Positions 1-64,000 of a stretch of 64,000 nt of DNA are shown here, one piece after another (position 1 is the first letter of the stretch; every line of letters begins with the position of its first letter). Both the position numbers and the translations under genes were made by a program. Source of the stretch: a virus. The stretch spans positions 1 through 64,000 of the IMG/VR virus record IMGVR_UViG_3300028844_003474, one strand, 5' to 3'. The notes beneath the pieces are model-generated. The model searched no databases, had not been told where the DNA came from, and saw only the letters and a program-made list of their open reading frames with translations.

Positions 1-38
1 GCATTATTTATAAGAATATCTTCTAATCCAATAGGCAT
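1..38 (-). CDS. 5' end of a minus-strand gene running off the window
   Basis: An ATG at 38-36 follows two bases after the TAA of the 542-residue fibre gene and opens a frame reading MPIGLEDILINNA to the window edge. The tight spacing is typical of this virion operon, so it is probably the next tail or fibre gene. The N-terminus resembles the MPI start of the 376-residue fibre-like protein upstream in the operon. Only 12 full codons are visible, so no function can be given. Confidence 0.5.
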   Translation of the reverse strand, partial: MPIGLEDILINN

Positions 39-40
39 AA

Positions 41-1669
41 TTAACTTACAGTATAAGTTCCAGAACCAAGGGCGCCAGAGTTTTTAGTTCGAAGTACAGT
101 CATACTTACATCAGCGTTATGCTGATTAGTTAGAGTGAATGGTCCAATATAAATTATTGCAGTGCTAGTTGAGCCCGTAGTGTCGCCTGTGTAAATAGGC
201 AGCCCAAGAGGGTTGTTAATATTGTTAACCGTTACAGCAGTCGGATATACCCAATAGACATAATCATACGATCCGTCACTAGATAAACTTAAATTACCAA
301 CGCTGCTGTACAAAGCGCTTTCTACTGCGTTAGCTCCTGCTAAAGTGCTAGATGTTGTTACAAGCGTTGTGCCATTAGCATTTGTAAGGCTGCCAAAGTT
401 AATTGCAGTAGTTGAATCTAAAATCCAATACCGATACCGTACAGTGCTACTGATAGATTTGTTTGAAATGCCAGATCCTTGAGAATCTGTAAAACTTGAT
501 AACGTTAATTTAGCCGCATTTGAACGAGAGGTAGATGAGCCTGATTGACCTGCAGGAGTAGCGTTAGTTACCAGCAGTGTTCCTGATCGGCTAAAGCTTA
601 CAGTCTGAGATGCTGATGGAGTAACAACAGCATTGGTACCATTAGAGATATAAGTGTCTGTAAAAGCCGCTGTTCCGTTATCAGATGAATTGACATTACT
701 AAAGTTTGAAAACGCTACAGTAAAGTTTGTATCTGAGTATGAAGCCCCGTGCTCGTAAGTACCTGAAGTCCAACCAGATAACGTCATTACTGGTGGTTGG
801 AAATGAATTAATAACTGTCGCAACACAGACTCAATAGACGTACCTTGCGCGAATGTCCCAGGGTCTGTAAAAAACAATTGAGTCTCTGTAGGGTCTAAAG
901 ATGCAGCTAATGAAGGCCCTGGAAGGTTGTTAATTAAAGTAGTGTTAGCATTAATAGCAGCCGTTAACGTAGTATCTGCAGATGCTCTTGTGGAAGCCTC
1001 AGTACTTATGTCTGTTTGAAGCTGTGTAATATCAGTGTCATTGCTTTGAATTGCAGTTAGGTTTGATGCAATGTTTGTTGCATTTGTGCCAATAGAGGTG
1101 CTGTTTACATTAATTGATGCTGTTAAAGCATTGTCTGCAGCAGTCCTATTCGTTACTTCAGTAGCTAAATCAGTTTGCAACTGAGAGATATCTCCAGTGT
1201 TTGTTGCAATAGACGTAACGTTAGTTGCTATGTCTGCATCGTTGCTAGTAATTTGCCCTTGAAGAGCGGTATCTTCTGCAATACGCGCTGCAGTTTCAGT
1301 CGAAATAGAAGCTGTGTTTGTAGAAATACTATTGCTATTTGAAACAATCTCTGTAGCATTAGTACTAATTGCAGTTTCATTATTTTCTACACCATCTTCT
1401 AAATCTTGTAAAGCTCCTTTAATCGTTTCATTATCTACAATAATGTCACCACTAAAAACACCTAAGTTTGTACTTTGAGGAGCTACTCCTGTAAGTACAG
1501 CCACAACTTCTCCACCTCCTCCATAGTAATTAGTAATGTTTAAAGGAGATACAACTACTGTATTTTGAGTAATCTGCTCTGTAATTTCTAACGAGATAGG
1601 ATTAACCGTTTGGCTAACAGATACTGTATTAGCTACAGGAGAAGTTTGGGTGATTGTTAGAGAAGCCAT
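41..1669 (-). CDS. repeat-rich tail fibre or baseplate fibre protein
   Basis: A 542-residue virion protein, probably a trimeric fibre. Residues about 85-250 carry at least three diverged copies of a motif like STETAARIAEDTALQGQI (also ATEVTNRTAADNALTASI and STEASTRASADTTLTAAI), separated by Asn/Thr-rich heptads. This is the usual look of a coiled-coil or beta-prism fibre shaft. The C-terminal half is Ser/Thr/Asn-rich beta structure with many aromatics and would be the receptor-binding or baseplate part. A short motif at about 280-290 (GTSIESVLRQLL) recurs in the 395-residue protein at 6785-7972. The ATG at 1669 shares a base with the upstream stop. The fibre assignment rests on composition and repeats; the receptor is unknown. 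Confidence 0.65.
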   Translation of the reverse strand: MASLTITQTSPVANTVSVSQTVNPISLEITEQITQNTVVVSPLNITNYYGGGGEVVAVLTGVAPQSTNLGVFSGDIIVDNETIKGALQDLEDGVENNETAISTNATEIVSNSNSISTNTASISTETAARIAEDTALQGQITSNDADIATNVTSIATNTGDISQLQTDLATEVTNRTAADNALTASINVNSTSIGTNATNIASNLTAIQSNDTDITQLQTDISTEASTRASADTTLTAAINANTTLINNLPGPSLAASLDPTETQLFFTDPGTFAQGTSIESVLRQLLIHFQPPVMTLSGWTSGTYEHGASYSDTNFTVAFSNFSNVNSSDNGTAAFTDTYISNGTNAVVTPSASQTVSFSRSGTLLVTNATPAGQSGSSTSRSNAAKLTLSSFTDSQGSGISNKSISSTVRYRYWILDSTTAINFGSLTNANGTTLVTTSSTLAGANAVESALYSSVGNLSLSSDGSYDYVYWVYPTAVTVNNINNPLGLPIYTGDTTGSTSTAIIYIGPFTLTNQHNADVSMTVLRTKNSGALGSGTYTVS

Positions 1670-2010
1670 TAATAAGCGCTATTATCTACAATTTGAATTT
1701 TTCCTTCTAACAATCTAAGCTCTGGTGTTCCCGTAATATCAATGTAATAAATACCTTGAGGAAACGACAAATTTTCTATTTCAGTAGAAGTTATATGGAT
1801 TACAAAAAGACCATTGGCTAAATCATTTCCAGCTACTGCTGTTAGATCTTTACTTAAAGCAGGTGTTGCATCAAGTCCATTATCCTTAACTGTAAGCATA
1901 ATTGTACTTCCTGAAAGATCGACAACAGAATCTGTATCGTCTTTGTAAGTAATATTAATAATGAGATCTTGATTTGTCTCGGCTTTAATATGATAAGTTC
2001 CAGCTGCCAT
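1669..2010 (-). CDS. small beta-sandwich baseplate/tail protein (BppU-N-like)
   Basis: A 113-residue protein predicted to be almost all beta strands. The pattern (an early INITYKDD strand, then VVDLSGSTIMLTVKD, then YYIDITG, ending RLLEGKIQIVD) resembles a widespread phage tail-associated beta-sandwich, like the N-terminal domain of BppU-type baseplate proteins. It lies between the phosphoesterase and the fibre with overlapping stop and start codons, so it is probably a virion accessory or fibre adaptor. The similarity is from memory of the family and is not a computed hit. Confidence 0.5.
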   Translation of the reverse strand: MAAGTYHIKAETNQDLIINITYKDDTDSVVDLSGSTIMLTVKDNGLDATPALSKDLTAVAGNDLANGLFVIHITSTEIENLSFPQGIYYIDITGTPELRLLEGKIQIVDNSAY

Positions 2011-3251
2011 TATACAAGTGTTATGTCATAAACGTTAGGTTTACCATCTCCGTTGTTTTCAATAATTGTTATTCCGCTAGAGCTAGTCCACCCGTTTGAT
2101 TCGCTGTAAAAGTTTCCCGTAAAAATGGGAGCTACTGTAATAGAACGATAGTTTGCTTGGTCCCAAGCAATTTCATCTATTTGCTGATACAATCTTTTTT
2201 TACGACGGCTGTGCCAGTGCCCTCCTAATAAGACGTTATACTTATCTTGAACGCCGTATTCCCAAAAGATTTTAGCCATATCGTTTTTAGATAAGCCTAA
2301 ATGATTATGAGTAAGTATATATTGAATGCCATTTATATCTTTAGATATAAGCATAGGATCCCAAACTACATTAATAAACTTACAAGTTTGAGTAAGCATA
2401 TAAGCAATGATTTGAGCTACTCCTCCCTTAGGATCTAACTCAGTTTTAATTGTAGTTCTGTCATGGTTACCACTTACAATAGATATTCCTTTAAGGTTGT
2501 GAACCTTGTCAAGAAAATCTCGAATAATTTGGTAAGCAAGAATAACCGCGTTTGCGCCATGCCCTTGATATTCAAGCTCTTGCCATGTATTAGAATGATT
2601 TAAACCTGTAAAAGATTCTATAAAATCTCCTAATAATACTACTTCAACTGCTTCATACTGAAGCTTGTTAATGTGACGAGCCGCTTGATCTAATCGAGAT
2701 ACAATTACATCGTAACTATAGTCTTGAGTAATCTGCAAGTCTTTAACTTTAGCTCCAACATGAAGATCGGCTAAAACTAAAATGCCTGTATTATTGCCTT
2801 TGACTGCTCGAGGTTTTAACTCTCTAACTGACTTAAGGTAATCTTCTTTAAGATCGTCTATGTCAACTGACGTAGCCTTTCGAGGTACAAGTTTAAGCTT
2901 TACTTGATAGTTTGTATTCTCTCCAGAATCCCAGCTGTTAGCAACCCAGGAATCAACTTCCCATAATTTTGTATCAACGTCAAAGAACTTTAGTGCTTCA
3001 TCTAAAGTAGTTATGCTTTTAGGGCCTTTATAAAGATATTCTTTATTGCCCTTTCCCTCTAATTGAGATTTATGATGCATTCTGTGCTGAGAGTTAGTTG
3101 ATGCAGCTTTGTACTCTGAGATCTTTCGCCTTAGTGTGCGATGTTTAACATCAATTTGAGGCTCACTTTCTAATATAAGAGTAGCCAGTTTTCGATTACT
3201 CTCCCCCGGCCATTCGTTAATGTAGCGCCGAATGATATCATTTATATTCAT
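2010..3251 (-). CDS. calcineurin-like metallophosphoesterase
   Basis: A metal-dependent phosphoesterase of 413 residues, counted from the ATG at 3251. The frame is open seven codons further to a TTG, but the ATG is a better start. The five family motifs occur in order: DLHVG (D-x-H), LLGDF (G-D), SGNHD (G-N-H-D), the isolated THNH, and GGHWH (G-H-x-H), so the two-metal site looks complete. About 60 N-terminal residues are basic and helical and may form a small DNA-binding domain. The gene lies in the virion operon between small tail genes. The substrate could be nucleic acid (end trimming, as in SbcD/Mre11) or a phosphoester or cyclic nucleotide of host defence; the sequence does not decide. 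Confidence 0.85.
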   Translation of the reverse strand: MNINDIIRRYINEWPGESNRKLATLILESEPQIDVKHRTLRRKISEYKAASTNSQHRMHHKSQLEGKGNKEYLYKGPKSITTLDEALKFFDVDTKLWEVDSWVANSWDSGENTNYQVKLKLVPRKATSVDIDDLKEDYLKSVRELKPRAVKGNNTGILVLADLHVGAKVKDLQITQDYSYDVIVSRLDQAARHINKLQYEAVEVVLLGDFIESFTGLNHSNTWQELEYQGHGANAVILAYQIIRDFLDKVHNLKGISIVSGNHDRTTIKTELDPKGGVAQIIAYMLTQTCKFINVVWDPMLISKDINGIQYILTHNHLGLSKNDMAKIFWEYGVQDKYNVLLGGHWHSRRKKRLYQQIDEIAWDQANYRSITVAPIFTGNFYSESNGWTSSSGITIIENNGDGKPNVYDITLV

Positions 3252-3296
3252 GAAGTATAGAACTTCAACCAATATAAAGTAAAATCAAACAAATTC

Positions 3297-3476
3297 TTAG
3301 AACTTGCCTTTGTAAAACGAATGGTTTGCTAAAGAACTACTTGGTTGAGCTTGTTCTAAATCTGCTAAAACTGCTAGCATAAACGTTTTTTCGTTTAAGT
3401 CTAGCATAACAATAGCGTCTGCAGCCTTTTTTACTGAAGCGCTTTCATACGTGTTTATTCCTCCATACGTTAACAT
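3297..3476 (-). CDS. small hypothetical protein in virion operon
   Basis: A 59-residue protein starting MLTYGGINTY at an ATG whose first bases overlap the stop of the upstream 213-residue gene by 7 nt. The frame extends two codons upstream to a TTG, which is less likely. It has one hydrophobic helix (AIVMLDL...FMLAVLADL) and a Ser-rich tail ending in Lys-Phe. No family is recognised. Translational coupling suggests it is made with the upstream structural protein. Confidence 0.6.
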   Translation of the reverse strand: MLTYGGINTYESASVKKAADAIVMLDLNEKTFMLAVLADLEQAQPSSSLANHSFYKGKF

Positions 3477-4111
3477 CCGCAAATAGTATCAGTTCCATTA
3501 AGGAAGTTAATTAATGTTTGAACCATGCTGTTTACTTCTGTAAGTATAGCTTGAGTATCAAGGGTTGTCATATTTTCTTCTCTACTTAACCCAATTACTT
3601 TGTTGTAAATCAACTCTTGATACGCTTTTGCTTTTACAAACTTCTCACTTAACTCAGTATTAAGTGTGCATTTACACTGAGAATCCAATACTTGTTTAGC
3701 TAAAATTACTAGCTTGGCCTCAACAGTAGGGACATGCAGTAGCCATTGTATATCATCTGATGAACTATGAAATGCTTCGTATTTATATAACCCGTCTTTC
3801 CATTCACTAATAGTAAAAGAACTAGTAGTACTATCTGCTCCAAAATAATCTTCATAGTTATCTCCACCTAAGCTAAAATATGTTTGCATAGTGGTTAAAT
3901 CAAAGATAAATGCATCTGACGTAGAAGGAGATTGAGGAAAACTGAAGTAGATAACATCTGTTAAATCTCCAATTAAAGCGTTTAAGTAACTTCCATCTGT
4001 AAAATAGAAAGTAAGTCCAGTAGGACTTGCAGTAGTTCCCGAAGGAACACGTATACGTCCTACAAGATCAGATGAAGAAGTAAATTCGAATGTTGTAGCA
4101 ATATCTGACAT
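3470..4111 (-). CDS. hypothetical virion/tail protein
   Basis: A 213-residue protein. The first ~130 residues look like a beta-rich domain (phrases such as TFYFTDGSYLNAL and WKDGLYKYEAFHSS); the C-terminal 80 residues are helical with a Cys pair (SQCKCTL) and a final CGC. Phage tail-tip and baseplate proteins often combine a small beta domain with a Cys-bearing helical tail, but no family is clearly recognised. It is the first gene after the terminator at 4115-4149, so its expression may depend on read-through or a separate promoter. Confidence 0.6.
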   Translation of the reverse strand: MSDIATTFEFTSSSDLVGRIRVPSGTTASPTGLTFYFTDGSYLNALIGDLTDVIYFSFPQSPSTSDAFIFDLTTMQTYFSLGGDNYEDYFGADSTTSSFTISEWKDGLYKYEAFHSSSDDIQWLLHVPTVEAKLVILAKQVLDSQCKCTLNTELSEKFVKAKAYQELIYNKVIGLSREENMTTLDTQAILTEVNSMVQTLINFLNGTDTICGC

Positions 4112-4114
4112 ACT

Positions 4115-4149
4115 ATTAAAATAAAAGGGGGATGAGAGTCATTTCCCCC
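4115..4149 (-). terminator. intrinsic terminator behind the 258-residue structural gene
   Basis: On the minus strand, GGGGG, two A, then ATGA pairs with TCAT and CCCCC around a CTC loop, followed at once by TTTTATTTTAAT. The inner ATGA/TCAT pairs add to the G-C stem. It lies about 30 bp past the stop of the gene at 4178-4954. Terminators in this virion operon are rare: the only other clear one follows the major capsid gene. Confidence 0.8.
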
Positions 4150-4177
4150 ACCCCCCTTCAGATGAATTAAAATAAAA

Positions 4178-4954
4178 TTACGCTACCGACCAAGTGGCGA
4201 TCGCATTCTGATCGTGCAGGACATAAACGATTTCCTGGTCAATGTAACCAGCTCCAAAGTTTTTGTCAAACCGAGTAGTCTGTTTTACAAAAGAAACTAA
4301 AGAGTAGCTTGCCGCAGTTAACAATGCTCCAAAATCAGGTTCTACAACTGGAAAGCCAACCCGGTTAGTCCGTCCATAAATATGAGTAGCTATGTTTTTG
4401 GCAAACTCAATAGCTTCTTCTTTAGTGTATCCTTTATGAAAAGCAAAGGGATTTTCAGCAATTGAAGCGTCCATATCTTCATTTACAGCAACTTTTAATA
4501 CTACATCAGCAGCTGCTGTAATTACAATACCGGTAGCATCTGCAGGAGCAGCGGCGTCTAACACACAGGTTAAACCTCTACCATCGCCAGGATTTAATTC
4601 TGCTCCGGCTATAGCAGTTACCAACTCATCATAAGTTTCGCCAGAAAAAGTCCTTCTAGGAAAAACTTGACGACCGTCAGTAACATCTATAACAGTAACA
4701 TGCATAGTTCTACCGTCACTAAAAACAGTATCATTACCCGTTGTACTTGTAGTAATTGTTAGTTGTTGCGCAGTCGCTTGCACATAGTTATCTTCGGTCG
4801 TGCCTTCAGGGAGCACAATCAGGTCACCTGATGCCGTACCTGCATAAGTAACACCAACGTAAGCGTTAGTTAGGGTAGTTTCACCCAGTAAGTCAGTTGC
4901 AGCTCCTAAATCTTCAGAAGTAGCTACAAAAAGAGATTTTTTAGTATTAGCCAT
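4178..4954 (-). CDS. probable abundant structural protein
   Basis: A 258-residue protein rich in Ala, Thr and Val, predicted mostly beta in its first 160 residues and with a conserved-looking C-terminal part (AFHKGYTKEEAIEFAKNIA, then GAGYIDQEIVYVLHDQNA). It is followed by a strong terminator, as is the major capsid gene, and its codons look more GC-rich than those of the flanking genes. Both suggest high expression. It could be a tail-tube, head-fibre or minor capsid protein; no family is recognised with certainty. Virion mass spectrometry would settle its rank. Confidence 0.6.
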   Translation of the reverse strand: MANTKKSLFVATSEDLGAATDLLGETTLTNAYVGVTYAGTASGDLIVLPEGTTEDNYVQATAQQLTITTSTTGNDTVFSDGRTMHVTVIDVTDGRQVFPRRTFSGETYDELVTAIAGAELNPGDGRGLTCVLDAAAPADATGIVITAAADVVLKVAVNEDMDASIAENPFAFHKGYTKEEAIEFAKNIATHIYGRTNRVGFPVVEPDFGALLTAASYSLVSFVKQTTRFDKNFGAGYIDQEIVYVLHDQNAIATWSVA

Positions 4955-4965
4955 TGTATAAGAGT

Positions 4966-5655
4966 TTATTCAGTTGTTGTAAGTTCACCAGCCGAAGTTT
5001 GATATCTAGGAGATTCAATTGCTTCAATAATTGTTTTCACCGCAATATCAATAATTTCGTGGTGAGTATGTTCAGCTAATTCACTTGTTTGATTTAATTG
5101 TAAGTCAATTTGCTGTGGCGTCCTAATATAATCTAACGATATACCTTCTACTATAAAGTTTTCGTTGTTTTGAAAAACTTTAATATCTCGATCTGAAAGA
5201 GTAGCTAAAGGAGATGCAGAGGTGCTTTGAGCAAAAGGATCTTGTTGCAAAAAGTGTACTTCATGGTTTGCAACAACTCTAACTGGAACTGTAACTAAAG
5301 GGCTTTGTAAAGTTGCAGGCGCACAATTATCCTTGCGTATAGCAGCTCTAATGTTAACTAGATACAGATAGTTTGCAGGAAGGTCATAGTATTGAAATTC
5401 AATACCTGCTTGACCGCTGGTTTCATCTGTGTAATCGTTAGTAATTAACAATCTTAAATCATCTAATCTTTTTTGATTAGCTACAAATCCTAACTGTTTT
5501 ATATCACTATGGCTAAAGGCTCTATCCTTAATAAAACGGTCTTGAGCCCTGTTTAACCAATAGTCAATTTCTTCAGGTAAAAAGTTGTCATATGCAAAAC
5601 TTCCTACTTTTTGAAGTCCTTGATCTACAGCATAATGCAACTCTTGAACCGTCAT
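4966..5655 (-). CDS. putative neck/tail connector protein, crAss-like
   Basis: A 229-residue protein. Its N-terminus (MTVQELHYAVDQGLQKVGSF, then YDNFLPEEIDYWLNRAQDRF) matches a pattern I associate with a conserved structural protein of crAss-like and other Bacteroidetes podoviruses, placed near the portal and capsid genes and thought to sit in the neck or tail hub. The middle is beta-rich and the end helical. The ATG at 5655 overlaps the stop of the upstream gene by 4 nt. The connector role is inferred from order and remembered similarity. Confidence 0.6.
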   Translation of the reverse strand: MTVQELHYAVDQGLQKVGSFAYDNFLPEEIDYWLNRAQDRFIKDRAFSHSDIKQLGFVANQKRLDDLRLLITNDYTDETSGQAGIEFQYYDLPANYLYLVNIRAAIRKDNCAPATLQSPLVTVPVRVVANHEVHFLQQDPFAQSTSASPLATLSDRDIKVFQNNENFIVEGISLDYIRTPQQIDLQLNQTSELAEHTHHEIIDIAVKTIIEAIESPRYQTSAGELTTTE

Positions 5656-6782
5656 ACCTGGACTTTTGTTTTAAGCGTAAAAGTCATATCATCCGGAGAG
5701 TCACCAAACGGTGAATTTCCATTAGTCTTTAAAGTTTCTAAGTGGCTCTTTGTACTCGCATTGAACTTAACTAAGATCTTTAAAGACTTAAGCATGTCAG
5801 CTACATAAGCATTAACCGTAATATGATTATCCCAGGATTTATTTATACTTAGTGGATAAGAAGTTGCAATACTAAGAGTACTTACGTTGCTTAAGCTTAA
5901 TTCACTAGAGCTTAAAAACATGCGATACGATATTGTATTTGTACCTGCTTGCGTCAAAAGCGTCCAATTACTGGCAGTTATCCAAGCTGTATCTGCAAAA
6001 CCTGAACTTGGGTCGTAGCCAATATAAACTTCATCAGCAACAGCTGCATCAGATGGCATAAACAAGTGATATACTTTAGGTCTAATACTTTCAGGAATCT
6101 TCTTTAAAAATTCTGTAATGTTTGTATCAGCACCAGTCCAGTTAAGAGCTTGAATTGTATTTAATTCAGATGTGGTAAAACCACTAAAACCTCCCATTAA
6201 ATATTCATAACCTAGTTTAACGGTTCCTAAAAAAGAAATGTCCGTAAGAGCTTGATCATCTGAATACCCTGAAAAAGGACCATTTGAGTTTAACCAAGAG
6301 TTAGACCATCTGTTATTTCCAGTTATAGGACTTGCTATAACAGTATCAGTAAAAACATCATAAATAGCTGAAGATGAATTGTTTAAAGGTATTACTTCAA
6401 ATTCTGAAGGAATTGCGTCAGTATCTAATCTGTAAGGAGAAGCATCTGCATCATATGCTCCAAAGGGTATAACGGAAAGAGACATTGTATCTACATGCGT
6501 TTTAACTGTAGCTACTTCTGGTTCTCCTGCTGAAACAAGCGTCCAAAAATCCTCGTTATCCCAAGTATTTACATCCTCTCCAACGTATTGATACACGCCA
6601 GGCGTATCTCCAGTTATAATTGCTAAAAACCCAGGTATTTTTTGATATGCTTTAGCATTATCTATAGCATCTTGTAGGGTAGCAAAAAACGAAAGTCCTT
6701 TAATACTTTGATCTGTTATGTCAATAACAGGATAGTTTTGTCCAGCCCCTAAACCAAGACTATCAGGAATTGTAATAGGCAT
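5652..6782 (-). CDS. fibre-like virion protein
   Basis: A 376-residue protein rich in Ser, Asn, Thr and aromatic residues. Residues about 30-85 (FATLQDAIDNAKAYQKIPG followed by YQYVGEDVNTW) resemble short anchor segments found in many phage fibre and head-decoration proteins, where a parameter-like strand pattern binds the fibre to the virion. The rest has a beta-sandwich look with no recognised enzyme motif. Its stop overlaps the next start by 4 nt. It could be a head fibre or a tail appendage. Confidence 0.55.
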   Translation of the reverse strand: MPITIPDSLGLGAGQNYPVIDITDQSIKGLSFFATLQDAIDNAKAYQKIPGFLAIITGDTPGVYQYVGEDVNTWDNEDFWTLVSAGEPEVATVKTHVDTMSLSVIPFGAYDADASPYRLDTDAIPSEFEVIPLNNSSSAIYDVFTDTVIASPITGNNRWSNSWLNSNGPFSGYSDDQALTDISFLGTVKLGYEYLMGGFSGFTTSELNTIQALNWTGADTNITEFLKKIPESIRPKVYHLFMPSDAAVADEVYIGYDPSSGFADTAWITASNWTLLTQAGTNTISYRMFLSSSELSLSNVSTLSIATSYPLSINKSWDNHITVNAYVADMLKSLKILVKFNASTKSHLETLKTNGNSPFGDSPDDMTFTLKTKVQV

Positions 6783-6784
6783 AA

Positions 6785-7972
6785 TTAAGTGTTAAAAATT
6801 ATTGGTGAACTGGTTCCTGGAAATATAGAGTTGGTTTGAGGAGAAACATATGCTATATACTGAATTCTACATTCTTCAGTAGAAGTGCTAAACCCTAACC
6901 CAGTAGTCGGATTTGATGATATGTCTAGTTCTACAGCGGCATTTAACGGTGTTGGACTATACGGAAACGATCCAGCACTAGCACCTACATAAGTACTTGC
7001 TTGACCGCCTGCTGGCATAAACCAGACTTGTTTATATTCGGTTCCGCCTTCTACCCAAAACGTTGCGCTACCTCCTTGTTCTCCTAGACCAACTGTATGT
7101 CCTGTTGCGTATTCTGCTGGATACTCCCATGTAATTGGATCATCATTATCATCTACGTCAGATCCACTATAGTTACCACTTTTAGAATGACGAATTAACG
7201 GATAATAACTAGAACCTAAAGCGATTGAAAGGACTGGCCGATATAGGCTTTCTACAACATTCCAGATGCCGCCCTCAATTGCTCCTGCTATATCACCCCA
7301 TGCGAACGCTCCGCCATCCGCCATGTTTAACATAAACGCAGGAGGCGTCCAAGCTAAACCTGTATTTTCAGTGTTTCCTACTTGATTACCTTCAGTATCA
7401 TTAAGTTTTAAACCAAACCCAAGCGATAGCTTTGAAACGTTTCCGTTTCCTCCCGCAGCAAATCCATAACTAAAATCAGAAGATGGACCCCCTGCAGTAT
7501 AATCTGTAGTTACATCTACATTATTTATCAGCCCTGCAGTACCAGTTACAGTTTCAGTAGCTTCATCTACTGGTGCGTAAACAATTTCAGTAATTACTCC
7601 TGCAGGGTCCTCGTACGAAAACCTAATTCCACCAATAGTAAGCTCATCGCCTGCCATATTAGTAGTTGTAAAAGGAATTAAATTTTGGTTCTCATCTAAT
7701 AAAGAAAAACTTTGAATACCTGCAGTTGGAGTACCTTCTAATATTCTTCGTATAATTTCCTCAAGAGAAGTACCTGCTAGAAACACGTCGCCAATATCTA
7801 TGCTTCCTACAGCTTCACTAGATGTTAAGTTTTCTGATAAAACAGATGATCCCGCTTCTAACTCTGATAAAAATTTAGCAAGCTTAGGGCTACTAACATC
7901 AATAGAATTGTGTTTTCCAGATTTACCTTTAGGAGTAAATCTTCCTTTCGAGTTAAATTCCCTTTTAGCCAT
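6785..7972 (-). CDS. fibre or baseplate structural protein
   Basis: A 395-residue protein with a basic N-terminal arm (MAKREFNSKGRFTPKGKSGK), a linker, then at about 65-80 the motif FLAGTSLEEIIRRIL. That motif is shared with the 542-residue fibre (FAQGTSIESVLRQLL) and marks the start of a beta-rich C-terminal domain in both. The rest is Gly/Ser/Asn-rich and beta-like. The shared motif and similar layout suggest the two proteins are distant paralogs or use the same virion docking site. Its stop and the next start are 3 bp apart. Confidence 0.55.
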   Translation of the reverse strand: MAKREFNSKGRFTPKGKSGKHNSIDVSSPKLAKFLSELEAGSSVLSENLTSSEAVGSIDIGDVFLAGTSLEEIIRRILEGTPTAGIQSFSLLDENQNLIPFTTTNMAGDELTIGGIRFSYEDPAGVITEIVYAPVDEATETVTGTAGLINNVDVTTDYTAGGPSSDFSYGFAAGGNGNVSKLSLGFGLKLNDTEGNQVGNTENTGLAWTPPAFMLNMADGGAFAWGDIAGAIEGGIWNVVESLYRPVLSIALGSSYYPLIRHSKSGNYSGSDVDDNDDPITWEYPAEYATGHTVGLGEQGGSATFWVEGGTEYKQVWFMPAGGQASTYVGASAGSFPYSPTPLNAAVELDISSNPTTGLGFSTSTEECRIQYIAYVSPQTNSIFPGTSSPIIFNT

Positions 7973-8775
7973 TAGTCAAAAGCTTTTAATTTAGATTTTA
8001 TGTCTTGAAGCATACCGCTATTTCGCTTCAATTTTAACGCTTTAACAGCTCCACTAAGCTCTTCACCAATTTCTTCGTCTCCGAACATGTAGGTGTTACC
8101 TACTTTTCGTAAAACAGTTTTATCAACACAATCATTAATAAGAGAAATGTATTCTAAATCTTTGTCTTCACAGACTCGAATAAATTCTGCAGGATTCGCA
8201 TCAACAAGCTCTTCTAATTCAAGCTCCTTCTGATCCTTGTTGAGGAGGTCAACCTTCCGGCCCATAGCCTTCAGAACCTGACTCATTTTTACTTCATCCT
8301 CACACACTAATATAAGGTGTTTATAAGCACTTTTCCTAATTCTTCCTTCGTTTACTCTTCCTTCTTCCTTTTTCTTAGGATCAAAAAAGTAGTATCGAGT
8401 ACCAGAAATACTGCTGTCTTCTTCTTCTGCTACATGCGGATGATTTATTGCAAATCTAAATTTAACAAAATCAAGAGGAGCTTCAGGATTTCCGTCTGGA
8501 TCCATTGCAATATTTAACTCTACACCTGATTGAGGAACTTCAATTGTAAGCTCTGCATAAAAGCGTTGCACCTTGTGAGCCCACCCAGCTTCAGTAGGAC
8601 TCATTCCAATTATTGGTGGTAAAATTCTTTTTTGTTCTTCTAAACTAAGTCCTTTCAATAAGGATCCAGAAGATTCAAATACACTTCCAATTCGACGTTT
8701 AGCGTCAATGTAAACATCATCAGGAAGGTTTGTAGTATTCTCCCGTCGTAGGAGATAAACGAGTTTATTGCTCAT
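7972..8775 (-). CDS. hypothetical conserved virion-operon protein
   Basis: A 267-residue, highly charged protein with a mixed alpha/beta look: an N-terminal segment with LVYLLRREN, a central beta part with YYFFDPKKKEEGR, and a Glu/Lys-rich helical C-terminus ending KSKLKAFD. It is the first large gene after the capsid terminator and two tiny genes, and it precedes fibre-like genes. A capsid-associated or assembly role is plausible but only from position. No enzyme motif is visible. Confidence 0.5.
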   Translation of the reverse strand: MSNKLVYLLRRENTTNLPDDVYIDAKRRIGSVFESSGSLLKGLSLEEQKRILPPIIGMSPTEAGWAHKVQRFYAELTIEVPQSGVELNIAMDPDGNPEAPLDFVKFRFAINHPHVAEEEDSSISGTRYYFFDPKKKEEGRVNEGRIRKSAYKHLILVCEDEVKMSQVLKAMGRKVDLLNKDQKELELEELVDANPAEFIRVCEDKDLEYISLINDCVDKTVLRKVGNTYMFGDEEIGEELSGAVKALKLKRNSGMLQDIKSKLKAFD

Positions 8776-8825
8776 TCTATTTGTTGTTTAAGGGTCTTAA
8801 TAAGGGGTCTGCTATATACTTGAGC

Positions 8826-8960
8826 TTAACCGCTGCAGCTTTCGCAGTCTTCAGGAGAATCTAGGTTACATGTTAATTCACCTGAATCTTGTTTATCAGT
8901 ACTTTCTTTTACCCGTTTAGGATTGAGAAAGCTGATAGTTTCATCTTCTTCGTAGATCAT
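8826..8960 (-). CDS. tiny acidic Cys-containing protein
   Basis: A 44-residue frame starting MIYEEDETISFLNPKRVK. Its ATG overlaps the TGA of the basic 53-residue gene upstream in an ATGA arrangement, the usual coupling in this genome. It is acidic, with three Cys near the end (one in TCNLD, then DCESCSG), which might bind a metal. Too short for family recognition; reading frame and coupling are the support. Confidence 0.5.
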   Translation of the reverse strand: MIYEEDETISFLNPKRVKESTDKQDSGELTCNLDSPEDCESCSG

Positions 8961-9118
8961 CTCTTTTTTCTTTTTTTCTTTTTCTTCTTAGACTTAGACC
9001 TTTTAAGGGCTGCGTCCGTGGGTGCTCCTTTAGTTCCGGGCTTACGCATACTTTCGCCAGAGCCTGCTTTAATACGTTTACGCTTGGCGTGTATGTTATC
9101 CCATAATCCTCTAGCCAT
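8957..9118 (-). CDS. small Lys/Arg-rich phage protein
   Basis: A 53-residue, strongly basic protein (MARGLWDNIHAKRKRIKAGS, then GESMRKPGTKGAPTDAALKR, then a Lys/Arg run). The pattern of a W/Y-x-N-I-H-A-K-R-x-R-I-K-x-G-S-G-E start, R-K-P-G and G-A-P-T matches a small protein I have seen encoded in many environmental phages, often near capsid or packaging genes. A nucleic-acid-binding or capsid-interior role would suit the charge, but its function is not established. It follows the capsid terminator and is coupled to the acidic 44-residue gene. Confidence 0.7.
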   Translation of the reverse strand: MARGLWDNIHAKRKRIKAGSGESMRKPGTKGAPTDAALKRSKSKKKKKKRKKR

Positions 9119-9136
9119 AATTTAAAAGGTTATAGG

Positions 9137-9170
9137 ATAAAAGGGGAGAGCTGTATTGCCCTCCCCATTT
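9137..9170 (-). terminator. intrinsic terminator behind the major capsid gene
   Basis: On the minus strand GGGGAG pairs with CTCCCC around a 12-nt loop and is followed by TTTTATCC. It begins about 14 bp after the stop of the major capsid gene and 19 bp before the next start. It would limit read-through and favour capsid mRNA. Confidence 0.75.
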
Positions 9171-9183
9171 TATCTAATTAGTA

Positions 9184-10617
9184 TTAGCTACGAATGCACT
9201 CGAGGTGCAAGCAGTTAGTAGCCCGACGAATGCTGATACCACACTCTTTTAAGAAGTGTACAGCTGATCCATCCACGTCAGTTGCACGCAATGCATTTCC
9301 ACCAAAACCTGGAGGAACTGAAGCGCCAGCTACTGCCCAACGAACTAACTCACGATTCTTACGAGTAATCATACTCACATTGTTCTCTCCGTCGTATACA
9401 CTCATATCGAGGAAGATCATCCGATAGCTCTCTAAAGGAAGACCTGTAACGGGGTGACGCTCGCTAGCAAGTGAACGCGCACCGTGATCAAACAAGGGCA
9501 AGTGACGCACAGTAATGGTGTGCCCATCAATGTGCTGGTACTGCGTAAAGAATCCACCAAGAGACAGATTACGACCGCTACCTCCAATAAAGGTTCCAGG
9601 ATCTGTATTCTTAATGTAAGTCTGGTTAGACAGCTCTTCTTTCATAGCATTGTCAAACTCTTCCATGCCACCGAGACCCGTAAAGAGTACGATGTTCATT
9701 TGAGAGGCGTCAGAAGCACCATACAGAGCGTCACGAACAACAGACTTTAATTTCGCTGCCGTCAATGTAGAATAAGTATCTACGTTTGGAATCTGCTCAA
9801 GCACGCCGCTACCCAGAGGAATTACTTTACCGTTCTCATCACGCAAGTGAATAAGACCGTCAGCATCTCTGTTGTAACGAGAGTACCACAAAGCAAGCTC
9901 AGCTTCTTCCTTCCAACGCAACATGTGCTGGTACTCTTCAAAATCGTACCACAAGTTAGTTGAGCGACCACCAACGTTAAATTCAAAATTCACAACGCGG
10001 TCAGGCATGTTGCCTTCGTAGCGATATGACTTACGAATTAAGCTAATTTGGTTACGCATTTTGGAAGGCGCGACCCAGTTGCTCTCATTACCACGCGATC
10101 CAGAGAAAGCGTTAGCTGCAAAGAGCTGCACAGCTTGCTTATTAGATAAAGAATCTTGCGTAATTGTAGTAGCATTGATGCTAGAAGTTACCATTTGAAC
10201 CATGTAAGTCCAACCTCCATTAGATTGAACAGGGTCCGCAGTAACTCTTAATTGCGTGTTTGCTGCATTACCAAACTCAATAATGTAATTCTTAACAAAC
10301 CAACGGTCGTTAAAAGTTACTGTACCACCGCCAGTAGCAGTAATAGCACTATTACCCACGCACATGACGCTCTTGTTCAAGCGACCCATAACAGGGTAAT
10401 CGTATTCTACATCATTGATGTACTTTACATTTCCCATACCTTCCGTAAGGAAAGAAAGAGGGAAACGCTTATCCTCACGCCCAGAAAGGTGCGTAATTAC
10501 AGGGGACAAAACGTCCGGTTGTGTAAGCAGAGCATTAGCTAACGAGTTCTCGTCAGTCATGCCATCTGCATTAAATACATCTTCGTATAAACGAAGTTTT
10601 TTTAAGTTATCAGACAT
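9184..10617 (-). CDS. major capsid protein, crAss-like (HK97 fold)
   Basis: A 477-residue protein that would form the icosahedral shell. Position and length fit the crAss-like major capsid protein: directly after portal and scaffold-like genes, before a strong terminator. The N-terminal ~60 residues look like an arm; then comes a long mixed alpha/beta body with the segments WVAPSKMRNQISLIRKSYRY, LWYDFEEYQHMLRWKEEAEL (spine-helix-like) and DMSVYDGENNVSMITRKNRE. The last resembles the conserved C-terminal sheet of this family. Codon use is more GC-rich than that of its neighbours, consistent with high expression. No protease cleavage site is obvious. Confidence 0.85.
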   Translation of the reverse strand: MSDNLKKLRLYEDVFNADGMTDENSLANALLTQPDVLSPVITHLSGREDKRFPLSFLTEGMGNVKYINDVEYDYPVMGRLNKSVMCVGNSAITATGGGTVTFNDRWFVKNYIIEFGNAANTQLRVTADPVQSNGGWTYMVQMVTSSINATTITQDSLSNKQAVQLFAANAFSGSRGNESNWVAPSKMRNQISLIRKSYRYEGNMPDRVVNFEFNVGGRSTNLWYDFEEYQHMLRWKEEAELALWYSRYNRDADGLIHLRDENGKVIPLGSGVLEQIPNVDTYSTLTAAKLKSVVRDALYGASDASQMNIVLFTGLGGMEEFDNAMKEELSNQTYIKNTDPGTFIGGSGRNLSLGGFFTQYQHIDGHTITVRHLPLFDHGARSLASERHPVTGLPLESYRMIFLDMSVYDGENNVSMITRKNRELVRWAVAGASVPPGFGGNALRATDVDGSAVHFLKECGISIRRATNCLHLECIRS

Positions 10618-10636
10618 AATTTAGTCAATTTTAAGT

Positions 10637-11740
10637 TTAGAGTAAGTCTCGTAAATTAGGTAGTGAGACCGATTTTGTAACACTCGACTTACTACGAGAC
10701 TTCATCCTAGTCGAAGCGGATGGTTTACTCTGAAGCTTTTCTTTTAAGCTTTTAGTCTTCTGGGTGTTACTTACGTTTTTAGCCAGTTTTGATAAATCAA
10801 ATCCTTGGTAAATTAAATACTCTAGGGCTAGTGCTGTTTCCATGTCCATACCGGACCTATCTTTATCTCTTTGGGTAACACCAGTTTTCTCAACAGGTTG
10901 AGTCATCCAATCATAAAATTGGCGTCTCTGTTTAGTAGGAATTTGCATACCTTTTAACTGTCCATTTTGAATAGTTTCAGATACGCTGTTCCAATATTGA
11001 GTTGCTTGTTCTCGTTGCTGATCTGCCTCTATTTTTTGCCTTTCTAAAAGTTGAGACTTATAAGTTTCTTGTTGCTTTTTAAGCTGAGTTAAATATACAT
11101 CTGCATTGTCCTTCAAGATTCCAGCATCTTCGTATGCTTCAGTCATACGAGTAACTTCTTCCTCTCCGAACCCTTGGGCTCTCATACCATCTTGAACAAC
11201 TCTCTTTTGTATAGCAATATCATTATCGCTAATTTCAATAGAATTGTAGTCCATTTCGGCTTGCTGTGCTTGGAAATAAGCTTGAGGATCTCCATTATTT
11301 GCTCTGTATTGGAAATACTCTCTTACATCAGGGAACTGTTCAAATAGTTGCCCTACTTGCTCTTCCGCCATTTTATTGGCTACTGCTGACGTATATTGAG
11401 TTAACCCATCAAAATCATCTGAAAAATCTCCGTCTACGCTATACCCTAACCTTTCAGTAAGGGTATCAATAATAGAAGATTCTGGGTCAGCTTCTGGTTC
11501 TGAAACTAATTCTGGTTCAGAAGCCGCAGCTTCTGGTTCTTCTTGAACATTATTTACAGCTTCTGTTTCAGGTTGTTCAGGAGTTTGAACTGCTTCTTCA
11601 GGCGCTTCTGTTTGTGTTTCTGTTTCCGCGTCCTCTGCAGCTGAAGTTTCAGGTGTTTCTGCTGCAGGCGCTGGTGCATTATCATTTAGCCAATCAACCT
11701 GTTTAAGGTTATCAAGACCAAGTCCTTTGTTTTCTGCCAT
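10637..11740 (-). CDS. putative scaffold/capsid assembly protein
   Basis: A 367-residue protein between portal and capsid genes, the usual place for scaffolding. Residues about 20-90 are almost entirely Ala, Glu, Pro and Thr (low complexity, very acidic). A helical, Gln/Glu-rich middle with coiled-coil character follows (about 150-250), and the C-terminus is basic (SASTRMKSRSKSSVTKS), which in scaffolds contacts the capsid protein. No catalytic motif of a prohead protease is visible. A role as an internal structural or cargo protein is an alternative. Confidence 0.65.
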   Translation of the reverse strand: MAENKGLGLDNLKQVDWLNDNAPAPAAETPETSAAEDAETETQTEAPEEAVQTPEQPETEAVNNVQEEPEAAASEPELVSEPEADPESSIIDTLTERLGYSVDGDFSDDFDGLTQYTSAVANKMAEEQVGQLFEQFPDVREYFQYRANNGDPQAYFQAQQAEMDYNSIEISDNDIAIQKRVVQDGMRAQGFGEEEVTRMTEAYEDAGILKDNADVYLTQLKKQQETYKSQLLERQKIEADQQREQATQYWNSVSETIQNGQLKGMQIPTKQRRQFYDWMTQPVEKTGVTQRDKDRSGMDMETALALEYLIYQGFDLSKLAKNVSNTQKTKSLKEKLQSKPSASTRMKSRSKSSVTKSVSLPNLRDLL

Positions 11741-11790
11741 CTTTTTGAATGTAAGTTATATAGTGTTTTTCTCAAAAGAGATTTAAACTG

Positions 11791-13938
11791 TTATTTACTA
11801 TCGGTTTTTCCGTCATTATTATGATCGGTATCCTTGGATGCTGCTTGAATTAGAGCTACTTCTATCTTATTTTGACGGTCTAATTCCTTTTGTTCTGCCT
11901 CCATAGTCTTCTCTAATTGAATTTCTTGCATCTTAGCTTGAGCTTCAGCTTGAGTCTTTTGTTGCTCTTGTTGCCCTGCTAATTGAGCAAGTTTTTGCTG
12001 CTTGGCTTCAACCTCTTTTGTCAGCTGTTTAATTCTAGAGAAGTTATCTGCATCTAAGATTTCTGCAATAGATGAAGCACCGACTCCGTTTTGAGCCATA
12101 GACTGAAGCATTTGACGCATTTGCTCTAGCTTTTTGTTTTCTTTACTTGAGTTTTTAGCAAAGATTCCAAACTCTGTTTCAGAGTAAGAAACTCCTTCAA
12201 TATCAAGCCAGGCATTACGATAGTCGTCCGTAATGTAATTAATTTGTTTCCCTCGTTTAAAAGCGTGTTTTGACAAGTCTAATAAACCTTGATTCTCTTT
12301 TTGTTCAAACTTTTCATACTTCCGGTAAATCTCTTCAGTAATTGCAGTAGATTGAGCAATAGCATCGTTAGTCGTACCCGCTCCGTCTGAGGCCATAATC
12401 TGACCTTTTCTTTGACGGCTGATACCTATGAGCTCTTCCCACTCTTCTTTAATAGCTTGAAGTAGTTGTATTTGAGCAGCCATATACTGCCCTAAAGACA
12501 TGTCTAAAACTTGATATTGGTTAAAGGTAACTCGCTCATTATTCTTTCCTTCTCCTGTAGAATCAATAAAGGCAAACCCCATAGCATCCGCGTAATACAT
12601 GAATTTCTCTTCGTCCCAACCATGACGTTTAGGAATAGTATTCATTTCAATTAAAGCAATTTTATCTTTGTTTTTAGCTATAGTTAGTTCTAACCGATAG
12701 TGAAAAACGTTATATAAAATTTGATAGGGGATACCTAAAGAACATACGCTAATATTTTCAGTATGTCTTTCAGAGTACGCTCTGCCATTGTAGGGCAGTT
12801 TGCAGACAGAAATATTTCCCAAAGAGTTGCGTTGACCTACAACTGGCTGTATACCGGCATAGATATCTCCATCAAGCTCATATCCTTCCCATACTTGATT
12901 TATCCAATACCACTCTACTGCTTCTCCTTCCTCCATGTTTGGCTTGTAGGTATCTGTGACATAAGACATTTGTTCTATTCCAAACTCGTCTATGTATGTT
13001 AGAATACCTACTTTTCTAAAGCTTTTCCAGACGACGTGCAGCACTTCGACGTATCTGTCGTTTTCTCCGAAGTTGTCTGCAACACGCTGCAAGAAGGGAA
13101 TATTAAAAGAGCCAGAACGGTTCCTAGTATGATCCTCGATTTGGTCAATCTCTTTATCACTAAGTAAATCATAAAATTGGTCTATTACAGCATTAACACT
13201 CATAAGTTGACGACGGACTACCCAGTCTCCGTCTTCAATAAATTCTATATCTGGGCTTTTAGAAAAATCAATATTTAAAGGGCTGACAATTTCATATTCA
13301 ACCTCATCCATGCAAATGCCTTTGTAACTGTACACATACCCTGTTACAAGCCAGTCTAAAAAACCTTTTTGCATTTTATCTTCAAGGTCTAGCTTATCTT
13401 TTAAGTAGTTTAAAACCTGCTGACCTACAACAGCTCTTGAGTCTTGATAAGAACTATTAAAGTGGTTTTCTATTTCTTCAGGAGTTTTAGGCTTTGCCTC
13501 TGGCATACCTAAATCAACTCCTTGCTTTTGTACTTCTTGAATAAACATTTCTTGGAGATTAGCTAAAATTTCTTTTTGCTTTTCACTCTCCATTTTAGAT
13601 ACAGCATCCGAATTGCTTACGGTAACCATATAGTTGCTAGGGCGTTGTGTTTTTTCTCCAATAAGAAGATCAATAACTGGTTTAATAATATTATAGTTTC
13701 GAAGTTTTGCAGGAAAATTACGTTTTTTGCCAGAGCTAGAGTTGTAAGGATTAACAACATAGTTGTAATCACTCTCTCGCATCTGACCATTATAAGCTTC
13801 GTAAAGCTTAAGTAAATCGTGTTTACCAGTTGCGCTAAACGTAGACTCTTTAATAAAGCCTTTAACGCAATCGATACCCCATTGCTTTGTTTTTTTAGCA
13901 GTGGAGATTTTTTGTTTTGGTATGTGATTGTGTGCCAT
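11791..13938 (-). CDS. portal protein
   Basis: A 715-residue dodecameric portal, through which DNA is packaged and the tail attaches. It lies directly after TerL, sharing the TAATG stop/start. The sequence has the layout of large phage portals: an N-terminal segment with NYVVNPYNSSSGKKR and LLIGEKTQRPSNYMV, a middle wing domain, GISRQRKGQIMASDGAGTT in the stem/crown region, and a long Gln/Glu/Lys C-terminal coiled coil (about 610-700) as in P22-type barrels. Length and order agree with crAss-like portals. The final ~20 residues are hydrophilic (NNDGKTDSK). Confidence 0.88.
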   Translation of the reverse strand: MAHNHIPKQKISTAKKTKQWGIDCVKGFIKESTFSATGKHDLLKLYEAYNGQMRESDYNYVVNPYNSSSGKKRNFPAKLRNYNIIKPVIDLLIGEKTQRPSNYMVTVSNSDAVSKMESEKQKEILANLQEMFIQEVQKQGVDLGMPEAKPKTPEEIENHFNSSYQDSRAVVGQQVLNYLKDKLDLEDKMQKGFLDWLVTGYVYSYKGICMDEVEYEIVSPLNIDFSKSPDIEFIEDGDWVVRRQLMSVNAVIDQFYDLLSDKEIDQIEDHTRNRSGSFNIPFLQRVADNFGENDRYVEVLHVVWKSFRKVGILTYIDEFGIEQMSYVTDTYKPNMEEGEAVEWYWINQVWEGYELDGDIYAGIQPVVGQRNSLGNISVCKLPYNGRAYSERHTENISVCSLGIPYQILYNVFHYRLELTIAKNKDKIALIEMNTIPKRHGWDEEKFMYYADAMGFAFIDSTGEGKNNERVTFNQYQVLDMSLGQYMAAQIQLLQAIKEEWEELIGISRQRKGQIMASDGAGTTNDAIAQSTAITEEIYRKYEKFEQKENQGLLDLSKHAFKRGKQINYITDDYRNAWLDIEGVSYSETEFGIFAKNSSKENKKLEQMRQMLQSMAQNGVGASSIAEILDADNFSRIKQLTKEVEAKQQKLAQLAGQQEQQKTQAEAQAKMQEIQLEKTMEAEQKELDRQNKIEVALIQAASKDTDHNNDGKTDSK

Positions 13939-15965
13939 TAGACAAATAATTCGCGGTCAAAGAACCCGTTTGTACTCTCTACTGATTGCTCTACTACCGG
14001 TTTATTATATAAATCAACCATAAAAAACATTCCTATTAACAAAGCAGAAACGCGGTCAAAGTTGCCCTGGTCGTTCCATTTAATGAGCTCATCAATTAAA
14101 CCTACATCATAAATATTATGCAAGTTTAACTTCCATTCATCCTTTTCGTTTTTACTTCTTTTATCTTTTAACCAGTCCCTTAAATATAAGACAGCCTGAG
14201 CTTTACGCTGCTTACTTCCCATAGAAAGTCCGTAATTACGTCCTAAGGACTTTGCTTTAAAGTTATTTGAACGATCGAAAATTTCAACTTCTTCCATAAG
14301 ACGATGCAGGTTTTTTGTACGTTTTGCGTACGGAATTACCTCACCTCGATCATTTTCAAATCCAATCTTAGCATTATAATATTCTGCTAAATTAAATAGA
14401 ACTTCATTGTAATCATCCTGAGTTTCAGGACGTCCTACGTATGAAGCTACAATCATGTCATCTGGTTTACTAAAAGGATTAGGACGCTTAAGCACATAAG
14501 CCGATCCAAGAGAATTACCAGTAGAAGTATCATGAGCATAAGGGTCATGCGCAATAAAGTATAGATTTGAGGGAACCTGGTCATTTTCATCACGGTATGG
14601 AGCTTGATACATAACTACACATCCTGTAATGTCATCACCTCTCTGGTGAGGAAACTTTGATACAGGACGTGCTCGTTCCGAAGGTTTAAACTTTAAACCA
14701 TCTTTTGTATTTACGAGAAACCCGGCTGTGCCCACATGTTGCATAGATTTTGTGCGGATGATGTGGCCCCTATGATCCACAAGGGCGGCAGTAGGGAACA
14801 CATTATTACTAGTTTGTAAAAAGGCTTCTCTAGGTTTCCACGGATACTCTGTAATATGTTTATCATAAACTGCGACATCTTTTGTTTCTGTTTTTATTCT
14901 TGACCGTTCATTCTCTTCTTGAAACTTGGCTTTGTCCTCAAGGCTATTGCCATCTTTATCAATAAAGCCAATCTTGTTTCTATAAGATGGAAAAAACCAG
15001 CCGCAATGAGTCCCTTCTCCTCCATCATCCCATATGTTGCTAACTGGCAATAAGTTATAAGGCGTAGGATTGTAAAACATAGACTCAAAATCTATAGTGC
15101 CTCCTTCCATATCACCACCTGTACCAAAAATAATCATCTGGCCTGTAGTAATTCCACCGTCTTCTACAGTTGGACGGGTTGCCATAAATGTGTTTTTCAA
15201 ATTAGAAAAAGCTCCTGCCTCTTCGAATATTACAAGAGTTGCGTCTTTACCACGCGCAGCATCTGGGTTGTCTTTAAAGGTAATAGCCTCAACCTCAGAC
15301 TTGTATCCTTTTTCAACGCCTTGTCCGTTTAAATATTCTAAGTAGCTTGCTTTTTTATGATTTTGTTTATCGATCATACTTCGGCGTTTAGCCCATCCTG
15401 TATGCTCATTAATAAAATCCATATTAGCCGCAGCCATAGTCATGATGCCCTTTGGGTACAAGTACTTTTTGTCAAACGCGCAAAGTAAAGTGTAACTGTT
15501 TTTTACAGTGTTGTAAGTGTTAGTAGTAACTGCTGCATTCTTATATGAAAATCCTTTACGACGTGCCTTTGATACAATTAAATGATGGCCGCCTCCTAAC
15601 CATTCGTCTTCTACTTTTGTGGATAGATAAAGCTTGTCTAACGCTTTTGGCGTAATGCCATTTCTGGCTATTTCCATTAACCAAAAATATTCGTAATCTC
15701 CGTCCCAGAAATGCGGAAATGCAATACTTTTAGTAGCAGATCTACCCTTAATTTCTTCTGTTAGTTTTATTTGACAGTAGTTTAAATAAAAGTAATGGTG
15801 TCCCGTAATGGTAGTATCGCCTACAGTATATCCGTTTTTGCAGCGATCTAGTTCTTCTGTCCAGTAATTAAAGAATTCTTGACTACCTGGAGGCGCATCT
15901 GTATAGATACCTCGTTTTAAAAACCGACGTGCAGCCTCTCTAAAGTATTCAGTGTTCGCTAGCAT
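13938..15965 (-). CDS. terL: terminase large subunit
   Basis: A 675-residue packaging motor with an N-terminal ATPase and a C-terminal RNase H-like nuclease. A Walker A variant lies at 132-142 (SKARRKGFSYK) and Walker B with the catalytic Glu pair at 244-250 (LVIFEEA), then a GTGGDMEGG coupling segment at 281-289. Nuclease acidic residues are D474 (IAHDPY), E537 (IGFEND) and D637 (NFDRVSALL). All expected motifs are in the right order, so the protein looks functional. It is followed by the portal gene and preceded by a helical protein that may be the small subunit. Confidence 0.95.
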   Translation of the reverse strand: MLANTEYFREAARRFLKRGIYTDAPPGSQEFFNYWTEELDRCKNGYTVGDTTITGHHYFYLNYCQIKLTEEIKGRSATKSIAFPHFWDGDYEYFWLMEIARNGITPKALDKLYLSTKVEDEWLGGGHHLIVSKARRKGFSYKNAAVTTNTYNTVKNSYTLLCAFDKKYLYPKGIMTMAAANMDFINEHTGWAKRRSMIDKQNHKKASYLEYLNGQGVEKGYKSEVEAITFKDNPDAARGKDATLVIFEEAGAFSNLKNTFMATRPTVEDGGITTGQMIIFGTGGDMEGGTIDFESMFYNPTPYNLLPVSNIWDDGGEGTHCGWFFPSYRNKIGFIDKDGNSLEDKAKFQEENERSRIKTETKDVAVYDKHITEYPWKPREAFLQTSNNVFPTAALVDHRGHIIRTKSMQHVGTAGFLVNTKDGLKFKPSERARPVSKFPHQRGDDITGCVVMYQAPYRDENDQVPSNLYFIAHDPYAHDTSTGNSLGSAYVLKRPNPFSKPDDMIVASYVGRPETQDDYNEVLFNLAEYYNAKIGFENDRGEVIPYAKRTKNLHRLMEEVEIFDRSNNFKAKSLGRNYGLSMGSKQRKAQAVLYLRDWLKDKRSKNEKDEWKLNLHNIYDVGLIDELIKWNDQGNFDRVSALLIGMFFMVDLYNKPVVEQSVESTNGFFDRELFV

Positions 15966-16534
15966 CAGTCTTCGAACATTCCTTTTTTACCGCCACCTCG
16001 TAACTTGCTTTCTCCGCTTTGTTCTTTCTTGACCTTTTCTTCCAAATCATTAATTACATTAGTAATTTTGGGAAGTTTTTCTGCAATATCCAGCAGTTTG
16101 TTTACGTTTTTAACGGCTTCGCCGACCGTATCTACTTCTTCTTCGTCTGCTGCCAGCAACGTTTCAATACGTTGAGTCAGCGCATTAATTGCTTTTTCGG
16201 AACTGATTAAAGCTTGTTTTGTCGTAAGTAATGTTTGTACTGTAGGTGTATTTTGAAGTTCTTTATACTTGCTAATCGCAGCAATCATACGCTGCGAAGA
16301 TTTAAAGTCTCCAGGTAAATCTACATCCTTACAAACTCTAATGTGTCGTTCTTTTTCTTCATACAACTGGTATGGTGACTTATAGTCGTACATGTGGTAG
16401 ATGTATCCAAACCATTTTGTTGCAAGTTTTTTGTTTCGATCTTTATCCTCTGCTATAAGCTTAGAAAATTCTAGTATAATCTTTATTTCAGGATCAACAA
16501 TAACCTGAAATCCTTCTAGCTTAAACAGACTCAT
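15965..16534 (-). CDS. helical protein upstream of terL, candidate small terminase
   Basis: A 189-residue protein just before terL with overlapping stop/start. The first 80 residues are mixed; residues about 90-175 are strongly helical with coiled-coil character (TTKQALISSEKAINALTQRI, then a Val/Asn/Leu-rich helix); the end is Gly/Lys-rich (KLRGGGKKGMFED). Small terminases are short helical oligomers encoded just before terL, so this is the best candidate. No helix-turn-helix is evident, and the call is from position. Confidence 0.45.
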   Translation of the reverse strand: MSLFKLEGFQVIVDPEIKIILEFSKLIAEDKDRNKKLATKWFGYIYHMYDYKSPYQLYEEKERHIRVCKDVDLPGDFKSSQRMIAAISKYKELQNTPTVQTLLTTKQALISSEKAINALTQRIETLLAADEEEVDTVGEAVKNVNKLLDIAEKLPKITNVINDLEEKVKKEQSGESKLRGGGKKGMFED

Positions 16535-16763
16535 TTATTCTTTTTTTACCTTTTTCAATGTTTAAGCGTCTCAGCCTGTAAGGATTAACCGAAAACCGTC
16601 CAAAATAGGGAAGTCGTATACTTTCAAATAATCCTTTTGCCATAATTTTTGCAATAAATAAAAATTGACTATCTACAACTCCTTCAATCTCCGCAATACT
16701 GCTTCCAATCTCCTTTTGGATTTCTTTGTATACCTCGTATTTTAATTTATTTCTAGCCAACAC
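16521..16763 (-). CDS. small basic HU/IHF-like DNA-binding protein (tentative)
   Basis: An 80-residue basic protein overlapping the next gene by 14 nt. No ATG is available near the start: the frame opens at GTG (16763), with a TTG directly after and an in-frame TAA three codons upstream, so a rare start codon must be used. The segment IRLPYFGRFSVNPYRLRRLN recalls the Gly-Phe-Gly-x-Phe beta arm of HU/IHF proteins, which crAss-like phages encode near packaging genes, although the fit is partial. Helices precede it (YKEIQKEIGSSIAEIEGVV). Confidence 0.5.
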   Translation of the reverse strand: MLARNKLKYEVYKEIQKEIGSSIAEIEGVVDSQFLFIAKIMAKGLFESIRLPYFGRFSVNPYRLRRLNIEKGKKRINESV

Positions 16764-16801
16764 AAATAATTAAAAGAAGTAATAGTAAGGGTATAGCAGC
16801 T

Positions 16802-17095
16802 TTATTCTTCATATGTATCAAAGCTTGGAAGGTATCCTGTTATAGAATAAGTGAGCGTAGGGATTGGATCTTCTGGTAAAGGCCATAAAGGATCATCTCC
16901 GCCACCTCCGTCATCTCCTCCATTCTCATCATCATCATCAGGATACCATAGTAAAATAGATATTTCATCTTCGCTAAAACTTATTTCGTGATTAGGGAAT
17001 ATTACACCCTCATCTTTAAACCTTTGGAACTGTTTATCTAAATACCAGAATGCTATGTCCAGCTCCGTAGGAAAGTTAAATTTTACTTCAATCAT
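16802..17095 (-). CDS. acidic Asp/Gly-rich hypothetical protein
   Basis: A 97-residue protein starting MIEVKFNFPTELDIAFWYLD at the ATG at 17095, which overlaps the upstream stop by 8 nt. A longer frame from a TTG at 17107 is possible. The middle carries a run of Asp with Glu, Asn and Gly (about residues 52-68), then Pro-rich sequence. Unknown function. Such a tail could bind calcium or mimic DNA, but this is speculation. Confidence 0.6.
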   Translation of the reverse strand: MIEVKFNFPTELDIAFWYLDKQFQRFKDEGVIFPNHEISFSEDEISILLWYPDDDDENGGDDGGGGDDPLWPLPEDPIPTLTYSITGYLPSFDTYEE

Positions 17096-17426
17096 TCTGG
17101 ATTTCAAACTCTATGCTAGTTAGCTTTTCTTTAGGACAGACTAAACTGTTGTATTTATATACTCCAGTAATATCCTTGTAAATACATCCTTTGTCTTTTA
17201 AAGACTTGATGTAATTATTTAGCACAGCTACATTTTTCATGTTTAGCCGTTTTGCTACAATTTTTCGAGCTAGAGCTTGCCCGCAAACACGTGCGTCGTA
17301 CTCAATAAACTCTGCTAACACCTTAAGCTCAGTGCCTGTTAGGTTTAGCACGCCGTTGAGAAGCTGTAAGTACTCAACTACATAGTTGTTCTTATTCAGC
17401 GCTACTTGAACCTTCAGTTTCGCCAT
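17088..17426 (-). CDS. hypothetical protein with winged-helix-like pattern
   Basis: A 112-residue protein. The central part (NLTGTELKVLAEFIEYDARV, then ARKIVAKRLNMKNVAVLNNY and IKSLKDKGCIYKD) follows the helix-helix-recognition helix-wing order of small winged-helix regulators. The segment LVAEFI...LNMKN...LKDKG would be the DNA-binding core. It is among the first genes of the leftward operon and may regulate late expression. Overlaps with both neighbours suggest co-translation. Assignment is by pattern only. Confidence 0.5.
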   Translation of the reverse strand: MAKLKVQVALNKNNYVVEYLQLLNGVLNLTGTELKVLAEFIEYDARVCGQALARKIVAKRLNMKNVAVLNNYIKSLKDKGCIYKDITGVYKYNSLVCPKEKLTSIEFEIQND

Positions 17427-17694
17427 ACTTTTTTACGTTATCAATTTTTCTGCTTAAACGTTTTCCAAGCTGTTGTCTAATGCATTTAAGCAAAAGAATA
17501 ACAACTTGATTTTCTGTGCTAAATCGTTTTTTATTTAATTGGTAAAAACGATCAATTAACATATCAACTACTTCTTCGTTAGTTGTTCCTGAAACATACT
17601 TGCCGTCTGCCTTTTCTGTAAACTGAATTTCTTGATACTCTTTGCTTTTAAAATTAAAAAGCTTGTATCGAATCCCCACTTTAATTGCTTCCAT
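17392..17694 (-). CDS. hypothetical protein at head of virion operon
   Basis: A 100-residue, Lys-rich mixed alpha/beta protein starting MEAIKVGIRYKLFNFKSKEY. It has a beta N-terminal half, a helix with VVDMLIDRFYQL, and a helical C-terminus. Its last 35 nt overlap the next gene, so the two are probably translationally coupled. No family recognised. Confidence 0.6.
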   Translation of the reverse strand: MEAIKVGIRYKLFNFKSKEYQEIQFTEKADGKYVSGTTNEEVVDMLIDRFYQLNKKRFSTENQVVILLLKCIRQQLGKRLSRKIDNVKKYGETEGSSSAE

Positions 17695-17778
17695 TATTAC
17701 TGTCCTGTCTCTCTAACGTAACATATGGATTTAACATACACAACATGAGCGAAGCGAAAAAATTTCAAACCAATATAT

Positions 17779-17937
17779 TTAATCGCCATCAAATTCACCC
17801 AGTGGCTCCATCACTACGTCAATTATAACAATTTTCCCTACTTTATTTTGTACTACTACTACAGAACAACCAGGCCAAGACCACGCTGAATAAACATCAT
17901 TATCGTACCCATAATATTCGTGATCTAGTATCGCCAT
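17779..17937 (-). CDS. small hypothetical protein, first gene of the leftward operon
   Basis: A 52-residue frame (MAILDHEYYGYDNDVYSAWS, then WPGCSVVVVQ, ending GEFDGD). A hydrophobic beta strand (CSVVVVQ...KIVIIDVV) in an otherwise acidic, Tyr-rich peptide suggests a small folded beta domain. The ATG has an AT-rich leader and lies close to the divergent plus-strand genes. It has not been matched to a family; open frame and position are the support. Confidence 0.5.
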   Translation of the reverse strand: MAILDHEYYGYDNDVYSAWSWPGCSVVVVQNKVGKIVIIDVVMEPLGEFDGD

Positions 17938-18012
17938 TTTTGTAATGTAACAAGTAATCGCCGTTGGAAAGAATAATTGCGCTTGTCAGAATTTAACAAT
18001 AACTTTATTCAT
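17938..18012. promoter_or_regulatory. divergent intergenic region between late and early genes
   Basis: This short gap separates leftward virion genes from rightward early genes, so promoters for both directions are expected here or inside the flanking small genes. The sequence is AT-rich (for example TGTAATGTAACAAGTAAT), but no motif could be assigned with confidence. Confidence 0.35.
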
Positions 18013-18240
18013 ATGCTCGTAGGGGTATCCAGTAAACGAATTCGTAAAATAGAAGCTGACCTCAAGCTTCTTATGGAAGATCGTAAATCCCATCAAAAAC
18101 AAATTGAAAACTTAATTCAATTGTTTGAGCAATACACTACTGAGTTAGATCGTCGTAAAACATCTTACAAAGTGTTAATGCGTAAGGCAGGTATGGCCCT
18201 GTCATTTATCGCCGGGGTATCCCTCCCCCTTTATATATAA
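18013..18240 (+). CDS. small coiled-coil protein with C-terminal membrane segment
   Basis: A 75-residue protein starting MLVGVSSKRIRKIEADLKLL at the first ATG of the frame; a TTG at 17977 would add 12 residues. Residues about 8-55 are charged and helical, with a heptad-like pattern; the last ~20 (AGMALSFIAGVSLPLYI) are hydrophobic and could be a tail anchor. A poly-C/G-rich stretch follows directly. This layout occurs in small phage holins, spanin parts and inner-membrane effectors; no specific call is justified. Confidence 0.5.
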   Translation: MLVGVSSKRIRKIEADLKLLMEDRKSHQKQIENLIQLFEQYTTELDRRKTSYKVLMRKAGMALSFIAGVSLPLYI

Positions 18241-18332
18241 GCCCCCCCCCTTTACTCTGGGGTATTGAGTGTGAAGACCACTTAGCGCGGCACCCCCCGC
18301 TCTCTCAAGTTCGAGCAGGTCCCCCCCACGCA

Positions 18333-18362
18333 AAATTAACAAGCAGCGATGTGGTAGCGCAA
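18333..18362 (+). promoter_or_regulatory. candidate recurrent upstream motif, copy A (weak)
   Basis: AAATTAAC, a spacer, then GCGATGTGGTAGCGCAA, about 60 bp before the ATG at 18425. Its 3' half matches copy B at 20314 (GTAGCGCAAT, then GCGG, in both) with the same total length. It is the most diverged member of the family. Confidence 0.4.
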
Positions 18363-18424
18363 TGCGGACGAGTCAGACGATGTTGTCTGCCCGTAAAATA
18401 GAATCGCACTGCGTTCACACACAC

Positions 18425-18832
18425 ATGGCAAAAGCCACTAACCTTGCAGCACGCACTACACAGCGCACTGCACGTCTGCTCGACGACACTGAGCGGAAGC
18501 AACTCGGACTGCCTGAACTGGCTGACCTGCTGATAGCACCACGTCCTACAGACGTCTATCATCATGCATTGGTCACCAAGGATGGTGCACCCATCGTAGC
18601 TGAGGGACGCGAAATACGCGTTCAGATCCAGAGACGAACAACCGTGGACAGTAAGACTGAGTACCATAAGCTTGCATGGTGCGACATCTTGGCTCTTCTC
18701 GGTGGTCGGGACTGGCGTCACTTTGCAGCTTGGAAGGGATGGTATAACACTGCTGATGAATCTAAGGCTGTAGCTGAGGTTCAACTACAAGTTGTACTGA
18801 CTCCTGCACCTGACATGGCTAAAGCGATATGA
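18425..18832 (+). CDS. hypothetical protein, paralog of the 120-residue protein at 20396
   Basis: A 135-residue protein starting MAKATNLAARTTQRTARLLD; an upstream in-frame ATG at 18362 would add 21 residues but run through the likely regulatory leader. It shares with the protein at 20396 the start MA-x-ATN-x-A-x-R-x-T, the pattern LV-x(2-3)-DG-x(2)-I-x(3)-G-x(2)-I, and an AAW-x(5-8)-W/N-x(3)-D/E segment before a final beta strand (QLQVVLTP versus YLVYEVPI). GC content is clearly above that of the rest of the window. No known family; an early host-directed role is possible. The stop overlaps the next start (ATGA). Confidence 0.65.
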   Translation: MAKATNLAARTTQRTARLLDDTERKQLGLPELADLLIAPRPTDVYHHALVTKDGAPIVAEGREIRVQIQRRTTVDSKTEYHKLAWCDILALLGGRDWRHFAAWKGWYNTADESKAVAEVQLQVVLTPAPDMAKAI

Positions 18833-19059
18833 TCGATCCAGTAAGACGTACGACTCGAGTCGGCCCTGATTTGATTATCGAAGAGTTTGACTCGGAAGAA
18901 GGTCAATGGATCTGCATTGATGTGAGGCATGCTCCGTGTTGCCATCATTGTGGTGACGATGATCATCACAGTTATGAATGTACAAACAGCGACCTGAACT
19001 GGACGCCTGAAGAGTCTGAACTGTCCATTGAGGATTCACCTCAGTATGGAGACTGCTAA
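18829..19059 (+). CDS. CCHC zinc-knuckle protein
   Basis: A 76-residue acidic protein. Residues 38-51 give exactly the zinc-knuckle spacing C-x2-C-x4-H-x4-C (C38, C41, H46, C51; the segment is CHHCGDDDHHSYEC), with extra His residues nearby. Zinc knuckles usually bind single-stranded nucleic acid or proteins, but here the intervening residues are Asp rather than Gly/Lys, so protein binding may be more likely. The start overlaps the stop of the 135-residue protein in an ATGA, pointing to coupled synthesis. A terminator follows. Confidence 0.65.
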   Translation: MIDPVRRTTRVGPDLIIEEFDSEEGQWICIDVRHAPCCHHCGDDDHHSYECTNSDLNWTPEESELSIEDSPQYGDC

Positions 19060-19080
19060 GCGAATTTGATTCGCACACCT

Positions 19081-19110
19081 AGGGGTGGGGATAGTCCTCA
19101 CCCCTTTATT
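19081..19110 (+). terminator. intrinsic terminator
   Basis: AGGGGTG pairs with CACCCCT around an 11-nt loop and is followed by TTATT. It closes the two-gene unit 18425-19059. Confidence 0.75.
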
Positions 19111-19113
19111 ACC

Positions 19114-19124
19114 TATAATACACA
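19114..19124 (+). promoter_or_regulatory. candidate promoter element TATAATACACA
   Basis: TATAATACACA lies just after a terminator and 20 bp before the ATG at 19134. The identical 11 bases occur 22 bp before the ATG at 24123, also after a terminator-like element. Position and repetition support a promoter -10 region or initiator; the polymerase using it is unknown. Confidence 0.5.
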
Positions 19125-19133
19125 CTAATAAAT

Positions 19134-20234
19134 ATGTGTAACGACAATAACCTGGCTGAAAAACTGCCGATCAAAGACACAAATCTTCCTCAAGCTCTAA
19201 CGCCTGGCTACAATCCATGTAGAAAGTTCTTTCCGGCCTACAGTCCATTATTTGACACGTGGACCAGAGCAGATTATGTGACGTCTCTATCTAATGCTGC
19301 ACATACTTGCGGTATAAGCATGGGAGAGTTCAAAGAGTGTATGCACACCTTGGTTTGGTATAATCCTGACATCTTCAACAGCTTGCAGTTAAGCATTTGG
19401 CACGCGTCTACTACTGATCCTGTACACAGGGTTGCAGCAGACTACAGCGATGCGGCTCTGCATGCACAGTGGCGAGATACTTGGATGACGTATCAATCAA
19501 GAGATTGTAAGACACGAACTCGTATCATGGGTGTTGCATCTCAAGAAGCAATGCTAGACAATGAACGGCTTGCAAACTTGCACGCTGAACACTGGTTGCG
19601 TACGCTGAACGAAGCACTGAGTAAGTTGCATGTTGCACGTGGATCACAACAGATGTCTCGTGCATTGTTTACGGATCCACACAAGGTGGGTTTTTACCTT
19701 GCCAGGTGGTTTGTAATGGAGTCGTATCATAAGCGTGATGAAGGCATCATAAATGCTACTCGAAGTGTTAGCAGAATCTACTCTAAGATGCAGCGTCACG
19801 TTAGACAGCTTGAAAACGCGATGTCAGAATCAAATTACGATGGATACATAGATTTGAAGAATGCACAGACCACATTAAATGAGGTTCAGCATGAGATAGA
19901 GTCTATGGATAACGTTAAGACTAAACCTTGCGGCTGTCCTCACTGTCAGTGTCAGGATCCAGACTATGTAACTGCTACTAAATCAGCAGAAAAGCTGAAG
20001 GAACAGATAGCAATGTTCAAGGAGCTTGGTGGCGATAGAAATACCGAACGGTACACCGAGTTGTGGAATGCATTGCAGAATCAGCTTAATAAGGTGAAAG
20101 ACATAGTATATGCTGTCAATAGTAAGTCAGAAGTAGAGTTTCTTATGACTGACGACTATCACGTTGTAGGCAAGCATATGGTTTGCTTTATTCACTTGGA
20201 TTTAGTTCGTATGAGTAACAGAAAGAAGAAGTAA
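19134..20234 (+). CDS. large hypothetical early protein with Cys-rich cluster
   Basis: A 366-residue protein of unknown family. The N-terminal ~200 residues are mostly helical and rich in Trp, His and aromatic residues. A Cys/His cluster at 266-273 (CGCPHCQC) sits between two long helical segments (about 205-260 and 280-325) and could bind zinc or close a hairpin of coiled coils. The C-terminus is basic (RMSNRKKK). It forms a single-gene unit with its own candidate promoter and terminator. Composition is GC-richer than the genome average, as for its neighbours. Take-over or replication accessory roles are possible but untested. Confidence 0.6.
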   Translation: MCNDNNLAEKLPIKDTNLPQALTPGYNPCRKFFPAYSPLFDTWTRADYVTSLSNAAHTCGISMGEFKECMHTLVWYNPDIFNSLQLSIWHASTTDPVHRVAADYSDAALHAQWRDTWMTYQSRDCKTRTRIMGVASQEAMLDNERLANLHAEHWLRTLNEALSKLHVARGSQQMSRALFTDPHKVGFYLARWFVMESYHKRDEGIINATRSVSRIYSKMQRHVRQLENAMSESNYDGYIDLKNAQTTLNEVQHEIESMDNVKTKPCGCPHCQCQDPDYVTATKSAEKLKEQIAMFKELGGDRNTERYTELWNALQNQLNKVKDIVYAVNSKSEVEFLMTDDYHVVGKHMVCFIHLDLVRMSNRKKK

Positions 20235-20244
20235 CGTGTTTGAG

Positions 20245-20280
20245 AAAAGCATCACATTTAACCGTGTGGTGTTTTTCTTT
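20245..20280 (+). terminator. intrinsic terminator
   Basis: AAAAGCATCAC pairs with GTGGTGTTTTT (11 bp with two G-U pairs) around a short loop, and the run TTTTTCTTT provides the U-tract. It follows the stop of the 366-residue gene by about 10 bp. Confidence 0.7.
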
Positions 20281-20313
20281 AGATATGACTCTGCCATCGC
20301 AAGCTCGACAGAG

Positions 20314-20343
20314 AAATGAAACCACGGCGACAGTGTAGCGCAA
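20314..20343 (+). promoter_or_regulatory. candidate recurrent upstream motif, copy B
   Basis: AAATGAAACCAC then GGCGACAGTGTAGCGCAA, 53 bp before the ATG at 20396. The 5' part is nearly identical to the copies at 20932 and 39561, the 3' part to copy A at 18333. It follows a terminator and precedes a single gene. Confidence 0.5.
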
Positions 20344-20395
20344 TCGCGGCACACAGTGTGCTACGGAGCGCAGAAATTCCAAATACCTATACAGC

Positions 20396-20758
20396 ATGGC
20401 TGTAGCAACTAACATGGCGACTCGTAAAACTACGGGAAGCCGACAGCTCACAACCGAAGAGCTCAAAGACGTAAGTCACATTGACTTGAGCGACAAGAAA
20501 GCGGTTGTGGCAAGACTCACTGAAGCGGATGGCAAGATGCGCCGTTTCTTGGTTGACCCTGCAGATGGTGAGTTCATCACTGTTCGCGGAAAGAAGATTC
20601 AGCTCTATGGAGTTGACAAAGACCCAGTCCGTAAGGCTGCGTGGCGGAAGAACGCTACGTGGAAGTGTGCGGATGACGTCGAGGAAGGAGAGGGCACCAC
20701 GCGTGCTTACCTCGTGTACGAAGTGCCGATTAGCTTCGTAGAGGACGAGGATTGCTGA
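20396..20758 (+). CDS. hypothetical protein, paralog of the 135-residue protein at 18425
   Basis: A 120-residue acidic protein starting MAVATNMATRKTTGSRQLTT. A central beta pattern (RRFLVDPADGEFITVRGKKI) and the AAWRKNATWKCADD segment match the order of motifs in the protein at 18425; the end (AYLVYEVPISF) is a predicted strand. GC content is the highest of the plus-strand genes. It stands alone between a motif copy and a terminator, so it is regulated as its own unit. Function unknown. Duplication followed by divergence is the simplest history. Confidence 0.65.
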   Translation: MAVATNMATRKTTGSRQLTTEELKDVSHIDLSDKKAVVARLTEADGKMRRFLVDPADGEFITVRGKKIQLYGVDKDPVRKAAWRKNATWKCADDVEEGEGTTRAYLVYEVPISFVEDEDC

Positions 20759-20777
20759 TATTGTCAGTGTGTGTGAT

Positions 20778-20810
20778 AAGCAGGGGAGTTAGTAGCTCCC
20801 TTGCTTTTCT
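20778..20810 (+). terminator. intrinsic terminator
   Basis: AAGCA plus GGGAG pair with CTCCC and TGCTT (two 5-bp blocks with one unpaired base on each side) and run into TTTTCT. It lies 20 bp after the 120-residue gene. Confidence 0.75.
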
Positions 20811-20831
20811 ACTTAGCGACTAGTTCATTGC

Positions 20832-20910
20832 AAGCTAGTTTTTCGACTAACTAACTATTTTACTGTCTAACTACCGTAATTAAGCTATGTTTTTTCGACT
20901 AACTAGCTAT
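20832..20910 (+). repeat. two-copy direct repeat with TTTTTCGACTAACTA core
   Basis: Copy 1 (20832-20858) starts AAGCTAG and copy 2 (20882-20910) starts AAGCTATG; both continue TTTTTCGACTAACTA then A or G and CTAT. The spacing of the copies is 50 bp, about five helical turns. No coding frame explains the similarity. Confidence 0.7.
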
Positions 20911-20931
20911 AAAGTTCGATGGTAGATCTTC

Positions 20932-20959
20932 AAATGAAACCCTCGCTACGTGATAGCAA
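20932..20959 (+). promoter_or_regulatory. recurrent upstream motif, copy C
   Basis: AAATGAAACCCTCGCTACG then TGATAGCAA, with GCTA/TAGC able to form a short hairpin. It is one of the best matches to the family (also 24068 and 39561). The next gene starts at 21075, about 115 bp downstream. Confidence 0.55.
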
Positions 20960-21074
20960 GACAGAGTGAGTACGGGCCAAGCCATATACCACCTGTTTAG
21001 CTATAAATCCATGGCTATACCTTAACTACCTTAGTTATTGTATAGTCTTTTATTAACCTAATAAGTTTTTTATC

Positions 21075-21488
21075 ATGTGCAAAAAAGATAAAGAAGAAAA
21101 GCCAGAAGACTTTATTTGCAAAATAACATGCGGTAACGAAGGCACTGCGTGTCTACTTACCTTCACAACTCATTTTACATTACATAGTTTCTTTCAAGCT
21201 ATCGCAGCTAGCTATCCAGATGTAAATTCTGACAATCCAGTATTGTTACGCTTCTCTGAAGACTATGATGGGTTTCGTATGACCCTTACTTGTACGGGCT
21301 ATGCAGACAGTACGTTTTCTTTTAACATATCTGATTCTAACGTTGATTCTTTTTGTCAGTATGTTATTGGTGACCCTATTAACTATACTGTCAAAGATGT
21401 CTTCATTGGATGTATTCGCAATGAGATGACTAAGGTTACAGGTCGTTATGTTTCACACCTAAAAGAAGAATACCATGTCTTCCAGTAA
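21075..21488 (+). CDS. hypothetical protein
   Basis: A 137-residue protein with a short Lys/Glu-rich start (MCKKDKEEKPEDFICKITCG) and then alternating strands and helices with many aromatics (FTTHFTLHSFFQAIAASYPD). Five Cys are scattered and form no clear metal site. It precedes the HAD phosphatase with a short overlap and may be co-expressed with it. No family recognised. Confidence 0.6.
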   Translation: MCKKDKEEKPEDFICKITCGNEGTACLLTFTTHFTLHSFFQAIAASYPDVNSDNPVLLRFSEDYDGFRMTLTCTGYADSTFSFNISDSNVDSFCQYVIGDPINYTVKDVFIGCIRNEMTKVTGRYVSHLKEEYHVFQ

Positions 21489-22032
21489 TATGACAGAAAG
21501 GAACATCATCATATTTGATTTAGATGGTACTCTTGCTAATGTGAGTGTAAGACGTAGTCTTGCTGACTCTGCTAAAGCTAAAGTATTAGGTGAGGTTACT
21601 CATCCTTATGCTGATAAGGAGTTAGTGCAACAGGCTAATGAGGCTTGGTGGCATGAGTGGGAGGGAGTATCCGCCAATATCCAGTATGATAGACCTTCAC
21701 CGGTTGCTGATATACTGCGTGGCTTCCATATGTTGAATAGATTTCACATTGTTATATTTTCTGGCCGTAATAATCGGCTTCATAATGTAACTTTGCGTTG
21801 GTTAGACAAGCATAGAATTCATTTTGATGATTTCTTTATTCGTCCTGCTAACGACATGCGACCTGACGAGGTGTTAAAGAATGAGATGCTTATGTCTAAA
21901 CCTGAGGGGTGGCGTCGTAGAGTAAGAGTTATTTTTGACGATCGTAATAAAGTCGTCAAAGAATGGAAAAAGCTTGCATTGCTTCCTGAACACAGCTTTT
22001 CTCTAGTTCAAGTTGCTGATGGTGACTTTTAA
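21475..22032 (+). CDS. HAD-superfamily polynucleotide 3'-phosphatase-like protein
   Basis: A 185-residue protein, or 180 if started at the ATG at 21490 just after the upstream stop. Motif I is FDLDGTL with nucleophile D15 and acid D17; motif II is the Ser of IVIFSGRNN; then TLRWLDKHRI, RPANDMRPDEVLKNEML and the acidic motif VRVIFDDRNKVVKEW. The R-x-x-x-D-x-R-x-D and DDR-x-x-V-x-x-W elements match the phosphatase domain of T4 Pnk/PseT, which removes 3'-phosphates from nucleic acid ends; the kinase half is absent. It lies directly before folded RNA regions and tRNA genes, so RNA end repair is an attractive but unproven role. Confidence 0.8.
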   Translation: MSSSNMTERNIIIFDLDGTLANVSVRRSLADSAKAKVLGEVTHPYADKELVQQANEAWWHEWEGVSANIQYDRPSPVADILRGFHMLNRFHIVIFSGRNNRLHNVTLRWLDKHRIHFDDFFIRPANDMRPDEVLKNEMLMSKPEGWRRRVRVIFDDRNKVVKEWKKLALLPEHSFSLVQVADGDF

Positions 22033-22040
22033 AAAAAAAT

Positions 22041-22230
22041 CCTGCTGCGGCAGGTATGGGACGTGGTTGAGAACTGTGACCGCAGTCGGTTTAGTACCGC
22101 CACTCCCATTAAACAGGTGATAAACACAGCCTTAAATGTGTTTGATTTTGGTTGACCATGACAAGATGGTCGTCAGTAGATTGTTAGGGGTAGGGGATCA
22201 AAACGTTGGTTCCCTACTGCTACCAACAAA
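22041..22230 (+). ncRNA. candidate structured RNA 1 (about 190 nt)
   Basis: This stretch between the phosphatase gene and tRNA-Leu holds a series of perfect helices. CCTGC/GCAGG closes on a 4-base loop (22041-22054). ATGGG-x2-GTGG pairs with CCAC-x-CCCAT (22056-22066 with 22100-22109) around two inner hairpins ACTG/CAGT and CGGT/ACCG, giving a three-way junction. AAACACA/TGTGTTT (22122-22143), GACCAT/ATGGTC (22154-22171) and GTAGGG/CCCTAC (22190-22218) follow. No reading frame accounts for it. Known phage RNAs could not be recognised by eye; it may be processed together with the tRNAs. Confidence 0.55.
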
Positions 22231-22245
22231 GAGTACATAATTTTG

Positions 22246-22329
22246 CCACTGTGATGAAATTGGTAGACATGACAGACTTAAAATCTGTTGGACAGTTTGT
22301 CCGTACCGGTTCGAATCCGGTCAGTGGTA
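22246..22329 (+). tRNA. tRNA-Leu (TAA)
   Basis: The acceptor GCCACTG pairs with CAGTGGT (G-U first pair) with discriminator A. The anticodon loop CTTAAAA gives UAA, and a long variable arm (GGACAGTTTGTCC) is diagnostic for leucine. The T arm is CCGGTTCGAATCCGG. CCA is not encoded. Confidence 0.95.
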
Positions 22330-22363
22330 CTAAAACATTTAGCACACCTAACGTGCTTTTTAT

Positions 22364-22437
22364 ACTCCTGTAGCACAACCGGATAGTGCAACATCCTTCT
22401 AAGATGTAGGTTGTGGGTTCGAATCCCGCCAGGAGTA
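22364..22437 (+). tRNA. tRNA-Arg (TCT)
   Basis: The acceptor ACTCCTG pairs with CAGGAGT, D stem GCAC/GTGC, anticodon stem ACATC/GATGT with loop CTTCTAA (UCU), and T arm GTGGGTTCGAATCCCGC. Discriminator A; CCA is not encoded. AGA codons are common in the phage genes. Confidence 0.95.
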
Positions 22438-22453
22438 CTTTTATTTTAATATT

Positions 22454-22585
22454 ATGTCAAAGATTGTATCCGTAGCTAAAGAAACTGTCTCTACTAAGAG
22501 ACCAGGTATTCACAGCAAAACCAAAACCTCTAATCACAAGAGCAGTAAATGCTATCGTAAAAAGTATAGAGGTCAAGGTAAATAA
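22454..22585 (+). CDS. small basic protein (43 residues)
   Basis: A 43-residue protein beginning MSKIVSVAKETVSTKRPGIH and ending KSSKCYRKKYRGQGK. The Lys/Arg-rich tail with Tyr-Arg-Gly-Gln-Gly and the THSK-like middle look conserved and would bind nucleic acid. I have an impression of similar small proteins in other Bacteroidetes phages but cannot name a family. It lies between tRNA-Arg and the folded RNA region with an AT-rich start context. Confidence 0.6.
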   Translation: MSKIVSVAKETVSTKRPGIHSKTKTSNHKSSKCYRKKYRGQGK

Positions 22586-22995
22586 AATCCCTATACCGTC
22601 TGATTAGAGTCAGACACTTAGGGCTGGTCAGTTAAAGACCTTAAAACCCATGAGAGGCTATGGTTCCTCTCGGTTTGTCGGTGGTGTTAGCCGAAGTAAT
22701 CTCCACCTAATGGTACATGAACGTACAAGTGGCCTCTGTCTCATACTCTCTAAAGTTGGCAGAGGCTGCGGATCTCATTGGGGTCTGACTGAGCCTTATT
22801 ACCCAAATCAGTTACTATCTAAAAGTCCTACGCTAAACAATCGTAGGCATTATTTATCAGTCAAGCAATAGTGTACGTGTTACCGCTTGATGTATAGACC
22901 ACGTACCTGTCCCAACTTGGACAGCTTAGTCATAGTTAGAGAGAGTGTAGCTGTTATGCCAGCCTACGGGTCGCAGTGCACTCTCTTGTTTTTTC
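22586..22995 (+). ncRNA. candidate structured RNA 2 (about 410 nt) with pseudoknot and terminator
   Basis: An ordered set of helices fills this region. CCCTA/TAGGG (22589/22619) encloses GTCTGA/TCAGAC. GGTC/GACC (22626-22640). AAACC plus GAGAGG pair with CCTCTC plus GGTTT (22644-22676). GGTGG/CCACC (22680/22703). GTAC/GTAC (22713/22723). GCCTCTG/CAGAGGC (22732/22760). CCTACG/CGTAGG (22827/22842). An H-type pseudoknot: TCAAGC (22861) with GCTTGA (22885), interleaved with GTACGTG (22873) and CACGTAC (22900). CTGTCC/GGACAG (22907/22919). A final AGAGAGTG/CACTCTCT stem runs into TGTTTTTTC. Reading frames inside have poor protein character. Function unknown. Confidence 0.75.
22940..22995 (+). terminator. 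intrinsic terminator of structured RNA 2
   Basis: AGAGAGTG (22940-22947) pairs with CACTCTCT (22979-22986) over a 31-nt loop that itself has a GCTG/CAGC hairpin, followed by TGTTTTTTC. It sets the 3' end of the folded RNA and separates it from the gene at 23006. Confidence 0.75.
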
Positions 22996-23005
22996 ACAAA
23001 TAAAT

Positions 23006-23446
23006 ATGGATAGAGAAACAGAAATTACCGACAAGCTATTGCAGCTTATGAGAGTACAACAGATTAACCACAACCTTGAGAATGAGTGTATTAAGCTGCG
23101 TCATGAGGTCGGAAATTTGGAAGAGCGTGACAATGGTCGTCTTATCGAAGATTTGCGCAAAGAAAACTCTGATCTTAGAGGTGAACTCTATAAGCTCAAG
23201 GGGCGGGTGCAGCTCATGGATAATATTGTGTATCTCTACGAGGCTGAGAGGTACTTTGATTTCAAAAAGCCACGACTGTCAAAAGTTTGTCGTGAGCTTA
23301 ATATGGATATGCAGGATGCAGTTGATGTTCTAGCACAAACAGGCCTCATTGAATGGTCTCGACGTGAGACATTCTGTAAACCAAACACAAAGCTGGATAT
23401 GATGCAGTACTGTGTGTTGAGGTTTATAGATCACAAAAACAAGTAG
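23006..23446 (+). CDS. coiled-coil protein with possible winged-helix end
   Basis: A 146-residue protein starting MDRETEITDKLLQLMRVQQI at an ATG with the leader AAATAAAT. Residues about 10-80 are a charged coiled coil (Leu/Glu/Lys heptads); residues about 85-145 (KPRLSKVCRELNMDMQDAVD, then VLAQTGLIEWSRRE) follow a helix-turn-helix plus wing pattern. A dimeric DNA-binding regulator is a reasonable guess. It ends in TAG, rare in this genome, and the next gene starts 2 bp later. Confidence 0.55.
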   Translation: MDRETEITDKLLQLMRVQQINHNLENECIKLRHEVGNLEERDNGRLIEDLRKENSDLRGELYKLKGRVQLMDNIVYLYEAERYFDFKKPRLSKVCRELNMDMQDAVDVLAQTGLIEWSRRETFCKPNTKLDMMQYCVLRFIDHKNK

Positions 23447-23448
23447 AC

Positions 23449-23856
23449 ATGGACATTAGCAAGACAAAGTTCATCAAGAACTTCGTGTTTAAAAAGATTA
23501 GCAAAGAAGGGTCTTACGGTGACAACCAAAGATATATCACTTATCAAGCTTGGCTTCACTTACCAAACAACTACAGGCTTTCGATAATAACCAGCCCTGT
23601 TGGTACAGGACTTACTTCAGTTCCTAACACGTATGAAATTGGGTTCTTTTCTAATCATCATCATAATGGGATGATTAAAGCACACAAGGAAGTGTATTGT
23701 TTTAACATCAAAGGTGTAGAAAAAGAGGTTGTTGCGTATCATACGACTGCTGAATATCTCACTCTTGAAGATCTTGAAGAATACCTTGTAGAAATCAGTG
23801 AGTGGCCTACTCGCACCAAAGAGATGGATATCGAAGAAGGTTATATTGACTCTTAA
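23449..23856 (+). CDS. hypothetical protein
   Basis: A 135-residue protein starting MDISKTKFIKNFVFKKISKE. It is mixed alpha/beta with several Tyr/His-rich strands (LHLPNNYRLSIITSPVGTGL and GFFSNHHHNGMIKAHKEVYC) and an acidic C-terminus. It is cotranscribed with the coiled-coil protein and followed by tRNA-Met. No family recognised. Confidence 0.6.
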   Translation: MDISKTKFIKNFVFKKISKEGSYGDNQRYITYQAWLHLPNNYRLSIITSPVGTGLTSVPNTYEIGFFSNHHHNGMIKAHKEVYCFNIKGVEKEVVAYHTTAEYLTLEDLEEYLVEISEWPTRTKEMDIEEGYIDS

Positions 23857-23878
23857 AATAAATAACCCCTTCGTTTTA

Positions 23879-23955
23879 GCGCTTGTAGCTCAGTTGGTCA
23901 GAGCATCCGACTCATAATCGGCAGGTCGTAGGTTCAAGCCCTACCAGGCGCACCA
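23879..23955 (+). tRNA. tRNA-Met (CAT), elongator type
   Basis: The acceptor GCGCTTG pairs with CAGGCGC, followed by A and an encoded CCA. The anticodon loop CTCATAA gives CAU. The first pair is G-C, so it is not an initiator tRNA. A CAU anticodon could also be Ile2 after lysidine modification; the body resembles elongator Met, but this was not tested. Unlike the other two tRNAs it carries CCA. Confidence 0.9.
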
Positions 23956-24122
23956 TAAGGTTGAAACGTCAATCTTGCAGAGCAAACAAAACTGAGTATA
24001 GGTTTGGAATAATCTTCATGATTAGTTTTTTTGGTTTAGGAGTTTTCCAGTTCTCCTAGCTCTGCTTAAATGAACCCTACGCTACGTTGTAGCAAATATA
24101 TATAATACACAAACACAAAATA
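23956..24122 (+). promoter_or_regulatory. intergenic control region before the 24.1 kb unit
   Basis: After tRNA-Met come AT-rich sequence and a GGAG/CTCC hairpin near 24038-24058, then recurrent motif copy D (24068-24096: AAATGAACCCTACGCTACG, then TTGTAGCAA, with GCTAC/GTAGC) and the element TATAATACACA (24101-24111), 22 bp before the ATG at 24123. The motif and the element lie next to each other here, so this is the clearest candidate early promoter of the window. Confidence 0.55.
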
Positions 24123-24551
24123 ATGCAAGAACTATTTTATGCAGTTGTAGCAGTTGCCATGGCTATGGCTGCAGTCACAGTTTTCTATCTATCGTACAAT
24201 ATTTCAGAAGCTAAAGCTTTGCGTAAAGCGTGCGATCATTGTAATTCTTATCTTAAAGAGTTAGAAGCAAAGAACACTAAGTTAAAATCACAGATAGAAA
24301 GAGCAGAAACAAAGTCTGCAATGTACTATGCTGTGAATCGAAGTCTAAAAGAGACTATTGACGTAATCCATACAGATCATAAAACGCTTGTAATCAAGTG
24401 GAGTACAGTTGAATCTGCATATCATAAGCTTCTTGAGCAACTGGAACAATTTACTTCAGAGGCTGAAGATCTAAGAGAATTAGAAAAAGACAATAATCAG
24501 CTTAGTATATTCTCTCAAATTAATAACGCAATAAAAACCCCTATGGAATAA
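24123..24551 (+). CDS. membrane-anchored coiled-coil protein
   Basis: A 142-residue protein. Residues about 4-25 (LFYAVVAVAMAMAAVTVFYL) form one membrane helix; the remainder is a long charged coiled coil. The layout (N-terminal anchor plus coiled coil) is that of i-spanins but also of many small phage membrane proteins, and the gene is 2.4 kb before the lysis cassette. Its stop overlaps the next start (TAATGA). Confidence 0.55.
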   Translation: MQELFYAVVAVAMAMAAVTVFYLSYNISEAKALRKACDHCNSYLKELEAKNTKLKSQIERAETKSAMYYAVNRSLKETIDVIHTDHKTLVIKWSTVESAYHKLLEQLEQFTSEAEDLRELEKDNNQLSIFSQINNAIKTPME

Positions 24552-24874
24552 TGATAGACGAGCTTCTTTACGAAGAGGACGACAACCCAGACAAAAACGA
24601 AGACTCAACAAAAGAACTATCTAATGATTTAACTACTGTTAAATGGTGTACAGTAGTCCTTAGATCTATTAAAAGAGCTTTTAAAGAGAATCGAACACAG
24701 GTTATTTTATCTGATGAATTCCAGGCTACGTATCCAATGGGTGCGTGGCCTATTTTATTAGATCAAATTAGAAAGCTCATGGAAACTATGGAAGACTATG
24801 AGCGATGCATTGAAATAGTAGAGTTAAAAGAAGATGTAAATATAAAATTACTTACAGAAAATGTTTCAGAATAA
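24551..24874 (+). CDS. hypothetical acidic protein
   Basis: A 107-residue protein with an acidic start (MIDELLYEEDDNPDKNEDST) followed by two predicted helices rich in Leu, Ile and charged residues. It lies between overlapping neighbours in a three-gene unit. No family recognised. Confidence 0.55.
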   Translation: MIDELLYEEDDNPDKNEDSTKELSNDLTTVKWCTVVLRSIKRAFKENRTQVILSDEFQATYPMGAWPILLDQIRKLMETMEDYERCIEIVELKEDVNIKLLTENVSE

Positions 24875-25094
24875 AGAATGGCAACAAAAATTAAACGCTA
24901 GCATAAACAAGGGTGACTTCCTATTATTCCTGTCACCTGAAAATACAGAGCGATACGATTTTTTAGTTACAAGCCTTCCCCCAGAGTATCAGCCTCTCAT
25001 ACATGCTGCATTTTACGTGTTTCAAGATGAGAAAATGATACAAGAGTTATACAAGGCGGTGCCTGCCTTAGTAAAAGGTGCAATTAAGTCATAA
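24861..25094 (+). CDS. small hypothetical protein
   Basis: A 77-residue, mainly helical protein (MFQNKEWQQKLNASINKGDF, ending LVKGAIKS), overlapping the upstream gene by 14 nt. The part from about residue 48 has hydrophobic helices (IHAAFYVFQ and ALVKGAI). Unknown function. Confidence 0.55.
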   Translation: MFQNKEWQQKLNASINKGDFLLFLSPENTERYDFLVTSLPPEYQPLIHAAFYVFQDEKMIQELYKAVPALVKGAIKS

Positions 25095-25111
25095 TATATA
25101 AAAATAAGAAC

Positions 25112-25582
25112 ATGGCTACAACAGAATATTTTAGTGAAGTCGTAGAAGTTTCTAACGACAAGCAAGACAAGAGCGGTAACACTTACCGTACTATTAGAGT
25201 TCAGGCAACGCCTGCAGTGAGTCGGACTAATCCGTTTACAAAACAAGAGGAAGTGTGCCCCGGTACATCACGTACGTTTACTGTCAATTCATGGCAGGGC
25301 GGCGTTGATTCTCCATGGAATCACATTTTTAACATGCCTGCAGGTACTCCAGTACTTGGAACACAGGTTAAGTTAGATGTGCAACCGTACGAGATTGACG
25401 GAAAAACGTTTACCACAGCCACTATTCTCGTTCCTGATACAGAGGATAGTCCCACATGGACACGGAGTTTAGACACTGTGTTACGCTGGGACAACTTTAC
25501 TCCTGCAGGTAGTTTCGTCCCTCCGATTAATGTTATCGAAGAGACTGCTACAGAAGAAGTTACAGAGGCTTTAGAAGTCTAA
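25112..25582 (+). CDS. hypothetical, probably highly expressed protein with OB-fold-like pattern
   Basis: A 156-residue protein starting MATTEYFSEVVEVSNDKQDK. Long strands (TYRTIRVQATPAVSR, then VLGTQVKLDVQPYEIDGKTF and TTATILVPDT) could form a five-stranded barrel such as an OB fold, and the tail is acidic (Glu/Thr-rich), as in some single-strand-binding proteins. GC content is above the local average and a strong terminator follows, both signs of high expression. A second ssDNA-binding protein is one option; the OB idea is pattern-based and uncertain. Confidence 0.5.
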   Translation: MATTEYFSEVVEVSNDKQDKSGNTYRTIRVQATPAVSRTNPFTKQEEVCPGTSRTFTVNSWQGGVDSPWNHIFNMPAGTPVLGTQVKLDVQPYEIDGKTFTTATILVPDTEDSPTWTRSLDTVLRWDNFTPAGSFVPPINVIEETATEEVTEALEV

Positions 25583-25629
25583 TTTAACTTAGGATAAAAC
25601 AAAAACTAGACTAGTGTTTCATAACTCTT

Positions 25630-25654
25630 GGGGGGTTTTCTAGTTCCCCCTTTT
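25630..25654 (+). terminator. intrinsic terminator
   Basis: GGGGG pairs with CCCCC around about 10 bases (TTTTCTAGTT) and is followed by TTTTCC. It closes the unit ending with the gene at 25112. Confidence 0.8.
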
Positions 25655-25671
25655 CCTAAAAACATTACAAA

Positions 25672-26340
25672 ATGCCAAACAATACTTATTGTGAAGTAAT
25701 AATTCAAGGGTTAAACCCTGAAATTACATTGGTAGCAAATCGTTTAAATACTTTAGAAACAGATCCTCACGACCGTGATGGGTTTTTAAAAAGTTTTTTA
25801 GATGATCCAGGAGAGGATGCTCAAGGCAGAATAAAAAAAGATGCAAATAACATTCGTTCTCAAGAGTGGGGAACTAAATGGGATGTCTACAGTGTACGCA
25901 ATGTAAGTTTCACTGAGATTCCTGAAGATCAAAAAAACCACTTTACTTATGACGGTGAAATTGAATGCATTTGGGAATCAGCTTGGTCTCCTCCTATAGA
26001 AGGGCTTATAAAGCTATCTAAAAAACATAAGCTTACTATTCAAATTAAGTACGAAGATGAAGGTATGGCTTTTGTTGGCATGTATAAAGTGATTGAAGGT
26101 GAGCCTGTCTTTGATTATTGTTTTCAAGGTGATCAAATCATTGAGGGTTTGTATCGAGTATTTGGAATAGACAGGCTGCGAGATTATTTCAAATTTCACT
26201 TTGAAAACAACCATAATAGCGCTTTTACATTGCTTACAAACCAAAAGCACTGGATGTCCAGAGACATTATGCTAGACTTAATCAATGATTTTTTGATTAA
26301 GCTAAAACCAAAGGACATTAGACCTTTAATACTAGATTAA
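25672..26340 (+). CDS. YubB/DUF1281-like ferredoxin-fold protein
   Basis: A 222-residue protein. The phrases EWGTKWDVYSVRN and IECIWESAWSPPIEGLIKLS, followed by KLTIQIKYEDEGMAFVGMY, match the pattern of the YubB ferredoxin-like domain found in plasmid and phage proteins (W-G-T-K-W ... A-W-S-x-P ... y-E-e-g ... G). The molecular role of this family is not known to me. The last ~70 residues are helical and specific to this protein. It starts a unit after a terminator and precedes a small basic protein. Confidence 0.6.
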   Translation: MPNNTYCEVIIQGLNPEITLVANRLNTLETDPHDRDGFLKSFLDDPGEDAQGRIKKDANNIRSQEWGTKWDVYSVRNVSFTEIPEDQKNHFTYDGEIECIWESAWSPPIEGLIKLSKKHKLTIQIKYEDEGMAFVGMYKVIEGEPVFDYCFQGDQIIEGLYRVFGIDRLRDYFKFHFENNHNSAFTLLTNQKHWMSRDIMLDLINDFLIKLKPKDIRPLILD

Positions 26341-26343
26341 AAT

Positions 26344-26772
26344 ATGATTACAAGAAAAAACTCTCCATATACTCCTGAAATAAACGATTACATACTTAAA
26401 AATATGAATTTGCGTTTATTGCGAGGGAGATACACTCGTTATTCCGCAGCAAAAGGTGTAGCAAATGAGCTTCATGTTAAGTTTAAAAAGAATTTTAAAG
26501 CCAATGCTATAATGCAAAAGTGGACAAAGCTGAATAATGCAGCTATTCCAGAGCATAGAATCAAATGGAATACTAGTAGACGCTGCTATATACCCTTTAT
26601 GGCAGGAGTTCAACGCGTTTCTAACATTGATTTAAGCAAGAGCATTGAAAAAACTGTAAATGAAGTCAGGCAACTTACTGATTCATTTCAAGTCTTAAAC
26701 TATGTCGATCCTAAAAGTATTGAAATTCATTCTACCCCAGGTAGCTTGAAAGTTCGTATTAACATGGATTAA
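26344..26772 (+). CDS. small basic protein, possible DNA-binding
   Basis: A 142-residue protein. The basic N-terminal ~75 residues (SPYTPEINDYILKNMNLRLL, then RYSAAKGVANELHVKFKKNF) have a helix-helix-recognition-helix look reminiscent of Myb/SANT or homeodomain-like folds; then comes a linker and a short beta C-terminus. A DNA-binding role is inferred from charge and pattern only. A strong hairpin follows its stop. Confidence 0.5.
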   Translation: MITRKNSPYTPEINDYILKNMNLRLLRGRYTRYSAAKGVANELHVKFKKNFKANAIMQKWTKLNNAAIPEHRIKWNTSRRCYIPFMAGVQRVSNIDLSKSIEKTVNEVRQLTDSFQVLNYVDPKSIEIHSTPGSLKVRINMD

Positions 26773-26778
26773 TACATT

Positions 26779-26820
26779 TGTAATGTTAGAGGAGTCTAAA
26801 TCGGGCTCCTCTACATTACA
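26779..26820 (+). terminator. strong hairpin, terminator-like
   Basis: TGTAATGT plus AGAGGAG pair with CTCCTCT plus ACATTACA (15 bp, one bulged T) around an 11-nt loop. It lies 7 bp after the stop of the 142-residue gene. The downstream U-tract is poor, so it may instead protect the mRNA end or be processed. Confidence 0.6.
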
Positions 26821-26827
26821 TTAATGT

Positions 26828-26855
26828 TGACTAAAAAATTTGTCACATTTAGTCA
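26828..26855 (+). promoter_or_regulatory. inverted repeat ending at the ATG of the 28-residue membrane peptide
   Basis: TGACTAAA (26828-26835) and TTTAGTCA (26848-26855) form an 8-bp inverted repeat whose last base is the A of the start codon. It could be an operator or an RNA hairpin that controls translation of the first gene of the lysis-like cassette. Confidence 0.5.
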
Positions 26856-26941
26856 TGGAATTTATAAAAGAGAATTGGATTGATTTTACGTGCGCTGTTT
26901 ACTTTGTAGCAGCCTTTATTTTATTTACACTACTGACATGA
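26855..26941 (+). CDS. tiny membrane peptide (28 residues), possible holin-like
   Basis: A 28-residue frame: a short soluble start (MEFIKENWIDF) followed by one hydrophobic helix (TCAVYFVAAFILFTLLT). Its TGA overlaps the ATG of the lipoprotein gene (ATGA). Single-span peptides next to an endolysin often act as holins or antiholins, but 28 residues is very short. The hydrophobic helix, coupling and position are the only support. Confidence 0.45.
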   Translation: MEFIKENWIDFTCAVYFVAAFILFTLLT

Positions 26942-27225
26942 ATAAAAGTTTTTACTTCCTCTTGTTGCTTACGCCAACTGCGTGCACTGGTCCTGATATT
27001 CAAACAGATGTATACACCTATGGATACTCTAATGGTGTAGAAACTTATGAAGGATGGCAGCAATGTGATTTTAAAAGTTGCGAGGAAGTAGAATGTTGTA
27101 TAACTTCAAACATAGATGGAGCTATTATAACCTATGCTCCGTACGGGTACGATAGTTTAGTCATACAAATAGACTGTTGGACTAATGAGTGCCCAGACAC
27201 AGTTTACACACATCTATACAACTGA
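26938..27225 (+). CDS. small predicted lipoprotein, lysis-cassette neighbour
   Basis: A 95-residue protein with a lipoprotein signal (MNKSFYFLLLLTPTACTGPD): basic start, Leu run, then a lipobox-like P-T-A-C with the acylated Cys about residue 16. The mature part is Cys- and Tyr-rich (CDFKSCEEVECC and CWTNECPD), likely disulfide-bonded in the periplasm. Longer upstream starts would destroy the signal. It overlaps the amidase gene (TGATG). An outer-membrane spanin or a superinfection-blocking lipoprotein are the main options. Confidence 0.65.
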   Translation: MNKSFYFLLLLTPTACTGPDIQTDVYTYGYSNGVETYEGWQQCDFKSCEEVECCITSNIDGAIITYAPYGYDSLVIQIDCWTNECPDTVYTHLYN

Positions 27226-27671
27226 TGAACAAGAGAGATTTAAGTAGTATTGACACTATTGTCATTCATACTACTGCAACCCAAGAGAATCAAGAGGTTA
27301 CTATCGAACAAATCGATATGTGGCACAAAAAGAGAGGATGGGACATGGTGGGTTACCACTATGTTGTAGATCTGCAAGGTAAAGTTCATAAAGGCAGATG
27401 TATTACTCAAGTTGGAGCCCATGTTAAAGGGCACAACAAAACGAGTATAGGCATTTGCTATGTAGGAGGCCTTGATGAGAATGGAGACGCCAAAGACACT
27501 CTTAGGCCTATTCAAAAAAATGCTATTGGCTTTATGCTTTTAGCTTTAAAAGCGGTCTTGCAGCAACCTATGGTTGTAAAAGGCCATAAAGAATTCACTA
27601 ATAAAGCATGTCCATGTTTCGAAGTAAAAGACAAATTTGCATGGGAAATAGAGCAGTTAGCTATGGAGTAA
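27225..27671 (+). CDS. N-acetylmuramoyl-L-alanine amidase, T7-lysozyme type endolysin
   Basis: A 148-residue amidase that cuts peptidoglycan between MurNAc and L-Ala. Zinc ligands are H15 (VIHTTA), H121 (KGHKEF) and C129 (KACPCF), with catalytic Y44 (GYHYVV) and K127; spacing is almost identical to T7 lysozyme (H17, Y46, H122, K128, C130), and the length is also similar. No signal peptide is visible, so a holin or other export route is needed. T7 lysozyme also inhibits its RNA polymerase; whether that holds here is unknown. Overlaps with lipoprotein genes on both sides mark a lysis cassette. Confidence 0.92.
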   Translation: MNKRDLSSIDTIVIHTTATQENQEVTIEQIDMWHKKRGWDMVGYHYVVDLQGKVHKGRCITQVGAHVKGHNKTSIGICYVGGLDENGDAKDTLRPIQKNAIGFMLLALKAVLQQPMVVKGHKEFTNKACPCFEVKDKFAWEIEQLAME

Positions 27672-28054
27672 TATCCTTTTGTTTACTGTTTTTCTCTTCC
27701 TGTTACATACAACGTGAGCCCTGTCCTGCTTATGTAGATGACGCTGTGCCTGCGGGTACATATGACTACAATGGACCTTACGAATGTTCTAGATGGTACG
27801 AGCATAGATACGGATGGATTTGGAGTTCCGACAGCAAAGACGATGCTTTGTATCTCTGGTGGGAAATAACTCAACGTCCTATGTACTTTGAACAAGACGG
27901 AGAGTTTCGTTTTACAGTACGTTCTGACGACCAATTCGAATATAACTTCTTCGCGTTAGTAGAAAGCGCTAGCTGGCAAGACACTATTGGTCACATGCAG
28001 TATTACATTACTACTGATAGGGCTCGTAAATATTGGGACAAAGTACCACTATGA
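27641..28054 (+). CDS. predicted lipoprotein overlapping the amidase gene
   Basis: A 137-residue protein whose best start is the ATG at 27641, inside the amidase gene (31-nt overlap). It then begins MGNRAVSYGVISFCLLFFSS followed by the lipobox Cys (F-S-S-C). The mature part is rich in Trp, Tyr and Asp (SRWYEHRYGWIWSS and LYLWWEITQRPMYF), suggesting a compact beta domain in the periplasm or at the outer membrane. Its stop overlaps the DNA polymerase start (ATGA). Possible o-spanin or surface protein; no family recognised. Confidence 0.6.
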   Translation: MGNRAVSYGVISFCLLFFSSCYIQREPCPAYVDDAVPAGTYDYNGPYECSRWYEHRYGWIWSSDSKDDALYLWWEITQRPMYFEQDGEFRFTVRSDDQFEYNFFALVESASWQDTIGHMQYYITTDRARKYWDKVPL

Positions 28055-29940
28055 TATACTTAGTGTCACCTCAACAAATTATACTGACAGACGTAGTAAA
28101 ACAAATTACAGCGTCTGAAGCGCACCGAATACTAAAAGATGCAACCTACCTTCAAGTAGATTGTGAGACTACAGGCTTAAATCATATTGAGAATAAGCTG
28201 TTATTAATCCAAGTTGGTACAGCTGAACACCAAGTATTATGGGATGTTCGAGATGAAATGTATCTAACGTTACGATTAATCTTAGAAGATCGTCGAATCA
28301 AAATATTGCACAATGCAAGTTTTGACTACAAATTTCTCAGACAAGCTGATATTCAGCTTTTTAAAGTCTGGGATACCCTTGTAGTAGAAAAGTTATTACA
28401 TAACGGAGAAACAACTCCTAGAGGGTTTTTTAGGCTAATTAACCTAGTAGATCGTTATGAAAATGTAGAATTAAATAAAGAGCAACAAAAAAGTTTTATA
28501 GATCATGGAGGAGAATTTAGTATGGATCAGCTCGTATATGCAGCTAACGACGTTCGATATCTGGAGTCAATACGAGAACAACAGCTTAAGCACTTAAAAC
28601 AAAACGCTTTACTACAATGTGCTAAACTTGAGTGTGAAGCTGTGCTTGCTTTTGCTGACATTGAATACAATGGCATGACTGTTAATAGAGAAGCATGGCT
28701 TAATCTAGCTAACAAGGCCAAAGACAATGCTGTTTCTAGCCAATCTAAATTGAATCAGATTTTACTAGATGATTCTAAATTTAAAAAGTTTGTTCCCAAA
28801 ACGTATCAATCGTCATTGTTTGGAGATGAGACAAATGACAAGTTAAATAGCATTTCTGTCAATTGGTCTAGTCCAACTCAAGTGTTGCCTATACTGCAAC
28901 AGATAGTACCAGAGCTTGAAAATTGTGACACAAAACAGTTAGCATTAGCTTACAATGAAAGACATGAGCTAATTAAGCTTTATATTAAGTTTAGAGAAAA
29001 CAGCAAACTGTCTACTTCATTTGGTCAAGAGTGGCTTGATAAGCACGTTAGTAGCGATGGCAAAGTTCATACAAACTTTCAACAAATATTACGTACGGGT
29101 CGAGTCTCAAGCTCAAACCCTAACATGCAACAAATACCAGCTAATAATGAATATCGCAACTGTTTTATCTGCCCTGAAGGGTGGTCGTACATTTCGTCTG
29201 ACTTCTCGTCCCAAGAACTTTGCATTATTGCCTATGGTTCAAAAGATCCTGTTTGGCTCGAGTCCCTCGAAAGAGGAGAAGACCTTCACTCAGTCTGTGC
29301 GGATCTCGTCTACGGTGATACCTGGCAACAGGCAGCGGAACCAGACTGTGATTACTTACAATCCAGACAAAAGTGTTCGTGTCCAAAGCACAAAAAATTA
29401 CGAACTGCAGTAAAGAGCATTAATTTTGGCCTTGCATATGGTATGGGACCAAATAAGCTTGCAAATCAATTACAAATCAGTGTTGATGAAGCATCTGAAC
29501 TTATTAATAAGTATTTTAAAGTCTTTCCATCCATTAGAAACTTTCTTGACACCAACGCCAAGTTTGGTAAAGAGAAAGGATTCATTAGAACAATGGAACC
29601 TTATCGACGCATACGTTATTTCCCTAGTTGGAAAGGACGAGCTACAGACAAGGCTGATATGGGAAAAATTGACCGAATGTCTCGCAACACTCCCATCCAG
29701 GGAACAGCGGGAGACATGACTAAAGAAGCTATGATTAGATGTCGTCGTGAATTTATGAATAAAAGCGACATTAAAATGGTTATGGTGGTACATGACCAAA
29801 TTGACTTTATAGTCAAAGATCATACAATTGAATATTACACTAAAAGAATAACCCGCCACATGGAAGCTGCTGGTAAATCTATTATCACTAATGGTTTACT
29901 TAAAGCAGACACCACTGTAGCTAAAGCATGGGAAAAATGA
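28051..29940 (+). CDS. polA: family A DNA polymerase with 3'-5' exonuclease
   Basis: A 629-residue replicative polymerase. Exonuclease motifs: DCETTGL (D37, E39), LHNASFDYKFL, and YAANDVRYL. Polymerase motif A is SDFSSQELC (D384), motif B RTAVKSINFGLAYG (R451, K455, Y463), motif C VVHDQID (H581, D582). Two oddities: motif C has Gln where Glu is usual (HDE), and a Cys/His cluster (C433, C442, C444, H447) sits just before motif B in the fingers and may bind zinc. No 5'-3' exonuclease domain. The start is the ATG overlapping the upstream TGA; the TTG at 28033 is less likely. Confidence 0.95.
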   Translation: MIYLVSPQQIILTDVVKQITASEAHRILKDATYLQVDCETTGLNHIENKLLLIQVGTAEHQVLWDVRDEMYLTLRLILEDRRIKILHNASFDYKFLRQADIQLFKVWDTLVVEKLLHNGETTPRGFFRLINLVDRYENVELNKEQQKSFIDHGGEFSMDQLVYAANDVRYLESIREQQLKHLKQNALLQCAKLECEAVLAFADIEYNGMTVNREAWLNLANKAKDNAVSSQSKLNQILLDDSKFKKFVPKTYQSSLFGDETNDKLNSISVNWSSPTQVLPILQQIVPELENCDTKQLALAYNERHELIKLYIKFRENSKLSTSFGQEWLDKHVSSDGKVHTNFQQILRTGRVSSSNPNMQQIPANNEYRNCFICPEGWSYISSDFSSQELCIIAYGSKDPVWLESLERGEDLHSVCADLVYGDTWQQAAEPDCDYLQSRQKCSCPKHKKLRTAVKSINFGLAYGMGPNKLANQLQISVDEASELINKYFKVFPSIRNFLDTNAKFGKEKGFIRTMEPYRRIRYFPSWKGRATDKADMGKIDRMSRNTPIQGTAGDMTKEAMIRCRREFMNKSDIKMVMVVHDQIDFIVKDHTIEYYTKRITRHMEAAGKSIITNGLLKADTTVAKAWEK

Positions 29941-30182
29941 CATTATCCATTGACAATGACCGGTACCTACAACCGGAAGAACCTGATACTCATACGTTTA
30001 AAGTAGATTTAATAGTAACTGTAGTCTACAGTTTTACTACAGAAATTGAAGCTGTAGGCAGAGAAAGCGTAAAAGGTATAGTTGAAGAGAATCAACGCTC
30101 TCTAATAGAAAAAACAGTTGATTTAGGAGAAAAAGATGAAGTTATGTTTGATATAGACTATATTTCTGAAGGACCTGACTGA
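29937..30182 (+). CDS. small acidic hypothetical protein
   Basis: An 81-residue protein starting MTLSIDNDRYLQPEEPDTHT at an ATG overlapping the polymerase TGA; an ATG three codons earlier is also possible. It is acidic, with a beta N-terminal half (FKVDLIVTVVYSFTTEIEAV) and a helical middle. Unknown, perhaps a polymerase-linked accessory. Confidence 0.6.
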   Translation: MTLSIDNDRYLQPEEPDTHTFKVDLIVTVVYSFTTEIEAVGRESVKGIVEENQRSLIEKTVDLGEKDEVMFDIDYISEGPD

Positions 30183-30206
30183 CATACATACGTTTTATCT
30201 ATTTGC

Positions 30207-30252
30207 AATAAGAGTGGTATGCATTACATTGGTGATGCGTACTACTCTTATT
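30207..30252 (+). terminator. 18-bp hairpin between replication genes and the secreted giants
   Basis: The 18-base arm AATAAGAGTGGTATGCAT (30207-30224) pairs completely with 30235-30252, using two G-U pairs, across a 10-nt loop; TTTACATCT follows. It ends 8 bp before the ATG at 30261. It could terminate the upstream unit or shape the 5' end of the mRNA of the secreted proteins. Confidence 0.65.
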
Positions 30253-30260
30253 TACATCTA

Positions 30261-33200
30261 ATGAAAAGTATTTTATCATCAATAGCGTTAGTACTTACAG
30301 CGCTTTCAATAACAGCACAACCGCCTACGCCTGATTTTTCTTGCGGTCCAAGCACTTGGGATGGCCTAGGTAATAACCCTACGCCGGATGCGCAGGCTTT
30401 TATCTGCTATACTACCTCAGCTCCAATAGGTAAATATATTTATTGGAACCCGTTTGTTCATAATCCTGACATGACTGAACTTGCAATGCCTGCTGAGGAC
30501 TTTGCAGACTGGAATTGGGATAATATTTACGGCATGAAAGGTCGTTATGGAATTAATTTTCCTAGCTATTTAGGAGATGGAGATACATTATCTGCTCAAG
30601 TTTTTGAAACAAAACTGAATCCAACTAGTGAACCAGATGGAGATCTTCAAACTTTTACAGATCACCAATTTGATTTTTATGGAGGAAACTACAAGTTCAA
30701 TATTTTACACCTTGAGCAAGGTACTATTGTAAAAGTGCATCCGGGAGCAAGCATTGAGATTCATACTGCGTTAAGCATTGAGTACGGAGCTGTTCTAGAA
30801 ATTATGCCTGGTGCAACTGTATTGCTTAAAGCTACTAGAGACAATATAGCTGTGACTGACGTTCAAGGTGCGATTGAAGGTACTCTACAAAAAGAAGTTT
30901 ACTTTGATGTAAGTGACACTTGGCAAAGTCTTTCTCAATTTAATAAAGAACTTAGGTTTGTATTTAATCCGGGTATGTATAACGTAGACTTACATAAAGT
31001 TGCTTTAGACATACAGGCAGCTGCCACAGTACCATTGGCTTTTGGAAATTCAGAGCCAAGTGTTCAAATTGGTTATTGGGGAAAACGACCCACTTTCATA
31101 GAAACTCAATCTATGTATGACTTTGCTGCAATCCACACATATGAGTCTCCTTCTAGTTCTTTTGAACTTGTTGGAGACTCTAATCTTTTTGTAGGAGAAG
31201 CTGTTTTAAACACAGATGGATTTGTAATTAGCGAAAACGTCGGTCAAGAGTTTGCTTTAAGAACAAACAGCATGGCAGGTCATTTTTATAATTACAACGA
31301 GGGAGTTAGTATTCTCCCGATCTATCCTCCTACAGAAGACATTGGAACATCAGATGAAGCATTGCTAAACCACTGGTTTAACAGCGATGACTTTACAGGA
31401 TTTGCAGATGAGACTATTAACACAACCTCTGATATATCTAGTTTTTCAAAGACTCCAATAGAGTTAGATAGAACTTTTGCAGTGTCTTTAATGGGAGTAA
31501 CTAACAGTTTAGAAGACTTTAAAATTGTAGTTGAAGGTAAGTTTGACAGCAATAAATTTATTTCTGTCCAAAACTCTACTATAAGCCCGACCTTATTTGG
31601 AGTTGAACTCCCTTACCCTGGAGCTACTGCTACTTATATTGGATACCCAGATGCATATCCTGAACAAAGTGTTTTCTTTGAGTCTACTGCTATTGCAGAC
31701 CCTCCAAACAGTCTTTTATTTGGAGTGGATTTGTATTCTAGAACAGGAGCTGATGATTACTCTTTGTACAGAGGAGTAGATTTTAGCGGCTTGTCTGTTT
31801 TAAATAACAGAACAGGAAATTATTTAGATACATATGAAACCTTATTTACACTGCTTGCAACAGCTTTAGACGCTCAGTTAGCTTTGTTTGACATAGCTCC
31901 TCTTATAGGAAGACAAGATAGTCGAGACTTTAAGATTGACGCAGACACAGATAAGATGTATGAGTCTACAAGTGGAGAAGCTTTTCCTATTCCTGTTTCT
32001 AATTTACTTATTTGGGACGACACCGCTCCTCAATACCCAGGCGTAGAAATCACAGACTTTTATAACATAGAAGACATGAAAATCTTCTATGCAATCGGAG
32101 ATACGATTAGACCTGACGAAATGTTAGCCTATAATTACAATAATCCTTGTGATCCACAAACTATTGAAGGTGTAGGATATGACAATTATTCTACGTTTAA
32201 AGAAATAGGACTTAACTGGCTTAATAAAGGAGGCGTTTCAACTAGTGGAGCTCCTGTAGGCTCTCCTCCTGGAAGTGACACTGTTTATGCAACACGTACT
32301 AATGCTCCTGTATACAGAAAGACAGAGCAAGCTTATGTAAATAACAAACCTGTTTTAGGTTCTATGAAAGAAGCTAGAGTTCCTGTAGGACCTGGTAATG
32401 TTGGAAGTACCGAGATTTACGATTGGACTATTGAAGAATTAAACGACATGAACGAGTTTACTCTTTTGCGATTAGCAGGAGTAACTTTGTTAGGCGATAC
32501 GCTTACCATTGCAATTGTTCCTTTAGCTACAGATGAAGACTACAGTGCTACAGACATTGATTTGTTTGAGTCATCGGTTGCTGTAAATCCAATCATGTAT
32601 TTGTTACCTCCAACAGATGTGCATGTAATGAGTCGAAAGTGGGGGTCTTACGGAAGAGGAATTAATGATTTCAATGACTCTCTTCAACTTGTCATAGACT
32701 TTGAGGCTTTAGACTTTGTAACAAATGGAGCTAACAGTTTTTCAAAGCTATTTATTGATGCTCCTGTCAAACAAGTTGGAGCTTGTGGTCTTTCCGGAGA
32801 CAATCTTGTAGTAGCTACATCTACTGGTAATTTATATACCTGGGCTCCAGATTTTGAGTATGAAATTGATATGAATAGCACGTACAATATGCCAAATGAA
32901 AGTGGCAGTAGTGGAGACTACGGTAGCGGAGCTGTAGTTGACTTGTATTTTACTACTACTCAAGCAGACTTTAACGGAGACGGCTGCGTCACAACTGCTG
33001 ATCTTCTTATATTACTTGGTCATTTTGGTACCAATGTTACTCCTGGTAATTTTCAAAGTGTTGCAGCTGATTTAAACTGTGATGGTGTTATTAGTACATC
33101 TGACCTTCTTATCTACTTAGGCTTTTTTGGACAATGCGCTTCTGATAGTGAAATTCCTTCTGAAGAAGCTGGAACTGTCTTACAAAAAAGAGCAGCGTGG

Positions 33201-33629
33201 TATTTTGGAAATAACTTTAATAATGATCATGTCAGCTATGATATTATTGACGATTATCCTTCGTTTTCTCAAAGTCAAAGGGATTTTCTAAATCTGTGGC
33301 CTTATCCTGGTAAAATAACAGTTGTAGATGATTTAAATATGGTCATAGCTGACAAATGGCTAAACGGTCCTACGACCAATAATGGCGTTACTGGGTATTC
33401 AATAGAATTACCTGCTAATATGCCTACTTCAGCGCAATTAGACACAACCTCTGCTAAATATAGTGTTGATCTCCCTCAAACAGATCCTTCATATCGCATT
33501 TACATCGAATGGCGTGATGCTGTAAGAACTTTCCCAGGTATACCTGGCTCAATAAACCATATATGTTTAGGGTGTAAAGAAGATCCTAATGCAATTTTCC
33601 CCCTGACTCCAACTTTTGTTGCCAATTAA
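30261..33629 (+). CDS. very large secreted protein with dockerin-like calcium loops
   Basis: A 1,122-residue protein with a classic signal peptide (MKSILSSIALVLTALSITAQ, cut after Ala-Gln or nearby); this start avoids the 18-bp hairpin just upstream. Residues about 150-225 resemble a right-handed beta helix (short strands with HPGASIEIHTALSIEYGAVL). Residues about 903-955 hold two EF-hand-like loops, D903-x-N-x-D and D937-x-N-x-D, each followed by a DLLILLGHFG-type helix, the pattern of type I dockerin repeats found in flavobacterial secreted proteins. No T9SS C-terminal domain is evident. It precedes an even larger protein of the same style by 1 bp. Function unknown: adhesin, surface modifier or virion appendage. 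Confidence 0.75.
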   Translation: MKSILSSIALVLTALSITAQPPTPDFSCGPSTWDGLGNNPTPDAQAFICYTTSAPIGKYIYWNPFVHNPDMTELAMPAEDFADWNWDNIYGMKGRYGINFPSYLGDGDTLSAQVFETKLNPTSEPDGDLQTFTDHQFDFYGGNYKFNILHLEQGTIVKVHPGASIEIHTALSIEYGAVLEIMPGATVLLKATRDNIAVTDVQGAIEGTLQKEVYFDVSDTWQSLSQFNKELRFVFNPGMYNVDLHKVALDIQAAATVPLAFGNSEPSVQIGYWGKRPTFIETQSMYDFAAIHTYESPSSSFELVGDSNLFVGEAVLNTDGFVISENVGQEFALRTNSMAGHFYNYNEGVSILPIYPPTEDIGTSDEALLNHWFNSDDFTGFADETINTTSDISSFSKTPIELDRTFAVSLMGVTNSLEDFKIVVEGKFDSNKFISVQNSTISPTLFGVELPYPGATATYIGYPDAYPEQSVFFESTAIADPPNSLLFGVDLYSRTGADDYSLYRGVDFSGLSVLNNRTGNYLDTYETLFTLLATALDAQLALFDIAPLIGRQDSRDFKIDADTDKMYESTSGEAFPIPVSNLLIWDDTAPQYPGVEITDFYNIEDMKIFYAIGDTIRPDEMLAYNYNNPCDPQTIEGVGYDNYSTFKEIGLNWLNKGGVSTSGAPVGSPPGSDTVYATRTNAPVYRKTEQAYVNNKPVLGSMKEARVPVGPGNVGSTEIYDWTIEELNDMNEFTLLRLAGVTLLGDTLTIAIVPLATDEDYSATDIDLFESSVAVNPIMYLLPPTDVHVMSRKWGSYGRGINDFNDSLQLVIDFEALDFVTNGANSFSKLFIDAPVKQVGACGLSGDNLVVATSTGNLYTWAPDFEYEIDMNSTYNMPNESGSSGDYGSGAVVDLYFTTTQADFNGDGCVTTADLLILLGHFGTNVTPGNFQSVAADLNCDGVISTSDLLIYLGFFGQCASDSEIPSEEAGTVLQKRAAWYFGNNFNNDHVSYDIIDDYPSFSQSQRDFLNLWPYPGKITVVDDLNMVIADKWLNGPTTNNGVTGYSIELPANMPTSAQLDTTSAKYSVDLPQTDPSYRIYIEWRDAVRTFPGIPGSINHICLGCKEDPNAIFPLTPTFVAN

Positions 33630-33630
33630 A

Positions 33631-36600
33631 ATGAAATACATTAAAAATACATTAATTAGCATCTTCTTAATAGGTGCATCTTTTGGAAGTCATGCGCAAT
33701 ATGCAGGCCAGTTCTCTGGAGTTCCTATAAATCTAGAAAGTGTTCCTCACCTTGAATATCTAATAGAGCTTGGTAGTATAGCGTGTACTACTGCTCCTTC
33801 GTGTGTAGTAAACGCTATGTCTTTTGATAATCCAGGAGCTGTAGAAGCTCTTCAAGGATATTCTTATGTAGGCACATCCGATCTTATTATTCAAAATTCT
33901 CAACATTTATCGTTGTGCCAAGGTTCAGCTCCTAATGATCCAAATGGAGTTACTAAAATTATACCTCTCAATACAATGTTTGAGAAAGGTATTAACATTG
34001 ATAGACTTTGGGTAGGTAGGCAAGTTACTCCAGTTTCAATCCCTCAAAGTCATTTAATTATAGACACTCAATATGATAGTCTTATTGTTGATGAAGTATG
34101 GGTTCCTTATGGTGCTACTCTTGAAATTATAGGACCCAATCCTTTAATCGTTAGAAAAGAGCTTCACAACAGAGGCACTATTATATGTGATGAAAACTTG
34201 TTAATTCCTGTAACCACGGATGATCCAGACGCTATAAAAGGTTTTCATGCTTTGTTTGAACAGAAAGGAGAAGTTATAGGAAGATACAGTGCTGAAGTTA
34301 TGCGAAACGAACGTCCTGAGTTTCTTAACTGGGATTGGGTTATAGAGAACTTTGGAGTTCAAGCTACTTTTATAGACTCGCTTCAAATGCTAGGACTAGA
34401 TCCATATGCTATAGGATTGTATGAAGAGATCTATGAGTCACATTTACTAGAAGGAGACCCCTGGTATATGTACAAATTAGAGCTAGATGGTGTAGAAGAA
34501 GTTTATAATCAGTTTTCAATGTCAGGAGTCCCTGTAAAAGGGGTTCGGTTTGGAGGTCAATATAAAGATTTTGCTCGAGTTGCACTGTACAAAGATGCAA
34601 GTCCTAGATTCCCATATAAATGGCAATTTCCTGAAGAAACTACATTACCTACTAGTTACAGTTTTTTGAGTGAACTAGGTGACGAAATTGCAGCTATTTA
34701 TATGAAACAGGAAGATTTAAATTATTATCATAATGTAGTATTGAACAATGCGCCTGAATTTTTTTCTAGCGGAAGTCTAAACGATTATGAAAATTACAGT
34801 GATTCATACACTACTGGAGAGTGGGAGCGAGTTTCGTTTATGAGACCAGAGCTAACGAATGAAATTGGTTTTAGCACTGGAATCCGCACTAGATATCAAT
34901 ATGGCTACGATGCTGAAACTGATACTTATATAGGAGAAGGCAACTGGTGGCCTTGGCAGTATGCAGACGGGGACCCTGGTTACCCTGATAATGTTCCTCT
35001 TCCTTGGGTAGATCCTGAAACAGGAGCGCTTGATTATAGTATTGAACAGATTGCACCAGAATATCTTGATAAAATATCTTATCAAGATTATAGAAACTTA
35101 GGTACTTATGTCAACGGTTCTGCATTTACTACTATAGATACAGACTTAGAAGAAATTTTTGTAAGCTTTGAGTACTGTTTGTCAGAAAATATAATTCATA
35201 CTTTAGAAGGACCAGAAATTTTACCAAATACAAGATTAGTTAATAACCCTATTGCTCAAGGACTTGACACTGTTTGGACTTGGAGACCTGGAGGGTGTAC
35301 AGATACTATTGTATCTACATATGGATTGTTTGACGCTGCACAATCAACAAACTCAGGAATTCTTTGGAATTTTTATTTAATGAATGATCCAACTCAAGAC
35401 AACATTTGGAATTTAACTGAAATGATGGAAAGAGATACTACAGTAGCGGGCTACGATAGTATTTATGATTACAATTGGTATTACAGAAATGAGTTAGAAG
35501 CAAGTCAAAGTATTTTTAATGGATGGGATATATGGTTTTCAAAAAGTCCAGATGTTGGGCCTAATTCTTACAGAGAAGGAAGTTTTTTTGGAGATGTAGA
35601 AACCATGGGTAGCAACGGTAACCAAATATGGGAAAACCCTATTAAATCATTCATAGCAGATACTGCAGGTCGTTTTATGCCTCAGTTATATGGAGATGCG
35701 ATAAATTGGGATTCAATTCTTGCACAGAATAGTTATTATGGTAACATAAATCTAGCTCCAAAGTTAGATAGCTGGCTTCCAGATATTCCAGAGCTTGGTT
35801 ACATGATGGATTTTTATCCAGATAGTATGAGAATGGATCCAGTAGAAACAAATCCTGCTTATGCTTGGTGGGGTGCTGATTGGGTTGCTCCTGATCATTC
35901 AACGCCTCAGCCGTTTCCTACCATGTCATTTCAATATGTTGGAGGTGTTCAAAATACCGAGTGGATTGATAGGTATACTGGATATTCTTGGATGAATACT
36001 TTAGATGCATACAACGATTCTAGGATGACTTATCATCCACAAACGTTTGAATCAGATCCAATAATACCTAATCTTCCGCCAAATAATAGTGAAGACCATC
36101 TTATATCATATAAGTTACCTACTGCTACCGATTGGGTTTATACATACGCGCCTAACGGCTTATTGTATGAAGCTCAAACATGGAGTGAATGTCTTGAAGT
36201 AAATGATACAACCTTTTGTATTAATTATTTTAACGGAGTTAACCAAGCTTATGATGAGTGGGGTATTTCGATAGAAAATGATTTAACTAGTATTTCTAAT
36301 AGCGCATACGATGACGCTGATCTAGAAATAGCTTTTAATAACTATTATACTCGACGTAACAGATGGGGTTCTCTAGCAAATCCTTTACATGGTTATTTAG
36401 ACTTGGATTTAGTTGCTGACCGCTATTTTGAAGATTATCCTGAATCTAATCACTTAGAATTTGCTTGGTGGAATCCTCAAAACACTACTGGCACTTCTAA
36501 TACAAATCCTGGAAATGTTCTTAATGGTACACGAAAATACTGGAGACGTAAGTATCATAGATATGGAGACGAAATTGTTCAAGACGAGATTGAATATTTC

Positions 36601-39555
36601 CTTACGTTGCTGACAGAGCAGTTTTTTGCTCAAAATGGAGAAGGTTTTTCTAATGAGTTAACTGAAGTCATTCTATCATTTTTAAATGAAGACGGAATAG
36701 CACCCGGTACTCCTGCATTTAACTGGTTAATAAGCGCTCCTGTTAATCCTAATGGTTATGTCGGTATTGGGCAATATGCAATGCCCGGATCAGGAGTTTG
36801 GGCACAAAATAGTTCAGGATCTCCCGTAAGTCTGGAAATAACTGCAGATATGGGTGTCTATGATTTTGAATTTCCTTTAAGCACAGGTAATGAAGTTTAT
36901 CTCGGATCAGCAGGTCCTGGAAGTGATGGAACTGGATACGGAGGACGTGCAGCAGTTGCAAGTCAATCATCTCAGAATTACACTCCTGCAGATCATTCTA
37001 CAATAGTTGTACTTGACTATGTAAATGACAGTACGTATATGCCTTGGATCTTTTTACACCATCGATTTATGGACGATGCTACAAATGGTTCTGAGCAAAT
37101 TTTTGAAGACAACCATAACTCTATGCCAAACTTTCCATGGGTCTTTACAGACTCTACTAAAGTTAGAGCTTCTAATTACGTTGAAGAATATGGTCCACAC
37201 AATCAACAACCCTTGTATGTAAACATTCCTCAACCTCTAGATACTAATGAAGGTGCTTGGTGCTTTATCCCTACTCTTTTTCAAGACACGGGATCTACTT
37301 GGTATGATGTAGAGTCTGGCAACATTTATAATAGACTTGGATTAGAGTTGTTTGATAGTAATGGGGATATTACTAACATCATTTATTTAGATGAAGGAGA
37401 TACTCTGTGGATAAGGCATAATGATCCGTACGATTGGCCTATTAAAGGCAAAATGTATTTTACCAACTTATATGGAGACATTAATGGAGATGGTATAATT
37501 AATATTAATGACCTTATAGAGTTGTTTACATACTTTTTGTTATGTGAGGATGAAGCTTCTGAAATTGCATATTTTGACGCAAATGGAGACGGGTGTATTA
37601 CTACATCTGATTTCATAGTAGTCTTAGCAAACTTTGGAGGTACTGTAGGTAGTGCTATTGGTGACTTTAGCGGAAGTGTATGGGATGAAGTAGGCCCTGA
37701 AAGATTGGCCTACAGTGGAAATAGATGGGATCACCCTGATTGGCCTACTGCAGACATTGAAGCAGCTTTTGTTGGAGGTACTTTCCCAAGTATCTATGAA
37801 ATTGGAAACGTTAATGCTACAAAGATTTTAAATATGCCTGGAGAGAAAATTCAGGTGTTTAACAGCAGATTAAACAGTTTTATAGAAGGTCAAAACTCTA
37901 TTCAACTGCCAACAACTGGAGGTCCTTACTTTATTGTTACAGACAGAACAGTCTCATATTATGATGTAACTGAAGTTCCTGACGTTGTTACTGTAACTGC
38001 TACAGATGCTACTATTAGCGATGCTAACGGAGGTAAAACTGCAGTTCTTCCTTCTTTAGCTGCTGCATACGTTGGGGGCGCTAATCAGTTTTGGACAAAC
38101 TTCTATGAAGACATGAAGACAATAGATGGAGGATTTGATGCAGATAATGCTGATGCTCCTACGTTGGCTCAGGTTTATTACGGTATTAACTCTGGAGTAA
38201 GCGCTAATCCTCTTAATTTAAACAATGCTAAAGTTGAAGGTTTAATTGACATGTTTGGCGCAGGTGATGCTAGACATGGATATACTCTTGAATCTTCTAT
38301 TGGCGTTCAAAATGACGATCGATGGACTAAAACTGCTACAGGATACACCAACTTTAAGCTAAATAGAGATTATCCACTTTTTCAGCCTACTATGGTTCCT
38401 CTGGCTTACGCTTTACCTAGAGTTAGAAGTTCTAGAGACGAAGAGCAAATTTTACCAAGATTTGAAACACAGGCAAAAATAGATAGACTTTTTAACGACG
38501 GTATAGCTGAGAATTTTGATGAGTTTAGCGAACTTTCTGGAAGAAGAGAGCCTGGCGTTACAGAATGGGGAGGAGACATTAAAGTACATTATGATGTTCC
38601 TTTACATAATGGTGTATTAGCAATGTGTGATTTCATGACACTGCAAGATTATTTTGAATTTAAGATGTATGGAGTTAGTCCTAAGTTTGGACAAACTAAT
38701 GCAGGTTCTTCAAATCCTAGAACTGTTACTGAAAGCTTTGGTACCGTTTACAATACTGGAGCAGTTGAAGGTGTTCCTAACGCTCCTGGTATTGGATACG
38801 CTCCAAGCTTGTGTAACAATCTTGCAGATTACAGCAGTAATATTGTAATTCCATTTTTAACTGCTAACATTGGAAATACCGTAGTATTACCTCAAGATCC
38901 TACGCCTGTTACTCAAGACGGAATTCAGCGTAATACTGATGATGCAGGTCACCAAAACTGGTTTGGAAATTCTGCTGCATTTGTACATAACGGAAGTTTT
39001 GGACCGCTTGTATATGATTTTAATATGAATGGTACTTGGGATGCAGATGATTTGACTATTTGGAATAACTTGGTTACAGTATGGACTGACAATAATATCA
39101 GAGAAGGTCAAGAATCTTATTCTGATGCAAGTTATTACAGGCCTGCAACAGACGCTTTAAATGAAGCTGTTAACGTCATACATGACTATGAGGATGGAGG
39201 ATCTTATTATGCTTCTTGGAATTTTAACAAATGGTTTGATGCTACTGCTACTGCAGATCCATTCGGCTACGTTGACAACTGGCATGCTTGTTTAAACCAA
39301 CCAGAATGGAATTTAAACCTAATAAACCTTGTAGAATTAACTACAACTGCGTTTAAAGGAACAAGTGTTAAAGAAGATTCATTTTTGTACAACACTGATA
39401 GAACTGGATTTAATCCAAGTTTACTTGTTCCTACAGTCTTAAACAATTATGGAAAAGTTGCTATAGGCGACTATGTACCCGCCGGAGATTTACTTGAATA
39501 TCAAGTTGTACCAAGTAGTAATTACTTTCCAGTTACAATGTATTGGCATCCTTGA
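33631..39555 (+). CDS. giant secreted protein with dockerin-like calcium loops
   Basis: A 1,974-residue protein whose ATG follows the preceding stop by one base. The signal peptide is MKYIKNTLISIFLIGASFGS followed by HAQ. Residues about 140-185 contain beta-helix-like strands (DEVWVPYGATLEII). Residues about 1283-1330 have two calcium-loop repeats (D1283-x-N-x-D and D1316-x-N-x-D, each followed by a DLIELF or DFIVVL helix); a third loop-like DFNMNGTWD lies near 1790. It is rich in Tyr, Trp, Asn and Asp, as are extracellular beta proteins. It shares the layout of its 1,122-residue neighbour and may work with it. No catalytic motif was identified. Confidence 0.75.
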   Translation: MKYIKNTLISIFLIGASFGSHAQYAGQFSGVPINLESVPHLEYLIELGSIACTTAPSCVVNAMSFDNPGAVEALQGYSYVGTSDLIIQNSQHLSLCQGSAPNDPNGVTKIIPLNTMFEKGINIDRLWVGRQVTPVSIPQSHLIIDTQYDSLIVDEVWVPYGATLEIIGPNPLIVRKELHNRGTIICDENLLIPVTTDDPDAIKGFHALFEQKGEVIGRYSAEVMRNERPEFLNWDWVIENFGVQATFIDSLQMLGLDPYAIGLYEEIYESHLLEGDPWYMYKLELDGVEEVYNQFSMSGVPVKGVRFGGQYKDFARVALYKDASPRFPYKWQFPEETTLPTSYSFLSELGDEIAAIYMKQEDLNYYHNVVLNNAPEFFSSGSLNDYENYSDSYTTGEWERVSFMRPELTNEIGFSTGIRTRYQYGYDAETDTYIGEGNWWPWQYADGDPGYPDNVPLPWVDPETGALDYSIEQIAPEYLDKISYQDYRNLGTYVNGSAFTTIDTDLEEIFVSFEYCLSENIIHTLEGPEILPNTRLVNNPIAQGLDTVWTWRPGGCTDTIVSTYGLFDAAQSTNSGILWNFYLMNDPTQDNIWNLTEMMERDTTVAGYDSIYDYNWYYRNELEASQSIFNGWDIWFSKSPDVGPNSYREGSFFGDVETMGSNGNQIWENPIKSFIADTAGRFMPQLYGDAINWDSILAQNSYYGNINLAPKLDSWLPDIPELGYMMDFYPDSMRMDPVETNPAYAWWGADWVAPDHSTPQPFPTMSFQYVGGVQNTEWIDRYTGYSWMNTLDAYNDSRMTYHPQTFESDPIIPNLPPNNSEDHLISYKLPTATDWVYTYAPNGLLYEAQTWSECLEVNDTTFCINYFNGVNQAYDEWGISIENDLTSISNSAYDDADLEIAFNNYYTRRNRWGSLANPLHGYLDLDLVADRYFEDYPESNHLEFAWWNPQNTTGTSNTNPGNVLNGTRKYWRRKYHRYGDEIVQDEIEYFLTLLTEQFFAQNGEGFSNELTEVILSFLNEDGIAPGTPAFNWLISAPVNPNGYVGIGQYAMPGSGVWAQNSSGSPVSLEITADMGVYDFEFPLSTGNEVYLGSAGPGSDGTGYGGRAAVASQSSQNYTPADHSTIVVLDYVNDSTYMPWIFLHHRFMDDATNGSEQIFEDNHNSMPNFPWVFTDSTKVRASNYVEEYGPHNQQPLYVNIPQPLDTNEGAWCFIPTLFQDTGSTWYDVESGNIYNRLGLELFDSNGDITNIIYLDEGDTLWIRHNDPYDWPIKGKMYFTNLYGDINGDGIININDLIELFTYFLLCEDEASEIAYFDANGDGCITTSDFIVVLANFGGTVGSAIGDFSGSVWDEVGPERLAYSGNRWDHPDWPTADIEAAFVGGTFPSIYEIGNVNATKILNMPGEKIQVFNSRLNSFIEGQNSIQLPTTGGPYFIVTDRTVSYYDVTEVPDVVTVTATDATISDANGGKTAVLPSLAAAYVGGANQFWTNFYEDMKTIDGGFDADNADAPTLAQVYYGINSGVSANPLNLNNAKVEGLIDMFGAGDARHGYTLESSIGVQNDDRWTKTATGYTNFKLNRDYPLFQPTMVPLAYALPRVRSSRDEEQILPRFETQAKIDRLFNDGIAENFDEFSELSGRREPGVTEWGGDIKVHYDVPLHNGVLAMCDFMTLQDYFEFKMYGVSPKFGQTNAGSSNPRTVTESFGTVYNTGAVEGVPNAPGIGYAPSLCNNLADYSSNIVIPFLTANIGNTVVLPQDPTPVTQDGIQRNTDDAGHQNWFGNSAAFVHNGSFGPLVYDFNMNGTWDADDLTIWNNLVTVWTDNNIREGQESYSDASYYRPATDALNEAVNVIHDYEDGGSYYASWNFNKWFDATATADPFGYVDNWHACLNQPEWNLNLINLVELTTTAFKGTSVKEDSFLYNTDRTGFNPSLLVPTVLNNYGKVAIGDYVPAGDLLEYQVVPSSNYFPVTMYWHP

Positions 39556-39560
39556 TCATG

Positions 39561-39587
39561 AAATGAAACCCTGGCTATGATATAGCA
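39561..39587 (+). promoter_or_regulatory. recurrent upstream motif, copy E
   Basis: AAATGAAACCCTGGCTATG then ATATAGCA, directly before the helicase ATG at 39589 and after the stop of the giant secreted gene. The GCTAT/ATAGC arms can pair. This copy sits close enough to the start codon to lie in the 5' untranslated leader. Confidence 0.55.
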
Positions 39588-39588
39588 T

Positions 39589-40836
39589 ATGATGAAAGTA
39601 AACAGCAAAAAATTAAAAAGACAGAAAGAAGTATTACGTAAATGGGTAGCAAATAAGTGTAAGGGCACGTTAGAAGCGTGTACAGGATTTGGCAAAACTT
39701 ACACTGCAATATTAGCTATTCAAAAGACGAACGAGCAATATCCAGATTACAACATACTCGTTGTAGTGCCTACAAAGCACTTAAAGACGCAATGGAGTAA
39801 TGAAATTAAGAACCACGGCCTCACTAATACTGAGGTCGTGGTCATTAATACGGGTATTAAACAAGCGAGAAACTGTGATTTTTTAATTCTTGACGAGATA
39901 CATAATTACGCTAGTTATGTATTTAGCAAAATATTTTCACTGGTTTCTTACAAATGGGTTTTAGGATTAACTGCAACTTTAGAAAGACGAGATCAAAGAG
40001 ATGTTTTAATTAGAGATAAAGCGCCAGTTATTGATAGAATAACATTAACAGATGCTTTAAAAGAAGGTTATGTTTCAGAGTTTGTAACTTATAACGTACC
40101 GCTTATCCTTAGTGAAGCTCAGAGTAAAGATTACCAAGAGATGAGCAATGAGTTTAGTTTTTACTTTTCTAAGTTTGGTCATGACTTTGGTTCAGCAATG
40201 CACTGTCTTAAAAGCAAACCTGCTCGTGAAAACATAGCTAGAAAACAAGGAGTTACAGAAGGTCAAGTAATGGGATGGGCAGCTCAGTTTCAGAAAAACC
40301 TAGCTCGTAGAAAAAGTTATTTGTACAATCACCCTATTAAGCTAGAAGCAGCTGGTCGCATTGTAAACAGTGTGGATTTAAAGATGATAACTTTTAGCGA
40401 AAGCATAGATTTTACCAAAAAACTTACGGATATTACACATCCTTGGTCTGCCGCGTATCACGGCAAGATGGCTAAGTACCAAAGAGATGCAGTCCTTAAA
40501 GATTTTGAGGACGATAAGAGAGACATCAGAGTAATCAACGCAGCTAAAGCGTTAGACGAAGGATTAGATGTACCCGGAGTAGAAGTGGCGTTGATCTGTA
40601 GTGGTACCTCGGGGGGTAGGCAAAACATCCAACGCACAGGACGTGCAATTAGATTTCAAGAAGGGAAAAAAGCATTCATCATTAACTTGTATATAAAGAA
40701 TACACAAGATGAAAAATGGTTGCGAAAAAGACAAGAAAAGAACACTAACACGGTGACTCTAGAAGGAGTTGATGATTTGCTTTACAAGATTGCAGGAATC
40801 GAATCAGATAGAGTCACATTTGACCTATTTCAATGA
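39589..40836 (+). CDS. SF2 DEAD/DEAH-box helicase
   Basis: A 415-residue ATP-dependent helicase of the UvrB/RAD3-like superfamily 2 type. Motif I is ACTGFGKT (30-37), motif II DEIH (102-105), motif III LTATLERR, and the C-terminal RecA domain has AAKALDEGLDVPGV (motif V) and QRTGRAIRF (motif VI). Start at 39589 or the adjacent ATG at 39592. It opens the second replication block, right behind a recurrent motif copy. Likely acts in replication or recombination branch processing. Its stop overlaps the next start (ATGA). Confidence 0.93.
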   Translation: MMKVNSKKLKRQKEVLRKWVANKCKGTLEACTGFGKTYTAILAIQKTNEQYPDYNILVVVPTKHLKTQWSNEIKNHGLTNTEVVVINTGIKQARNCDFLILDEIHNYASYVFSKIFSLVSYKWVLGLTATLERRDQRDVLIRDKAPVIDRITLTDALKEGYVSEFVTYNVPLILSEAQSKDYQEMSNEFSFYFSKFGHDFGSAMHCLKSKPARENIARKQGVTEGQVMGWAAQFQKNLARRKSYLYNHPIKLEAAGRIVNSVDLKMITFSESIDFTKKLTDITHPWSAAYHGKMAKYQRDAVLKDFEDDKRDIRVINAAKALDEGLDVPGVEVALICSGTSGGRQNIQRTGRAIRFQEGKKAFIINLYIKNTQDEKWLRKRQEKNTNTVTLEGVDDLLYKIAGIESDRVTFDLFQ

Positions 40837-41393
40837 CCATAGATCTAACCCGTTTCGTAACATTTTTGCGAGATGCGAAAATAACACCAGGCCAGTACAT
40901 ATTTCTGGCTACTATGTATGAGAAGAAATACAATCTCATATACATGCTTAAAGAAATAAGAAAAAACATAGTTACTAAAGAAGAATTAGAGGATTTAATT
41001 GATCGGAAGTTCATATACAATTGGAATCCTGAGGGCAGTTATGCTCTTGATCAATATGAGGCTACACAAAAGTTTATAGACTTGTATGAAGGCAAAGCTG
41101 AATGGGTTTGTGCCGAGCAGTTTATAGATGCTTTTCCAAGATTCATAAACATAAACGGCAAGCAAGTGCCTGCTCGTAATTGTGATTTAGATGTACTTGA
41201 AAAAAACTATTATCGTAAGATAGTAAAAAGAGGTTTACACGAAGAAGTCATGAAACAACTACTATGGGCTGTAGGTAACCACAAGGTATCTATGGGTATA
41301 GAAAAATGGTTTGTGTCTCGACAGTGGGAAGCTATAGAAGAAATGAGAAATTTTGAAAGCAATGTCAGCCTCCCAAGCGAACAGCAATTCTGA
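40833..41393 (+). CDS. hypothetical replication-block protein, possible helicase loader
   Basis: A 186-residue, mainly helical protein with MTIDLTRFVTFLRDAKITPG at the start and a basic, aromatic C-terminal part. The first 70 residues may form a winged helix, as at the N-terminus of DnaD or phage loader proteins, and the gene directly precedes a DnaB-like helicase with a 32-nt overlap. That position suits a helicase loader, but no loader motif (such as a AAA+ ATPase) is visible. Confidence 0.5.
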   Translation: MTIDLTRFVTFLRDAKITPGQYIFLATMYEKKYNLIYMLKEIRKNIVTKEELEDLIDRKFIYNWNPEGSYALDQYEATQKFIDLYEGKAEWVCAEQFIDAFPRFININGKQVPARNCDLDVLEKNYYRKIVKRGLHEEVMKQLLWAVGNHKVSMGIEKWFVSRQWEAIEEMRNFESNVSLPSEQQF

Positions 41394-42351
41394 AGGATTG
41401 CTAATTAAACAAATAGGTGCTTCGATAAAAGAAACTGAGCAAGAGATTTATTCATCAATGACAGGTGATCGTAAAATTATGCGATCGCGTTGGAACTCGT
41501 TGAATAGATATTTGCTTGGAGGATTTGAATTTGGGCAGACCTACATGCTTTGTGGCGCTTCAGGCCATGGCAAGAGTTATATGCTTAACAACTTGTTGCA
41601 AGACTTTATTGACCCTACTATTCAAAAACATCGTTGTAAGATTTTACACTTTTGTTTTGAAATGAGCGCCAGCTCAGAAATCATTAGGAAATTAAGTAGC
41701 ATTACTAGTATATCATATCGAGACATTCTTTCAGCAGATAAAACTTTAGGTCAAGATGAGTTTGGAGTTATTCAAGAGAAGTTACAAGAGATTAAAGAAC
41801 AGCCTATCTATTTTTGTGAAACGCCTGGCAATCGTGCAGATTTGTACAACACGATTAAAAAGATGCGTCAAAAGTTTCCTGACGACAACTTAGTTGTTAC
41901 GCTAGACCATGCTTTACTGGTACAGCAAATGACAGGAGAAAACGAAGTGCAAACTTTAGCAGAATTAGGTAAAATGTTTATTCAAATCCGCAAAGAGTTC
42001 AACACTTTAAATATTCTACTGTGTCAGTTAAACGACAAAATAGAATCTTCAATTCGTAGAGATCCAGGAGCAGCATCGTTGCACTTTCCTACTAAAACAG
42101 ATATTCATGGTTCTAAACAGTTGTATCATGCTACTGACGTTTGTCTAGTAATGCATCAGCCTGCTTTATTAGGACTGGAAGTCTATGGTAGACAACATGT
42201 TCCAACTGTGACTGAAGATGGGCGTAACTTGATAGCAATGCATGTGTTAAAAAACAGGCATGGTACTCAAGGGTACACTAGATTTGTGTCTGACCTGCAT
42301 GCAGGTAGAATTACAGAATGGGTTGACACAAGAACACACATAAATTTTTAA
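41362..42351 (+). CDS. dnaB: DnaB-like replicative helicase
   Basis: A 329-residue RecA-fold helicase lacking the N-terminal domain of cellular DnaB, as common in phages. Walker A is GASGHGKS (65-72), Walker B VVTLDH with hydrophobic strand, followed by ILLCQLNDKIE (motif H3) and a C-terminal arginine-bearing segment near LKNRHGTQGYTRFV. Start chosen at the ATG within the upstream gene; the in-frame TTG three codons earlier is less likely. Works with the primase at 43900 at the fork. Confidence 0.9.
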   Translation: MSASQANSNSEGLLIKQIGASIKETEQEIYSSMTGDRKIMRSRWNSLNRYLLGGFEFGQTYMLCGASGHGKSYMLNNLLQDFIDPTIQKHRCKILHFCFEMSASSEIIRKLSSITSISYRDILSADKTLGQDEFGVIQEKLQEIKEQPIYFCETPGNRADLYNTIKKMRQKFPDDNLVVTLDHALLVQQMTGENEVQTLAELGKMFIQIRKEFNTLNILLCQLNDKIESSIRRDPGAASLHFPTKTDIHGSKQLYHATDVCLVMHQPALLGLEVYGRQHVPTVTEDGRNLIAMHVLKNRHGTQGYTRFVSDLHAGRITEWVDTRTHINF

Positions 42352-42353
42352 AA

Positions 42354-43022
42354 ATGGAACTACCTAGTAAAAAAACAAAAGCAGTAATTCAAGACCCTAA
42401 GTTTTTATTGCTTTATGGATCTCCCAAAGCGGGTAAGACTTCGACACTGGCTAAGCTAGATAATTGTCTTATTATCGATACAGAACAGGGCACAGATTAT
42501 GTAGAAGCATTAAAGGTTAACGTTAACAGTTTAACTGCTTATACAGCGATGAGCAAAGCGTTTGCTGCTACTGATGTAAAGTATGATTACATTGCACTTG
42601 ACACTATTGACAACTTAGCAACCTGGGTTGAACAATATGTATGCAAGCAAAATAATGTAGCTACTATTGGTGACATGGAGTATGGTAAAGGTTTTGCACT
42701 TGTACGTGAAGCTGTTATTAAAGCTATTATGAAGTTGCAAGAATTTGCTACTAAGGGTATTATAGTTGTAGGTCACACTAAGACTAATACAATTATAGAT
42801 GAGGATCACAACAAGGTTATTAATATGAATGAGCTAAACCTTACAGGTAAGCTTAAGAATGAGTTAATGGCTAATGCAGATGCTATTGGATTTGTGTTTA
42901 GAGAAGAAGGCAAACTGAAGATTTCATTTAAAAGCGGAGAAGTTGCTACAACAGGTAGCCGCTGTCACCACTTAGCAGATCAGATTTTAGAATTTAATTG
43001 GAAAAATATTTATATCGACTAA
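42354..43022 (+). CDS. Sak4-like RecA-fold ATPase (single-strand annealing recombinase)
   Basis: A 222-residue ATPase with Walker A GSPKAGKTS (22-30), a Walker B-like strand (YDYIALDTIDNL) and a GIIVVGHTKT segment, matching the AAA_24/Sak4 family of phage annealing proteins. Sak4 proteins work with an SSB, and here an SSB-like gene with a canonical acidic tip follows in a TAATG overlap. Together with the nuclease at 50674 this gives a recombination pathway. Confidence 0.8.
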   Translation: MELPSKKTKAVIQDPKFLLLYGSPKAGKTSTLAKLDNCLIIDTEQGTDYVEALKVNVNSLTAYTAMSKAFAATDVKYDYIALDTIDNLATWVEQYVCKQNNVATIGDMEYGKGFALVREAVIKAIMKLQEFATKGIIVVGHTKTNTIIDEDHNKVINMNELNLTGKLKNELMANADAIGFVFREEGKLKISFKSGEVATTGSRCHHLADQILEFNWKNIYID

Positions 43023-43654
43023 TGTTTACAATAGACAACACACCAATAAATCGGGGGTTTCAACCTATGCCTGCCGGTACTAACGAGAATGTAAAACTCG
43101 TAAGAGTTGCATACGAGCCCTTTAAAAATGACGGAACAGGCGACAACGTCTTAAAGTTTGAATTTAAAGATGAGCAAAACAGGAGCTTTACACATAACGA
43201 ATGGGAGATAAAACCTGATCGTATTAAGCAAAATGCTCAAGCTTGGAATACCGACTACAAAGAGCTTCTTGAAAAAGAACTTGCTAGTATGTCAGAACGC
43301 ATTAAGCATATTATGGCTGCGTTTATGCCGTATGAAGACATTAAAGTTGCTGGTTCAACCTGGGCAGACTTTGCTAGAGCTATAATAGACAATCTTGGAG
43401 ATCGGTTTGAAGACGTACCGGTTAGGATTAAGCTAATCTTGAATAAAAAAGATTATTGTACGTTCCCTAAAAGAGCTATCAATGATTTTATTGTCAAGAT
43501 GAGCGCTCCTAATACCTTTTCATACAATCCTAAATACGATCGTATAGAACCGTTAGGTAAGACAGATTCTGATCTTAATGACATTTTAAACGGCACGCCT
43601 GCGCTTGAAGAGCCAATAGCAACACGTGCAGAAGACGATGATTTATCTTTTTAA
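43022..43654 (+). CDS. SSB-like single-stranded DNA-binding protein
   Basis: A 210-residue protein. The N-terminal part is beta-rich (VKLVRVAYEPFKNDGTGDNV, then LKFEFKDEQNRSFTHNEWEI), compatible with an OB-like fold; a helical middle follows. The last residues ATRAEDDDLSF end in Asp-Asp-Asp-Leu-Ser-Phe, nearly the E. coli SSB tip (Asp-Asp-Asp-Ile-Pro-Phe) that recruits partner enzymes. The start at 43022 overlaps the Sak4-like stop. The tip is direct sequence evidence; the fold is inferred. Confidence 0.75.
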   Translation: MFTIDNTPINRGFQPMPAGTNENVKLVRVAYEPFKNDGTGDNVLKFEFKDEQNRSFTHNEWEIKPDRIKQNAQAWNTDYKELLEKELASMSERIKHIMAAFMPYEDIKVAGSTWADFARAIIDNLGDRFEDVPVRIKLILNKKDYCTFPKRAINDFIVKMSAPNTFSYNPKYDRIEPLGKTDSDLNDILNGTPALEEPIATRAEDDDLSF

Positions 43655-43655
43655 T

Positions 43656-43704
43656 TCGTTACACCGAAAGTGTAATGGAGTTTCGCTATAAGTGAAACCT
43701 TAGG
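43656..43704 (+). other. two hairpins in the SSB 3' region
   Basis: TTACAC/GTGTAA with loop CGAAA (43659-43675) and GTTTC/GAAAC (43680-43698) follow the SSB-like stop directly and precede a terminator. They may stabilise the mRNA end or form a small regulatory RNA. Confidence 0.45.
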
Positions 43705-43705
43705 T

Positions 43706-43738
43706 GAGGGGGGCTTTCGAGTCCCCCTCTACTTTTAA
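43706..43738 (+). terminator. intrinsic terminator
   Basis: GAGGGGG pairs with CCCCCTC around a 10-nt loop and is followed by TACTTTTAAT. The next start codon is at 43740, so transcription of the primase unit needs read-through or its own promoter. Confidence 0.7.
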
Positions 43739-43739
43739 T

Positions 43740-43916
43740 ATGAATTTAGAATTTCATCTTCACGGAAGATCTCCAGGATATTCTGCAGCTCCCCATAAAC
43801 GATTTTATATGGGGTGCTACCAATCAAAATACGAGCTTATGCGCGCACACGCATGGTTCTCTAAATTTTATTATGACATGACTATTAAAACAGTTAGCTA
43901 TGCTATACGAGATTAA
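43740..43916 (+). CDS. small hypothetical protein before primase
   Basis: A 58-residue protein starting MNLEFHLHGRSPGYSAAPHK at an ATG just after the terminator; longer starts would run through the hairpin. It is rich in His, Tyr and Arg. It overlaps the primase start by 17 nt, so it may couple primase translation. No family recognised. Confidence 0.55.
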   Translation: MNLEFHLHGRSPGYSAAPHKRFYMGCYQSKYELMRAHAWFSKFYYDMTIKTVSYAIRD

Positions 43917-44886
43917 ACAAAAGATTACAAAAGACTGGATATTAGAAAAAGTTAGTCAAGAGCAAGTAATGGAATACTATTTACACGTTCCTGTACAAAC
44001 TCGAGTCAAGTTTAAATCGCCTTTACGTCAAGACAAAAATCCGTCTTGTTCCTTTTTCTACAGTAAACAAGGCAAACTCTACTTTAGAGATTTTTCTAAT
44101 AACAAGAGCTTAGATTGTTTTGACGTTGCGTGTCAAGTAACCGATCTGCCTTTTAAAGAAGTACTGGCTCAAGTGGTTTCTGATATGAATTTGCAAAGTG
44201 AATCTTTTATAGTTAAGAACTATGAGCATCTTAATGCAGCTAAAGAAGACGCTAAAAAAGATACTCAAATCACAATTGCTCCTTTATTAGACGAGGATCA
44301 GTGGGCTTTAGACGCTTACGGCAAGAATTTTTGGCTGGAATACGGTATTACACCTAGTACTTTACGCAAGTTTAAAGTGTTTCAACTAAACATTGCTTAC
44401 ATAAACAACTCTCGAGTTTTTACATATAACGGAGTAGAACCTGCCTTTGCCTACTATTTTGAAGCGGGACTTTTCAAATTATATTTTCCACACTCCACAG
44501 GCACTAGGTTTATGCAAAATACAACGCATATTCAAGGCTTACAGCAACTGCCAAGTAAAGGAGACTTGTTAGTTATTACCAAAAGTCTAAAAGACGTAAT
44601 GGTATTTAACGAATATCGTGTTCATGCAATTGCTCCTCAAAGTGAAAGTTACAGTTTTTCTGAAGAAGATGTCTTAGATTGGAGCAAACGGTTTAGTCGC
44701 ATTGTTATTGTATACGACTTTGACTATACCGGAGTCACCAATGCTAATAAGTGGAGAAAGAAGTATAACTGGGAATACAAGTTTGTACAAGGAGCTAAAG
44801 ACATTTCAGATTTGTACAAAAGCTCCCCTTATCATGCAGAACAATGGATCAATTCTTTAAAACATGATAGTAATCGAGATACCTAA
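43900..44886 (+). CDS. DnaG-like primase
   Basis: A 328-residue primase. The N-terminus (VKFKSPLRQDKNPSCSFFYS, then GKLYFRDF) matches the zinc-finger domain of DnaG primases although the metal Cys residues are mostly gone. The TOPRIM part has LLVITKSLKDVMVF, where Lys-Ser replaces the usual Glu-Gly, then IVIVYDFDYTGVTN (D-x-D metal site) and AKDISDLYK. The E-to-K change also occurs in my memory of other Bacteroidetes phage primases, so it is probably active. Overlaps both neighbours. Confidence 0.88.
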   Translation: MLYEIKQKITKDWILEKVSQEQVMEYYLHVPVQTRVKFKSPLRQDKNPSCSFFYSKQGKLYFRDFSNNKSLDCFDVACQVTDLPFKEVLAQVVSDMNLQSESFIVKNYEHLNAAKEDAKKDTQITIAPLLDEDQWALDAYGKNFWLEYGITPSTLRKFKVFQLNIAYINNSRVFTYNGVEPAFAYYFEAGLFKLYFPHSTGTRFMQNTTHIQGLQQLPSKGDLLVITKSLKDVMVFNEYRVHAIAPQSESYSFSEEDVLDWSKRFSRIVIVYDFDYTGVTNANKWRKKYNWEYKFVQGAKDISDLYKSSPYHAEQWINSLKHDSNRDT

Positions 44887-45511
44887 CTATTTAACACACG
44901 TCCAATTAACAAAAGGAAGACGCCCAAAGTATTACAGTAAAAACGGCCATATTCCTAAAAAATATCAAAAGTATAAAGACTATGATGTTAAAGGAAGGCT
45001 GCTTGACGAATCTGGCAAACCGTTAATTGCTAATCCTGCATCAATTAACAAGCCTAGAATCAAGAAGATAAACGGTCAAGAATTATATAGTGGCAATATG
45101 CCTCCTCATCTAAGAAGCAAGATTGTAAACTGCATTAAAGAACAGTTTCAAGCTGTTGTTTGCAAATGTAACCCATTAAGCGAATTTCCTATAGCTATCG
45201 AGGCGGAGTTACACACAATTCCCGGTATAATGAATTGGGACTTAGATAATCAATGGATTTACCACAAATGCTTTCAAGATGCATTAGTAGCAGCAGGACT
45301 TATACCAGATGACAACATTTTCTACATCACTAAAGCTCCATCCTTTTCCTACTACCCGGTGGAGAGGCTGGAAGACCGCAAACTCATTTATAGAATTACC
45401 AAGGATGATCGACCCGAACTCCGAAGTCACCCCAACTACAAAGCGCACTACAGCTCAAAACAGATTTTATTGGAAAATAGTAGTCCCAATAGTTTGCTCA
45501 ACCTTGACTGA
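44864..45511 (+). CDS. RusA-like Holliday-junction resolvase
   Basis: A 215-residue protein. The C-terminal half contains NWDLDNQWIYHKCFQDALVA followed by AGLIPDDNIFYITKA, the RusA pattern (D-x-D-N ... K ... D-x-L ... G ... D-D) with acidic residues expected to bind the metal. The N-terminal ~100 residues are basic (KGRRPKYYSKNGHIPKKYQK) and may add DNA binding. It resolves four-way junctions during recombination. Its last 107 nt are shared with the next gene in another frame. Confidence 0.75.
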   Translation: MIVIEIPNYLTHVQLTKGRRPKYYSKNGHIPKKYQKYKDYDVKGRLLDESGKPLIANPASINKPRIKKINGQELYSGNMPPHLRSKIVNCIKEQFQAVVCKCNPLSEFPIAIEAELHTIPGIMNWDLDNQWIYHKCFQDALVAAGLIPDDNIFYITKAPSFSYYPVERLEDRKLIYRITKDDRPELRSHPNYKAHYSSKQILLENSSPNSLLNLD

Positions 45512-45773
45512 TCACGGGTGGGATCGTTCAACTGTTATTGACGGTGCATTGCCTGCGCCTTTAACTTACACTGATACACACAATTGGCTTAAGGCTAATT
45601 TTGCACTTACAGATGAAATAAGAGAAGACGGAATTGTTTTAGGCATGAAGATTATGTCTACTACAGATATGACAATAAAAAGATTTAGTGTCTACATCGA
45701 AAGCATTCGACAGTGGGCAGCAGAGTATATGAATACAGAGATTCCAGATCCACAATTACAATATGAATTATGA
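45405..45773 (+). CDS. NinB/Orf-like recombination protein (tentative)
   Basis: A 122-residue protein starting MIDPNSEVTPTTKRTTAQNR inside the RusA-like gene. RTTAQNRFYWKIVVP near the start and STTDMTIKRFSVYIESIRQW with AAEYMNTEIPDP at the end match the N- and C-terminal signatures of lambda NinB/Orf-type proteins, which help load recombinases on SSB-coated DNA. The context of SSB, Sak4 and resolvase fits. The identification is by pattern. Confidence 0.6.
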   Translation: MIDPNSEVTPTTKRTTAQNRFYWKIVVPIVCSTLTDHGWDRSTVIDGALPAPLTYTDTHNWLKANFALTDEIREDGIVLGMKIMSTTDMTIKRFSVYIESIRQWAAEYMNTEIPDPQLQYEL

Positions 45774-48004
45774 AAATAGCAAAACAACAACGCCAGTATG
45801 AATCCAATATAACTGGTCAAAAGAAAAGCATGGGCTTTGCTCCAGATGCTGCATCTCATCTAGCAGAGTTAATGTCTAATTCTGTGTATTCTGATAAGTA
45901 CGGTAGTATTATTCGCGAAGTTGTGTCTAATGCGATTGACGCAACTAAAGAAGCAGGATCTAAAGAGCTTGTAACAATTACAGTTGAAGCTGCAGCACAG
46001 ATGTCTGAGCAAGTAAGCACCTTAACAGTAAGAGATTACGGCTTAGGTATTACTCCAGATCGTATGGATAATATCTTTACTCAATACTTTGCATCTACAA
46101 AAAGAGACACTAACGAACAGATTGGTGGTTTTGGCATTGGTGCCAAAAGTCCTTTTGCATACACTCCTTTATTCTTTGTACAAACGCACATAGATGGAGT
46201 TACACGAAAGTACATTCTTGAAAAGACAGAGTCAGATAGAACATGTACTCTTATGGATGAGTACGAAGAAGCTACAGCAAATGGCACTAGCATTACAATT
46301 CCTATTCACTCTAGCAAAGCAGAAAAACAGTTTATTAAAGCAATTCAAAAGCAACTTGTATTCTTAAGCGATAAGGTAACAATCTATGTACCTCATAAAT
46401 ACAACTTTAAAATGCCTAAGGTTGTAGATTATGGGTCTATTCTCTGTATATCAGATCTAGACTACGATACGTATGACTCGGAGTCAAGGTATACTAACAC
46501 CGAAGGCATAATGATCTGTCTAGGTGATATCTATTATGAAATACCGGCTATAGATGACAGAAAAGGAAGTAGAAATTTTGCAATTAAATTTCCAATCGGA
46601 GCGCTTAGTCCTACTTTGTCTAGAGAGAGTATAGAAATTAACGATACAGCTAGAAAACTTATTAGTGACAAGCTTGATGAAATAGATATATTGTTTGAAA
46701 CCTGGCGTGTAGACCAATCTAAGCCAGTGTTTAAGATGGAAGACATTTTAAACAGGAACAATAGATATGTTGTGTATCCAGAATCTGATATTACTGTATA
46801 CAGTGGCAAGAATATGGGTTACAATGGAAATCAGATATCTGTTAGAACGATATATGAAGGATGGCCTGAAAAGATTACTTATTACAGTGCTATAATTGAT
46901 AAAATTATTACTTGTAAAAGCTACAAACGAGACGGAAAATGGACTTCGTCTAAAGTATGGGATTTTTCATCAACTGTTATTCGAAGGACAGACTGGAAGA
47001 TAAGAAAAGACAATTATCAGATAATGCTTAAAGGATCTGATTTTAAGCTTGGAACTATTGGTAGGGAATATATTTCTCACAAATTTCCAAATGAAAATGT
47101 CATGCTTCTAAACGTAGAACGCGATATTAAAAGTGTTATACTTGATGTTTGCGGTAAGCATGATTTTTTAAATGAAGAAACCTTAACTGCTGCAGCTAAA
47201 ACCTTAACTCGCACTCTTAATGAGTACTTTAAACGTAAGTGTATTCGTCTTAAAGACTATCAACCAGATGATGAATGGCTTGAAGCTCGCAAAGTGCGTG
47301 TTAAAAATGAAAGAGTTCTAAATAATACTTGGACAAAAGAAGCTCTTCAGGTAGAATGCCCTGTTAAAAAAGTATGGGCAGAGGGTAAGTTAACTAGAGA
47401 GATAATTAAGTATGAAGATGTAAAGAAGCATCAAGATCGATACATTTTTATGCCATATCAACTGGCTAAAACGCTTTATCTTAGTTCAGAACCTACTAAG
47501 CCTGTTACTATCTATGCTGCAAGCGTTCCTAATCTTAAGAAACTTACGAGTTTAGGTGCTCATGTTTGGGATGAAAACCGATTAGCCAAGCACAATGCTA
47601 GAGAATATAGTAAATATGAGATTGAAATATTACGAAACTCTTTATTGAAAGCAATATCTAGAGAGTTAAACGATAATAATCAAAGTTTTGTAGAGTTTAT
47701 AGATAGTATGATTTCTAACGTACTTCCAAACTGTACAGAGTCTGCAGTAACTTTTGGTTACACTAAAGCACCGAAGTATTATTGGGAGATTGAAAAAGAA
47801 TCTATGGCTAATGGAGTGTACACAATAGATGGTACAAAATACAACGTTAAGAAAATAGCTAAACAAGTTAGATTGTACAAAAAGAGATTATGCAGAAGCG
47901 TAGAAGGCAAAGTACTTTGTTGCCAGATCTACGCTTTTGATAGACCCCATTTAGAGATTACGTTTTCAGAATATAAGAATTTATTTCACACTTTAATTAA
48001 ATAA
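45770..48004 (+). CDS. rIIA-like GHKL ATPase
   Basis: A 744-residue protein with an N-terminal Bergerat-fold ATPase: N box REVVSNAIDATKEAG (E50, N54, D57), G1 box DYGLGIT (89-95), and G2 box GGFGIGAKSPFAY (119-131). The long C-terminal part has no recognised domain. T4 rIIA and the following rIIB affect lysis timing and counter prophage exclusion at the membrane; a similar pair here suggests host-interaction or superinfection functions. Overlap of the start with the previous stop (ATGA) and a 2-bp gap to rIIB suggest one unit. Confidence 0.85.
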   Translation: MKIAKQQRQYESNITGQKKSMGFAPDAASHLAELMSNSVYSDKYGSIIREVVSNAIDATKEAGSKELVTITVEAAAQMSEQVSTLTVRDYGLGITPDRMDNIFTQYFASTKRDTNEQIGGFGIGAKSPFAYTPLFFVQTHIDGVTRKYILEKTESDRTCTLMDEYEEATANGTSITIPIHSSKAEKQFIKAIQKQLVFLSDKVTIYVPHKYNFKMPKVVDYGSILCISDLDYDTYDSESRYTNTEGIMICLGDIYYEIPAIDDRKGSRNFAIKFPIGALSPTLSRESIEINDTARKLISDKLDEIDILFETWRVDQSKPVFKMEDILNRNNRYVVYPESDITVYSGKNMGYNGNQISVRTIYEGWPEKITYYSAIIDKIITCKSYKRDGKWTSSKVWDFSSTVIRRTDWKIRKDNYQIMLKGSDFKLGTIGREYISHKFPNENVMLLNVERDIKSVILDVCGKHDFLNEETLTAAAKTLTRTLNEYFKRKCIRLKDYQPDDEWLEARKVRVKNERVLNNTWTKEALQVECPVKKVWAEGKLTREIIKYEDVKKHQDRYIFMPYQLAKTLYLSSEPTKPVTIYAASVPNLKKLTSLGAHVWDENRLAKHNAREYSKYEIEILRNSLLKAISRELNDNNQSFVEFIDSMISNVLPNCTESAVTFGYTKAPKYYWEIEKESMANGVYTIDGTKYNVKKIAKQVRLYKKRLCRSVEGKVLCCQIYAFDRPHLEITFSEYKNLFHTLIK

Positions 48005-48006
48005 AA

Positions 48007-49137
48007 ATGCCTAATAAGGTAAACGCGTCTCGACATGATGAAACAGTTCATGTCATGTTTGAAAACCAGATATTTGCAAAGCACTTTGACACGTGCGAAG
48101 AATCGGCAAATTTCTATCAGCAGGTTCAAACTGTCTCTGTTAACCCGTCTGAGGTTAATATTAATACGTTAAGATCTCAACTTGATTTCAGCTATCGGTT
48201 GAGTCTTGAAGAATTGCTTGTTAGAAAAGGAGGACTTTTCTACTTGAAAGGATATGAAACAGCTCCTCTTCCTGATGAATTGGTAGCTAAAATCAAGAAA
48301 GCTCTTGATAATGGCAAGTCTATTATGCCGCTTGTTAACTTTTGGAAATTGCTTATGTGCAATCCAGATACGCATGTGCGTAACGACTTGTTTAAGTTTA
48401 TGGAACACTATGATTTTCCAATTACTGATAACGGTTACTTCATTGGTTACCGAGCTTGTAAGCAAACTAACAAGACGTACAACGCTGTTACAAACTTTAT
48501 CCCTAAGGAGTATTTAACGCTTAAGGCTGAAGGTCGTAACCCGTCTGATTACACTGCGGTTAAAGATCCTAAAGGAGGAGATTTAAAAGCTGTGCTTACA
48601 GAGGTTATTACAGATGACACTGGTAATTTCATTGCTCCTGAAAACGTGCTTGGCAACTTAGAAGAAATGTTTGAAGAGCAGAACAACGGTCTTGTAGAAG
48701 CGCCTGAGTTTACAGACTTCTATAGCGGCACTACTCAAGTACGTCTTGGTGGTACAGTTAGTATGCCTCGTGACCAATGTGATAATAATCCTAATCACGC
48801 TTGCAGCCGCGGTTTGCATATTGGTACTCCTCAGTATGTACAGAACTATGGAGGTTCTAAAGCTGCATACATTGCGTGCTTAGTAAATCCAATGAATGTT
48901 GTTGCAGTACCTGGTGACTACAGCTACATGAAGATGCGTGTATGTGAGTACTATGCATATGGTATGCTTGACTTGAGTAAAGGTCAGGAAATTCGCACTC
49001 CGTATTTCGAGATTGATTACAAGACCTGGGAAGCTCGTGAGCTTGATCGACTCTTGAAAACAGTAGAGGCTGAAGAGCAATCTACTATAGTTGAAGGGTA
49101 TCGAGAGATCCTTGGCGAACGTGTAGTCGTTGCATAA
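48007..49137 (+). CDS. rIIB-like protein
   Basis: A 376-residue protein with features of the rIIB family: FMEHYDFPITDNGYFIGYRA followed by CKQTNKTYNAVTN, and near the end ACSRGLHIGTPQYVQNYGG and MNVVAVPGDYSYMKMRVCEY. Partner of the adjacent rIIA-like ATPase. Its codons appear more GC-rich than those of its neighbours and a terminator follows, so it is probably made in large amounts. The biochemical role of rIIB is not established. Confidence 0.85.
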   Translation: MPNKVNASRHDETVHVMFENQIFAKHFDTCEESANFYQQVQTVSVNPSEVNINTLRSQLDFSYRLSLEELLVRKGGLFYLKGYETAPLPDELVAKIKKALDNGKSIMPLVNFWKLLMCNPDTHVRNDLFKFMEHYDFPITDNGYFIGYRACKQTNKTYNAVTNFIPKEYLTLKAEGRNPSDYTAVKDPKGGDLKAVLTEVITDDTGNFIAPENVLGNLEEMFEEQNNGLVEAPEFTDFYSGTTQVRLGGTVSMPRDQCDNNPNHACSRGLHIGTPQYVQNYGGSKAAYIACLVNPMNVVAVPGDYSYMKMRVCEYYAYGMLDLSKGQEIRTPYFEIDYKTWEARELDRLLKTVEAEEQSTIVEGYREILGERVVVA

Positions 49138-49143
49138 TTGATA

Positions 49144-49174
49144 GGGAGGGGAAGGTTTAAGACTTTCCTCTCCC
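49144..49174 (+). terminator. intrinsic terminator-like hairpin
   Basis: GGGAG with an adjoining GGAAG pairs with CTTTCC and CTCCC; loop GTTTAAGA. The U-tract is weak (AACAATT), so termination may be partial. Confidence 0.6.
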
Positions 49175-49184
49175 AACAATTACT

Positions 49185-50039
49185 ATGGTTAAAAAAGTTG
49201 TACGTAAGTCTATGAAAATCCGCGCTAGTGGACGCTCTACAGACTATATCAGCCCGTCTTTCGGATATGGATGTTTATTTAATTGTAGCTATTGCTACAT
49301 GAAACGACATTTATCTACAGGACTTACTATTGCTACCAACACAGATAGTATATTACAGGAGATTGACAGGCACTCTCACTTTTACGCTGACGTAGTAAAG
49401 CCTAATCAAACGCACGCAACCTATATTACTTACGATATTAGTTGTAATGAAGATTTTGCATTACACTCTAAGTACCATGACTGGCAAAAGATTTTTGAAT
49501 TTTTTAAAAATCATCCTACAGCTATGGGGTCGTTTGCTACAAAGACAGTACCTACAAACTTCTTAACTTTTAATCCTAATCAAAAAATTAGAATTAGATT
49601 TTCTCTTATGCCTCAAAAACTAGCAGACATATTAGAACCAAACACTGCAAAAATTACAGATAGAATTAAAGCTATTGATCAGTTTGTAGAAGCAGGTTAC
49701 GATGTGCATGTAAACTTTAGTCCTATTGTATTGTACAAGGGCTGGAAAAAAGATTACACAGAATTGTTTTATGAGCTAAATACAATACAGAGCAAGAGTG
49801 TTGTAAAAGCCGAGTGTATTATGCTTACCCACAACAAACAAAAGCATGAATACAATATTGAAAATAACTTGCCAGGTGAAGATTTATTGTGGAATCCTCT
49901 TATTCAAGAAAATAAAGTTTCTCAATATGGAGGTCACAATCTTCGATACCAACTACCAATTAAAGAGTTGGCTATAGAAATGTTTAAGGAAACACATGAG
50001 CGTGTGATACCTTGGAACACTATTCGTTACATATTTTAA
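49185..50039 (+). CDS. radical SAM protein, spore photoproduct lyase-like
   Basis: A 284-residue enzyme. GCLFNCSYCYMKRH contains the radical SAM cluster C30-x3-C34-x2-C37, preceded by SPSFGYG as in SplB-type proteins. The phrases GSFATKTVPTNFLTF, KIRIRFSLMPQ and IDQFVEAGYDVHVNFSPIVL follow the strand order of the TIM-barrel core of spore photoproduct lyase and related DNA-lesion radical SAM enzymes. It could repair UV-induced thymine lesions of phage DNA in surface water, or modify another substrate. It follows a terminator and precedes the DnaA-like gene by 9 bp. Confidence 0.7.
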   Translation: MVKKVVRKSMKIRASGRSTDYISPSFGYGCLFNCSYCYMKRHLSTGLTIATNTDSILQEIDRHSHFYADVVKPNQTHATYITYDISCNEDFALHSKYHDWQKIFEFFKNHPTAMGSFATKTVPTNFLTFNPNQKIRIRFSLMPQKLADILEPNTAKITDRIKAIDQFVEAGYDVHVNFSPIVLYKGWKKDYTELFYELNTIQSKSVVKAECIMLTHNKQKHEYNIENNLPGEDLLWNPLIQENKVSQYGGHNLRYQLPIKELAIEMFKETHERVIPWNTIRYIF

Positions 50040-50048
50040 TTAAACATT

Positions 50049-50687
50049 ATGAAACCAGAAATATATGCAGGTTTGGAGCCTGGTGTAAAAGCTTTTGTTG
50101 TTTGTAAACTTGTTCCTGAATTTACTCCAACAACAAGAATAGAACGTGTTGAAGCAGGCATACACGCATTGTCAAAAATATATGGAATAGATGAAAAGAA
50201 TTTACGAAATCCTCCTGATCGCCGCATGATGTGGGTGGAGCCTCGGAGTATGCTTTTCTTTTATTTACGATTGTGTGGAGATACTTACGCCGGTATAGGT
50301 AGAGAGTTTAAACGTAATCATTGCTCTATTCTTAATAGCGTTAAGAATATTTCAGCTAGACTTACTTTTTATAATAGTCCAGAAAGAGCTGGATTAATAC
50401 AGTTGTTAAATGAGTTAGGACATATACCAAGTGTTATAGTAAACACATGTGCAGGCAGTATGTACTTGGATGAAATATTTGATAGCCAGAATTATGGAAG
50501 ATTTTTTAGACTTGACATGGCACGGTATGAAGCTATAATAAACAAGTACAATAGCTTAGCTTTAAAAGCTAGAATGACTAAAACAGAAGGGCCTAGAGTT
50601 AAGACTTATGCAAACAGGATTTCTGAAAAGCCTTTAAACCATTTATACGATCGTAAATTTAAAGTGAAACATAATGCTAGTGCATGA
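50049..50687 (+). CDS. DnaA domain IV-like DNA-binding protein, candidate replication initiator
   Basis: A 212-residue protein. Residues about 63-102 (WVEPRSMLFFYLRLCGDTYA, then GIGREFKRNHCSILNSVKNI) match the DnaA C-terminal domain: a helix like aRqiamyl, then I-G-x-x-F-x-x-x-H-x-T/S-I/V-x-x-x-V-x-x-I, which in DnaA contacts the DnaA box. The AAA+ domain is missing. It could bind phage origin sites, such as the repeats at 20832-20910, or titrate the host's. The stop overlaps the nuclease gene. Confidence 0.7.
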   Translation: MKPEIYAGLEPGVKAFVVCKLVPEFTPTTRIERVEAGIHALSKIYGIDEKNLRNPPDRRMMWVEPRSMLFFYLRLCGDTYAGIGREFKRNHCSILNSVKNISARLTFYNSPERAGLIQLLNELGHIPSVIVNTCAGSMYLDEIFDSQNYGRFFRLDMARYEAIINKYNSLALKARMTKTEGPRVKTYANRISEKPLNHLYDRKFKVKHNASA

Positions 50688-51690
50688 CCCTTACTATGAT
50701 GTTAAAGCTGTAAGCAACAGCTCTCTTAGACATATTAACCCAGCGGAAGGTGGGTCTGCTAAACTCTTTAAACAGCACTGGGAAAACTTAGGACCTAAGC
50801 TTAAAACAAGCAGCTTAGAGTTTGGAAGCCTATTACATCTTGCTGTATTAGAACCACATCTTTTAGACTATCAAGTTGATCAGAGCAATACCCCTGATAA
50901 AATTCGAGACATCTTAAAAGATTTGTATACTCAAACTATTGAAAGCGATGCACTTGCAGCCACTATTGTAGGAGAAGAGGTTGAAGTAGGACCGATCGAA
51001 GACTATGCCTACTCTATTATTGGAGTATGTGACAAGCACGCTTATGGCAGAACTTGGAAGACAGAGACAAGGATGAACAAAATACTCTCTTCTGGATATG
51101 AGTATTGGAACTTGTTGCGTAATTCTAAAAAGTTTATTATTACTCAAGCACAGCACGACTTAATGCAAGTCTGCTTAGAGTCTATTAAAAACAATTCAGC
51201 TGTAAATCAAGCTTTGTATGGAATTACAGGAAAAGGCGAGTGCGAAACTTTTAACGAGTTAGAAGTACACTGGTCTGATCCGATGCTTTCTTTTCCCCTT
51301 AAAGGAAAGATTGACAGGCTTCAAGTTAATCATACTGAAAAAACCTTTCAGATCATTGACCTTAAAACTACTAGCAAAGCTTTAGGTCAATTTCATGAGT
51401 CGTTTGAACACTATCATTACTATAGACAAGTAGCTTTTTACGAAGAAGCTGCTCGTTACTGGCTTTCTCAAAAGTATCCAGGGGAAAAATACGAAGGAGA
51501 AAACCACACAATTTGTGCTGTAGAAACTAAGCATCTTAATCAGTGCAAAGCTTTTACAATAAAGTCAGATAGTACAATCCGAGGCAATAATGAAATGTAT
51601 GATTTGTTAGTTAGACTTGATCATCATTTTAAAAACAATGCTTGGAATAATGATTTAGAAACACTAAAGAATATAAGAGTATATTTATGA
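50674..51690 (+). CDS. RecE/PD-(D/E)XK exonuclease
   Basis: A 338-residue nuclease of the DUF3799/exonuclease VIII type. N-terminal SLEFGSLLHLAVLEP gives the G-x-x-x-H motif; NELEVHW, LKGKIDRLQV and FQIIDLKTTS supply E, D and D-x-K of the active site, and YHYYRQVAFYEEAARYW the family's Q-x-x-x-Y helix. It would resect double-stranded ends to feed the Sak4-like annealing protein. The start lies inside the upstream gene by 14 nt. Confidence 0.85.
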   Translation: MLVHDPYYDVKAVSNSSLRHINPAEGGSAKLFKQHWENLGPKLKTSSLEFGSLLHLAVLEPHLLDYQVDQSNTPDKIRDILKDLYTQTIESDALAATIVGEEVEVGPIEDYAYSIIGVCDKHAYGRTWKTETRMNKILSSGYEYWNLLRNSKKFIITQAQHDLMQVCLESIKNNSAVNQALYGITGKGECETFNELEVHWSDPMLSFPLKGKIDRLQVNHTEKTFQIIDLKTTSKALGQFHESFEHYHYYRQVAFYEEAARYWLSQKYPGEKYEGENHTICAVETKHLNQCKAFTIKSDSTIRGNNEMYDLLVRLDHHFKNNAWNNDLETLKNIRVYL

Positions 51691-51691
51691 T

Positions 51692-52201
51692 ATGGATTTA
51701 CTCTCAGATTTAATTCAATCTATCGATTGGAAATCAGATTATAATAAAGAATTAAAAAGAATAAGATCCGAAATATCTAAGGCCTTAGGTATTCCCCGGT
51801 CTTCTTTGGTTATCGGGCAAGACTCAGATGCTGAACGTCTTTATTGGAAACTATGGAATTTAGCGCGGGAGGATAGAGCTGTAAAGCGAAAACTCCGCAT
51901 TAAAGAAATAGCCAATACTGATTTTAAGCATCTGAGTAATGCTCGTGCCAATGATCTTGCAACTTTACAGTACGCAAAAGAAATAGAAGCTTCAAGAGAA
52001 CATGCTATCTACAGTCCTGACAACAAGACTGTGTATACTGCATCTAGTATTGAGCGTGCACAAGCGGCACACGATAAAAACATGAAGACTTACAAGAATT
52101 GTAATAAACGAATTAACAACATGTTGAATTTAGATTACAGTCATTTATCTCAAATACAAGTTTGGTACGGAGCTGAAGACGAGCCTGATAAAAGAGATTA
52201 A
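51692..52201 (+). CDS. hypothetical helical protein, last rightward gene
   Basis: A 169-residue, charged, largely helical protein starting MDLLSDLIQSIDWKSDYNKE, with basic Arg/Lys segments in the middle (REDRAVKRKLRIKEIAN). Its TAA overlaps the stop of the giant leftward gene by 3 nt, so the two transcripts converge with no space for a terminator. No family recognised. Confidence 0.6.
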   Translation: MDLLSDLIQSIDWKSDYNKELKRIRSEISKALGIPRSSLVIGQDSDAERLYWKLWNLAREDRAVKRKLRIKEIANTDFKHLSNARANDLATLQYAKEIEASREHAIYSPDNKTVYTASSIERAQAAHDKNMKTYKNCNKRINNMLNLDYSHLSQIQVWYGAEDEPDKRD

Positions 52202-55200
52202 TTACCGTACAAGGAGTAAGCTTGGTGATTTGCAATGCTTTCTTCTAAAGCGGTGTAATGTTTCCAGCCAAACGTTCCTCTAGCTAAGTACGACGTTGCT
52301 TTAACATCTCCGTATCTAAAGCCGCCTTCAAATCGATCCCATTCCCCTGTCCATATAGCTTTTAACGCTTCTACCCCTGCAAGTGCAATAAAGCTTATTG
52401 TTCGAACGGAAGGTATTGGATCTTTACCAATACGTTTTAAAGTGTCGCCAATTTCAAAAGGAGATACAAAAGTCAACATCTCTTTCTTTAAACGCTCTAC
52501 ATGATAGAGTAACTTTGCTTTGTAGAATTCATCGTTAACCAGGAAGAGTTCATCGTCATCAGAGTCTTCAATTTTAATCATTGAAGCAAGCAGCCAGAGA
52601 GCTGCAGTACTCGCCATGCCAGTCATCATTTCATACATAGCACGTTTAGCAGCATTAACAACGTGAGGTTGATCCTTGTATTGCTCCATTAAAAGACTGA
52701 ATTTCATGAGTTGTTTTTCATTGTAGCTCGTCATGAAATACGTATGCATCATTTTACCAAATCCACGGTACCAACCAATTTCAGTTTCTTCGCGTGCTTC
52801 GCTAAATTCTTCAGCTGCAAAACGTTTAAAAATGCCGTGAGGAATCCATTTACGATATTGTAATCCTGCTTGACCTAAAGCATGTCTAGCAATTGTACCT
52901 TGATCTTCCTTGTTGTAAGCACCATGAATTCGCTGCAACCGACTAAGCAACTTTTGTTTAAAGTTTGCCAGCTCGTCTAAAGTCAGATCTACTTCACCGT
53001 AAGGACGAATGATTTTTGCTCCTTCTGGAAGTACAACTCCTTCTGCAGCCGTGTAATTCAGAGCTTCATACAAATTAGTCTCACTACCATCGGCTAAGAT
53101 TACCTTTTGTCCAAGCATGTGTGCAATCATAACTTGATTTTGCATCAAGATTTCACCCATGTTTTGACCGTAAAACAAACGATTCATCCACACTCCCATT
53201 CTATCACGGACAAAAGAGATTTCTTTTTGATCCATAGTAACGTCGAAGAACTTGATCAGTCCGACTGTTTTGTTATCTGTAACAAACCCAGCCTTCTTTT
53301 TCCCATGTGCCATTCTGTGTAGCTCGCCATAGTTAGCGGCTATTTTTTTACGGGCATTACGCGAATCCTTGTTTGTATAGTAGATACCTCCTGCGTTTTC
53401 AATTCTTTGTTGAACCGAACCATACAAAAAGTTGTTTAACCAAGAAGAAGGGTTAAGACCAATACCCATCATAGAGTTGTAAGTCAGTATGCGATCTACA
53501 ATTTTAGAAAAAGCATCTTGATCAACCCAGCCTTGACCAAAGTATCCTTGCAACATATGTTCCAACGATTTTTTAGCACGACTTTCACTTCCTGCAATGG
53601 TCTTCTTTTTAACTTGTTTTTCTTTACCAAATCCAATAACTGATTTGGCATCAATCTTAGAACTAATTAAACGCATGTTGTCGATCTGATCTCGAGAAGC
53701 CAGCGAAAATGTTTCAATAGTATCTAAGGCTTTTTGTTGGGATGCACTAACAATAAACTCTGCAATTGTTTCTTGCAGATTAGTCATAACTTTTTGCCCG
53801 TCACGAGTAAATAAGAACGAAGGTTGAGATCGCACATAGACAGGTTTATCTTCTGCATCTAATCTTTCTTGCAACTCTTCACCTGTAATTGTAATAAGCT
53901 TACGAGCTTTGTCTTCAAGCTCTGTAAATACAGTAAGCTCTCCCTCACTAAACTGAGGAATGAGGTTTCGGTCAAAAAATTTATGATCTCTGCCTAAAGC
54001 CGAACGCATTAGAGTTTTAAGATCCTGTATAGTTTGTTTTTGAACCTCAGTAAGCAGATCATACTTGTCATTTTTGTACTTGTCAATGACTTGAAGTCCT
54101 CCGTTTGGATCCCACTGGTCGTTCCGGAATTCATCTTTTACTTTCTCTTGCTTGTACTTACTAAAAGCTTTTGGCTGACGTTGACCTGCTCGATTGACTT
54201 CACTGTATTGGATGTCCCAGTCTCGTAACGCTTCTTCACCTTTAGCTTTAGCTGCAGCCCGATCTGTTCTGTAAGTTTTTAAATCTATTTCCCAAGTGTG
54301 ATACTTCTTCCAAACTTTTTTGTCTACGTTAGCAAGCATGTATTCAATCTCTTCAAGACGAGCTTTGTCTTCTTGACTCATAACCCCGATCCGCTCGGCA
54401 TTTTCTTTGATTGTAGCTTGCTCTTGCTCTAAAGCTTTATACTCTTCAGTCCGCTTTCGATGCTTGTACTTTGTATAGTACTCAGGCGTAAATTCTTGGA
54501 TAGTATTTTCTGCTTCAAAAATTTTAACATCCTTAGAATTATCTCTATCCATATAGTATCTACCAGTAATAGGTGAGACAAACCGTTTGCGGTCTTCGTC
54601 TAAAATTTGCTCCCACTGATTACCTGCATCCAGGTACGTCTTGCTAATTTTATTCAGATTTGAAATCTCTTGTTGTGCTTCTAATCCATGTCTATCAAGC
54701 GTGCGTTTAACTTGAAGACTTAACAGTTTAAGCACAACTGCAGATTGTTCTTTAGACCCCATAAAACCTTCTCTCCAGAAACCACTATCTAAAGCGTATT
54801 TCCAGAGGTTACCGTCATCAGACAAATCAAAAATGTTAGTTGCTAATTTTCTAATGATAGGATCAGCTGAAGCTTGCTTAAGTTTTTCGCTAATAGCCTC
54901 TTTTAATACATTGTCTATACGTTTTACTTGACCCGTAAGCGTATCACCTAACTGACCTAAGCGCGCAATGTCTGCACTAGGAGCACGGCTTTTTTCTCCC
55001 GGAGCTTTTGGATTAAATCCAACTGCAGCTTGTTGCATATTTAACAATATCTGCCTTGCGTTGTATGCCCGGTTGTAAAACTGACGATCAATTTCAGTCC
55101 ATTCTCTGCCTTTTATATTATCCAGGTAGCCAGCACTTTGCTCTAACAGCATATTAGTGTCAGAAACAACTTCTTCAGTTAAATCTGCTATACGCCCTAC

Positions 55201-58200
55201 AATTTGAGAACGCATGTCACTTGTAAGTCTACCCAGAGTACGGTTATTGTTCATCAACGTTTCTAACAACTTAATCTCTTCGTCTTCAGAAATACCAAGA
55301 CGACGCATATGTTGAATACGTTCTGCAATAACTTCTCTTACGCCTGTTAGCATTTCCATCTCATTTAAATGAGACTTTAATCTTTGCTCAGCTTCAAAAG
55401 ATAAAAGGTTATTGATGTGTACATCTTTACCTCTAAACATGTTACGAGCCAGCTGTTCTGCAGCGTCTACTGTAACTTCTCTGCCCATAACACGGCTTAA
55501 GAATTTAGAAATAGCTCTAAAAATTCTACGGAAAACAGTTTGGATTTTACTTACACCTAACTCTTCTGCATACACCGTGTCGCCTTTTAAGCCCATAGCT
55601 GTAGCCAGGACTTCCATATCAAGATCACGCGTTGTTTTTTCAGAGTACAATGCTTGTGTGTCTCGGTAGAGCTGCGTGCCTCTTAATTCTTTAATAGCTT
55701 GCTGAACCAGGGGGTGGTTGTAGCCAAGCATTTCGATATAGATGTGTGCAAACTCGTGAATTAACGTGTCGCTTCTCATCTTGTCAGGATGAATTCTAAT
55801 CTCGGCTTTACCCTCAACCATCTGCACTCCACCGGCACCTTCTATACTACTGTCAAGAATAACTTTAACTTCGACACCTGCATCTCTAAAGAGTTGTGTA
55901 AGCTTGGCTTTACGTTCAGCAAACTGACGTTCAGGTTTAGAACTTCTTCCTACTTTGCTTTCCTCTTTTATTTCAGATTTAGACATACTTTCAGTGTCTT
56001 CTACGCCGCGTTCAAACTCAGCGCGGAGTTCACTCATAGTTCTGTCTTCATGAAATCTGCTTGAAGTTAGAGGCCTAGTGATATAACCACGCTGTCCTCC
56101 AACTGTGAAATAAACACGTTGAACTTTATCTAGTGTAACCGCAACCATGCGATTAGTTTGGATAGCTTTTAAATGAGAGTTCTTACCTATTATTTCATAG
56201 ACATTAGGACTAAGAGCAGCCAACAGTTTTATCTCAAGAGGATCTTGTATAGGATTCTCAAGCTCTCTAAAAAATACTTCTGGTAAGAACTTTGTTAAAG
56301 TGTCTCCACCAAAACGCCAGCCGCTACGCTCTGCTTCATATTCAGCCAGAGCATAGGCAAATTCTTTTACGGCGTTGTCTTCGCTTTCAGTTAGTTCTTT
56401 CCATGCTTCATAAAAATCTTGACCCATTTCAGGATCATGAATACGTTGATGATGATTAACATCAATAAATATGTTTCCGCTACCTACACCAAAGAGATTG
56501 CTAGAAGCCATAACAGCAGTATCACGGACGTATAAGTTTTCTAGTACAAACTTTAAGCTTGAGTCATTAGCAACTTTTTTACGACCAGCGTTACTCTTGA
56601 AGTAATCAAAAAAGTCTTGAATGTTCCAAGTCTGGTACTGCCCTTTTTTACGGGCAGGTCTAAGCTGAGATACATTCTCTACTCCTTTAAGCTCTCCCAT
56701 ACGCAAGTAAGAGCTAGTACCTTCCTTGCGTCTAGCAGAAATAAAAGCTTTAGATGCCATATATTTCTGGTGACGATCAGATTGGTCAAACGTAATACCT
56801 TCGCTTGACTCTAAAGCTTCGCTGAAATAAGGTATACCAAGAGACATTAAAATGTCTAATGTAGTTTGAGCAATGTCTAAGTTCTCTTTGACTACAGGCA
56901 AGTGCGTAATGTCTAACGGACTTCCTGCACCGCTTAACAAACTTTCAACACCTTCAAAAGTTTGTTGACCTGTAAGGAAAGGAATAAAAGTTGTACCTAA
57001 CTCTGACAGCTTTTCTTCTTGAGTGCGCATCAACTTTTTAAGCGGCTCAAGTTTAAGGGAAAGCTCTGTGTTCCAAGCAATTACAGCTTTTAACCTCCAG
57101 TTGTCTTGGATTTTATTTTCTATTTCTTCCTCGGTCAACTCATTGTTGATATAGTCAATAGAATCTTGATCGGTTGCAGCTTCCCAAGCTTCCTCCATCG
57201 TAAAGCCAATCATGTGTAGATCCTGCCAAATCTGAAAGTTGTTAAGTCCAATACCAAGTTGACCGTACACAGGGTCTATAGCACCGTCCATAGATGCACC
57301 AACTGTTTGTGCATTAAAACGAATACGGTCTGGCGTTAATGATCTCCACGTTACTCTAGAAATCATCTTACCTCCCGGAGTTTCAATGTCTGCATCTAAA
57401 TCAAATGCAATTTGATACCGTTGCAGATTCAACCAGAACGTATTGTTCTTTGCAGAAATACCTTTTAGTCCAATACCTGCAATGTTGTCTTGGAACATAC
57501 GCTGGTGAGACAAATAGGAGTATGGGTTTTCCGCAACATAAGTATCAAGATTAACGCCTTCTATTTCCCTGCCTGGAAGTTTACCAGCTTGGTTTAAAGT
57601 CTCCCTAAAATTTCTAAGAATTACAAAATCTTGTTCTTGCAGTACTTCTTCCTCAAATATTTTAGGATCAGTAAGAACTTCAAATACAAGTTGCAAATAC
57701 TCATTCCATACAGATTCGTATGCAGACAAATCTTCTTTAGACTTGTGTACTTTCCAGTTGAGATACAACTTGTCGTTGTCAAAGTCAGAACCCATCTGCG
57801 CAACAAAGTCCGGCGGTACAAGCATACCGTCTTGACCTTCAGGGAGGAAGCCTATTACTTTAATTACTGCAGAAGTGTTTTTATGCTCGCCTGGAATACG
57901 ATAAGCCAGCATAGTGAGAACACGATCCGGAATAGATTCGATAGGACTGTTTCGATACTCTGCCGGTAAGAAAGCTTTAGACACAATAACTTCAGCAGGA
58001 AGAACCTTACCGTCTTCTAAACGCATACCTTTTAAGCCATCTTTAATTCCCAAGTCTGGCATTTGCACCTGCATACCTCCCGGTATTTTTAAATGCTTGT
58101 AGTCTCTATGTAAAATAGCAAACAATGCGTTTACCATAGGACGAGCCATCATAGGATTGTTAAGAGCCCTATCCTTACTACGCAGCATTTCAACCAGAGC

Positions 58201-61200
58201 TTGGTTGTTTTCGTCAACGTGCTCCAACAAGAACTCGCGTAACTTATTTCCTTTTAAAACAGGTATAACGCCATCGTACTTAATCTGACTATTACCTTCT
58301 TCGTCTAGCTCAGTTTCAAAGAAACGATTTAACAGTTCTGCATGCTTCATGCTTAACAGCTTGCGTTCTTTACGAAGCAACTCAGTAACCATCTTAGTTC
58401 CAGAGACACCTCTAGGACCAACACGTTCTCTACCGTGCAGATTTCCTGTAACAATTTTACTAACCTGTGTCATCCAACCTGTAGTGTTGTTGACTGACAT
58501 ATGCTGCGGGTTGTGAACTTGGTGACGGTAGTGGTCAACTGGTAACTCCTGTACAATCGAAGCAATTCCCTCGTCTAAACGATCTTCAATAAAATTACCT
58601 TGAGCGTCAAACAGTTCAACCGGAGTATACTCTCCTGATTTTTGTGCAGACTCTACATGAGCTTGATCCAAATTTTTGGCCTCTATGTAACGCAACATAC
58701 CTTCAAGCCCTGCTCTCTCAGAGAGAGGATTACCTTTACTGTCTCTAAGAAGAGCAGGCACAAGAGGTAAAACAGCTGTTTTTAAAAAGATTGTTTTACC
58801 CTTATGCTTTCCAAAGTACATAGGTTTGTACGGTGTAATTAACGCAACTGTATCTTTGTTATTAAGCTCCTGGTTGTTCAGTGCTTTGTCAATAGCAATG
58901 CGTTTTGCATCAGTTAGCTCTCCGTGGTCTTCAAGTAAATCACGATAAAACTGCAAGGACATATAAGTCACACCGTCTGCACGGTCTACTTGTGAAACCC
59001 AGTCTAAATCAATCTTAGGTTCTTTTATAACTACAGATCTAAAGGTTTGTCGGTCTTGGTAACGAGCAGATTGTCTTGCGTTTGCTGTACCATTAGACTG
59101 AGGGCCTTTAGCTCTCTTTTGCATCTTGACCGTATTGTATCCAAACTCTGCATGAGTACCAGAAACCCAATGCGCGTAGTCTCTATGCGAGATATAAGTA
59201 GCAGTTACTAAATCATTGAGGTGATCTGCAACATGCTCAGTAAAGGTCATACCTGCTATGGGACCTGCGTCTGTCATCTGTCCTATTTCAAGAAAACGTT
59301 GACGCACAAAAAGATCAGCAGCTTTTCTTAGTTTAGGATCAGCCATAATTAGCTTAACCTCTTTTTCAAAATGCGCTTCTATATGTTTTACTGGATCTTG
59401 TGCTTCAGCAAGACCTGGAATAGAAGCATTTTCTCCATGTGCTGCAATTTCTTCACGAGCAATACGAGTAAGCAACTCTCGTTTTTCGTTGTCTTTCATG
59501 TCGTGCCACGCACTACGAACTAACCATGTGTTTTCTGCATCAGAAGGTGTGGGTACTGCAACATAAGAAAGCTCCATAATTGCTCCATCCGATTGAGGAA
59601 CTCTATGAAACAACGCATGTAAATCATAAGCCAGCTTTTGCTCTCCTCGTAAATTGGTATAAGGGGTGTTGTTTAGATACCCAAACCTTACAATGAAAGG
59701 AGAATGTGCATTACTAAGCCAAGACGTTTTAGTGCCTTCTCTAGACACCCAACTCGTGCTTCTCAAACTTGGATCTTCTTCAAGCCTTTTATTAAAGTGT
59801 GCTGGATCATTAAGTAACCGTTCGGTCTCTTCAGTAACATACGACGGAAGCATGCGAGAGTAAACATAGGTTCCCTCACCATTTCTATACTTCAGCGCAA
59901 CGGCTCCCATATCAACCTCAATAAGCTGACCTAAAATGTTAGATCTAAGCTTAGCAACAAACTTATTGGTAGCAATACGCTTAGTCTTTAAGTCTTGTGC
60001 TTGAGTAATGGGTTCTACTTGTTTTAAAATTTCAATAAAATTTGTAGAAAATGCACGAAGCTCGCTGTTTGTCATAGTTGACAAACGGAACTCTAATGCT
60101 CCAATTTGAATTGTGTTTAGTCCAAAATCCTGAACCGCTTCTGCCAGAGCTTCACGGTCTTTAAAAGTTTGCAATGCTTTGATACGATTCAAGAATGTAC
60201 CATCAGAAATATATTCTGCTGTTGTTTGAATGATACTGGTTCTGTTGTAATTAGTTAAAACGTCAAGAGGCTCTTGTGCTTTGTGAACTTTAGGAGCCTT
60301 AGACAATTCACGTTTTTGCTGACCGTACATGTCGTAATAACTAATTACATTATTACTAACATTAAGTTCGGCTGTGTCCGCTTTCTTCATTGATACGAAG
60401 AACTGAGTCTGCAATATTTTATCTGAAGTTTTAAGCTTAGAATATAGAAACAATAAATTAGGATTCTTTACAGACATTTGTTCAAGCCTGTACATCATAT
60501 CTTCTAAAGAAGTAGCGTCATTTAAATGATGCAATAAGTAACCAAAAACTTGATTAAAGTCCATTACTCTGGGAAGACCCGTCCGACTCATCTTGTCAAA
60601 CTTGCCTTCCTCTTTGATCTTTTCCATTAACTTCTTTAACAGCTCCGCCTTTTGTTTAGAAGGCATAGAACGGCGAAGCAATTGTCTTAAATCAGATGTA
60701 CCGGATGTAGGCAACATAGGAACAGATCCAATAAGGTTCCTAACACTTGCAGGAATTTTACTTTTAGGATCAATCGTTTCCATACTCTTACCGCCGTATT
60801 GTTCAGCAGCAGTAGTACCAGTAATTGCATCTGCTTTTAAAGAGTCAAATATTCTGTTACGAATAGAAGTCTTACTTGCAAAATATTCAACCAGGTTTTC
60901 AGAGCTTTCAACCATCTCTTCAATAAGAGGATCAATAACGTCTGTATTTACGCCGTCTTCTCTCATGAAGTGCAGTGCACCGTGTATAATGCCATAGCGT
61001 CTAAACGCTAATCGAAGCATGCTTTTTGCGATGTCTGCTTTTACTTGGTTATTTACAACCACTTCACCTGTATCAGGATCAATTTCTTGAGAAAGTCTAT
61101 TTATGTTAGTTACAATCGAGATAACATCAGAAGCACCTTCGACAGATCCGAACTTTTTAGTAAGATAACCAGTAGCATTATTTATGCCCTGTTCTAACGA

Positions 61201-63990
61201 AGGAGCAGTTTCTAATATACCCTTATACTCAAAGACAGTGTCTATCACTTTGGCAATAGCCATGGGCAAATGCTGTTCGAATTCTTTGCGAGTAGGTGTG
61301 TCAAAGGGCGGAGCCTTCATAAACCTATTCATAAACTGCAAAGATCTCTGACTAGGCTTCTGAGCAAACTTACCCTTATTGATGTGTTGCATCAATCGAC
61401 GCGTTTGGTACTGTCTTTGGAAAATAGATTTAACTAATTCATACAACTCAGAGAAAAACCTACGGATAACGCTCTTGTCTTTCATAGACAAGCCTTTTGT
61501 TACCATATACTCTCTAAAGGTCTCTGCAAGTTTTTCATTTAAAGCATAGTCTTTTAACTCTGCATTTGTAATTGGCTGGGTGTCAAAGTCTCTTTGCGGA
61601 TTAGCATCGATAATCTCAGCACGCGCAGCTTCTAAATCTTTTTCTGTAATTGTATACTTACGTTCAGCCTCAGCCATCACCTTAGCTCTACGTGCAGGAG
61701 ACAAAAACACATCAGTTACCGCGTGAAATGCCTCGTGATACTCTGTACCTACAACAGCCTCGTCACTAACAACAAGCATCCCTTGCTCCCATACTCCATA
61801 CGCGCGTGTGCCGCCACGTACAATCAAACCTTTTACACGTTTAAAGCCAAGTTGAGGTAAGTTTTCTGCAAACCAAGCTTCAGCTTCTGCCATATCTTGA
61901 TCAGTTGCAAGTACGTTAAGTACACCAGAGCCCATAGCTCTTTCATGAGATAAGAAAGCTCCACCAAATGGAAAGAAAGGATCAGTACCTGAAGGGTCTT
62001 CTGTGTTTGTAGGCTTAGAAGGCTTGGGAACTCCAGATGTAATTAGCTTTTCAGCTGCAACAATTCTGAGTTTAATGTGAGTACGCTCTGTATCAGGAAA
62101 ATACCTACTTCCTTCTTGTCGATTAGGAGCGCCTGGATATGTAAAAGAAATTGTTTCTCCTGATGCATTTGTAACAGGAGCAATTGGAGAGTTTACAGAC
62201 TCCATTAACCTGTCTATTAAAGCTTTACCTCCCAGGTAATCATCAACTTGACTTAGGTCTTGAATAAGAGTACCATCTTTACTTACAACAATAGAAGGGC
62301 TGAATGGAAACTCTCGCATCATTTCAAGATCTTGCAACTCACTGTCGTCAAGAGCTTGCATTCCGCTTTCTTCATGGCGAAGTCTAAAGACGTCCCTTCC
62401 GTTCTGCCTAAGCAAGAAGCTACCATCAGCTTCATTGTAAACAATACCTGTATCAATGGTACTATTAGGTGTTGCAACTACAGTGTACTGACGAAGTTTA
62501 GATGCTTTAGTTGCCGCATCAAGTTTAGGATCTTTAAAAAGATCTATGACTGCATTGTCAATGCCCATTTTTTCCAAGGACACTTTAGGCACACGAACAT
62601 AAATAAGGTTACCTCTATCATATACAGGAGCATAGACTTGACCAATACCATAGTTAATTCCATCTTCTTCTAAAAGCAAACCATCTTGATACGGATTGTC
62701 AATTGCTTCTCCTGTTTGAAGACTGTACATACGTATATTGCCGTCAGCATCAGGTAGCATAACCGCAACCCCATGCTCATTGATAGCGTCTCTTATCTCA
62801 ACAATATCTCCTAACTTAACCGTAGAATCTGCAGAAGGTCTAAGTAGATTACCTCGCGCAGACCCTTGATCGTTAGGAAGTTGCTGAAACTTAAACACAT
62901 CTTCAGCCAAACCTAGTACAACAGTATCTGTATTTTGAGCAGCAAGAGCTTCTCTAAGTTGTATTAAACGATCTATATTAATCAGGGCATCAATAGCATG
63001 TGTATGCGTATTGAGATGCATCTGATCTTTAAGATTTAAGGTAATAGACTCTTTATTAAACGCTTCTTGTTGACGTTGAGCCTGTCCCATCAAAGTATTA
63101 ATCTTAGGCAAATAACCTAAGCGTACTTTTTCTCCACCTATTTTAGCAAAAATAACCCAGTTAGTCTCAGACCCTGGATCAACGTCGTATTTAAACTCAG
63201 TACTATCCTTGTTATTTGGGTTATGTTGTAGCTTTTTAAGCCCTTCAAGCCCTTGACCTTTAGTATTGACGCCTTTGTTAAGCTTTACGCTTGATACTTT
63301 TTCAGGAGATTTATATTCAGTATCGTCCTTTTCAATAGTAATCTTAACGTTAGTCTGCTCACCTTCATTTTGAGCTTCAATAACTTGTAAGATTAACCCC
63401 CAAATTCTTGCCTGTTCTTCATTTAATTCCAGGCTATCTCCTTCTTTTAAACGAGTTTCTAAAAACCCAAGACCAAAGAGATCGTCTCCAACAGTTAAAG
63501 GACCGCCTTTAGTAAGAGCCTCAAACAATTGATCCATATAGATGGCAACTCCATCAGGAACAATCATACCCTCACGTTGTATTGTTCGGTCTAAAGATTC
63601 TGCAGCTCCTTGAATTTCTCGAGCCACTCTAATAATATGATTACCAAAAGGCTGTAAGTTTAATTCTTCTGTAAGGCTAAACAGAGTATTATTAATAGTA
63701 AAAACATTAGAAAGATTTTTACTAGACGCTTCATCTAAGACAACTCTTTTCTGTTCGCTTTGAGCGTTTACCTGAGAAATAATTTTTGCAAATGTTTCTC
63801 CTTTTTCTAAACCTTCAAGAATAGCACCTGCTATTTCATTAAGGTTTTCCATAGCTTCATCAGCTTGAATTAAATCTTTTTTAATAGCGTCATAAAGATT
63901 TACTTCTTCGCCTTGCGCTGTAATTACTACAAAGTTGGGAACAAAGTCTTCAATAGCTTTATTAACAATAGAATCTGAGATGTCTTGCAT
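52198..63990 (-). CDS. giant polyvalent virion protein with RNA-polymerase-like domain and two zincin motifs
   Basis: At least 3,930 residues; the frame stays open to the window edge, so it may be longer. Order: a beta-rich N-terminal region; HEAFH zincin motif at 752-756 (EYHEAFHAVTD), typical of phage polyvalent proteins; a large central region ending in VPPDFVAQMGSDFDNDKLYL, where D2069, D2071 and D2073 form the D-x-D-x-D metal site of double-psi-barrel RNA polymerases as in crAss-like phi14:2 gp66; a second zincin HEFAH at 2745-2749; long coiled coils (about 2800-3350); and a C-terminal helical part with one hydrophobic segment (about 3800). Proteins of this kind are packaged and injected and transcribe early genes. 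The Gly of the usual DFDGD is Asn here. Peptidase roles may be self-processing. Confidence 0.8.
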   Translation of the reverse strand: MQDISDSIVNKAIEDFVPNFVVITAQGEEVNLYDAIKKDLIQADEAMENLNEIAGAILEGLEKGETFAKIISQVNAQSEQKRVVLDEASSKNLSNVFTINNTLFSLTEELNLQPFGNHIIRVAREIQGAAESLDRTIQREGMIVPDGVAIYMDQLFEALTKGGPLTVGDDLFGLGFLETRLKEGDSLELNEEQARIWGLILQVIEAQNEGEQTNVKITIEKDDTEYKSPEKVSSVKLNKGVNTKGQGLEGLKKLQHNPNNKDSTEFKYDVDPGSETNWVIFAKIGGEKVRLGYLPKINTLMGQAQRQQEAFNKESITLNLKDQMHLNTHTHAIDALINIDRLIQLREALAAQNTDTVVLGLAEDVFKFQQLPNDQGSARGNLLRPSADSTVKLGDIVEIRDAINEHGVAVMLPDADGNIRMYSLQTGEAIDNPYQDGLLLEEDGINYGIGQVYAPVYDRGNLIYVRVPKVSLEKMGIDNAVIDLFKDPKLDAATKASKLRQYTVVATPNSTIDTGIVYNEADGSFLLRQNGRDVFRLRHEESGMQALDDSELQDLEMMREFPFSPSIVVSKDGTLIQDLSQVDDYLGGKALIDRLMESVNSPIAPVTNASGETISFTYPGAPNRQEGSRYFPDTERTHIKLRIVAAEKLITSGVPKPSKPTNTEDPSGTDPFFPFGGAFLSHERAMGSGVLNVLATDQDMAEAEAWFAENLPQLGFKRVKGLIVRGGTRAYGVWEQGMLVVSDEAVVGTEYHEAFHAVTDVFLSPARRAKVMAEAERKYTITEKDLEAARAEIIDANPQRDFDTQPITNAELKDYALNEKLAETFREYMVTKGLSMKDKSVIRRFFSELYELVKSIFQRQYQTRRLMQHINKGKFAQKPSQRSLQFMNRFMKAPPFDTPTRKEFEQHLPMAIAKVIDTVFEYKGILETAPSLEQGINNATGYLTKKFGSVEGASDVISIVTNINRLSQEIDPDTGEVVVNNQVKADIAKSMLRLAFRRYGIIHGALHFMREDGVNTDVIDPLIEEMVESSENLVEYFASKTSIRNRIFDSLKADAITGTTAAEQYGGKSMETIDPKSKIPASVRNLIGSVPMLPTSGTSDLRQLLRRSMPSKQKAELLKKLMEKIKEEGKFDKMSRTGLPRVMDFNQVFGYLLHHLNDATSLEDMMYRLEQMSVKNPNLLFLYSKLKTSDKILQTQFFVSMKKADTAELNVSNNVISYYDMYGQQKRELSKAPKVHKAQEPLDVLTNYNRTSIIQTTAEYISDGTFLNRIKALQTFKDREALAEAVQDFGLNTIQIGALEFRLSTMTNSELRAFSTNFIEILKQVEPITQAQDLKTKRIATNKFVAKLRSNILGQLIEVDMGAVALKYRNGEGTYVYSRMLPSYVTEETERLLNDPAHFNKRLEEDPSLRSTSWVSREGTKTSWLSNAHSPFIVRFGYLNNTPYTNLRGEQKLAYDLHALFHRVPQSDGAIMELSYVAVPTPSDAENTWLVRSAWHDMKDNEKRELLTRIAREEIAAHGENASIPGLAEAQDPVKHIEAHFEKEVKLIMADPKLRKAADLFVRQRFLEIGQMTDAGPIAGMTFTEHVADHLNDLVTATYISHRDYAHWVSGTHAEFGYNTVKMQKRAKGPQSNGTANARQSARYQDRQTFRSVVIKEPKIDLDWVSQVDRADGVTYMSLQFYRDLLEDHGELTDAKRIAIDKALNNQELNNKDTVALITPYKPMYFGKHKGKTIFLKTAVLPLVPALLRDSKGNPLSERAGLEGMLRYIEAKNLDQAHVESAQKSGEYTPVELFDAQGNFIEDRLDEGIASIVQELPVDHYRHQVHNPQHMSVNNTTGWMTQVSKIVTGNLHGRERVGPRGVSGTKMVTELLRKERKLLSMKHAELLNRFFETELDEEGNSQIKYDGVIPVLKGNKLREFLLEHVDENNQALVEMLRSKDRALNNPMMARPMVNALFAILHRDYKHLKIPGGMQVQMPDLGIKDGLKGMRLEDGKVLPAEVIVSKAFLPAEYRNSPIESIPDRVLTMLAYRIPGEHKNTSAVIKVIGFLPEGQDGMLVPPDFVAQMGSDFDNDKLYLNWKVHKSKEDLSAYESVWNEYLQLVFEVLTDPKIFEEEVLQEQDFVILRNFRETLNQAGKLPGREIEGVNLDTYVAENPYSYLSHQRMFQDNIAGIGLKGISAKNNTFWLNLQRYQIAFDLDADIETPGGKMISRVTWRSLTPDRIRFNAQTVGASMDGAIDPVYGQLGIGLNNFQIWQDLHMIGFTMEEAWEAATDQDSIDYINNELTEEEIENKIQDNWRLKAVIAWNTELSLKLEPLKKLMRTQEEKLSELGTTFIPFLTGQQTFEGVESLLSGAGSPLDITHLPVVKENLDIAQTTLDILMSLGIPYFSEALESSEGITFDQSDRHQKYMASKAFISARRKEGTSSYLRMGELKGVENVSQLRPARKKGQYQTWNIQDFFDYFKSNAGRKKVANDSSLKFVLENLYVRDTAVMASSNLFGVGSGNIFIDVNHHQRIHDPEMGQDFYEAWKELTESEDNAVKEFAYALAEYEAERSGWRFGGDTLTKFLPEVFFRELENPIQDPLEIKLLAALSPNVYEIIGKNSHLKAIQTNRMVAVTLDKVQRVYFTVGGQRGYITRPLTSSRFHEDRTMSELRAEFERGVEDTESMSKSEIKEESKVGRSSKPERQFAERKAKLTQLFRDAGVEVKVILDSSIEGAGGVQMVEGKAEIRIHPDKMRSDTLIHEFAHIYIEMLGYNHPLVQQAIKELRGTQLYRDTQALYSEKTTRDLDMEVLATAMGLKGDTVYAEELGVSKIQTVFRRIFRAISKFLSRVMGREVTVDAAEQLARNMFRGKDVHINNLLSFEAEQRLKSHLNEMEMLTGVREVIAERIQHMRRLGISEDEEIKLLETLMNNNRTLGRLTSDMRSQIVGRIADLTEEVVSDTNMLLEQSAGYLDNIKGREWTEIDRQFYNRAYNARQILLNMQQAAVGFNPKAPGEKSRAPSADIARLGQLGDTLTGQVKRIDNVLKEAISEKLKQASADPIIRKLATNIFDLSDDGNLWKYALDSGFWREGFMGSKEQSAVVLKLLSLQVKRTLDRHGLEAQQEISNLNKISKTYLDAGNQWEQILDEDRKRFVSPITGRYYMDRDNSKDVKIFEAENTIQEFTPEYYTKYKHRKRTEEYKALEQEQATIKENAERIGVMSQEDKARLEEIEYMLANVDKKVWKKYHTWEIDLKTYRTDRAAAKAKGEEALRDWDIQYSEVNRAGQRQPKAFSKYKQEKVKDEFRNDQWDPNGGLQVIDKYKNDKYDLLTEVQKQTIQDLKTLMRSALGRDHKFFDRNLIPQFSEGELTVFTELEDKARKLITITGEELQERLDAEDKPVYVRSQPSFLFTRDGQKVMTNLQETIAEFIVSASQQKALDTIETFSLASRDQIDNMRLISSKIDAKSVIGFGKEKQVKKKTIAGSESRAKKSLEHMLQGYFGQGWVDQDAFSKIVDRILTYNSMMGIGLNPSSWLNNFLYGSVQQRIENAGGIYYTNKDSRNARKKIAANYGELHRMAHGKKKAGFVTDNKTVGLIKFFDVTMDQKEISFVRDRMGVWMNRLFYGQNMGEILMQNQVMIAHMLGQKVILADGSETNLYEALNYTAAEGVVLPEGAKIIRPYGEVDLTLDELANFKQKLLSRLQRIHGAYNKEDQGTIARHALGQAGLQYRKWIPHGIFKRFAAEEFSEAREETEIGWYRGFGKMMHTYFMTSYNEKQLMKFSLLMEQYKDQPHVVNAAKRAMYEMMTGMASTAALWLLASMIKIEDSDDDELFLVNDEFYKAKLLYHVERLKKEMLTFVSPFEIGDTLKRIGKDPIPSVRTISFIALAGVEALKAIWTGEWDRFEGGFRYGDVKATSYLARGTFGWKHYTALEESIANHQAYSLYGN

Positions 63991-64000
63991 GTTACTAGAC

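Follow-up and report, generated by a model that had tools for sequence, protein, structure and literature searches.

Positions 22589 to 22985 of the phage sequence studied here encode, on the + strand, a conserved structured RNA in which base pairing is under selection, including the pairs of two H-type pseudoknots, Q4/Q5 and K1/K2. The RNA belongs to no described family, as judged from Rfam 15, the INPHARED phages and an exact-motif search of the GTDB genomes, and the region contains no conserved reading frame. It is composed of two separable and exchangeable domains, A and B, whose order and surroundings vary among related phages. As a whole, these data are best explained by a new conserved multi-pseudoknot RNA that is stable and acts in trans, a reading that we hold with moderate confidence.

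Genomic setting

The window, i.e., the whole stretch of DNA that was analyzed, comprises 64 kb of a virus record that is 74,143 bases long. The capsid protein was assigned to the crassvirus capsid family of Pfam (E = 4.8e-80) and shares ~34% identity with its best counterpart among the listed named crAss-like phages; the phage is thus a divergent environmental member of the crAss-like group. The RNA lies within a co-oriented island, which reads on the + strand: phosphatase, non-coding sequence (22033-22244), tRNA-Leu, tRNA-Arg, an ORF of 43 amino acids, the RNA reported here, a coiled-coil-like ORF, an ORF of 135 amino acids and tRNA-Met. The features of this island and of the RNA are:

21475-22032, + strand: PNKP-type HAD 3'-phosphatase (Pfam HAD_PNKP, E = 8.7e-20; PHROG polynucleotide kinase, E = 7.7e-26)
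22040-22110, + strand: module Y1, consisting of a hairpin, an enclosing stem and a 6-bp kissing loop (CUGCGG/CCGCAG); present in the window, L123, L108 and L021
22112-22234, + strand: module Y2, structured, directly 5' of tRNA-Leu; homologue in L052, where Y1 is absent
22245-22330, + strand: tRNA-Leu (UAA), by ARAGORN and Rfam tRNA
22364-22438, + strand: tRNA-Arg (UCU), by ARAGORN and Rfam tRNA
22454-22585, + strand: small basic protein of 43 amino acids, encoded immediately 5' of domain A
22589-22765, + strand: domain A with nine helices, Q1 to Q9; one homologue with compensatory changes
22780-22985, + strand: domain B; homologues in the L091 group, L105, L104 and L052
22780-22813, + strand: most conserved stretch of domain B, GGGGUYUGACUGNGCCUURUUAYCCAAWUCAGUY, 34 nt that are nearly invariant across five lineages
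22861-22906, + strand: K1/K2 pseudoknot with compensatory changes, rare in shuffled sequences
22941-22994, + strand: hairpin P5-P7 plus T-run, a possible intrinsic terminator in this phage
23449-23856, + strand: protein of 135 amino acids of unknown function; relatives found only in records with domain B
23879-23955, + strand: tRNA-Met (CAU), by ARAGORN and Rfam tRNA

Evidence for a structured RNA

The whole region folds with an energy z-score of -3.8 on the + strand, but this stability alone is not evidence, because the minus strand (z = -3.7) and several nearby coding windows (z = -3 to -5) score equally low. Folding energy was therefore discarded as an argument and homologues were sought. 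IMG/VR was scanned with PolA, the terminase, the 135-amino acid protein and sequence motifs, which yielded about 180 loci. Homologues of the RNA were found in four other IMG/VR lineages, of which one carries domain A and all four carry domain B. Including the window, the comparison thus rests on five lineages that carry B, two with A and four with Y1, and the depth of the family is small. The loci L085-L090, L092, L094, L096, L097, L099-L101 and L103, retrieved from IMG/VR by a hairpin pattern, were rejected as chance matches.

In hand-made structural alignments, the window copy forms 18 helices with 91 pairs, and all 18 are paired across the homologues compared, with the exception of one terminal P4 pair in L052, a sequence in which P5-P7 is too diverged for full alignment. 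MAFFT misregistered some helices; covariation in domain A and in the pseudoknot of domain B was counted on the hand-made structural alignments, and the tool-based count was confined to the parts that MAFFT aligned largely correctly, namely the 3' part of B and Y1. It should be considered that the helices were picked by eye on the same sequences that were later used for counting. The 12 cells that deviate from Watson-Crick pairing are without exception G-U, never A-C, when read on the + strand, which fits transcription of this strand, but this is only supportive because the helices were chosen on that strand.

Domain A was found in a single further contig (L008/L102/L105), to which it is ~79% identical. 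The hand-made structural alignment with L105/L008 revealed double compensatory changes in Q1 (three) and in Q2, Q3, Q4, Q5 and Q6 (one each), while no pair is broken. Two of these helices constitute the H-type pseudoknot of the domain, in which CCAU (22648-22651) pairs with AUGG (22660-22663) to form Q4, and GAGAGG (22652-22657) pairs with CCUCUC (22666-22671) to form Q5.

Domain B starts with a putative P1/P2 pseudoknot, followed by hairpin P3, the H-type pseudoknot K1/K2, hairpin P4 and a long hairpin of P5, P6 and P7 with a cUACGg cap. K1 is formed by UCAAGC (22861-22866) and GCUUGA (22885-22890), and K2 by GUACGUG (22873-22879) and CACGUAC (22900-22906). The version in L105 reads GACAUG/CAUGUC and GCAAUCG/CGAUUGC, so that both sides are replaced in five of the six K1 pairs and four of the seven K2 pairs, i.e., in 9 of 13 pairs, without a single broken one. 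L104 and L052 likewise form K1/K2, each with its own letters. When the window stretch was shuffled 20,000 times with its dinucleotide composition preserved, a pseudoknot of this size arose only once, and it arose five times in 20,000 shuffles of the independent L105 sequence.

Concerted changes are likewise found in the remaining hairpins of domain B, with helices P3, P4, P5, P6 and P7. This includes the three-pair stem P7, whose middle pair is C-G, A-U or U-A and whose cap is UACG, or UAUG in L104. For the 3' part of B, the tool-based count found 100% of the cells paired, and none of 500 shuffles reached the observed percentage or the covariation score. A covariance model of this part assigned 78 to 102 bits to the B loci and 12.1 bits to the best other match in ~2 Mb. 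The pairing at the start of the domain is less certain: P1/P2 (GGG/YCC and GACUG/CAGUY) remains tentative because its consistent changes are one-sided only. A stretch of B that reads CCUUGUUAC is complementary to the 1492 region of 16S rRNA; this match was deemed a chance event, as the complementarity is lost in the copies of the window and of L104, which read CCUUAUUAC.

The sole long frame in the region (73 amino acids, 22650-22871) loses its start codon in the homologue by an ATG to ATA change, gains stop codons there and is shifted by insertions and deletions. An alternative view would hold that the region is a spacer with chance helices and a mere intrinsic terminator, or an unrecognized small gene. 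The low folding energy of nearby coding windows and the existence of the 73-amino acid frame could be cited in its favor. Compensatory changes are nevertheless found throughout, none of them broken, and the frame is not conserved. The covariation refutes chance helices, and this alternative is all but excluded.

At the 3' end of domain B, the hairpin at 22941-22985 is followed in the window copy by TTGTTTTTT. The homologues maintain the P5-P7 hairpin with covariation, but the T-run is present only in the window copy. Since the hairpin is kept in homologues that lack the T-run, it should be regarded primarily as a domain of the RNA. In the window phage, the hairpin together with TTGTTTTTT could still act as an intrinsic terminator.

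A first-pass annotation, made without homologues, had proposed an undescribed structured RNA with a pseudoknot and its own terminator at this site, and several of its claims can now be judged. The helices are where it placed them, although 18 helices with 91 pairs are present instead of "some ten". The H-type pseudoknot with a 6-bp and a 7-bp stem at 22861-22906 was confirmed by comparison at exactly this position. Its statements that the region holds no credible gene and that tRNAs and a 3'-phosphatase gene, which is of the PNKP type, lie nearby are also correct. The claim of an own terminator is only partly sustained: hairpin and T-run are present in the window, but the hairpin is conserved without the T-run. 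The annotation had further named missing covariation or a conserved reading frame as results that would refute it, and neither was observed, because covariation is extensive and the frame is not conserved. The pairing evidence thus bears out a prediction from raw sequence alone.

Exchange of domains and further RNA modules

In L105, a further non-coding sequence of ~175 nt lies between A and B, while B occurs without A in L104, L052 and the L091 group, the latter consisting of one near-identical sequence in L047, L048, L084, L091, L093, L095 and L098. The borders of B are sharp and the flanking genes on either side differ in each lineage. The degree of identity in B does not follow that of the phages: the B domains of the window and L091 are 92.6% identical, although their PolA proteins share only 41% identity, whereas the B domains of the window and L105 are 64% identical, although their PolA proteins share 66%. 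This mismatch is best explained by horizontal exchange.

Additional modules in the same islands, X, Y1, Y2 and Z, behave like A and B, and in related phages these RNA modules are found in varied orders near tRNAs and polynucleotide kinase/phosphatase genes. Y1 and Y2 jointly fold with z = -3.9. In Y1, the kissing loop CUGCGG/CCGCAG covaries with CUGUGG/CCACAG. Across four lineages, 95.8% of the Y1 cells are paired and the covariation score is 0.278, compared with a shuffled mean of 0.123; none of 500 shuffles reached the observed paired percentage or covariation score. Module Z is carried by L105, L052, L038 and L027, and module X by L002, L003, L104, L108 and L023. X was located at L002:3706-3967, L104:9634-9881 (minus strand), L003:4918-5068 and L108:1378-1502, and adjoins tRNAs in L003. 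The loop of an X hairpin apparently pairs with a downstream sequence, with compensatory replacement of CACCCG/CGGGUG by GGUCGU/ACGACU.

The initial proposal requires two corrections in this respect. The unit consists of two exchangeable domains and not of one fixed RNA, and the structured part of the island is larger than assumed, since 22040-22234 is likewise structured and conserved and Y1 had been missed. In L105, the non-coding island extends over ~1.2 kb (L105:4871-6050) and contains A, an insert, B and Z plus one more conserved module; it is conceivable that this island is one very large phage RNA. A hairpin followed by TTTT is found near position 6045 of L105.

The main rival to a trans-acting RNA is a cis-acting intercistronic or 3'-UTR element, i.e., a generic block after stop codons that stabilizes the upstream mRNA, guides its processing or ends transcription. 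This possibility is not excluded. It is supported by the co-orientation of the RNA with its neighbors in five of five lineages, by the T-run after the last hairpin in the window and by the observation that a stop codon is often located immediately before A or B or is overlapped by it: A overlaps the end of the kinase gene in L105, and B overlaps the upstream stop codon in L052 and L104. Against it stand the 5' and 3' genes, which differ in every lineage, the lack of conservation of the T-run, and the several pseudoknots and the 34-nt nearly invariant sequence, which exceed the needs of a generic stabilizer or terminator. The variable flanking genes also argue against a riboswitch, a dedicated attenuator or the control of one particular gene.

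Relation to known RNA systems

When the window was scanned against Rfam 15 at the gathering score, only tRNAs were found above the cut-off, and a search of 22030-24130 up to E = 10 returned no family besides tRNA and sub-threshold chance hits. A permissive Rfam scan of the L105 island likewise gave only hits below the cut-off. No homologue was detected by blastn among the INPHARED phages, and the B core was not found in GTDB genomes by exact motif. A hairpin motif gave 16 matches in GTDB, which were rejected as chance; upon scoring with the B profile, they covered this motif only. In the full texts searched, which leave out most subscription journals, such RNAs are undescribed in crAss-like phages. 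The earlier reading as an undescribed structured RNA is therefore supported by the absence of an Rfam match, though transcript data are not available, and its statement that GOLLD and ROOL do not match holds for the Rfam models up to E = 10.

GOLLD and ROOL are phage RNAs that are associated with tRNA islands, contain pseudoknots and have no known function (PMC12286853). The RNA described here resembles GOLLD as a large RNA of phages or prophages near tRNA islands, with pseudoknots and without assigned function. In GOLLD, the 5' part is less conserved than the 3' part (PMC12286853); similarly, domain A is rarer here than domain B. The likeness to ROOL lies in the phage origin, the vicinity of tRNA islands, the many pseudoknots, the lack of a known protein partner and the unknown function. 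Membership in one of these families, or functional equivalence to these RNA-only cages, could be inferred from this shared setting and from the ~1.2-kb non-coding stretch with A and B in L105, which falls into the size class of GOLLD. We nevertheless consider it unlikely: neither covariance model is matched, the RNA in the window is only ~400 nt long as compared to 659 nt for the solved ROOL and more than 800 nt for many GOLLD RNAs (PMC12286853), and A and B are found in separate contexts. Because their models are unmatched, the RNA was not filed under either family despite the shared setting. Among RNAs that lack an assigned function, GOLLD and ROOL are some of the best known, and the crAss-like phages now contribute a new family that is unrelated to them.

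Another kind of structured phage RNA beside tRNAs would be a ribozyme that cleaves itself, for example a theta ribozyme of the HDV-like type with a role in trimming phage tRNAs. Theta ribozymes adjoin phage tRNAs, often tRNA-Leu and tRNA-Met (PMC10879173), and a weak match to drz-agam-1 was obtained at L105:5951-6027 (24.8 bits; cut-off 37), where the position of the catalytic C is apparently G. However, the HDV nested double pseudoknot (P1-P3), whose catalytic C precedes P2, was not found on the + strand: a simple HDV-fold descriptor gave no hit on this strand in 22000-24200 and one chance-level match on the minus strand. In addition, no Rfam ribozyme matches in the window and the fold for which A and B show covariation differs from the HDV fold, which renders this explanation very improbable. 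The minus-strand match, an HDV-like ribozyme with K2 as P1, was rejected, as it is at chance level and unsupported by the strand evidence.

Type III antitoxin RNAs of the ToxI kind share with the present RNA the use of pseudoknots, there in phage-host conflict. Such antitoxins consist of short pseudoknots in repeated copies next to the gene of the toxin. Tandem repeats of a pseudoknot unit are not present here, and the sole direct repeat is formed by the 3' parts of two tRNAs.

Possible function and the RNA-repair neighborhood

Based on the comparison, we describe the RNA as a multi-pseudoknot RNA of a crAss-like phage that is read from the + strand in a tRNA/RNA-repair island and assembled from the exchangeable domains A and B. 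All further steps are inferred. The RNA would be co-transcribed with its neighbors and perhaps released by tRNA processing, and the 3' hairpin with its T-run would end the transcript. The product would be a stable, trans-acting RNA, but its function is unproven and there are no transcript, probing or genetic data.

One speculation is that the RNA takes part in an RNA-level conflict between phage and host, in which it could, for instance, lure or bind a host RNase, ribosome or RNA-binding protein as a structured bait or platform. This is only weakly inferred and amounts to a guess, but it would fit the neighborhood of polynucleotide kinase/phosphatase genes, tRNAs and tRNA-like elements, as well as the swapping of domains. 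Alternatively, the adjacency to RNA-repair genes might merely reflect the co-location of one genome region. A bolder hypothesis, which cannot be ruled out at present, is that these phages build large structured RNAs combinatorially. The parts would be tRNA-like elements and exchangeable domains (A, B, X, Y1, Y2, Z and others) that move horizontally and form a common pool; the system would be linked to RNA end-repair enzymes and would counter host RNA-targeting defenses by structured bait or sequestration. Irrespective of function, the pool of exchangeable RNA domains moves between phages beside tRNAs and RNA-repair genes, and as the domains are small, discrete and available in natural combinations, their function can be probed domain by domain.

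The proximity of kinase and phosphatase genes to phage tRNAs is also reminiscent of the T4-type repair of tRNAs by Pnkp and RNA ligase, which is directed against anticodon nucleases. As far as is known, only proteins take part in T4 repair. A kinase with a P-loop is encoded upstream in L091, L105 and L052 and matches the PHROG polynucleotide kinase family, but an RNA ligase (PF09414) was not found in ten of these phage records, and a complete repair pathway is thus not shown. With the phosphatase of the window as query, no relatives were found.

The protein of 135 amino acids is absent in L105 and L104 although domain B is present, and is thus at most a frequent companion of B; its structure prediction (pLDDT 42.5) was too poor for use. 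The 43-amino acid protein belongs to a family that is kept in related crAss-like phages and carries a K-x-P-G-x-H ... Y-R-G-Q-G motif (KRPGIHSK...YRGQG). It recalls small ribosomal proteins, but Pfam, NCBIfam and PDB gave no relative, and its identification as a known Bacteroidota ribosomal protein is unsupported by these databases.

Near the kinase, L091 (5091-5678) and L052 (4790-5380) encode a protein with two H-x-T-type motifs (HITM and HVTL) like those of 2H phosphoesterases. It has no Pfam match and might represent the cyclic phosphodiesterase of an RNA-repair set. Both phages also contain tRNA-like elements (L091:7134-7217 and L052:3504-3585, the latter on the minus strand), which ARAGORN does not call and whose central arm is abnormal, and a second such element, apparently without D-arm, is located near 2840-2905 on the minus strand of L052. 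The elements at L091:7134-7217 and L052:3504-3585 share an acceptor-like stem, GCACAGU/ACUGUGC, and a T-arm, GUGGUUCRAUUCCAC.
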